IMG/VR virus record: IMGVR_UViG_3300027847_000878
Span: 1-29,238 of that record
Direction: 5' to 3' (one strand)
DNA from: a virus
DNA length: 29,238 nt
Shown here: one piece after another, positions 1-29,238 of the stretch
How positions within the stretch are numbered: the stretch's first letter is position 1
How the letters are laid out: each line of letters opens with the position of its first letter
Made by a program: the position numbers and the translations under genes
Notes under the pieces: generated by a model
Database searches by the model: none
What the model was told of the DNA's origin: nothing
What the model saw: only the letters and a program-made list of their open reading frames with translations

Positions 1-165
1 TAATTTTCCTGCTCCAGCAGAAATTTTCTTGTGTGCGGTATGACCAAGTATATCAGCCATGACTGGCTCACGCCACTTTGTTTTATCGGTGCCTTTAGAA
101 AATCCAAGTCTCTCCATCTCCAGATAAAGTGCATGGGAAAGTTCTTCTAGTTTTGAAACATTCAT
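1..165 (-). CDS. Hypothetical phage protein, N-terminal part only
   Basis: The reading frame opens with ATG at 163-165 and stays open to the window edge, giving 55 residues of an incomplete protein. It begins MNVSKLEELSHALYLEME and contains a distinctive ADILGHTAHKKISAGAG stretch. I have an impression that this resembles conserved small proteins of marine T4-like phages, but I cannot name the family or assign a function. The gene follows a consensus sigma70-type promoter (230-258) and a leader stem-loop (192-212), so it is probably expressed early. The real C-terminus and stop lie beyond coordinate 1. Confidence 0.7.
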   Translation of the reverse strand, partial: MNVSKLEELSHALYLEMERLGFSKGTDKTKWREPVMADILGHTAHKKISAGAGKL

Positions 166-191
166 AATCAAATCTCATTTAGGTTAAAAAT

Positions 192-212
192 GGAAAGGAA
201 TTCATCCTTTCC
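192..212 (-). other. Leader stem-loop, 8-bp stem
   Basis: GGAAAGGA at one arm and its exact complement TCCTTTCC at the other enclose a 5-base loop. The element lies downstream of the -10 box of the promoter at 230-258, so it would sit about 10 nt from the 5' end of the transcript and upstream of the start codon at 165. There is no U-tract, so it is not an intrinsic terminator. A 5'-end stem-loop that stabilises the mRNA or positions ribosomes is the inferred role. Confidence 0.6.
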
Positions 213-229
213 TCACTCACTATACTTAT

Positions 230-258
230 ATTATAACAAGTCCTCGACCCTTTGTCAA
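230..258 (-). promoter_or_regulatory. Sigma70-type promoter with extended -10
   Basis: The minus strand carries TTGACA (253-258), a 17-bp spacer and TATAAT (230-235), a perfect match to the bacterial housekeeping consensus. The bases TGT immediately before TATAAT form an extended -10. An A-rich tract reading GAAGAAAAAAC lies directly upstream of the -35 box. It sits between the alpha-CTD-like gene and the truncated gene at 1-165 and would drive the latter. Confidence 0.85.
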
Positions 259-272
259 GTTTTTTCTTCACT

Positions 273-758
273 TTATTTTAATGTCATTCCAAAATCAAGT
301 CCCATTACAGTAAGAAGAGTTCTAATCTCGTTAGCAGTTTTTCTACCGAGGTTTCTGTATTTCAACACATCTTGCCATGACATCTGTACTAGGTCTTTTA
401 CAGTTTCAACAGGTTTTTTGTCTATTTTACTCCAATGGATAATTATATTCAAAGACTTAATAGCTCTGGTTGACAATTTTTCAAATAAGTCTTCAACTTT
501 GAGATCGAGGTAAAGGTATCCACTTTCTTCTATCTCTGAAAGTACCTCTGGAGTTGATTTGAAGTCGTGTCTCATCTCTATGAGGGTATCTACGAGATCC
601 CACTTGGTCTCTCTAAGGTGATCTAACGCAATCTCTAAAGATGCGATCTTCTCTACAGTGTTCTCCAAGTGACTTACCGTAGTCTTCTTGAGTACGATGG
701 TGAACTCTGCATCATCTCTCTTAGTAGGTTTGTTCTCAGGCAATTCCATAATAATCAT
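273..758 (-). CDS. Protein with RNA polymerase alpha-CTD-like C-terminal domain
   Basis: This 161-residue protein has two parts. Residues 1-90 are charged, mostly helical and unrecognised. Residues 91-161 read like the C-terminal domain of bacterial RNA polymerase alpha subunit: FEKLSTRAIKSL, then TVKDLVQMSWQDVL, then YRNLGRKTANEI, ending MGLDFGM. Against E. coli alpha, R98 aligns with R265, G138 with G296, K140 with K298 and E144 with E302; N268 and C269 become K101 and S102, and S299 becomes T141. Most residues that contact UP-element DNA are therefore kept. There is no alpha N-terminal assembly domain, so it is not a full subunit. It is preceded by its own consensus promoter (810-838). A role in steering or replacing host alpha-CTD contacts is inference. 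The start could be M1 or M4. Confidence 0.8.
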   Translation of the reverse strand: MIIMELPENKPTKRDDAEFTIVLKKTTVSHLENTVEKIASLEIALDHLRETKWDLVDTLIEMRHDFKSTPEVLSEIEESGYLYLDLKVEDLFEKLSTRAIKSLNIIIHWSKIDKKPVETVKDLVQMSWQDVLKYRNLGRKTANEIRTLLTVMGLDFGMTLK

Positions 759-782
759 AATTAATTCTCGTCTATTTGATTC

Positions 783-795
783 AGGGTTATTCCCT
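783..795 (-). other. Short leader stem-loop
   Basis: AGGG, a 5-base loop and CCCT lie downstream of the -10 box of the promoter at 810-838, in the leader of the alpha-CTD-like gene. The stem is only 4 bp and weak on its own. It is listed because three other promoters in this window carry a leader stem-loop in the same relative position. Confidence 0.35.
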
Positions 796-809
796 CATCT
801 TCACCTATA

Positions 810-838
810 ATTATACAGGATGTTGGTATCTTTGTCAA
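810..838 (-). promoter_or_regulatory. Sigma70-type promoter for the alpha-CTD-like gene
   Basis: TTGACA (833-838), a 17-bp spacer and TATAAT (810-815) give a perfect consensus promoter on the minus strand. The tract GAAGAAAAAAC precedes the -35 box, identical to the promoter at 230-258. It lies in the gap between the membrane-protein gene (stop at 852) and the start at 758. Confidence 0.85.
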
Positions 839-851
839 GTTTTTTCTTCAT

Positions 852-1250
852 TTATCTGTACATTTCTACTAGTTTTTGTATCAAATTCATAGCAACTGAA
901 GTCGCTGGAATAACACTGCCTAACATGACTGCTTTATCATTCCAGTAAAATCCTACAGCAGTCCAACATCCAGTACCAATAATATAAAAAACTTGGCCAT
1001 ATATGGGTAGTCCTGCATTTTGTAGAAATATTCCAAACACAGCCGCAACTACACCTATCCATTTGAGATAGCTGTCTGGGCCGCCAGATGGTGTACTAGG
1101 GGAGACTTCTTCAAACTGAGCCTGCATTTCCTCAAGTTCTTCTTGCAGACGTTTCTTTTCTTTAGAGAGTTCCATAGCAAGACTTGCAGCCTTGCCCATC
1201 TGTCTTTCTTCTTTATATTCTACTTGAGTGTTGTCTTTTTCTTCGGTCAT
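852..1250 (-). CDS. Small membrane protein with coiled coil and about three TM helices
   Basis: The 132-residue product begins with a charged segment; residues about 20-50 are rich in E, K, Q and L and form a likely coiled coil. A short S/P/G linker follows, then hydrophobic stretches at about 61-78, 84-103 and 107-125 that look like transmembrane helices. There is no signal peptide. The size and layout would suit a holin or another inner-membrane phage protein, but I recognise no family motif and assign no function. It starts 14 bases beyond the stop of the upstream 81-aa gene with no convincing Shine-Dalgarno sequence. A consensus promoter begins just after its stop codon. Confidence 0.7.
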   Translation of the reverse strand: MTEEKDNTQVEYKEERQMGKAASLAMELSKEKKRLQEELEEMQAQFEEVSPSTPSGGPDSYLKWIGVVAAVFGIFLQNAGLPIYGQVFYIIGTGCWTAVGFYWNDKAVMLGSVIPATSVAMNLIQKLVEMYR

Positions 1251-1264
1251 GATATAGTTTTATT

Positions 1265-1510
1265 TTAGTTCATTTTAAATGTTCTATCTACCATTCTAAC
1301 TTTACTTTGCTCTTGATCGTAAATATATACTTCTTTTATTGGGCCGTCAATGTTCTTATCCCAATAGTCGAGAAAACGTTTGATGCGGGGAAACTCAGGC
1401 ACTTGGTCTTCTGTTTGCCACATAAATTCGTTTACAACGTGCAAATAGTCTGGTATGTAGTAAACAACTTGGACAGTAGCAACCGTCCACTTGTGTAAAA
1501 TATAAGCCAA
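1265..1510 (-). CDS. Conserved small phage protein, likely TTG start
   Basis: The open frame extends upstream to 1573, but its only ATG starts (1573 and 1543) lie inside the dUTPase gene with poor ribosome-binding sequences. A TTG at 1508-1510 sits five bases after an AAGGA motif, one base past the dUTPase stop, and gives an 81-residue protein starting with (M)AYILHKWTVATV. It is rich in aromatic residues (YYIPDYL, FMWQTED, FLDYWDK) with no recognised catalytic motif. I have a recollection of similar small proteins in marine T4-like phages, but the function is unknown. If the ATG at 1543 is used instead, the protein is 92 residues and overlaps dUTPase by 32 bases. Confidence 0.65.
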   Translation of the reverse strand: MAYILHKWTVATVQVVYYIPDYLHVVNEFMWQTEDQVPEFPRIKRFLDYWDKNIDGPIKEVYIYDQEQSKVRMVDRTFKMN

Positions 1511-1511
1511 G

Positions 1512-2039
1512 TTAGTCCTTTCCAGTTGATCCGAATCCTCCATCTCTATCAGTTTTTTGTTCTGGGCGAACATCAGTTTCCATAATCATATATGATAGTT
1601 CATTGACAAGCTCTGCTTGACAAATACGATTTCCATCGAATACAAATTGTTGATATCCACTTATGTTACAAACCATCATGTAAACTGGTTCGACATAATC
1701 AGAATCTATAATACCTACGTTGTTAGCAAGTGTCAGTCCTTGTTTGAGAGCAAGACTTGACCGAGGATATAAACGAACAGAGTGACCAGTTGGAATATCA
1801 AAAATCAATCCAGTAGGAATCAATGCTCGTTCATTCTTATTAATCTGAACTTTTCCGTCTACAACTTTTCTTTTCCGTTTATCCAACTGTTCATGAGCAT
1901 TCATATAGACACTTACTTCTGAATTCTCTGGTAAAAATGAACACAAGTCAAAACAAGCAGAACCTGTTGTAGCACGAATAGGGGTTTTTACTGCTGGGTC
2001 TGTTCTGTAAAAATGTAAATCATTTGTCATTCTCAACAT
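1512..2039 (-). CDS. dut: dUTP diphosphatase (trimeric dUTPase family)
   Basis: This enzyme hydrolyses dUTP to dUMP and pyrophosphate, keeping uracil out of phage DNA and supplying the dTMP precursor. The five family motifs appear in order: motif 1 ATTGSACFDL, motif 2 PRSSLALK, motif 3 with GIIDSDYVEP, motif 4 RICQAEL, and the glycine-rich C-terminal motif 5 RDGGFGSTGK. The protein is 175 residues, slightly longer than typical because of an insert between motifs 1 and 2. The chosen ATG at 2037-2039 follows AGGAAG at good spacing; an ATG at 2030 is possible. The start overlaps the end of regA, so the two are translationally linked in the replication operon. Confidence 0.93.
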   Translation of the reverse strand: MLRMTNDLHFYRTDPAVKTPIRATTGSACFDLCSFLPENSEVSVYMNAHEQLDKRKRKVVDGKVQINKNERALIPTGLIFDIPTGHSVRLYPRSSLALKQGLTLANNVGIIDSDYVEPVYMMVCNISGYQQFVFDGNRICQAELVNELSYMIMETDVRPEQKTDRDGGFGSTGKD

Positions 2040-2445
2040 CAACTTCCTTTTTGTTTCCTATATTATATTTCGGTGTCAACTCCCATTCATCCTTCTCTTT
2101 AAAAGAAAGAATCTTTAGTTGACTCAATGGAACTGTAGGTTCTGCTGATTTTTCTGGCTCTACGAGAGAAATCAGTTCCCATTCAGAAAGTAGATTAGCA
2201 ACAGTATTTCTTCGTGCTTCATCATTCTCTGAAAAGTTGGATGTTTTTCCGTCTAATGCAAATAATTCTTTGAAATGTACTATGTAATATTTTCCTTGTT
2301 TGTGGAGAATATGACACGATTGAAATAATGTTTTTTCTTTGCGTGATGCAATACCGATTCTTGTGAGGGTTTCTCTTACTTTGAGAAAATCATCGGGTTC
2401 TTTTAACTTCACTTCAATCATCGATTGGATGATAGTTTCGTTCAT
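2020..2445 (-). CDS. regA: RegA translational repressor
   Basis: RegA binds near the start codons of early phage mRNAs, blocks ribosome entry and limits its own synthesis. The 141-residue product matches T4 RegA closely: IEVKLKEPDDFLKV near the start, then LTRIGIA, QSCHILHKQGKYYIVHFKEL, and near the end ILSFKEKDEWEL followed by PKYNIGN. It lies directly after the clamp-loader genes, as in T4. The upstream ATG (2445) has a good AAGGA site and an ATGA overlap with gp62; the start equivalent to T4 (MIEVKLK) is at 2421, so this protein may carry eight extra N-terminal residues. Confidence 0.95.
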   Translation of the reverse strand: MNETIIQSMIEVKLKEPDDFLKVRETLTRIGIASRKEKTLFQSCHILHKQGKYYIVHFKELFALDGKTSNFSENDEARRNTVANLLSEWELISLVEPEKSAEPTVPLSQLKILSFKEKDEWELTPKYNIGNKKEVDVENDK

Positions 2446-2831
2446 TTTGTTCCTTTCAAACCACCTAATTCAATATTTTGTCGAATAATGTCTAACTGTG
2501 AGTCGTTCAGCAATGTAGAATAATCTCTTGCTTTTTCGTAACTACAATTGTAATATTTCTTGATTAATTCAAGAACATCATTATTTTCGCGTTTAATCCA
2601 TTTACCCCATCTTTTTTTGGGTCTTATTGTATTTAGTAAAAAGTCAAACTGGAGTTTAGGATCTAGGTGGTTAAGAACATTCATTTCATTAGCATAAAGA
2701 GCCGTATCGTGATTAAAACTCAAACCACGATTTATGATAAAAGAAGTATATTCCTTCTCTAGTATTGGTGTTTCATCAATCAAGTTCTTCTTACCGTGAT
2801 TGATTTGTTTTATGAAGTCAAACGGGCTCAT
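2442..2831 (-). CDS. 62: Clamp loader small subunit gp62
   Basis: gp62 joins gp44 in the complex that opens the gp45 sliding clamp and loads it on primed DNA. The 129-residue protein has the features of the marine T4-like version: MSPFDFIKQINHGKKNLID near the start and a basic KKRWGKWIKR segment at residues 72-81. It is shorter than T4 gp62 (187 residues), so identification relies strongly on position: it overlaps the gp44 stop and the regA start by ATGA on each side, the canonical 44-62-regA order. Confidence 0.88.
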   Translation of the reverse strand: MSPFDFIKQINHGKKNLIDETPILEKEYTSFIINRGLSFNHDTALYANEMNVLNHLDPKLQFDFLLNTIRPKKRWGKWIKRENNDVLELIKKYYNCSYEKARDYSTLLNDSQLDIIRQNIELGGLKGTK

Positions 2832-3775
2832 ACGAACTCACAATCCGCCATCAGTTCAATCAGGCAAGCAACCAAGTTAATCTCTTGGTCTGCAACGAAC
2901 GCAGATTTGTATTGGTAGTTAGCAATAATCAATACCGCTTGTGGTATGGAAGATTTTTCCAATACTTCATATAGTTTGTCATAGATTTTACGATAGACAG
3001 TAGCAGGGTCATTGTCAACATTAGTAGCGACCCACTTTCTCATGTTCTGAAAGTTCTTTTCTCTCAAAGAAGAAACTAATTGAGTCAGGTTCAATTCACC
3101 AATGTTTGCTAGAATACCAGAATCGATATTTCCAGAAGATGAATATCTTTGAAGTTCGTTGATTACTCTACGAAAGTCAGGAAAATGTTTGTTGATGAGT
3201 TCTGCTACAACTCTTTTATCATGAACTATATTTTCAGAACTGAGAATATGTTCGCATCTTTCCATGAACTTAGATGCTATCTCTGGTTTTTCATCTTTAC
3301 CAAGAACAAAATCAACAACCGCACATCGGGAATGTATCGGTTCAATAATACGATTTTTGTAATTACAAGTGAAGATGAAGGAACAATTATCAGCGAACTT
3401 CTCGATGAATCCTCTCATTGCTGGTTGAACAGAATCGGGATTTGAGTAGTCTGCTTCATCGATGATAACAACTTTTCTTGAACTACCAGATAAAGATATG
3501 GTAGAACAAAATTGTGTCATTTTAGTTCTGAGAGTATCAATCATTCTACCCTCATCAGAACCATTGATGATTATATAATCGGAGTTGGTTTCTTCACATA
3601 ACGCTCTGGCAACAGTTGTCTTACCAACTCCTGCAGAACCAGATAATAATAGATTAGGAACTTTTCCGTCTTTAGTCAAATCAGATAGTGTTCCCTTGAT
3701 ACTATCCGATAGAATACATTCTGAGATTGTAGGAGGTCTGTATCGCTCAACCCACAATAATGAATCTTGTGCCAT
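2828..3775 (-). CDS. 44: Clamp loader large subunit gp44 (AAA+ ATPase)
   Basis: gp44 is the ATPase of the clamp loader, a relative of the RFC and DnaX families. The 315-residue protein begins LLWVERYRPPTISECIL, the RFC-box signature, then Walker A GSAGVGKT at 46-53, Walker B VIIDEAD at 103-109 and the SRC arginine-finger motif at 149-151. Length matches T4 gp44 (319). It lies 35 bases after gp45 and overlaps gp62 by ATGA. A modest AAAG ribosome site precedes the ATG, consistent with a message open to RegA repression as in T4, though I cannot locate the operator with certainty. Confidence 0.97.
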   Translation of the reverse strand: MAQDSLLWVERYRPPTISECILSDSIKGTLSDLTKDGKVPNLLLSGSAGVGKTTVARALCEETNSDYIIINGSDEGRMIDTLRTKMTQFCSTISLSGSSRKVVIIDEADYSNPDSVQPAMRGFIEKFADNCSFIFTCNYKNRIIEPIHSRCAVVDFVLGKDEKPEIASKFMERCEHILSSENIVHDKRVVAELINKHFPDFRRVINELQRYSSSGNIDSGILANIGELNLTQLVSSLREKNFQNMRKWVATNVDNDPATVYRKIYDKLYEVLEKSSIPQAVLIIANYQYKSAFVADQEINLVACLIELMADCEFV

Positions 3776-3810
3776 AATATTTTACTTTCATAATATAAGT
3801 TATAATCAAA

Positions 3811-4482
3811 TTACTCATCATAAGATGAGTTAGCTTCAAGAGCAATCCAGTAGTTTAGAGTATCGGATTGACGTTTAAAGTGAGATATTCGTTTGGAAGA
3901 AAGTCGAACATCATATGTACCTTCCATCAATTTATTGAGATTTTCCAGTTTGAATATCATACGGAAAGTCTTGTCAGTTGAACCAACAACAGTCGAAAAA
4001 GAATCTGATGTAGAATTTACAGTATCAGATACAAGTATACGAATTTCACTTCCATCACCTTGTATAACAACTTCTGGTAATCCAAGAGTGTTAGCAGCAT
4101 TGATGGTCTTTTTGAAAATCTCTTCAGACAACTCAAAAGAAACTTCTGCATCTGGAAAGTCTATTTCTTTCTCAGGTGGAGTTTGGAACATCGAACTACT
4201 ACCACAATAATGATATGTCGATTCGTGGTTACCATCTTTTATTGATACACTACTATCCGAAAAAACCAACTCAGGGTCTTTGAATAGAGAAAGAGTTCCA
4301 AGAAAACGATTCAGTTCATAGATAGGAAACGTCTTAGGGAAATCTTCATTGATCTCAACAGAGGCCAGTATTGTGTTTAGAGGGGAAACAGTTCGGAGAG
4401 TGCTACCCTCACGAAACTCTAAACTTTGATTGATGTTAGCATAGTTCTTGAGGAACGATACTGTATTTTCACTTAACTTCAT
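3811..4482 (-). CDS. 45: Sliding clamp gp45
   Basis: gp45 is the trimeric ring that tethers phage DNA polymerase and, in T4, also activates late transcription with gp55 and gp33. The 223-residue protein starts MKLSENTVSFLKNYANIN, matching the T4 start MKLSKDT..LLKNFATIN, and ends with an ALEANSSYDE tail like T4 ALEADSTHDF. The ATG at 4480-4482 follows AAGGAG at ideal spacing; the frame is open further upstream but that part lies inside the neighbouring gene. A promoter within that gene (4536-4564) would transcribe gp45 and the clamp loader separately. Confidence 0.95.
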   Translation of the reverse strand: MKLSENTVSFLKNYANINQSLEFREGSTLRTVSPLNTILASVEINEDFPKTFPIYELNRFLGTLSLFKDPELVFSDSSVSIKDGNHESTYHYCGSSSMFQTPPEKEIDFPDAEVSFELSEEIFKKTINAANTLGLPEVVIQGDGSEIRILVSDTVNSTSDSFSTVVGSTDKTFRMIFKLENLNKLMEGTYDVRLSSKRISHFKRQSDTLNYWIALEANSSYDE

Positions 4483-4816
4483 TGTGTTCTCCTTGAGATT
4501 CACGGTTGTAATGATTATCATGTAAGTATAACATAATAATAACATAATGAGCGACTTTTGTCAAGTCGTTTCTATTAAATCCACCCTTCTTACCATAACG
4601 TTGAGCGTATTTAATGATGTTACCAATACAGAACCCTTCTCCGTGTCCTGCGTCAGCAATAAATTCTGTTGATTGTATTTTGTTTTGAGAGTAATGTGAA
4701 ATGTAGGTCTTATCTATTGCATCCCAAATTTCACTCAAATATTTACCTTCATCAAAAACATAATCAACTGGAAGTCTTTCTTTAATTTTTTCTATTTTTT
4801 TTCTTAGGTTTTCCAT
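4469..4816 (-). CDS. DUF3310-like protein
   Basis: The 115-residue protein carries a DUF3310-like core: residues about 32-55 contain AIDKTYISHYS and a following IQSTEFI, then GEGFCIGNIIKYAQRYGKKGG, then NDLTKVAHYVIIMLYL. This family is common in tailed phages, and some annotations call it a nucleotide kinase, but no P-loop is visible and I do not adopt that name. It overlaps the glycosyltransferase gene upstream by 35 bases and gp45 downstream by 14 bases. The first residues are very basic (NLRKKIEKIKERL). An upstream in-frame ATG exists at 4876 but would increase the overlap. Confidence 0.75.
   Translation of the reverse strand: MENLRKKIEKIKERLPVDYVFDEGKYLSEIWDAIDKTYISHYSQNKIQSTEFIADAGHGEGFCIGNIIKYAQRYGKKGGFNRNDLTKVAHYVIIMLYLHDNHYNRESQGEHNEVK
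4536..4564 (-). promoter_or_regulatory. Internal sigma70-type promoter upstream of gp45
   Basis: TTGACA (4559-4564), a 17-bp spacer and TATTAT (4536-4541) lie on the minus strand inside the DUF3310-like gene. TGT before the -10 box gives an extended -10, and AGAAACGAC precedes the -35 box. The predicted transcript would start about 45 bases upstream of the gp45 ATG and would serve gp45-44-62-regA-dut. Confidence 0.75.
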
Positions 4817-5690
4817 TATTTCTTTTTCTTTTGTCGTGTTGACTAACTTTCGCGTTATCATTTCCATGTGATGCAAATTCTAGATTTGCTAGACTTGACA
4901 TCGAACCAGTAAAAACATATGAACCCATATGTCCCAATTCCATCCACGGACATAAGAAAATTTGATATCCAATCTTTCGTGCAAATTGACAAAAGAAATA
5001 ATCTTCTGAAAGATAACGGTCACTTCCACCAGCCACTTCACCAAGATATGCTTCGGAGTCGATTACAGTATCAAAGTAAGCGTGAATATTTCTATCGCCC
5101 TTGAAGTGTTCAGAACGATTGTGATCTGGTTTGTAACTAAACTGAGGGAACGCTTCTTTGAAATCTAGGAACACTTGTTTCTTAATCATCATAAATCCAG
5201 TTCCAATTTCTAATGTATCAACTGGTTCGGATATTTGTATCTTGTGTGTATTTTCTACTGGATTAAAAACATAGTCTCCTGTATATTTTTCCAACACATT
5301 TGGGTCTTCATCCGCTAATCCAGAATCGACAGCATTACGAACCTTTTCCCAAGCGATACATTTTTTAGGATAAGGGCCACCGACAATATCTTTGTCTAAA
5401 GCAGCAAGTGTCAATACATCATTTGGATCGAAATGTATATCAGCATCGATAAACATCAAATGAGTGTAATGACTTCTCATAAACTCATCGACTAGATAGT
5501 TCCTTGCTCTTGGAATAAGAGATTCGTTGAACAGATAGAAGAACTTTAAATCCATTCCATACTTTGTTGCTACAGTAGCAAGATCAGCACATGCTTTAGA
5601 ATACATTCCAGAACACATTCCACCATACATCGGTGTACAGACCATTATTTTATTTTCTCGCAATTCCTCGACAGGTAATTTAACTTCCAT
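4782..5690 (-). CDS. GT-A fold glycosyltransferase-like protein
   Basis: The 302-residue protein looks like a nucleotide-sugar glycosyltransferase of the GT-A type found in many phages. The N-terminal strand KIMVCTPMYGG (14-24) is followed by a Rossmann-like region, then LIPRARN at about 58-64 and the divalent-metal DxD motif as DAD at 82-84 within HLMFIDADIHFD. GTGFMMIKK lies mid-protein and SEDYFFC near residue 230 supplies the acidic residues typical of acceptor sites. The C-terminus is very basic (KRKRNNGKPKKKNRK). There is no membrane segment. Substrate is unknown: phage DNA bases, virion proteins or host surface glycans are all possible. It follows a terminator and has a GGAG ribosome site. 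Confidence 0.8.
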   Translation of the reverse strand: MEVKLPVEELRENKIMVCTPMYGGMCSGMYSKACADLATVATKYGMDLKFFYLFNESLIPRARNYLVDEFMRSHYTHLMFIDADIHFDPNDVLTLAALDKDIVGGPYPKKCIAWEKVRNAVDSGLADEDPNVLEKYTGDYVFNPVENTHKIQISEPVDTLEIGTGFMMIKKQVFLDFKEAFPQFSYKPDHNRSEHFKGDRNIHAYFDTVIDSEAYLGEVAGGSDRYLSEDYFFCQFARKIGYQIFLCPWMELGHMGSYVFTGSMSSLANLEFASHGNDNAKVSQHDKRKRNNGKPKKKNRKN

Positions 5691-5718
5691 AATTCTCCAT
5701 TATAATTTTCACTAGATA

Positions 5719-5753
5719 TGACAAAAGGGTATCACTCAAAAGAGCAACACCCT
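5719..5753 (-). terminator. Rho-independent terminator after the AAA+ ATPase gene
   Basis: On the minus strand AGGGTGTTGCTC and GAGTGATACCCT form a 12-bp stem (nine Watson-Crick and three G-U pairs) around a TTTT loop, followed immediately by TTTGTC. It begins 11 bases after the stop codon of the gene ending at 5764. On the plus strand the same stem lacks three G-U pairs and a U-run, so it acts for minus-strand transcripts. Confidence 0.8.
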
Positions 5754-5763
5754 GTATTATATA

Positions 5764-6972
5764 TTATGAGTAATCTTCAACTTCTTCGATTACTGGTTTA
5801 ACTTCTTCGGGTTCTTCCAGAGTAACAGTTTCATCCAACTTGGAATACAAATCCATGAAAGTGTCTTTGGTTTGGTCATCGAAACGAGCAACACACATTG
5901 AGATTGCTTTCATTCTATCTTTGAAGATTGAGAAAGCATTTACAATATGAACCAATCTACGAGTAGAGATAATTTCATCAACTCCACCGTCATAGAAAGT
6001 TTTACGAATCAAGTCTGCCCAATCAACCAGTTTTGTAGCATACTCTTCATCGAGACAACCAAGATTTGACATCAGTTTTTTGATGATGTTTTTCTCAACC
6101 GATATGGTAGGATATTCTTGTTCCAGAGTAATAGGAAACCTCTCAAGAAATGCTTCGTTGAGAATGTTGGTTCCGATAAATCTTCCATCTTCTGAACCCT
6201 TACCCTTAGTATTGGCAGTCGCCATAACTGTGAAACCAGATTTCGGACGGACAATTCTACCTTCTTTTTTGATAAGAAGTGGATTACCTTCTAGAACAGG
6301 TTGAAGACACATAATTTTGTTTGAAGCCAAATCGACTTCATCCAAAAGAAGAGTAGCTCCACGTTCCATAGCCATTACGACTGGCCCGTCTTGCCAAACC
6401 GTTCTACCATCGATTAGAGCGTAGTGACCAATCAAATCATCTTCATCAGTTTCAATGGTGATGTTTACTCGGAAAAGTTCTTTCTTCAATTCAGAGTGAA
6501 CTTGTTCAATCATCATTGTTTTACCATTACCAGACAAACCAGTAATAAAGACAGGATAAAAACTCCCAGCTTTTTTAATGATTTTCACATCATTATAATG
6601 ACCAAACTTTACATATCCGTTGACTTTTTCGGGAACATAAGATTCGGTGTTTTTGGGAAACTCAATAACGTTTGAAACCATTTCTGGTGTTTCTTTTTTT
6701 TCTGGTTTAGCAAAAGCTACTATGCTTTTTGAACTAGACTTGGTTGGGATAGTTGAAACTTCGATATCTAAATTTCCATCCAGATTAGGAAGTCTATACA
6801 TACCCCGATTAACCGTAAAGGGAGAACGTGTAAACCAACTTGGTAAACCCAAATTGTGATCACTGGTTACATCCTGAACTTGTTTCTTAGAAATGACAGC
6901 TTCTTCTCCGTAAAGAGATTGAGCACATTTCACAAATTTTATTTTTGCTGGGGATAGTTTAATTTTCTTCAT
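5764..6972 (-). CDS. CobS/MoxR-like AAA+ ATPase
   Basis: This 402-residue ATPase is the type often annotated CobS in marine T4-like phages. After a 120-residue N-terminal region, the AAA+ core shows Walker A GLSGNGKT near residue 145, a DEDDLIG segment, Walker B TLLLDEVDLA, sensor-1 TANT and an arginine-rich STRRLVH region towards the end. The acidic tail has several E/V repeats. MoxR-class ATPases work with VWA-domain proteins to assemble or remodel targets, and a VWA protein is encoded just upstream, so the pair is likely functional together. CobS proper is a cobaltochelatase subunit, but no chelatase large subunit is visible here. The ATG at 6970-6972 follows GAGAG; a GTG at 6999 is less likely. 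Confidence 0.88.
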   Translation of the reverse strand: MKKIKLSPAKIKFVKCAQSLYGEEAVISKKQVQDVTSDHNLGLPSWFTRSPFTVNRGMYRLPNLDGNLDIEVSTIPTKSSSKSIVAFAKPEKKETPEMVSNVIEFPKNTESYVPEKVNGYVKFGHYNDVKIIKKAGSFYPVFITGLSGNGKTMMIEQVHSELKKELFRVNITIETDEDDLIGHYALIDGRTVWQDGPVVMAMERGATLLLDEVDLASNKIMCLQPVLEGNPLLIKKEGRIVRPKSGFTVMATANTKGKGSEDGRFIGTNILNEAFLERFPITLEQEYPTISVEKNIIKKLMSNLGCLDEEYATKLVDWADLIRKTFYDGGVDEIISTRRLVHIVNAFSIFKDRMKAISMCVARFDDQTKDTFMDLYSKLDETVTLEEPEEVKPVIEEVEDYS

Positions 6973-7006
6973 AACAAAATCTCTCAAGAGAGGGTTCACA
7001 TAATAT

Positions 7007-7026
7007 GAGAAAAGTCATCTCTTCTC
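7007..7026 (-). other. Leader stem-loop, 8-bp stem with tetraloop
   Basis: In the transcript GAGAAGAG pairs with CUUUUCUC (one G-U pair) around an AUGA loop. It lies just downstream of the -10 box of the promoter at 7041-7069 and upstream of the AAA+ ATPase start. No U-tract follows, so termination is unlikely. It belongs to the set of leader stem-loops seen after four promoters here. Confidence 0.55.
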
Positions 7027-7040
7027 ACTTCCATACTTAT

Positions 7041-7069
7041 ATTATAACAAGACATCAACTCTTTGTCAA
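7041..7069 (-). promoter_or_regulatory. Sigma70-type promoter with extended -10, for the AAA+ ATPase
   Basis: TTGACA (7064-7069), a 17-bp spacer and TATAAT (7041-7046) with TGT before the -10 box. GAGAAAAGAC lies before the -35 box. The spacer and downstream sequence closely match the promoter at 9399-9427, so the two look like copies of one cassette. It lies between the VWA gene and the AAA+ ATPase gene. Confidence 0.87.
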
Positions 7070-7083
7070 GTCTTTTCTCCACA

Positions 7084-9351
7084 TCAAGCAACTTTTTTGA
7101 TAAAAGCGTTGAGAAGAACACGATTCTGTAACTTACCACTTGTGTTCTTTTTCAATGCTCTACGGATTACCGCTTTAGTCGCACCGACTTCAACTTTATC
7201 CATGTGGTCAACACCATCAATCTGAAGACTTTTGGTATTGATAATGTAAAGTTCATCGTAAGATGTTTCTGTTTCAATCAAAAACTTTTCTTTACGAAAC
7301 TTTGTAACTTCTTCATCAGTTGGATATCGTTCCATAATCCAACCAATATCACTAGCGGTTCTTCTAGTGGAACTAGAAGTCAGGAAAAATCCAAGAAGAT
7401 TTATTCCCAATTGTTCTTTGAGAGCCAAGAGATAGATAGAAGTTGTATCCATTTGTTTACCATTTTTTCTTGTAGGATAAACTCTTGTTCTAGTTTTGAC
7501 ATCATCAATATGTAAACTTCTTTTACTTACACTTTTTGTAAGATTTTCAGAGGTGAGATAATCCATATGTCTGTTACTCTGACCATCAGAAAGAAATACG
7601 ACATTGACGATTTGAGCTTTTGTCTTGGTCTTAAACTCTTCCACGATTGTCTTAGCACAAACAATTGTTGAGTCTAATGGTGTTCCACCCAAATAAAAAT
7701 TGTCTGGTGCTCCATAATAAGGATGATCTCTCCAACCATAATAATTTGCAAACGTATCGGAAACCAACAATATATTTCTGTATGCTTCAGTCAATTCTCG
7801 GTTTTTCATTTTAGAGTTGAACAATGACATCAATCGTAAATGTTGATTGATTATCAAATCATTCGTTTTGTAGTTTGCTGTTCTCTTTCTAGCAGGGGTT
7901 TCATAATATTTAAAATTATCTCTCATGAAACCATAACTGTTACTGTTTTCAGTATGATCTCTGTAATGGTCAGTAAAAGCATAAACTTCAAATGGTATCT
8001 GAACTTTAGAACAGAACATAGTCAAGTTTATCAACTGTTCAATTGTTTCTTTCATGTAACCATTCATCGAACCAGACCAATCTATGAACATCACCATACC
8101 ATGATTTTTACCTTCTGGTAAAGAAGTAATCTGACGGAAAAGATTTTCACTATATTTGTAAGCGTGAATCTTATTCATGTCGAGTGTACCTTTTTTAGAA
8201 GAATATGCTCTACGATGAATGTCAGCAGCTTTCTTCATTTCAAATTCTTTGACCATGTAACTAATCATTTTACCACTGTTCTTTTTGAACGTTTTCAACA
8301 ATTCGTTTCCAGCATCTATTGCACCTTCGCGGTCATTGTAATAATCAGTCAGTTCTTTATGAATAACTTTATGGTCAATAACAATTGCTTCTGTATTAAT
8401 TTTTGGAAATGTCAAATAGTTAGGAATAGTTACTTCATCACTCATATCTGACATTTCTTCTTCTCTCTCACGAAAGTTATCATCAGTCAAAGAAGAAGGT
8501 TCTTCTGGAATACCATTATCCATTCCGTCACTATGAGTTCCACCTTCAAAATTATCTAACTCTTTTGAGGGTTTACCATCTTTGGATTTATTTTCAGATG
8601 ACTTGTTAGAAGTTTTGTCTGACCTATCAGAATCTTCTTCGTTTTCTTCATCAGATTCATCTTTTATGTCTGACATTTCTCCAGATTCATCTTCGTAATC
8701 ATCTTCGTATTCTTCTTCGGAATCTTCTAAATCATCTTCATCAAAATCACCATAACTATTATCAGTTTCAGATTCGTTTTCTTTACACCACTCATAAAGA
8801 GCATCGGTAACTTCAACGACATTTTCCCATGTTTCAGTTCTTTCAACTTTTTCAACCCACTCTCGCTCTTCATCAGTAAACTCAATCGAATACTGAGTTC
8901 CAGCTTTAGTGTAAAGATTGATACGGTCAATCAAACCAAGATCATTAGCATTGACACCCATCTTTCGTAATCCGAAAAAATCTTCGTTCATCAGTTCACT
9001 GTATCCGCCCAACATACATTTACGAGCTCCAGCAAATTTTCTCTTGATTTTCTTTTCGATACGAGCGTCTTCTATAACGTTCAGAAAGGATTTGTAACCT
9101 TTACCTTTTTCACTTACAGAAGAATGCCATCCGTCAAAAGGAGTCCAAAGTGCATGGCCGACTTCGTGTGCACAGAACAGATCGTAAACATCTGAACCAG
9201 GCTTCCATTTTAGAATAGGTAGATAGAGGACTCGATTTTTTACATCGAATGCTGCGGTAGGGATTTTCTTGTGTTCAACAGTAATGTTTTCTGCGGCCAT
9301 CAGTTTGGCCAACATCGACTTCTGTTCTACTAGGTCTGTTTTTTTCATCAT
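7084..9351 (-). CDS. Large VWA-domain protein with N-terminal HExxH zincin-like domain
   Basis: The 755-residue protein has three regions. Residues 1-190 contain AHEVGHALWTP with HEVGH at 62-66, a zinc-peptidase signature, and NVIEDARIEKKI at 91-102, where E94 is a plausible third ligand of a gluzincin-type site. Residues about 191-310 are an extremely acidic, low-complexity linker. From about 310 a CobT-like region leads to a VWA domain with the metal-binding motif DWSGS at 424-428. No signal peptide or membrane segment is visible, so it is probably cytoplasmic. The downstream gene encodes the partner-type MoxR/CobS ATPase, each gene having its own promoter. Whether the HExxH site cleaves protein or only binds metal is not shown. 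Confidence 0.87.
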   Translation of the reverse strand: MMKKTDLVEQKSMLAKLMAAENITVEHKKIPTAAFDVKNRVLYLPILKWKPGSDVYDLFCAHEVGHALWTPFDGWHSSVSEKGKGYKSFLNVIEDARIEKKIKRKFAGARKCMLGGYSELMNEDFFGLRKMGVNANDLGLIDRINLYTKAGTQYSIEFTDEEREWVEKVERTETWENVVEVTDALYEWCKENESETDNSYGDFDEDDLEDSEEEYEDDYEDESGEMSDIKDESDEENEEDSDRSDKTSNKSSENKSKDGKPSKELDNFEGGTHSDGMDNGIPEEPSSLTDDNFREREEEMSDMSDEVTIPNYLTFPKINTEAIVIDHKVIHKELTDYYNDREGAIDAGNELLKTFKKNSGKMISYMVKEFEMKKAADIHRRAYSSKKGTLDMNKIHAYKYSENLFRQITSLPEGKNHGMVMFIDWSGSMNGYMKETIEQLINLTMFCSKVQIPFEVYAFTDHYRDHTENSNSYGFMRDNFKYYETPARKRTANYKTNDLIINQHLRLMSLFNSKMKNRELTEAYRNILLVSDTFANYYGWRDHPYYGAPDNFYLGGTPLDSTIVCAKTIVEEFKTKTKAQIVNVVFLSDGQSNRHMDYLTSENLTKSVSKRSLHIDDVKTRTRVYPTRKNGKQMDTTSIYLLALKEQLGINLLGFFLTSSSTRRTASDIGWIMERYPTDEEVTKFRKEKFLIETETSYDELYIINTKSLQIDGVDHMDKVEVGATKAVIRRALKKNTSGKLQNRVLLNAFIKKVA

Positions 9352-9370
9352 AATATAATCTCAAAAAAAT

Positions 9371-9385
9371 GGTTATTTCTTAACC
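9371..9385 (-). other. Leader stem-loop, 5-bp stem
   Basis: GGTTA and TAACC enclose a 5-base loop just downstream of the -10 box of the promoter at 9399-9427 and before the VWA gene. It occupies the same position as the stem-loops after the promoters at 230 and 7041. Confidence 0.45.
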
Positions 9386-9398
9386 TCACTATACTTAT

Positions 9399-9427
9399 AT
9401 TATACCAAGACATCAACTCTTTGTCAA
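9399..9427 (-). promoter_or_regulatory. Sigma70-type promoter for the VWA gene
   Basis: TTGACA (9422-9427), a 17-bp spacer and TATAAT (9399-9404), with TGG before the -10 box. The TGA stop codon of the upstream 61-aa gene lies inside the -35 hexamer. GAAGAAAAGAC precedes the -35 box. The sequence after the -10 box, ATAAGTATAGTGAG, is shared with the promoter at 230-258. Confidence 0.87.
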
Positions 9428-9609
9428 GTCTTTTCTTCGCCTGGAGTAATATTTTTGTAATTTGATACCAATGCATCTGTTCCATCTTCCAATCCAGCAG
9501 GTTCTTTTGAATAATCGCCTGTTCCATCGTCAAGATGTTCATATCCGGTTATTTTTCCCGAATACTTCTTTAGCATTTCTTTTCTTATTTTCTTCAATGT
9601 TTTTGACAT
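9424..9609 (-). CDS. 61-aa hypothetical protein
   Basis: A small soluble protein starting MSKTLKKIRKEMLKKYSG; the N-terminal helix is strongly basic, and the middle and C-terminal parts are acidic with an NYKNITPGE motif. The ATG at 9607-9609 follows GAGGAAA, a strong ribosome site, and a consensus promoter lies 20 bases upstream (9630-9658), so expression is well supported. Function is unknown. The frame reaches a further ATG at 9624 that is probably not used. Confidence 0.7.
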   Translation of the reverse strand: MSKTLKKIRKEMLKKYSGKITGYEHLDDGTGDYSKEPAGLEDGTDALVSNYKNITPGEEKT

Positions 9610-9629
9610 TTTCCTCACTTTCAAGTACT

Positions 9630-9658
9630 ATTATACGTTGTGATGGGACGTTTGTCAA
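9630..9658 (-). promoter_or_regulatory. Sigma70-type promoter for the 61-aa gene
   Basis: TTGACA (9653-9658), a 17-bp spacer and TATAAT (9630-9635) on the minus strand. AAGAAAAGAC precedes the -35 box. There is no TGn element and no leader stem-loop. The predicted leader is about 15 bases. Confidence 0.83.
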
Positions 9659-9666
9659 GTCTTTTC

Positions 9667-10500
9667 TTACTCTGAATAAGAAAAATCTTTGGTGAGTTTT
9701 GTTTTGGGAACGTTTGCAGCAATCCAGCCCATGACCTCTTTCTTCACATCGGCTTCTGGAGCAATCGTTTTTCCTTCTTTCTTGAAGGTAAGGTAGGTAA
9801 AATCTGTAACAATAATGTTACCAGTTTTGGTTTTTACTTTTTTCTTTGTTTTGGGGTCAACATAAGGAATGGTGTTTTCTCTGTTATTCAGAACAACTCT
9901 AACACCTCCGTTGAGACCTCTTGGAAGTTTTCCCTTGATTACACCATACATACTAGTTGCTGCTCCTTCATGTGAGAGTAGCATTATGTCTTCTGGAACA
10001 ACTCTGTCTCTACTTCTGTTGTTGATAATCGCAACCGAATAATCTGTCAATACCCATGTAAGATGAATATTTTTTGAGTCATATCCCGCCTTTTCAAGTT
10101 TAGGTATGATATCTCCTATATCTGAAACATCTTTCATTGTGATGTCAAACATGATATTAGGAAGTCTGTCTGTATTAGAATCAGCAAGCATAATGTCGAG
10201 GGATTTGTCTTTGATACCAAGTTTTTTGATAAACATATGAATTTTATAAACATCCTTCGGATTTTTCAGATTCAATCCCTTTATCTCTGGATGTTTGCCT
10301 TGTAGATCAGCCATTTTCATATAGGCGGTTTTCCACTCATCTACGTCACGGATTTTGAACTTCTCTTTTTCCATAAAGTTAGAAATCGCAAATCCTTTAC
10401 CACTGCCAGCTCCTCCTGCGAGAAAAACTATCTGGCCATATTTCTTGCCTTGACCGTAAAGTATAAGTTTTTCTTCTAGATATTGGGAGAATGTTTTCAT
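9667..10500 (-). CDS. P-loop kinase-like protein with capsid-targeting-like N-terminus
   Basis: From ATG 10498-10500 the protein has 277 residues. It begins MKTFSQYLEE, resembling the N-terminal capsid-targeting peptide of T4 internal head proteins (MKTYQEFIAE), with L-E-E at residues 8-10 fitting the gp21 cleavage rule. A P-loop follows: QIVFLAGGAGSGKGF with Walker A at 29-36, ending GKG as in adenylate-kinase and zeta-toxin-like kinases. A later NNRSRDRVV segment may be a lid or substrate-binding element. The frame is open to 10614, with another ATG at 10530, but those residues look non-conserved in character. No clear ribosome site precedes any start. A TATAAATA late-promoter element lies just upstream. 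Substrate unknown; kinase activity is inferred from the P-loop only. Confidence 0.7.
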   Translation of the reverse strand: MKTFSQYLEEKLILYGQGKKYGQIVFLAGGAGSGKGFAISNFMEKEKFKIRDVDEWKTAYMKMADLQGKHPEIKGLNLKNPKDVYKIHMFIKKLGIKDKSLDIMLADSNTDRLPNIMFDITMKDVSDIGDIIPKLEKAGYDSKNIHLTWVLTDYSVAIINNRSRDRVVPEDIMLLSHEGAATSMYGVIKGKLPRGLNGGVRVVLNNRENTIPYVDPKTKKKVKTKTGNIIVTDFTYLTFKKEGKTIAPEADVKKEVMGWIAANVPKTKLTKDFSYSE

Positions 10501-10505
10501 AGAAG

Positions 10506-10513
10506 TATTTATA
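10506..10513 (-). promoter_or_regulatory. Late-type TATAAATA element before the P-loop gene
   Basis: The minus strand reads TATAAATA five bases before the ATG at 10500. With T4 spacing (TATAAATA at -13 to -6) transcription would start at the A of that ATG, giving a leaderless message. In AT-rich DNA this octamer also arises by chance, so the call depends on experiment. Confidence 0.4.
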
Positions 10514-10623
10514 AAGTCTTCATCTTTCATAATGATAAATATTGATAGACATAGCACTCTTCTTTGGAAGACTGTTGATGTTAGGGTGAGAAGAGCCTCC
10601 ACAACTCTTTTCATCCGTCTACT

Positions 10624-11454
10624 TCAAAAATCTCTTATGTGAGTTGACAACACTTCCAATTTGTGTTCTTTGAAATAAGCAGGTAATTTATTTCTGTTAC
10701 CAACTGGTTTCTGCTCCTTCTGTTCCAATATTGTATTCTGTAAGTGCCACGGAGTATACCTCAAGTCGATAAGTTCAGTATTTCTTTCGTGTCTTTCAGA
10801 GTGTTCTTTTGGTAATGAACCTTCCATCCACACTTCAAGGTTCTTTTTAGTTATAGGTGTTTGCCGTATTCTATCAACAATAACATTGTCATCAGACAGC
10901 ACATTTGGAATTCCATCACCTTTATCACCTCGTAAAATATGTTCTTTCAAATATTCTTGTGGGTCAACACCATTCAGAAATTTCTTTGTAGTAGGAGAAT
11001 ATTGATAAACGTTTTTCTCTCGTTGTAGTTGAATAAAATCTTTATCAGATGAAATAATTAATGTCTTTTCTCCCTCTTCTCTTTTTCTAAGCACCAGAGT
11101 ACCGATGACATCATCTGCTTCAGCGGTATCGACATGGATTACACGATAAGGAAAGTTTTCTTTGATCTCATTCTTTAGTTGATTAAAAATCTCAAAAACT
11201 TCACTCCAATTCACGGATGAAGCTTCTCTTCCCGATTTTCTCATTGCTTTGTATTGTGGGAAAAATTCTTTTCTCCAAGAGTGTTTTCCATCACAACATA
11301 TAACCAATTCTCCATATTCATCATGATGTTCTTTTCTATACTTTTTTAGACTATTCAATGTCATGTGTCTAATAATGTTTATATCTGCTTTACCGTTTTT
11401 CATAGACATAGATGCCGATGCAAATAGTATTTGACTCATATCAACCAATATCAT
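10624..11454 (-). CDS. rnh: RNase H, T4 type (FEN-1 family 5' nuclease)
   Basis: T4-type RNase H removes RNA primers and adjacent DNA from lagging-strand fragments. The 276-residue protein keeps the acidic metal-binding residues of the family: D5 in ILVDMSQI, D55 in CCDGKHSWRK followed by FFPQYKAMR, the EADD cluster at 112-115, D137 and D139 in SSDKDFIQL, and GDKGDGIPN at 176-184, the helix-hairpin-helix region. It is slightly shorter than the T4 enzyme (305). Its ATG lies inside the last codons of the upstream 52-aa gene, so both are expressed from the promoter at 11642-11670. Confidence 0.92.
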   Translation of the reverse strand: MILVDMSQILFASASMSMKNGKADINIIRHMTLNSLKKYRKEHHDEYGELVICCDGKHSWRKEFFPQYKAMRKSGREASSVNWSEVFEIFNQLKNEIKENFPYRVIHVDTAEADDVIGTLVLRKREEGEKTLIISSDKDFIQLQREKNVYQYSPTTKKFLNGVDPQEYLKEHILRGDKGDGIPNVLSDDNVIVDRIRQTPITKKNLEVWMEGSLPKEHSERHERNTELIDLRYTPWHLQNTILEQKEQKPVGNRNKLPAYFKEHKLEVLSTHIRDF

Positions 11455-11599
11455 TATTATTTTCCTTTTTTAAATTTTTTATTTCAATGTCAATTTCTCT
11501 CAATCTTCCTTCAATCTCCGTATTACTAGAGATATCAAGAGTTCCGCGGACTTCTGATAAACAAAGCATTTCATTCAATAAACTTTTTCGTGTCCTCAT
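11441..11599 (-). CDS. 52-aa hypothetical protein upstream of rnh
   Basis: A short reading frame from ATG 11597-11599 encodes 52 residues beginning MRTRKSLLNEMLCLSEV and ending in a charged helical segment (RLREIDIEIKNLKKEN) that looks like a short coiled coil. It has a good AGGAAAG ribosome site, is the first gene after a promoter, and its TGA stop overlaps the rnh start region by 14 bases, which is typical translational coupling. No function is recognised. Confidence 0.65.
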   Translation of the reverse strand: MRTRKSLLNEMLCLSEVRGTLDISSNTEIEGRLREIDIEIKNLKKENNNDIG

Positions 11600-11641
11600 A
11601 ATCTTTCCTGTTAGAATTTTTTATTTTGTAATTATAGTATT

Positions 11642-11670
11642 AATATAACAATAAGGCAGAGTAATGTCAA
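11642..11670 (-). promoter_or_regulatory. Sigma70-type promoter for the 52-aa gene and rnh
   Basis: TTGACA (11665-11670), a 17-bp spacer and TATATT (11642-11647) with TGT before the -10 box. ATAAAAAAC precedes the -35 box. The leader is about 35 bases and very AT-rich, with no clear stem-loop. Confidence 0.75.
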
Positions 11671-11729
11671 GTTTTTTATAATCTATTGAGTCACCGATAA
11701 TTAAAACTTGATCGTGTTGTGTGTAGAAA

Positions 11730-12056
11730 TTAACTATCGGCAATCGATCTGGCTTCGGGTGCTTTTTTGTCGAGAGGTTTTTCAGAGAGAGTTGTTTTTT
11801 TCCCTGTTTTAGTATTGGTACTTTCGGTTTTGACTGTAGATCTTTCAATCTTTTCCTCTTTGGACATTGATTTTTTATCACTATATCCATCTTTGTACCA
11901 ACCCCCACCTTTGAGATGAAAACTTCCCAAACTTACTATTCTAGTTGATGGTTGTCCGCAAAGGGAACATTCTATTGTTTTAGTTGTTGAAGTAATTTTA
12001 TCAAACTCTTCAGTTATTTCTTCACACACTTCACATTGATATTCATATATTGGCAT
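11730..12056 (-). CDS. FmdB-family zinc ribbon protein, copy 2
   Basis: The first 42 residues, starting MPIYEYQCEVCE, form the FmdB/CxxC zinc ribbon with cysteine pairs at C8-C11 and C30-C33. The remaining 66 residues are polar and lysine-rich (KKSMSKEEKIERS and similar) and look disordered. FmdB-type ribbons are small zinc-binding modules thought to act as regulators; no direct target is known. The copy immediately upstream shares the ribbon almost residue for residue but has a different tail. The ATG at 12054-12056 lies 6 bases beyond the upstream stop; an in-frame GTG at 12065 is less likely. Confidence 0.82.
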   Translation of the reverse strand: MPIYEYQCEVCEEITEEFDKITSTTKTIECSLCGQPSTRIVSLGSFHLKGGGWYKDGYSDKKSMSKEEKIERSTVKTESTNTKTGKKTTLSEKPLDKKAPEARSIADS

Positions 12057-12061
12057 ATTAA

Positions 12062-12328
12062 TCACTCTTTTTCGGTTGCAACCGCGTTTGATAACTCTTG
12101 AAGACTGTTGTTTGTAAATCCGGGCAATTGTTCTTGCACCAATCCGTTAATTTCAGTCTGACTTGGTATTCCGCCACCTGCAGAAAGTCGAAAACTTCCC
12201 AAACTCATGATTCTATTAGCTGGTTGTTCGCATAGATGACATTTTATTGTTTTAATTGTTGATGTAATTTTATCAAACTCTTCAGTTATTTTTTCACATA
12301 CTTCACATTTATATTCATATATTGGCAT
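12062..12328 (-). CDS. FmdB-family zinc ribbon protein, copy 1
   Basis: The 88-residue protein begins MPIYEYKCEVCEKITEEF with cysteine pairs at 8/11 and 30/33, the FmdB zinc ribbon. Its ribbon is nearly identical to that of the gene directly downstream, through SLGSF, after which the tails diverge: this one reads SAGGGIPSQTEINGLVQEQL and is shorter. A GGAG ribosome site precedes the ATG. Likely a zinc-binding regulatory protein; function in the phage is unknown. Confidence 0.82.
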   Translation of the reverse strand: MPIYEYKCEVCEKITEEFDKITSTIKTIKCHLCEQPANRIMSLGSFRLSAGGGIPSQTEINGLVQEQLPGFTNNSLQELSNAVATEKE

Positions 12329-12329
12329 A

Positions 12330-12479
12330 TTATTCGCTCCACCATTTTCCTATTCGGCCACCATGAAGGTAAACATCTTCGTGACCTTTATTGAAAACTT
12401 TAGCAACTGCGGCTAAAGCTTGTTGTTTGTCGTTAGTTCTAAAATAAGGTATATCACCAATCATAACTTGATATCTCAT
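12330..12479 (-). CDS. 49-aa hypothetical protein
   Basis: A short gene from ATG 12477-12479 to TAA 12330-12332. It encodes 49 residues beginning MRYQVMIGDIPYFRTNDKQ, followed by an alanine-rich helix (ALAAVAKVF) and ending GGRIGKWWSE. The start overlaps the upstream stop by ATGA and the next gene starts one base after its stop, so it fills a gap in a tightly packed operon. The fold appears to be a small alpha/beta unit. No family recognised. Confidence 0.65.
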   Translation of the reverse strand: MRYQVMIGDIPYFRTNDKQQALAAVAKVFNKGHEDVYLHGGRIGKWWSE

Positions 12480-12760
12480 TGTAAAGTCAATCCTGTTACC
12501 GCTGAAAGATACATATTTTCCATATCTCTCTTAGGTTCAAGAATTACTATAACGTGTTTATTATCTAAAGTAATTTTATCAATCTTCCCAGCGACACTCC
12601 AAGGCACTAGACCAATCCCCACTTGCCCAGAAGCAGTTGGTGCCATCGTCTGAAGAGCTCTTGGTTCTTCTAATATTAAAAATCCATCCGAACTTTCTTC
12701 CATTCTTGATATCAGTTCTTCTCCAGTAGTTAGTTTCAATACTTTTACATCATTTGCCAT
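12476..12760 (-). CDS. LSm-like small phage protein
   Basis: A 94-residue protein beginning MANDVKVLKLTTGEELISRM, with LVPWSVAGKID and VIVILEP segments and MYLSAVTGL near the end. The LTTGEELI opening followed by alternating short strands resembles the LSm/Sm-like beta-barrel proteins annotated in T4-like marine phages. A second protein of the same type is encoded at 19963-20289. RNA binding is inferred from the fold only. It lies one base after the lipase gene and overlaps the 49-aa gene by ATGA. Confidence 0.7.
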   Translation of the reverse strand: MANDVKVLKLTTGEELISRMEESSDGFLILEEPRALQTMAPTASGQVGIGLVPWSVAGKIDKITLDNKHVIVILEPKRDMENMYLSAVTGLTLQ

Positions 12761-12761
12761 C

Positions 12762-13505
12762 TTATAACTGCTCCTTCAACGTAGTTACATATTTTGAAAT
12801 TGAATGGTCTAAACCATCCGTTTTAGAAATCAGACCGTTATCATTATCTGGGCCCCAATCCAAAGTCTGACTATTCACAAATACCCCTGTGTGAACATAA
12901 GGGTAAGTAGGACTAAAAGTAACAGGATCGCTAAGGCGAACCACACGCCAATGAGTGGGTTGTCCTGAAACAAGAACTTGAGAAGATACTTTTGGTGATC
13001 CGTAAGAGAAAACCTGAACATTATGACCTCTCTTGTGCAACCACATACCTATAATCTGAGCAATGGCTCCACCTAAACTGTGACCAGTAACGTATACTGT
13101 ATGTTCTAATTGATAGTACTTGTCAACTTCTTGAATGATTGTTGTAGATGCATCTTTAAATCCTTTGTGAAGATATATGTCTAAAATATCATCCTTTATC
13201 ATTCTTATATCAATATCTGACACTACATTATCAGTGTTGTCAGTTCCTCTAATCACAATTATAGTTATTCCACCATCAGTCTTCACTTCATAAGCAAGAT
13301 TGTCTATTTCTGTTCCACCAGTATCATAGATTGATTCACAATACTCTGCGTGTTCAACTAGTGCGGATACTGTAACTGGTAGAGTTGACTTACCACCACT
13401 TGTTGCACCCGACTCTTCTGCACTCTTTGCACACCCGCTAAGTAGTAGAATCATTCCTACTATGGTGAACATCCATCTCTTCTTTTTTCTTCCAAGCTGT
13501 TGCAC
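12762..13505 (-). CDS. Class 3 lipase-like lipoprotein
   Basis: The 247-residue protein has a lipoprotein signal peptide: basic n-region RKKKRW, hydrophobic core FTIVGMILLL, and lipobox LLSGC with the acylated cysteine at 25. The mature part is a class 3 alpha/beta hydrolase: VIRGTDN for the oxyanion region, nucleophile elbow GHSLGG with S143, D193 in RLSDPVTFSP and H234 in GLDHSISKY, so the whole Ser-Asp-His triad is present. It should act on acyl esters in the periplasm or at the outer membrane. The GTG start at 13503-13505 has a GGAG site and provides the basic n-region; an ATG at 13472 would remove it. It overlaps the holin-like gene by 68 bases, suggesting a role in lysis or envelope remodelling. 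Confidence 0.85.
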   Translation of the reverse strand: MQQLGRKKKRWMFTIVGMILLLSGCAKSAEESGATSGGKSTLPVTVSALVEHAEYCESIYDTGGTEIDNLAYEVKTDGGITIIVIRGTDNTDNVVSDIDIRMIKDDILDIYLHKGFKDASTTIIQEVDKYYQLEHTVYVTGHSLGGAIAQIIGMWLHKRGHNVQVFSYGSPKVSSQVLVSGQPTHWRVVRLSDPVTFSPTYPYVHTGVFVNSQTLDWGPDNDNGLISKTDGLDHSISKYVTTLKEQL

Positions 13506-13734
13506 TTAAAATTGCTCCAAATGAAATGTGTAGGATTCCACCACCTTCTAAAGTTAAAGGTATCCAGCGTGATGCATCACAGACCAGACCTTTTGCGACC
13601 ATATCTACACAATAGTCGTTCATCTGCATATTCCAAACGACTGGCCCTACGAAAAAGTCACATAGACAAATCCAAAGATATACTAGGGCCGCCCAATCAC
13701 GCCAAAATCTGTTGATTGTTTTGTTTATACTCAC
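13438..13734 (-). CDS. Holin-like small membrane protein
   Basis: A 98-residue protein with a short basic N-terminus (NKTINRFWRDW), a hydrophobic helix at about 14-34 (ALVYLWICLCDFFVGPVVW) and a second at about 62-80 (EGGGILHISFGAILSATAW), then a charged tail. The FWRDW...GPVVW...LEGGGIL pattern resembles the multi-span holins of phages and gene-transfer agents. Holins make the membrane lesion that starts lysis. The adjacent lipase lipoprotein supports an envelope-directed cassette, but no endolysin is visible beside it. The start overlaps the 113-aa gene by ATGA. Confidence 0.6.
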   Translation of the reverse strand: MSINKTINRFWRDWAALVYLWICLCDFFVGPVVWNMQMNDYCVDMVAKGLVCDASRWIPLTLEGGGILHISFGAILSATAWKKKEEMDVHHSRNDSTT

Positions 13735-14075
13735 TATGCTTTTTTGTCAGACATCGTAACGAGTGTGAGAATACTTCTACCCGCTTCGATGGCAGTATCA
13801 ACAACCCATTCCAGATTTTCTTCGTCATAATCCCATTTTTCCCTGACGTATTCAACTAATATATCATATTCTTCATCATCAATATCTGTGATTTCTGGAA
13901 TTACTTCTTCGATATTGTCAACTGCTTCAAAGAGTTTTTTAACAGGGTCAATGAAATATCTCGCATCTGTCCAAGAAAACTTATCATCCGCTTTTGCTTT
14001 TCCAATCGCGTCTACGAATGAAAAAATAAACTCCATAACTTCTTTGGTTTCTTTTATACCTTTAGATTCTGCCAT
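13734..14075 (-). CDS. 113-aa acidic hypothetical protein
   Basis: A soluble acidic helical protein. Its centre, KFSWTDARYFIDPVKKLFEA, is followed by runs of D and E (ITDIDDEEYDILVEYV), and no cysteine or catalytic motif is seen. It sits between peptide deformylase and the holin-like gene and overlaps the latter by ATGA, with a good AAGGAAT ribosome site. I suspect it belongs with the holin-like protein as a phage structural or lysis accessory factor, but this is only context. Confidence 0.6.
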   Translation of the reverse strand: MAESKGIKETKEVMEFIFSFVDAIGKAKADDKFSWTDARYFIDPVKKLFEAVDNIEEVIPEITDIDDEEYDILVEYVREKWDYDEENLEWVVDTAIEAGRSILTLVTMSDKKA

Positions 14076-14076
14076 T

Positions 14077-14601
14077 TTATTCCTTCTCTTGTTTATTTAT
14101 TTTATTTAAGTATTTGCCACGTTTTTTCATAGCTTGTTTTAATTTGTATTTCGATGCCCCCTGAATAAAAAGGTCACCATTCATATGTTCCATCTCATGT
14201 TGATATACAATCGATGATAATCCTGTTAAACTTCCAGCTTGTTCTCCTCCATCAAAAGCTTGAAACTGAACAGCTATAGTTTCCGCTCTTGTAACAGGAA
14301 AATATAAGCCAGGAAAAGACAAACATCCTTCTCTCATATATATTGTTTCTTCACTCCATTCTAATATCTCTTGATTAAAAGTTACTGTTATTTTATCATC
14401 AAACAAAAAACCAAAAACTTTAAGTGGTATTCCAATTTGATTTGCTGACAGGCCAACTCCTCTATGGTGTATCATATTCTCTTTAATCTGGTCAACCAAT
14501 TTCTCAGAGTCAACTTGAGGATTATCGAAATCAAACGCCTCTGGTATTTCTTTTAAAAAAGGGTCATCTTCTTTCACCAGTTCACATACTAAATCACTCA
14601 C
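14077..14601 (-). CDS. def: Peptide deformylase
   Basis: This metalloenzyme removes the N-formyl group from new proteins. All three family motifs are present in 174 residues: motif 1 GVGLSANQIG (48-57), motif 2 EGCLSFP with metal ligand C93, and motif 3 QHEMEHMNG with H135, E136 and H139. The usual HExDH reads HEMEH here, a conservative change at a non-ligand position. Phage deformylases lacking the bacterial C-terminal extension are known in marine phages, and this one has a basic tail instead. The GTG start overlaps the gp46 stop as GTGA and has a GAGG site. Confidence 0.93.
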   Translation of the reverse strand: MSDLVCELVKEDDPFLKEIPEAFDFDNPQVDSEKLVDQIKENMIHHRGVGLSANQIGIPLKVFGFLFDDKITVTFNQEILEWSEETIYMREGCLSFPGLYFPVTRAETIAVQFQAFDGGEQAGSLTGLSSIVYQHEMEHMNGDLFIQGASKYKLKQAMKKRGKYLNKINKQEKE

Positions 14602-16316
14602 ACTACCTCTATTTTACTAAATTGTTTTTCTTTTAGAAACTTTATCGTTGACCGAAACTTGTCATATAAAATTTCACCCTTATGGGAAATTACAAACACA
14701 TTCGTATTATCATCAAGTGAATTGAGTATTTTCAGGAAAGCTTCAGTTCCATCAGCATCCAAAGATGAATCAAATACCTCATCCAAAATCAAAAGGTTTG
14801 TATTCACACTGTTTTTGAGTTTAGCGACCATTCTCCATGTGAACAGTAATGCTAAGTCAATTCTCATTTTCTCACCCTCAGAGAAAGAAGAATAGGAAAA
14901 TTCATCACGATACTGAGAACGTATCGTTTCATTAAAATTTTCATCAATAGAAAAGTTTATTAGAAATTCTAGTTCGTTCAAGTATTTATTCACATACTTG
15001 TTAATTATAGGAACGTACTGCCGAATAATCTTTGTCTTTATTCCAGAATCTCTCAACAACTCATTAGCGTAATTGTATAGTTGCTTAGTGTCACATTGTT
15101 CTTCGTAATCTTTCTGTAACTCTACTAACTCACTCTCTAATAATTGTAACACATTTAGTTCTGAATTGTCAAGTTTTTTCTTATCTTTTAATTCATTGAT
15201 GTCTCGTTGTGTTCTATCGATGTTGTTATCCAATGACTGAATTTGAGATTTAGTAGAAGCAAGTTGATTATTCTTTTCCGAAATCTGTCTTCCAATATTA
15301 CGAAATTCCTCAAGTTGTATTTTCAGTTGTTGTATTTCATCTGATATTTTTCCTAGTCCGTTTTCTTTCTCTACGATACTAGTAGAAAGAGTAGAGATTT
15401 TTTCTTCCTTGAATTCATTGTCTATGAGTTGTTTACAAGTTGAGCAAGTATCGTTTTTCTCGTAGAACTTGATTTCCTTCTGATCTTGCTTTAACTTGAT
15501 TTGGATTTGATTTTGGAGATTGCTGAACTCAGAGTTTTTTGATTGAACTTTATCCTCAGAGAAAAGTCTACTACTCAATGTCTCAATATCACTATGATAA
15601 GATGTGAGAGAATCTACAGCTGTTGTTTTCTGATTTTCAAAAGTCGAAATGTCTGATTCTTTTTTTAGAATATCAGATTGGTTGTCTTCTGAGAGTCTTT
15701 TGATATAATTCTTCTGCATCGATATTTTGGATACATTCAAATCTCTCTTAGTTTCATTCTCCATGATAGACGTTTTCAGCTCAGAGTTTTTCACCTTGAG
15801 CAAAGTATTCATAGAAGAAAATATCTGAATGTCAAGCAAGTCTTCGACAATGGTTCTACGGTCAGATTGTTTCAGTTGCATGAATGGTTCAAATGTGGAA
15901 CTCCCCAAAACAACAATCTGAGTGAATGATTTGTAGTTCAACTTCAGTATCACCTTTTCCAAATATTCTTGGTAGTCACGATTGTTTGCCAGTTGGTCAA
16001 ACATCTTACCACCTTGTAGTATTTCAAATACATTTGGTTTCACACCTCTACGAACAGTAAAGTCTTTATTACCGATAGAGAAATCAATCGTAACCATCAA
16101 TGCTTTTTCGTTGATGGTATTCACTAGTTGAGATTTGTTGATATTACGAAACGCTTTACCGAACAATACAAAGGTAAGAGCATCTAAGATAGTAGATTTT
16201 CCCGAACCATTTTCACCAATAATAAGTGTTGTGGGTGACCTATCGAAAAAGACAGTAGTAGGAACATCTCCTGTACTTAGAAAATTACTCCAAGTAATCT
16301 TTTTAAAAATTATCAC
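14598..16316 (-). CDS. 46: Recombination nuclease subunit gp46 (Rad50-like)
   Basis: gp46 is the SMC-type ATPase of the gp46-gp47 complex that resects DNA ends for recombination-dependent replication. The 572-residue protein has Walker A GENGSGKST at 34-42, a long coiled coil, a zinc hook CSTC at 291-294, the ABC signature FSEGEK at 478-483 and Walker B LLILDEVFD at 508-516. The length matches T4 gp46 (560). It uses a GTG start overlapping the upstream gene as GTGA, with GAGGG before it. It is separated from gp47 by three accessory genes, which is unusual compared with T4. Confidence 0.97.
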   Translation of the reverse strand: MIIFKKITWSNFLSTGDVPTTVFFDRSPTTLIIGENGSGKSTILDALTFVLFGKAFRNINKSQLVNTINEKALMVTIDFSIGNKDFTVRRGVKPNVFEILQGGKMFDQLANNRDYQEYLEKVILKLNYKSFTQIVVLGSSTFEPFMQLKQSDRRTIVEDLLDIQIFSSMNTLLKVKNSELKTSIMENETKRDLNVSKISMQKNYIKRLSEDNQSDILKKESDISTFENQKTTAVDSLTSYHSDIETLSSRLFSEDKVQSKNSEFSNLQNQIQIKLKQDQKEIKFYEKNDTCSTCKQLIDNEFKEEKISTLSTSIVEKENGLGKISDEIQQLKIQLEEFRNIGRQISEKNNQLASTKSQIQSLDNNIDRTQRDINELKDKKKLDNSELNVLQLLESELVELQKDYEEQCDTKQLYNYANELLRDSGIKTKIIRQYVPIINKYVNKYLNELEFLINFSIDENFNETIRSQYRDEFSYSSFSEGEKMRIDLALLFTWRMVAKLKNSVNTNLLILDEVFDSSLDADGTEAFLKILNSLDDNTNVFVISHKGEILYDKFRSTIKFLKEKQFSKIEVV

Positions 16317-16621
16317 TTACCCTCATTAAGAAGATGTGGTTTATTGCCATGTTCAAATTTATGTTCTGATTGTTTTATAACATCTTTCAAAATAATACCA
16401 ACCATCTTGTTAAAAGTAATATCTCTCTCATGTGCCTGAAGAGCAACCCCCATAAAATCTTCATCTGAAAGTTCTATATCAACTGCTGTGTGGGGGGTTT
16501 CATCTTTACCAATTTCAACTGATTGAGTTCGATTTCGTTCTTTAGTGAACACATTCGATCTATCAGCTCGTTCCTGTCTGTCTCTTCTTCTATCGTCTTC
16601 ATCTTGTGAATAGTTTGTCAT
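16313..16621 (-). CDS. Small protein with possible ribbon-helix-helix domain
   Basis: The first 35 residues are extremely charged (DEDDRRRDRQERADR). From residue 47 the sequence AVDIELSDEDFMGVALQAHE, then DITFNKMVGIILKDVIKQ, has the strand-helix-turn-helix pattern of Arc/MetJ-type ribbon-helix-helix DNA-binding domains. The family assignment is by pattern only. It lies between a 2OG oxygenase gene and gp46 with 4-base overlaps on both sides, so it is cotranslated with recombination genes. A transcriptional or DNA-binding role is a guess. Confidence 0.6.
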   Translation of the reverse strand: MTNYSQDEDDRRRDRQERADRSNVFTKERNRTQSVEIGKDETPHTAVDIELSDEDFMGVALQAHERDITFNKMVGIILKDVIKQSEHKFEHGNKPHLLNEGK

Positions 16622-17376
16622 ACTTTCTTTTCCTTTTGAGTTTTGTTATAATCTGTTTGAGATATAAAATTAGCATTGAATGAAATACTTCTACGTTCAG
16701 TGTCACCTTCTTCACAACGATAAGGATATACCATGTGTTGTTGTTTGGCTCCAAAAATAAAAAAATCACCAACAGCAGGTCTTAGTGTTAATGAAGGTTG
16801 AGAAAACTCCGTGTCATTTGAAGAATTTGACACAAAAGTAATAGCGCCGTCATCCATATCTCTATGGTCTTTTTTGCACGGTTCAAATTTTGGAACTTTG
16901 AGATACATCACACAAGAAAGTTGACATTGAGTATGTATATGAATAGGATTATATTCATTTGGTTGTTGAGAAACTACCCACATTGATAACATTTGGACTA
17001 ACCAAGTTTCCTTTTTAATTTCTTCTACATTAAATGGATACTGTTGACATTTTTGTTGAATTACATACTGTTGAATTACATCGTGAAAAAATTCATATAC
17101 TTTAGTCATCTTCAAAATCTCATGGTCTACTAATAATTCTGTTTCTATTTGTCCAGCAAGATTATGACCATGACTTAAAGATTTTTTATCATCAATTACC
17201 CTGTCACTGATGTCAATCATTTTTTGTAAAATTTCATCCGGCAATTTTGTATGCATCACTGGAACAGACCAAGGCTGTAACATTTTTAATGGCATTTGTA
17301 ATAGTAACGGATTCATCCCTCCTTTTTCTTTTTTAGCATCTCTCTCAGCTCGTCTTCTTTCTTGTCTGTTACTCAC
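16618..17376 (-). CDS. 2OG-Fe(II) oxygenase-like protein, copy 2
   Basis: The 252-residue protein resembles the 2-oxoglutarate/Fe(II) oxygenases common in marine phages. The double-stranded beta-helix core shows EYNPIHIHTQ with candidate metal ligands H146 and H148, then CVMYLKVP, GDFFIFG, distal H214 in QQHMVYPY, and R228/R229 in the TERRSISFN segment that would bind 2-oxoglutarate. The first 40 residues are basic, then NPLLLQMPLKMLQPWSVP. It is a tandem paralogue of the gene directly upstream. A GTG start overlaps that gene as GTGA. Substrate is unknown; proteins, nucleic acids or small metabolites are possible. Confidence 0.8.
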   Translation of the reverse strand: MSNRQERRRAERDAKKEKGGMNPLLLQMPLKMLQPWSVPVMHTKLPDEILQKMIDISDRVIDDKKSLSHGHNLAGQIETELLVDHEILKMTKVYEFFHDVIQQYVIQQKCQQYPFNVEEIKKETWLVQMLSMWVVSQQPNEYNPIHIHTQCQLSCVMYLKVPKFEPCKKDHRDMDDGAITFVSNSSNDTEFSQPSLTLRPAVGDFFIFGAKQQHMVYPYRCEEGDTERRSISFNANFISQTDYNKTQKEKKV

Positions 17377-18134
17377 GATTGACCTTCTAACAACTCTTTT
17401 TTCTTTTGTTCGTTGTAATAGTCAGTTTGAGACATAAAATTAGCATTAAAAGATACACTTCTTCTTTCTGAATCTCCCTCTTCGCACCAGTAAGGATTGA
17501 CTGAATGTAATTGGTTAGACCCAAAAATAAAAAAATCAGCAACTACTGGCCGTATTGTCATATTGGGATGCGAAAAATCTTTATCTAATGACGCGTTTGA
17601 TATAAAGGTAATAGATCCATCATCATGCTGTCTATGTTCTTTTTCGGATGGTAAAAATTTTGGAACTTTGAGATACATTACAGCAGAAATTTGACATTCT
17701 GTGTGAAAGTGAATAGGATTATATTCTCCTGTTTTTTGAGAAACAACCCACATTGACAACATTTGGGACAACCATGTTTCTTTCTGAATGGTTTCTACAT
17801 TATAGGGAGATTGTTGAATTTTTGCGAAGATTACAAACTGTTTAATCATAGCATGAAAAAACTTATCCAAATCATTTTTTTTCAAAAGTTCAGTATCTAC
17901 AGTCAATTCTGTTTTTATTTGACCAGCAAGTCTGGCTCCATGACTTATAGATTTTTCATCTGATATCATATCATCGGAAATTTCAATCATTCTGTCTAAA
18001 ACATATGGTGGTAACTTTGTTCTCATCAAAGGAACCGACCAAGGCTGTAACAAATCTATTGGCATTTCAAGTGAAAGAGCATCATTTTCTTTTTTGGATA
18101 TTTTTTCTTGTTTTCTTCTTTCTTGTCTGTTCAT
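17373..18134 (-). CDS. 2OG-Fe(II) oxygenase-like protein, copy 1
   Basis: The 253-residue protein shares with its downstream paralogue the landmarks LQPWSVP, the ISHGARLAGQIKTEL region, EYNPIHFHTE (H142, H144), MYLKVPKF, FFIFGSNQLHSV (H210) and ERRSVSFN (R224/R225). These are the Fe(II) and 2-oxoglutarate binding elements of the 2OG oxygenase fold. E146 here is replaced by Q150 in the other copy, so substrate or metal geometry may differ. The start overlaps the gp47 stop by one base. No residue beyond these tells the substrate. Confidence 0.8.
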   Translation of the reverse strand: MNRQERRKQEKISKKENDALSLEMPIDLLQPWSVPLMRTKLPPYVLDRMIEISDDMISDEKSISHGARLAGQIKTELTVDTELLKKNDLDKFFHAMIKQFVIFAKIQQSPYNVETIQKETWLSQMLSMWVVSQKTGEYNPIHFHTECQISAVMYLKVPKFLPSEKEHRQHDDGSITFISNASLDKDFSHPNMTIRPVVADFFIFGSNQLHSVNPYWCEEGDSERRSVSFNANFMSQTDYYNEQKKKELLEGQS

Positions 18135-19189
18135 TATACTGTCTCCATAGTTAATGCCTCTCCGTACAGATCTTGCATCAATTTATTCAAATCTTCTTTG
18201 TTTTTAATTTGTAATCCATCTACACAGTTACGAATTACACTCATTGTATCCTCGACATCTTCTATTCCATCTATATCATCTCCTAAATCTTCGATGTCAA
18301 AAAGATTATCAACCACCGAAATATTACTAGCTCCAGCATCAATCAACTTATCCATTAGTATTTCAAACAAATAATTGTTGTCTTTGTTTTCAATAATTAT
18401 TTTTACATAAGTATCTTCATATTTTGAGAGGTCACCATAATCATTTTTCTCATCATTGTAATATATTTTATGAAACATCGAATAAGGATTTACTATGAAC
18501 TCTGTTTCCATTGTTTCTGTGTCATAGATGTGAAACCCTCTTTTGTCATTGTAATCACTCCATGTTATTTCATATGGATTACCAAGATATGTGATATTTC
18601 CAGTAATAGAACGATGATGAAAGTGGCCAGAAAACACTCTTTGGAATGCCTTGAACATTGGTATCGAATGACCTTCCATTGCAAAAGAACCTTTATCTTG
18701 TTCTATTCCCACAATTTGTAAATGACCAAACGCTACTTTAGTTCTTGTCTTCTCAATGAGTTCTTTTGATTTGTCTTCGTTGTCAGCACATATCCATGGC
18801 AGAAATAATACCTTGTGGTCTTCAGTCAGAGATACTTCACAAGGGTCAGAATATACTGTCACATGATCCATTCCCTTTGTCAATTCTTCCATTGAATTGA
18901 CCTTGAGAGTATTCTTGTAATAGATGTCGTGATTACCAACAATAATTTTGACATTTCCACCCATTTCCTTGAGAGGGTGAAAAAATATCTCTTTCATTGA
19001 ATTGAGAGTTTTATAGTTGATGAATTTCCGTCTATCAACCACATCACCCAAATGAATAACTTCTGTTATTCCTCTCTCTTTTAGAGTAGGGAAAAATGTA
19101 TTTTCGTAGAACTTGCGAAAGAAGTCTAGAAACAAGAGACTATCGTTTCTAGCACCAAAGTGGGTGTCTGTCAGCAAAGCGATCTTCAT
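18134..19189 (-). CDS. 47: Recombination nuclease subunit gp47 (Mre11-like)
   Basis: gp47 is the metallophosphoesterase nuclease that works with gp46 in double-strand-end processing. The 351-residue protein has the phosphoesterase motifs in order: LLTDTHFG with D8 and H10, HLGDVVDRR with D49, IIVGNHDIYY with N86-H87-D88, and FGHLQIV plus FSGHFHHR later. T4 gp47 is 339 residues. The ATG at 19187-19189 follows GAGAG and lies just inside the gp55 stop; an in-frame TTG at 19195 is less likely. Confidence 0.97.
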   Translation of the reverse strand: MKIALLTDTHFGARNDSLLFLDFFRKFYENTFFPTLKERGITEVIHLGDVVDRRKFINYKTLNSMKEIFFHPLKEMGGNVKIIVGNHDIYYKNTLKVNSMEELTKGMDHVTVYSDPCEVSLTEDHKVLFLPWICADNEDKSKELIEKTRTKVAFGHLQIVGIEQDKGSFAMEGHSIPMFKAFQRVFSGHFHHRSITGNITYLGNPYEITWSDYNDKRGFHIYDTETMETEFIVNPYSMFHKIYYNDEKNDYGDLSKYEDTYVKIIIENKDNNYLFEILMDKLIDAGASNISVVDNLFDIEDLGDDIDGIEDVEDTMSVIRNCVDGLQIKNKEDLNKLMQDLYGEALTMETV

Positions 19190-19800
19190 ACACAAGCTCT
19201 CATAAAGGCAGTCAGGGGAGATAGTTCTAAAATAGCATCATCTTTTTTCTTTGTTACTACTTTAGGTTTTTTCTTTGCTCTTTTCTTTTCCTCAAACTGA
19301 TAGATGAAATCGTATATATTAGCACGTTTATCTACAGTCATCAAGGTTGCTCCTGCTGCTATACCACTCTGTTCACCAGCAGTCATATTTTCCATATCGG
19401 AATTATCTTCTATAGAATTATACTCATCCATTTGTTTGTATTTTATATAAAGTTGTTTCTTTTCTTTTTCGATTCTTCTTAGGAAGGCGTAGTATATAAT
19501 CTGAGTGAAATAAGCAAATGGGTTTTTGGATTTTTCTGGATTAAAATTACTAGCGTACATCACACAATTTTCTATTCCATCACTTACCATCTCTTCACGA
19601 AATGCATAATTTATAAAATTTGGTCTATGAGATAATCTTTCTGCTATTTTGAGGAAACATTCACCTGCGTAATCTGGTAGTTGAGGTTTACGTTCATCTC
19701 CGTCATTAACTGACTTGAGATATTCACCTCTATATTCTCCCATGACTATTAGAAACTTTTCATTGTCTACATAATGTTGTTTTGTTCTTGGTCTAGCCAT
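19186..19800 (-). CDS. 55: Late-transcription sigma factor gp55
   Basis: gp55 replaces host sigma70 on RNA polymerase and directs it to TATAAATA late promoters, with the gp45 clamp as activator. The 204-residue protein has the sigma region-2-like core FINYAFREEMVSDGIENCVM, followed by FNPEKSKNPFAYFTQIIYYA, then FLRRIEKEK, close to T4 gp55 (185 residues). The C-terminal third is lysine-rich. It has its own consensus host-type promoter (19836-19864), fitting expression before the late genes it controls, and TATAAATA elements occur upstream of head genes in the same window. AAAGGAT precedes the ATG. Confidence 0.95.
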   Translation of the reverse strand: MARPRTKQHYVDNEKFLIVMGEYRGEYLKSVNDGDERKPQLPDYAGECFLKIAERLSHRPNFINYAFREEMVSDGIENCVMYASNFNPEKSKNPFAYFTQIIYYAFLRRIEKEKKQLYIKYKQMDEYNSIEDNSDMENMTAGEQSGIAAGATLMTVDKRANIYDFIYQFEEKKRAKKKPKVVTKKKDDAILELSPLTAFMRACV

Positions 19801-19835
19801 ATGAATCCTTTAGTAGTAATTGTTGATAATATACT

Positions 19836-19864
19836 ATTATAACAAGTTATATCGATAAAGTCAA
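19836..19864 (-). promoter_or_regulatory. Sigma70-type promoter for gp55
   Basis: TTGACT (19859-19864), a 17-bp spacer and TATAAT (19836-19841) with TGT before the -10 box. The predicted start lies roughly 30 bases before the gp55 ATG. The -35 differs from TTGACA in its last base, and the upstream tract is AAAAAAATAACAC. Confidence 0.8.
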
Positions 19865-19897
19865 GTGTTATTTTTTTGTTATTCTGATAATAAAGCC

Positions 19898-19926
19898 TTG
19901 ACATTTTTGCCGTGGCATGGTATATT
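19898..19926 (+). promoter_or_regulatory. Sigma70-type promoter facing the opposite way
   Basis: On the plus strand TTGACA (19898-19903), a 17-bp spacer and TATATT (19921-19926), with TGG before the -10 box. This is as good as the gene-bearing promoters, yet no plus-strand gene follows; a transcript would start near 19933 and run antisense into the 3' end of the LSm-like gene ending at 19963. It lacks the A-tract before the -35 box found at the minus-strand promoters. Confidence 0.6.
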
Positions 19927-19962
19927 GACTCTGTAGTCATTGATAAATGAATGCAGCAGCAG

Positions 19963-20289
19963 CTAGTTAATCAAACTGTTTGTTACTTCTAATGATTCAA
20001 ATTCATCCTCTCCCTCTTCTCTTCCCTGTTCTAGAAGTATTTCATTATACAGTTTTGTCATCTTCTTAGATAAACTTGTCATTGTCACCACATACTTTGC
20101 GGCTACAGGAATTATATCATCATCCGTATAAGGTATCCATTTCGTAAAACGAACCCCCTCCTCATCTTTTTCAAATACATGAGTTATTTGTATTGGATGC
20201 TTTAGATTAAAGAACCCATCGGTTGGTTTCAAGTACACAGCCAGAATTTCTTCTCCTGTCGAAAGTTTTATATATTTCCGTGATGCCAT
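19963..20289 (-). CDS. LSm-like small phage protein, second copy
   Basis: A 108-residue protein beginning MASRKYIKLSTGEEILAVYL, then LKHPIQITHVF, FTKWIPYTDDDIIPVA and VVTMTSLSKKM with LYNEILLE, ending in an acidic tail. The LSTGEEI opening and strand pattern match the protein at 12476-12760, and both resemble phage LSm-like beta-barrel proteins. This one has a clearer conserved IPYTDDDIIP block. It lies one base after uvsW with an AAAGGAT ribosome site. RNA binding is not demonstrated. Confidence 0.7.
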   Translation of the reverse strand: MASRKYIKLSTGEEILAVYLKPTDGFFNLKHPIQITHVFEKDEEGVRFTKWIPYTDDDIIPVAAKYVVTMTSLSKKMTKLYNEILLEQGREEGEDEFESLEVTNSLIN

Positions 20290-20290
20290 A

Positions 20291-21763
20291 TTATCCTTTG
20301 AGATTTACTACATAGATTTTATAAGGAAATTGTTCAGAACTATAGATTTTTATTCTTTCCGAAAAGTGATTCAAAGTGTAGTTCTTTCTATCATTATAAG
20401 ACAAATCATCAGAAATATCATAAAGACTTGCTGATTCTTTGGTATCTGACTTTCTCAGACCTCTACCTATCGATTGTAAGTTTCTAATACGACTCTTAGA
20501 AGGAGAAGCGAAAACAATGTTGTGAAGATTCCTAATGTTGATGCCGGTACTGTATACACCATAACTTGCACATATAATAGCATCCTTTTCCTTCTCGATA
20601 AGTTCTCTGACTTTTTCTCTTGTATCTGCATCTGTTCCTCCATAAACAAAAAAGATTTTTCTGGAAGGATCGATGATTTCTTCCAGTATTGAATGTAGAA
20701 TATTACCATGTTTTTCAATCAACTGAAATAAAACTAATGTGTTTCCAGTTAGACCTTTTACCAAATTACAAATATAATTATTTCTCTTTGGGTGACTTAC
20801 TAGAAAGTCTATTTCTTCTTGATAGTTCAGTTTTGATACTGTGATACATTCTTTTTTAGTATATTTAAGAATAAGACATTTTATAGCAATCGATGATAAC
20901 GTCTTATTCTTGATAAGTTCTTTGGTGCTAGTCACTTTTTTTGTAGAACCAAACAACCCTTCAAGTATTAATTTATGTACTTCAACTTCATCTAATGTTC
21001 CTGTAGTTCCAATCCGATGAGGTGTATTTTCCAAATTCTTCATTATTGTAGTAAGAGAACGAGCTTTGTAAAGATGTGCTTCATCTCCTATTACCAAACT
21101 AAAATCACTAAAGAAATCCTTGTTCAGTCCATAAAGTGATTGCCATGTTGAAATGATGATTGGTTTGTCTGTCTCTTTCTCTTGACCACCAAATATTTTG
21201 TGGACGAAATTTTCGACCTCAAACGTTTTGTCTGCCTTTGCGTATGCCTCAAAGTCTGAATACATCTGACTTACTAATGAAAGAGTAGGAACAATGACCA
21301 ATGATTTTTCAGGAAAGTAATATCGAATCAAATAGTAAATGATAAGAGATTTCCCAGAAGCAGTTGGTGACAATAATACACATCGTTTTTTGTCTATCGA
21401 ATGTCTGACTGCAAGACTTTGGTAATCTCTGAGTTTGTATTCACAAGGAAATGATGTAAGAAAATTAAAGTATTCATCGTTGGATATTGGTTCAAGAATA
21501 TCCCCTGTATTATCTATAATCTCATATTCACGGTCATTTGAAAATCTTTTTATCTCTGGAATAAGACCATAATAGATTCTGTTACTATCCATATTGAAAA
21601 GGTAAACGTATCCATCCCATTTTTTTCTTCTAAACATGGGCATGAACTGATAACCCTTTGGCCTGAATCTAAAATAATGATTCAACTCCATCTTCACATG
21701 AGGTTCACAGATAAGTCTAACGAATACCTCAGTATCCTTTTCCATCAATATCTGTGTGGTCAT
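20291..21763 (-). CDS. uvsW: UvsW recombination helicase
   Basis: UvsW unwinds R-loops and branched recombination and replication intermediates and helps switch T4 replication to recombination-dependent initiation. The 490-residue protein starts with the UvsW N-terminal domain (HYFRFRPKGYQFMPMF then KKWDGYVYLFN), followed by the superfamily 2 helicase core: Q-like RDYQ at 112-115, Walker A PTASGKS at 133-139, DEAH at 227-230, TGT motif III near 253, and QSIGRGLRK motif VI. T4 UvsW is 503 residues. ATG 21761-21763 overlaps the uvsY stop as ATGA; an ATG at 21745 is an alternative. Confidence 0.95.
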   Translation of the reverse strand: MTTQILMEKDTEVFVRLICEPHVKMELNHYFRFRPKGYQFMPMFRRKKWDGYVYLFNMDSNRIYYGLIPEIKRFSNDREYEIIDNTGDILEPISNDEYFNFLTSFPCEYKLRDYQSLAVRHSIDKKRCVLLSPTASGKSLIIYYLIRYYFPEKSLVIVPTLSLVSQMYSDFEAYAKADKTFEVENFVHKIFGGQEKETDKPIIISTWQSLYGLNKDFFSDFSLVIGDEAHLYKARSLTTIMKNLENTPHRIGTTGTLDEVEVHKLILEGLFGSTKKVTSTKELIKNKTLSSIAIKCLILKYTKKECITVSKLNYQEEIDFLVSHPKRNNYICNLVKGLTGNTLVLFQLIEKHGNILHSILEEIIDPSRKIFFVYGGTDADTREKVRELIEKEKDAIICASYGVYSTGINIRNLHNIVFASPSKSRIRNLQSIGRGLRKSDTKESASLYDISDDLSYNDRKNYTLNHFSERIKIYSSEQFPYKIYVVNLKG

Positions 21764-22179
21764 CCAAGACCTGCAACGAATTTTCTCCAATTGATTGCAT
21801 TGTTGATGTGAAAACTTCTATTCTCAATCATAGAAAGAACAGATTTTAGATACTCAACTTTACCTTTTTGTCCGTTCATAATCTTTTCGGCCTTCTGTAA
21901 AACTTCATCAGCACCGACATAGTGACGTTCTAACTCTGTCTTGGATACTCTAATGTTATGGTCAGGAGCCTTTCCGTTCTTAGAAATGACAACTTCCCAT
22001 CGTTGCTGAAAGAGGACTTTCCAATGAGTTTCAAGGTCACTCATTTTTCGTTTCTCTTTAGAATAGATGTCTAGATATTTTTGGTGTACATTGGGTATGT
22101 TTAGAGACTCATTATCCAAGTCTTTGTCATCAATGTGAGCATCTTCTTCCCACATCAACATAATTTTTTCAAGTTCCAT
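21760..22179 (-). CDS. uvsY: UvsY recombination mediator
   Basis: UvsY helps UvsX displace gp32 and assemble on single-stranded DNA. The 139-residue protein (T4 137) shows the family layout: MELEKIMLMWEEDAHID start, LDIYSKEKRKMSDLETHWK region, and ENRSFHINNAINWRKFVAG at the C-terminus, close to the T4 NRSFQIKNAIDWQKFINGG type ending. It lies 4 bases after the tube-like gene and overlaps uvsW by ATGA, the conserved T4 order. UvsX and gp32 are outside this window. No strong ribosome site is visible. Confidence 0.95.
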   Translation of the reverse strand: MELEKIMLMWEEDAHIDDKDLDNESLNIPNVHQKYLDIYSKEKRKMSDLETHWKVLFQQRWEVVISKNGKAPDHNIRVSKTELERHYVGADEVLQKAEKIMNGQKGKVEYLKSVLSMIENRSFHINNAINWRKFVAGLG

Positions 22180-22183
22180 AATT

Positions 22184-22717
22184 TTAGTTATTCAGTAAAT
22201 TCTTTATCTCATAATTTGTGTAACGAAATGTTGCTGTAGCAGTAAAATATTCAACATCAGTAGCAGCACTACTGAAATCCAAAGATGATATTGTTAATGG
22301 AAACGCTTCGTAGAAATGAAATTCCATTTGTGGATTCATTCCACTTGTTAAAATAGTAAGAACAATAGTAGATACTGTTCCACCTCTAGGAGTTAAACTG
22401 TTTTTTTCTTTAAGCAATCTATATTTTTCGTGACCTTCAGCAAAACCTAATGCAATAATACGGTCATATATTTCAGTCCAGTTTTTTAAATGTTCATCAA
22501 CTATAAAAGATACTGACAACTCTTCAAATGAAACATTGGAACCAGCATAAGGTATATTTGCAAATGGAGTGGCAATATCAACCGCATCTATAGAAACGCC
22601 GGGAACATTTACTGATTGACAAAACCAAGTAAGATGTGGAGCATCCTCTATCGATAGACGGAAACTTATATTGGAAAGATAATTTAAATTGTCTGGTACT
22701 TTGTTTGATGCGGCCAT
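22184..22717 (-). CDS. 19: gp19-family tail tube-like protein
   Basis: The 177-residue protein fits the gp19 tube family of T4-like phages: FCQSVNVPGVSI then ATPFANIPYAGS, SFEELSVSFIVDEHLKNW, then IIALGFAEG and FHFYEAFPLTISSLDFS. Such proteins stack as hexameric rings of the inner tail tube; related tube-like proteins also occur in the baseplate, so a minor tube paralogue is possible. ATG 22715-22717 follows AAAGGAA. A CATAAATA late-like element lies about 25 bases upstream. No sheath gene gp18 is next to it here, which is unlike T4. Confidence 0.78.
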   Translation of the reverse strand: MAASNKVPDNLNYLSNISFRLSIEDAPHLTWFCQSVNVPGVSIDAVDIATPFANIPYAGSNVSFEELSVSFIVDEHLKNWTEIYDRIIALGFAEGHEKYRLLKEKNSLTPRGGTVSTIVLTILTSGMNPQMEFHFYEAFPLTISSLDFSSAATDVEYFTATATFRYTNYEIKNLLNN

Positions 22718-22739
22718 AGATTCCTTTTGTGTTATATTA

Positions 22740-23387
22740 CTATTTATGTAACATTTTTTCAAACTCTGGATATGAGATATCTTTACCAACAAATACGAAA
22801 TTATTATTTGGAAACTCTTCTTCTATTTTCCTATGTTGAACAATCCAATCTTGACTCTCAACATTAGAAATAGTCGTAGATGAACCAAGATAAACACCCG
22901 AACTTGTTTGATTGTGAAAATAATCATAACCCACACAATACAATGTTTCGTTTGGATTTTCCAAACAAGATATTCTCAGAGCAACTGTTTCTGTAATCCA
23001 ATCATCATATTCATTTCCCCACCAATCAATGTTTTTTGTCAAATCGTTAGAATCTATCCAAAGAAAATACATCATTCCTTCGTGAGCAAATTGTATAAAA
23101 TTTTCTGTGGTTGGTTCGTTCTCTGCGATTTTCATTCTCTTATCCGTAGTTTGTTTCATCATGTCATAATGAAAACTTGGAATGAGAGTAAAATTTCTGA
23201 AATGACAAACGTGTTTTTTGGTGTGACCGTTAGCGATAAGTTCTACAGTTATTCCAATATTCTCACTAACTAGATTATCTGGAATGACTCGATTGTAGAT
23301 ATAATCACAACCGTATGTAGTGTGGTTATTGAAGAGGGTTACATCGGAAATGGTTTTAGAATAACCATTACCTATTACTATCAACAT
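22740..23387 (-). CDS. GNG-motif protein of unknown function
   Basis: The 215-residue protein opens LIVIGNGYSKTISDVTLF, then TTYGCDYIYNRVIPDNLV. The strand-GNG-S pattern followed by a conserved YGCxxIYR-like block and xPDxLV recalls Rossmann-type proteins annotated as unknown in marine phages, with distant similarity in pattern to DUF115/sialyltransferase-like proteins. The D usually expected after LV (VAVD) is changed to E-N (SEN). No catalytic assignment is possible. It lies just after the gp23 terminator, and no late promoter is visible in the 27-base gap, so it may depend on read-through. Confidence 0.65.
   Translation of the reverse strand: MLIVIGNGYSKTISDVTLFNNHTTYGCDYIYNRVIPDNLVSENIGITVELIANGHTKKHVCHFRNFTLIPSFHYDMMKQTTDKRMKIAENEPTTENFIQFAHEGMMYFLWIDSNDLTKNIDWWGNEYDDWITETVALRISCLENPNETLYCVGYDYFHNQTSSGVYLGSSTTISNVESQDWIVQHRKIEEEFPNNNFVFVGKDISYPEFEKMLHK
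22741..22748 (-). promoter_or_regulatory. Late-like element CATAAATA before the tail-tube gene
   Basis: CATAAATA on the minus strand differs from the T4 late consensus TATAAATA at the first base. It lies 23 bases before the ATG at 22717, leaving room for an AAAGGAA ribosome site. A weak call in AT-rich sequence. Confidence 0.35.
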
Positions 23388-23413
23388 TTTATTCTCACAA
23401 GAAAATGACTACA

Positions 23414-23448
23414 AACAAAAAAAGGGAGCAGATTTCTCTACTCCCTTT
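23414..23448 (-). terminator. Strong rho-independent terminator after gp23
   Basis: In the minus-strand transcript AAAGGGAG pairs with CUCCCUUU, and the enclosed UAGA-GAAA-UCUG continues the stem through a U-G pair and AGA/UCU to a GAAA tetraloop, giving about 12 paired bases. UUUUUUGUUU follows. It ends the capsid-protein transcript 29 bases after the gp23 stop. Confidence 0.93.
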
Positions 23449-23476
23449 TACAATCCTACTATATGTAGGGAACGGA

Positions 23477-24865
23477 TTACATCAAGTTGCTAATAGCAGC
23501 TTTTCTGTAATAAACGTTCAAGTGAGGATTGGTTCCAAGAACACCTGTCATACGACCAGTTGAAGCACTTGCATTTTCAGCAAATGGATTAGCAACTAGA
23601 CCATAACGTGTCTTGAAAGCAATTTGTGGTTGAAAACTAGCTGAATCAACTGCACGAACCATTTGCAATGGAACGTAAGGACAGTAGAATATACCAGCAT
23701 CCATAGGTGAATCACCCTTGTAACCAACACAATAGAACTCTTGTGCATTTGCATCTGCATAAGGATCAACATAAACTTTATATCGACCATTAAGAACACC
23801 AGCAAATGTGGAAGAGGATGTATCTGAATTAATATCAGTACTCATTGCAGGAGAATAATCCAACATTCCAGCCATTTGAAGGGCGGAAGCAACATCAGAA
23901 GATGTCATAAGGATATTTCCTTTACCTCTACGAGTGTCTTTACCAATCTGGTTAGCATCTTTTTCAATCTGCATCATCAGACCTTTGAATTTTTCAACCA
24001 TCCAACGACCGTTAGAATCGGTGTCAAGGTCAAAAATTCCAGCAGTTGTTGTTCCAATTTGAGCACCAGCTGCAGCGTTTATGTAAATCTTACGAATTAC
24101 TTCACGGTTGATCTCAACTAGGATTTCACTAGAAAGAATGTTAGCAAGTTCTGCTTCTGCATCCAATCCATGAACAGCACGTAAATCCTGTGCTAATTCC
24201 ATAGAATACGAACCTTTAAGAGCTCGTGTACCAGCAGCGATAGAAATCTTCTCTATTGAGAAGGACATTTCACCAGCAATATCACCTTCACCACCGTCTG
24301 TTTCCAGAGCACTTGATGCGGAATATTCGTTACCAGTTTGTGCAGTACCATCAGCAGCTGTGATCAAAAGACCAGGCGTTTTAACTAAGTCACCAGATGA
24401 GTGTCCTGGCGTACCAGATTCACTTGCGACTGTATCAGCATTAACACCAGGCATTTCAGCTCCAGCCATTGTATTAACACGACTTTTGAGTGCGAAAATA
24501 AGACCTGTTGGCCCAGACATTGGTTGTACACCACAAACGTCATATGCAACTAACTGAGGCATAGCACGTCGAACCATTGAGATCAAAACTGGATCTGCAA
24601 AATTCAAACCTGCTGTTTGTACTGAGTTTCCAGCAACACCACCTAAAGATGGGTTAGTGGATGTCAAAGCATTAATTGTTGTTGGTGTTGATTCCGACAA
24701 CAACCCGCCACCAGATTGCATTGCTTGATCTTGAGCGTATTGGTGTTCTGTGTTCTCAAGACACATAGCTGTAACGGCACGTTTGTGACTATCCGTGATC
24801 TTAGGAAGATCTGGATGATCCAAAACTGGAGCCCACTTTTCAGATAAACTTTGTTCTAGTTTCAT
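23477..24865 (-). CDS. 23: Major capsid protein gp23
   Basis: gp23 forms the hexamers of the T4-like head. The 462-residue protein has the family signatures FADPVLISMVRRAMPQLVAY, DVCGVQPMSGPTGLIFALK, then SFSIEKISIAAGTRALKG, YSMELAQDLRAVHGLDAEAE and the NPHLNVYYRK end. T4 gp23 is 521 residues. In T4 the gp21 protease removes about 65 residues at I/L-x-E; here LLSE with cleavage after E58 fits. An AGGAG site lies 10 bases before the ATG. No TATAAATA precedes it, so it may be read from the gp22 promoter. A strong terminator follows. Confidence 0.98.
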   Translation of the reverse strand: MKLEQSLSEKWAPVLDHPDLPKITDSHKRAVTAMCLENTEHQYAQDQAMQSGGGLLSESTPTTINALTSTNPSLGGVAGNSVQTAGLNFADPVLISMVRRAMPQLVAYDVCGVQPMSGPTGLIFALKSRVNTMAGAEMPGVNADTVASESGTPGHSSGDLVKTPGLLITAADGTAQTGNEYSASSALETDGGEGDIAGEMSFSIEKISIAAGTRALKGSYSMELAQDLRAVHGLDAEAELANILSSEILVEINREVIRKIYINAAAGAQIGTTTAGIFDLDTDSNGRWMVEKFKGLMMQIEKDANQIGKDTRRGKGNILMTSSDVASALQMAGMLDYSPAMSTDINSDTSSSTFAGVLNGRYKVYVDPYADANAQEFYCVGYKGDSPMDAGIFYCPYVPLQMVRAVDSASFQPQIAFKTRYGLVANPFAENASASTGRMTGVLGTNPHLNVYYRKAAISNLM

Positions 24866-24906
24866 ATTATTTTACTCCTATAATATGGATTAAAAAATTG
24901 TAATAT

Positions 24907-25965
24907 TTAATTACGAGCAATAGCTTTGCTATATGCTTCCATAATGTTACCCATCTCAACAGGAGTTTCCTCTTGTTCTTCTGAACTAACATTTTCTTCA
25001 CTGATAACTTCATCCTTTTTAACTTGACTAGGGAAATAACTTTCCTTAATCTGTTTTACTTTACTTTCAAAATCTTCAACATCGCCTTCTTCGATTGAAA
25101 CACCTTCTGTAAGTGTCTTCAACTTTTCAGATTGTGTGTCAGCAAGGTCATTACTAACTTCTTCGACAATCTTGTTTTTGCGATATTCGTTAAGTTCGCT
25201 TGTGACCTTAACATTTTCTTCAATTTTACCATTTAACTTAGTTTCTAATTCCTCAACGCGGTCAAATAAGTTCTCAACCATGTCTACTTTTTCTTCTGGA
25301 ACTTCGATGTAATGTTCTGTGAATAGACCTTTCAAACCAGTAATGAACTCTTCTGTAATTTCACTTCTAAGTGAACTGTCGAGTGCTAGTTCGTTTTCTT
25401 TCATCCATTCTTCAACAACATAATTCAAGTATCCGTCAACTTTTTCTGTCAACTCATCTCTAAAGGAGATGATTTCTTCTTGAAGATTCTTGTTGGATTC
25501 TTCTTCTAGTTCTTCGGTCTTTTGTGTTACAGCTTCCAAAACTTTCTGATAAACAGCTGCTTCAAAAATTGTAGAAGCTTTTGCTTTGAAATCTTCGGAA
25601 AGTTCTTCTCCCTGAACCAATGCTTCGATGTCTTCTTTGACATTGATTTCTGGAATATCAGATGGTTTTATCTTCTTTTTCTTTTTACCAACTTCATCTT
25701 TTTCGACATCAGAATCAGTTGGGGTTGGCCCACCTAAATCTTCTGCTTCAGCAACACCCATTAAATCGTTATACTTAGCGGTGACTTCTTCTTTTTTCAT
25801 ACCGTTAACTTTGTCAAACAATGCTTTGATCATTCCAGACTTAGTAGAAGGCATTTTATCTTCTTGGACTTCTTCCACTTTTGCTTCTGGAGTCTCAACA
25901 AGTTCATCCTGCTGTTCTACTTCTTCCAGAACTTCATCTTGGTTTGTAATTTCTTCGTTACTCAT
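24907..25965 (-). CDS. 22: Prohead core scaffolding protein gp22
   Basis: gp22 forms the internal scaffold on which gp23 assembles and is later degraded by gp21. The 352-residue protein is very acidic and mostly helical, with family marks MPSTKSGMIKALFDKVNGM, KYNDLMG, ALVQGEELSEDFKAKASTIFEAAV and coiled-coil segments rich in E, K and L. It is longer than T4 gp22 (269), mainly from an acidic N-terminal extension and a second acidic region after KKKKKIKPSDIPEIN. Several L-x-E and I-x-E sites suit gp21 processing. A TATAAATA element lies about 41 bases upstream, with AGGAG before the ATG. Confidence 0.95.
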   Translation of the reverse strand: MSNEEITNQDEVLEEVEQQDELVETPEAKVEEVQEDKMPSTKSGMIKALFDKVNGMKKEEVTAKYNDLMGVAEAEDLGGPTPTDSDVEKDEVGKKKKKIKPSDIPEINVKEDIEALVQGEELSEDFKAKASTIFEAAVYQKVLEAVTQKTEELEEESNKNLQEEIISFRDELTEKVDGYLNYVVEEWMKENELALDSSLRSEITEEFITGLKGLFTEHYIEVPEEKVDMVENLFDRVEELETKLNGKIEENVKVTSELNEYRKNKIVEEVSNDLADTQSEKLKTLTEGVSIEEGDVEDFESKVKQIKESYFPSQVKKDEVISEENVSSEEQEETPVEMGNIMEAYSKAIARN

Positions 25966-26006
25966 TTGAAACTCCTAAAAATTTATAGTAAATTGGTTCG
26001 TGTTAA

Positions 26007-26014
26007 TATTTATA
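26007..26014 (-). promoter_or_regulatory. Late promoter TATAAATA upstream of gp22
   Basis: A perfect TATAAATA lies on the minus strand within TTATAAATATTAA, a 13-mer shared with the element before gp67. The predicted start lies about 36 bases before the gp22 ATG, and the region lies in the gap after gp21. It fits gp55-directed transcription. Confidence 0.75.
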
Positions 26015-26018
26015 ATAA

Positions 26019-26675
26019 TCATAATTTTGACATTAGATTGGAAAATTCTCTCAACTTGACTTCTTCAAGTTGTTTAGAAGAGGCGGCTTCGATGTTTTTC
26101 TTTGCCTTTTCTACGTCTTGTTCCCTTAGTAGTCCATTATTCCAAACCCATTCCTTACCTTCCATAATACCTTCAACGAAAGCATTAGGAGCAGATGGAT
26201 CAGCAACAATGTCAGCTGCAGTTGCAAGAAAAAAATCACTCTGAACTATTTGTGATTTCCCTTTTGATTCTGATTTCAAAGTTCCCATTCCCCTTGAGGA
26301 AACACCCAACCTTGCACCTTCATCAATAAAACTTTTTACTATTTTTCCGTTTGGTGTGTCGAGTATCTTTGCTCGACCAACAAAATTCTTACCTTCTTTT
26401 ACAAGTGAAGTAATCATATGAGAAGCACGATCTAAATTGACAGTAGGGCCGTCTGGATGACCTAACTCTCCAAAAGCACGTTTTGGTTCTACATATTCTT
26501 TTACATATCGATTTACTTCTCTTTCAAGAACTTCCAAAGGATACAATCTACCATTTTTATTCTTTACTTCCGATTGCATAAAAATGCCTTCGATGAAATA
26601 CTGTTTTGGTTTATCAGTACTCGCTTCAACTAGTTCATAATCTACGGCTTCTTGTAACTCGCAAATTAGTTTCAT
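26019..26675 (-). CDS. 21: Prohead core protease gp21
   Basis: gp21 is the serine protease that cleaves scaffold and capsid proteins in the prohead. The 218-residue protein (T4 212) has RAFGELGHPDG with H73, GARLGVSSRGMG with S126/S127, and DIVADPSAPNAFVEGIME with D155 or D159, the catalytic elements of phage U9/S78-type proteases. The N-terminus contains ELQE, an L-x-E site that might serve self-cleavage. It lies 6 bases after the gp68-position gene. Confidence 0.96.
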   Translation of the reverse strand: MKLICELQEAVDYELVEASTDKPKQYFIEGIFMQSEVKNKNGRLYPLEVLEREVNRYVKEYVEPKRAFGELGHPDGPTVNLDRASHMITSLVKEGKNFVGRAKILDTPNGKIVKSFIDEGARLGVSSRGMGTLKSESKGKSQIVQSDFFLATAADIVADPSAPNAFVEGIMEGKEWVWNNGLLREQDVEKAKKNIEAASSKQLEEVKLREFSNLMSKL

Positions 26676-26681
26676 TTTGAC

Positions 26682-27164
26682 CTACCCTTTGTTATTAAAT
26701 GCAAAATCTAAGACTTTCATGAATGATTTTGTATCTTTGTTCATGTTGTCTTGTGTTTTTCTTTTGTTACTACTATTTAGTGAATCAAATGTTTTCAGTA
26801 CAGTTCCTGCTGAATTTGGATCAATCGGAACAGATGTACCAGATTTAAACGTTATATCAGATTCTTTCTTTTTTTTTACTATACTTCGTAGTTGGTCTAC
26901 AACATCTTCCTTGACGTTAACCGATTCTGTACTTGGAACTAACAGATAGTCTCTCATCTTATTAAAACTATTAGATGCAATCGCAATCTTATTAGACCAC
27001 CAAGTAGGTAAAGATTCCTCAGAATCCATACTTTGTAATTTTGTCATTATTTGACTAGCGTCTTCTATAACAATTTTACATTGTCTGACTGCACTTGCAA
27101 CATCAGTATGACCATCTTCTTTTATAGATACCAGTTCAACTTTTAAATCTTTAAATGATTTCAT
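26682..27164 (-). CDS. Uncharacterised head-cluster protein in the gp68 position
   Basis: The 160-residue protein starts MKSFKDLKVELVSIKEDGHT, then DVASAVRQCKIVIEDASQIM, and has a conserved-looking LPTWWSNKIAIASNSFNKMRDYLL block around 52-75. The remainder is basic and polar (KKKKESDITFKSG). T4 has gp68, a prohead core component, at this position between gp67 and gp21, but I see no sequence relation that would prove it. A prohead core or internal head role is inferred from position. It starts one base from the stop of the previous gene. Confidence 0.7.
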   Translation of the reverse strand: MKSFKDLKVELVSIKEDGHTDVASAVRQCKIVIEDASQIMTKLQSMDSEESLPTWWSNKIAIASNSFNKMRDYLLVPSTESVNVKEDVVDQLRSIVKKKKESDITFKSGTSVPIDPNSAGTVLKTFDSLNSSNKRKTQDNMNKDTKSFMKVLDFAFNNKG

Positions 27165-27430
27165 TATATCCCAGCTGATGCTACTACTGTGTAAGTACCA
27201 TTTGTTACATTTGCTAGTATAAATTGGTCAGGATCTTTATTAATTACTGTTACTGACCCCGCGGGCAAAGTAATAGAACCTTGAACTGTTCCGCCGGTTC
27301 CTCCTTCTTCTCCATCGCTCTGAACTACGGAAATAATAGAAATAGCTGAACAATAAACAGCAACGGATGTTGCTTTGCCCAAACTTAATTCCGTGGCAGT
27401 CGTTGCAGTTTTTGCTGCTAATAGTTTCAT
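27164..27430 (-). CDS. Small putative virion structural protein
   Basis: The 88-residue protein is rich in A, T, S, V and G with alternating hydrophobic strands (SVAVYCSAISIISVVQ, then GGTVQGSITLPAGSVTVI) and a KDPDQFILANVTNGTYTVV end, which suggests a small beta-sandwich. It overlaps both neighbours by 1-4 bases in the head operon. A capsid decoration or minor structural role is plausible, but there is no direct evidence. Confidence 0.65.
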   Translation of the reverse strand: MKLLAAKTATTATELSLGKATSVAVYCSAISIISVVQSDGEEGGTGGTVQGSITLPAGSVTVINKDPDQFILANVTNGTYTVVASAGI

Positions 27431-27678
27431 TGTGTCTCCGTTGTTTGTGCTTCTACTTCTGGTTGAGGTTCAGATTGTACCTCTACTTCTGCAGGTATTT
27501 CTTGTTTATCTTGAAACATTTGGCTAGAAACCTCTTGTTTTCTTGATGCTAAAGAACTTATTACTTTGTCAGCTATTATCGAATTGAACGCATCATCTAC
27601 TTTTATTGGTTGTGCGCTCATTGCAAAATCTACAATGTCCACAGCTTTAAATTCTTTTTGTACTGGTTGTTCTGCCAT
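27427..27678 (-). CDS. 67: Prohead core protein gp67-like
   Basis: T4 gp67 is an 80-residue component of the prohead core, processed by gp21. This 83-residue protein has the same size and place directly after gp20. Residues 11-52 form a helical block with AVDIVDFAMSAQPIKVDDAF and IIADKVISSLASRKQEVSSQMF, close in style to marine T4-like gp67. The tail is low-complexity E, Q, P, T. The start has a GGAGAT site and a TATAAATA late promoter 27 bases upstream. Confidence 0.8.
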   Translation of the reverse strand: MAEQPVQKEFKAVDIVDFAMSAQPIKVDDAFNSIIADKVISSLASRKQEVSSQMFQDKQEIPAEVEVQSEPQPEVEAQTTETQ

Positions 27679-27704
27679 TTTATCTCCAAAAAATTATCTA
27701 TTAA

Positions 27705-27712
27705 TATTTATA
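27705..27712 (-). promoter_or_regulatory. Late promoter TATAAATA upstream of gp67
   Basis: A perfect TATAAATA on the minus strand within the 13-mer TTATAAATATTAA, also found before gp22. The predicted start lies about 21 bases before the gp67 ATG, and a GGAGAT site follows. It lies in the 41-base gap after gp20. Confidence 0.75.
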
Positions 27713-27719
27713 AACATTA

Positions 27720-29225
27720 TTAATAACTGCTGTCATCAACAGTCATATCACCGTCAAACTCACCTTCTTTTTTCTCCTTCTCAATTTGTTCATCTTGGTC
27801 TTTTATATCTTGTTCTGTTTGTCTTAAAATATTTTTTCTAAAAAAATCTCTAGAATAATAATTTCCGACATATTCTTCCATATTTCTAGCAAGGTCAACT
27901 CTTTGAGTCAATGTCTCTTGTTGTTTGAATTCAGTATAATAATGGTCTTTCTCAAACTTGTAATGAACTCTGTCTTTTATCTGAGACCATTCTTCAGAAG
28001 TTATTATGTTCTTCAGTATCAATTGTTTTTCTAGTATCTCACCGAAAAGCATTGAAAATCTTGTTTGTAACTTACCAATAAACTTACTGAAAAGAAGTTC
28101 ATCTCTAGTAATCTCACTTTCTCTTCCTAAAGAGAAACCAGAGTCAGCTTCTAATCGAGATACAGGAACGTGCATTGATTTGTACATTTTCTTCTGAAAA
28201 TATTCCACATCTTCCAATTGACCTAAGTTCTCTCCGCCGGGAAGTGTAGTAATCTCTGTTCCTCTACCACCTTCTCTTCGTGGTAACCAGTAATCTTCCA
28301 ACATTGATTGGTGTCTTCGATCATCTTTGACTTCACCAGTAGTAGAATCATATACCAAACGATTCTTGTAACGAGTCATGATGTCACGAATATATTGTTC
28401 TGCTTTTAATTTGGGTAGGTTACCAACATCAATATAGAAAATTCTACGTTCTGGTGCTCTTGAGATACGATAGATAACAATCGCATCTTCGACCATTCGT
28501 AGTTGATTGAGTGGTTTGATTGCCTTGTGAAGATAGGATAATACACCAGTTTTTGTAGGATTGAGTAATCCAGAAGTGGCGTATGCGATACTATCACCCG
28601 AAATGATTATTCCATCGGATGTTCTATTCCCCAATCCAGCTTCGTTGTAGTTGAACATTTGTTCAAGAGTAACTTCTTTTTTCTTTGGATCAGCAGTATC
28701 TTTTTGTTTTATCTGTTTTATTTTTTTAATCTTTGTAGCATCAAGACTTCTAAGTTCAACAATTCCAAGATGTGGATTGTTCTCATCAATCATAATGTGG
28801 TAATATAACTTTCCTTCTACATACCATCTACGAAAAATATCGTAACCAAAATTATTAAAATTCAACAAATCTAAGACTGTGCTGAATTCGTTGGTTACTT
28901 TTTTCTTTATTCCATCTGATAAATTTGTTCTGTCGAGAATGATATCAACTGGATTTCGTGAATCATCTATTACGATTGATTCATTGATGATATTGTCTAT
29001 TGCTATTTCACAATCAGAAGTTTGAGCCATTTCACGATATTTTAGGATTAGTTCAATTTCAGTTTTATATTGACCATCCAAATCCAGAGAAGTGCCGTAT
29101 GCACCAGCTCCAGATATCATCATAGAACCATCGTCATTTTCCGGCATAGTAAATGCTGGAACAAGTGCGTCTGGTGCTCCTTGACTCTTTCTCTCAATTT
29201 TGAAACCAAAAATTTCAAAAGCCAT
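27720..29225 (-). CDS. 20: Portal vertex protein gp20
   Basis: gp20 forms the dodecameric portal through which DNA is packaged and to which the tail joins. The 501-residue protein (T4 524) has recognised gp20 blocks: EIELILKYREMAQTSDCEIA, AIDNIINESIV, NNFGYDIFRRWYVEGKLYYH, the KIKKIKQIKQ region, LVYDSTTGEVKDDRRHQSML, EDYWLPRREGGRGTEITTLP and PVSRLEADSGFSLGRESEIT. AGGAGAAT precedes the ATG at 29223-29225. The upstream region lies outside the window. The C-terminal tail is acidic. Confidence 0.97.
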   Translation of the reverse strand: MAFEIFGFKIERKSQGAPDALVPAFTMPENDDGSMMISGAGAYGTSLDLDGQYKTEIELILKYREMAQTSDCEIAIDNIINESIVIDDSRNPVDIILDRTNLSDGIKKKVTNEFSTVLDLLNFNNFGYDIFRRWYVEGKLYYHIMIDENNPHLGIVELRSLDATKIKKIKQIKQKDTADPKKKEVTLEQMFNYNEAGLGNRTSDGIIISGDSIAYATSGLLNPTKTGVLSYLHKAIKPLNQLRMVEDAIVIYRISRAPERRIFYIDVGNLPKLKAEQYIRDIMTRYKNRLVYDSTTGEVKDDRRHQSMLEDYWLPRREGGRGTEITTLPGGENLGQLEDVEYFQKKMYKSMHVPVSRLEADSGFSLGRESEITRDELLFSKFIGKLQTRFSMLFGEILEKQLILKNIITSEEWSQIKDRVHYKFEKDHYYTEFKQQETLTQRVDLARNMEEYVGNYYSRDFFRKNILRQTEQDIKDQDEQIEKEKKEGEFDGDMTVDDSSY

Positions 29226-29238
29226 AATTTATTCTCCT

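Follow-up and report, generated by a model that had tools for sequence, protein, structure and literature searches.

The window, the whole 29,238-base stretch of viral contig IMGVR_UViG_3300027847_000878, carries on its minus strand a T4-like set of genes, with those for portal, scaffold and major head proteins, a helicase, SbcC/SbcD-like nucleases, a cobS-like gene, the sliding clamp, the clamp loader genes gp44 and gp62, RegA and a dUTPase. The virus is a T4-like marine myophage that infects bacteria. Among the nearest named phages in a gp44 comparison are Pelagibacter phage Mosig and Synechococcus myophages, each at about 60% identity. The presence of a Usg-like gene suggests that the host may be an alphaproteobacterium. 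This gene (window 1265–1573, minus strand; PF06233, E = 2.1e-19) occurs in 53 of 80 relatives and had no match among PHROGs or in the phage collection. It is followed by a DUF6552 gene and then by the gene under study, which encodes a protein of 161 amino acids with the C-terminal domain of the RNA polymerase alpha subunit (alpha-CTD):

852–1250, minus strand: DUF6552 gene (Pfam 5.7e-10), in the same order in relatives and the last conserved gene before a variable slot.
273–758, minus strand: gene of the 161-aa alpha-CTD-domain protein, with an ATG start, a PF03118 match and a GC content of 0.37, against 0.349 for the window.
1–165, minus strand: the following cargo ORF, truncated at the window boundary, with no family match.

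Relatives with gp44 identities of up to 99% have their genes in common down to DUF6552 and diverge beyond it. In these relatives the slot holds an N6/N4 DNA methylase (E = 5.7e-33), a GmrSD-type gene (1.6e-8) and, judged by eye, Dam-like and nuclease-like ORFs. No alpha-CTD gene was detected in the relatives, either in 80 loci by tblastn or in 44 records by PF03118, about 16–20 of which reach the slot. The alpha-CTD-domain gene is accessory cargo in a variable slot of a T4-like marine myophage. Four close relatives carry there a Mom-family gene paired with an unnamed 169-aa ORF, behind which it lies (L027:3216–4049, L028:4956–5606, L030:5097–5735 and L031:9984–10723; Mom was identified by PF25680, E = 1.4e-48, for L027 and by sequence likeness for L028, L030 and L031). 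Two others encode a 532-aa protein with GmrSD_N and a weak HNH domain (L006:3244–4842 and L015:4234–5832; the domains were read from L006, and L015 has the same sequence start).

The gene is flanked by two promoters that share 21 bp, with a leader, GAGAATTAATTATG, similar to those of the adjacent cassettes:

810–838, minus strand: sigma-70 promoter of the gene, TTGACA-17-TATAAT, with 12 of 12 matches to the consensus.
840–845, minus strand: A-tract AAAAAA directly upstream of the −35 element, resembling a proximal UP element and belonging to the shared box TGAAGAAAAAACTTGACAAAG.
230–258, minus strand: second perfect promoter, downstream of the gene and before the next (cut) ORF, with the same 21-bp box.
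192–212, minus strand: hairpin GGAAAGGATGAATTCCTTTCC followed by a T-run, PeSL-like, within the leader that follows the second promoter (z −2.4).

Given the perfect TTGACA-17-TATAAT, the gene is probably transcribed by a host sigma-70-type polymerase. The initial annotation had described an A-tract promoter belonging to this gene and had suggested that the protein might bind there. The perfect promoter and the AAAAAA at 845–840 are indeed present; the special link to the protein is not supported, as the box is a general one. Perfect TTGACA-N17-TATAAT copies number 5 in the window, against 0.09 expected by chance, and the box GAAAAAACTTGACAAAG recurs. Close variants of the GAAGAAAAAACTTGACAAAG box lie at 5 window sites, within relatives, and in cargo slots of relatives that hold other genes; where a slot carries a GAAGAAAAAACTTGACAAAG-like box with other genes, no alpha-CTD gene was present in the stretch seen. 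Of the 16 relatives in which the junction after DUF6552 is readable, 10 carry a perfect promoter at that point and another 4, judged by eye, one that is nearly perfect, with quite different genes behind. Because copies recur in the window and precede other genes at the same junction in relatives, the 810–838 promoter is a generic one, the standard strong promoter of this phage clade. It gives nothing specific on the target of the protein, and we rejected the idea that the gene's own promoter is specific evidence of that target. An A-run of at least 4 lies directly upstream of 71% of 84 perfect promoters (from 80 gp44-related loci), compared with 11% of control TTGA sites.

The protein divides into two parts:

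276–518, minus strand: alpha-CTD domain, residues 81–161, from Pfam, phmmer, a MAFFT alignment, an AlphaFold model and its fold match.
561–722, minus strand: N-terminal single long helix, residues 13–66, predicted by the AlphaFold model, a possible coiled coil.

The initial annotation had placed an alpha-CTD at residues 91–161; the domain itself is borne out, with its limits moved to about 81–161. PF03118 (RNA_pol_A_CTD) matches residues 86–149 with 38.1 bits (E = 1.3e-9), above the curated Pfam cut-off of 23.8 bits, and compares with 13 bits for the general helix-hairpin-helix (HhH) family. In phmmer searches against the PDB, RNA polymerase alpha chains alone were listed (best E = 2.8e-6), and the protein has no Pfam match to sigma-70 region 4 or to an HTH domain. 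The alpha N-terminal domain is lacking, as the annotation had said of this 161-aa protein: the NCBIfam rpoA models align by their C-terminal part only, and far below cut-off. On sequence and model alike, the last ~80 residues of the protein are a true RNA polymerase alpha-CTD domain.

An AlphaFold model built from an alignment of 22 relatives (18 viral-contig proteins, the L122 protein described below and 3 cellular RpoA tails) reached a mean pLDDT of 87.5, against 33 from the single sequence, and has helices at residues 13–66, 70–83, 88–94, 97–108, 120–124, 128–132 and 139–151. Model residues 81–161 superpose on E. coli alpha 250–319 (3n4m, 1lb2 and 3n97, all complexes of alpha-CTD with CAP or sigma4 and DNA) with Z 11.2–11.4 and 1.3–1.4 Å over 70 residues at 36% identity, and Caulobacter alpha-CTD bound to AT-rich DNA matches with Z 11.5. 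Across all alpha-CTD matches, Z runs from 11.5 to 11.2 and the rmsd from 1.3 to 1.9 Å. Because the next unrelated folds, of the RAD51-family HhH type, reach at most Z 7.6 with 8–10% identity, the domain is an alpha-CTD and not the generic helix-hairpin-helix that the initial annotation had named as the other possible outcome of a structure prediction (Z 11 against 7.6, the latter at 8% identity).

The N-terminal part, which the initial annotation had called unrelated, is predicted to form a long helix, and no relatives of it were detected. Its pLDDT block means are mostly 80–96, on an alignment that holds no homologues of this part. The coiled-coil signal is weak, because the hydrophobic period of 3.52 was attained by 22% of shuffles, which makes the heptad test not significant. 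This part had no match in phages, nor in 115 genomes from the same class as the L123 genome (Alphaproteobacteria by title), a search run without a positive control. A match to PF09545 (RE_AccI) was set aside, as its score lies below the family cut-off. We found no polymerase-binding motif in the 161-aa protein.

In E. coli, N268 is a key DNA contact of alpha-CTD, and we take R265, N268, C269, G296, K298, S299 and E302 together to be its DNA-contacting positions. The family alignment and the model uphold the residues reported as retained, namely R98 (R265), G138 (G296), K140 (K298) and E144 (E302), and the alignment adds N136 (N294). The changes reported at N268, C269 and S299 are also present, as K101, S102 and T141; of the seven-residue determinant, R, G, K and E are thus kept and N, C and S have become K, S and T. 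Arg265 is crucial for contact with the UP element (PMC2988021). The R98 column holds arginine in 21 of the 22 relatives (MAFFT), and R98 is the second residue of helix 97–108, helix 1 of the domain in the model. Pairing R98 with R265 requires 2 extra residues before R98 and ~9 after it, the latter lying between R98 and helix 2 of the domain, so that helix 1 and the following loop are longer; the viral relative L087 likewise has a long stretch at this point. The assignment of R98 is good but not absolute, because the pairwise phmmer alignment pairs R265 with H108 instead. The aspartate of the D259 position is retained as D90, and E288 is matched conservatively by D130; the activator-contacting V287 and R317 are replaced by Q and T, the V287 position being variable in all relatives.

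No close homologue of the protein was found in viral or genome contigs. A whole-protein peptide-pattern scan of viral contigs returned no relative, and in genome contigs its matches were L122, a phage-like protein, and three rpoA genes of cellular origin; a scan built from the window and L122 proteins together found no relative. In alignment-based scans, distant alpha-CTD proteins turned up in 19 viral contigs. Searching with a DNA pattern for GRKTANEI gave unrelated ORFs only, and the best tblastn phage match, MT839982.1 (L082), named 'Bacteriophage sp.', was judged on reading its sequence to be a bacterial rpoA–rplQ fragment. L122 is PULY01000023.1, a contig binned as a Diapherotrites archaeon; it has genes that resemble those for terminase and portal proteins, encodes an alpha-CTD protein of bacterial type and is probably a phage fragment. 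Phage proteins with an alpha-CTD domain have already been annotated, so the 161-aa protein is not unique; we found no functional study of one in the open-access literature.

Among the viral-contig relatives, six join alpha-CTD to sigma-70 region 4 and one joins it to HTH_17. The sigma-70 region 4 fusions, all from IMG/VR, are L088:5422–6129, L093:5536–6168, L094:5350–6135, L097:4849–6153, L102:5392–6132 and L103:5236–6198; HTH_17 is also found in L094 and L103, and L089:5152–6156 is the HTH_17 fusion. These proteins look like transcription factors of phages or mobile elements that form a recurring class.

We tentatively favour the reading that the protein is an alpha-CTD tethered to a stalk, which would bind A-tract DNA and tune transcription by the host polymerase, and we rank it above the others considered. 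The product of the accessory gene, which is probably expressed early, would be a small protein whose helical stalk carries an alpha-CTD head. Like alpha-CTD, the head would most likely bind UP-like A-tract DNA in the minor groove, and two heads may be paired through the stalk. Placed on A-tracts before strong phage or host promoters, the protein would raise or lower the access of host RNA polymerase and so act as a transcription modulator. In favour of this reading are the Pfam and NCBIfam matches, the fold match to alpha-CTD from complexes with DNA, CAP or sigma4, the retained equivalents of R265, N294, G296, K298 and E302, the perfect sigma-70 promoter and the abundance of A-tract promoters in the clade. 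Fusions of alpha-CTD to sigma4 or HTH domains in other viral contigs are as expected of transcription factors. Against it stand the lysine in place of N268 and the changes at C269 and S299, and DNA binding could be impeded by the additional loop next to helix 1. The stalk has no homologue, and its heptad signal is weak. A-tract promoters are equally present in relatives where no such gene was seen, so that the phage group can use them without it. In its most specific form, in which the phage supplies its own free and possibly dimeric alpha-CTD to occupy the UP-like A-tracts of the clade's promoters, a route distinct from modifying or cleaving alpha, we think the proposal unlikely.

The fold matches that favour DNA binding come equally from complexes with CAP and sigma4, and the protein might instead act as a decoy or competitor of host alpha-CTD at the protein level, binding host activators or sigma region 4 in its place, so that activator-dependent host genes are switched off or polymerase is redirected. 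Retention of the D259 position by D90 and the conservative D130 are consistent with this, and phages target host RNA polymerase alpha in other ways, through Alt and ModA of T4 (PMC2988021) and Rac of phiKMV-like phages (PMC7552054). The replacement of the activator-contacting V287 and R317 by Q and T speaks against it, but the argument is weak because the V287 position varies in all relatives; we regard a decoy as rather improbable. A comparably low probability attaches to a role outside transcription, as an HhH DNA-binding cargo protein that, for example, protects phage DNA, masks restriction sites or serves a neighbouring restriction-modification-like gene. The same slot in relatives holds Mom, N6/N4 methylase and GmrSD-type genes, the L122 alpha-CTD-like protein adjoins apparent terminase and portal genes, and in CcrColossus the domain is joined to a part that the RefSeq record names histidyl-tRNA synthetase; sequence and fold are, however, specifically those of alpha-CTD (38 against 13 bits; Z 11 against 7.6).

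The presence of a separate N-terminal helical part beside the alpha-CTD domain, together with the UP-like A-tracts of the phage promoters, would also suit a re-tethered alpha-CTD, in which the stalk binds polymerase (or another phage protein) and provides phage promoters with a third alpha-CTD in place of one disabled by the phage or a rival. We found, however, no polymerase-binding motif to go with a stalk that has no relatives, and no alpha-modifying enzyme among the scanned genes of this fragment, which leaves this the least probable of the readings. If the favoured reading, binding to A-tracts, is true, the protein would offer a clear example of phage control over host transcription through a copy of a polymerase part and not through an enzyme, and it would suggest a function for the annotated phage alpha-CTD proteins; with sigma4–alpha-CTD fusions recurring in other viral contigs, the question is a general one.

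Compared with known proteins, the likeness to the RpoA C-terminal domain (PF03118) is one of fold (Z 11.4, 1.3 Å, 36% identity over 70 residues) and of the R265, N294, G296, K298 and E302 positions, whereas the 161-aa protein differs from RpoA in having no alpha-NTD, in N268K, C269S and S299T, in ~9 extra residues after R265 and in its long N-terminal helix. The annotated phage proteins, including A0A6J5SA90 and A0A6J5QDR9, are small proteins named for the domain, mostly 111–204 aa and too short for a full alpha, and are only 19–27% identical to it. Unlike in the 161-aa protein, the alpha-CTD domain of Caulobacter phage CcrColossus gp133 is N-terminal, in a protein of 284 aa; CcrColossus and Erythrobacter phage vB_EliS-L02 (ORF40), which carry the related domain, are large siphophages and not T4-like. 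The L122 protein (214 aa, from a phage-like contig in a MAG) shares an N-terminal extension and the alpha-CTD, with LSTRA...TVKDL...LGRKTANEI, but is without the long loop after helix 1. The sigma4– and HTH–alpha-CTD proteins carry a sigma-70 region 4 or HTH domain for which the 161-aa protein shows no Pfam match. T4-like phages are said to have their genes shuffled by promoter early stem loops (PeSLs; PMC4503421); the repeated promoter around the gene resembles them, as do the hairpin and T-run, the hairpin being clear only after the second promoter (230–258), and we treat the likeness as a lead only. T4 Alt and ModA and phiKMV-like Rac share with the favoured reading the control of host polymerase, in their case through alpha, and T7 Gp5.7 shares the control of host-polymerase promoters by DNA binding; none of these is an alpha-CTD, the group consisting of enzymes or another DNA-binding fold.
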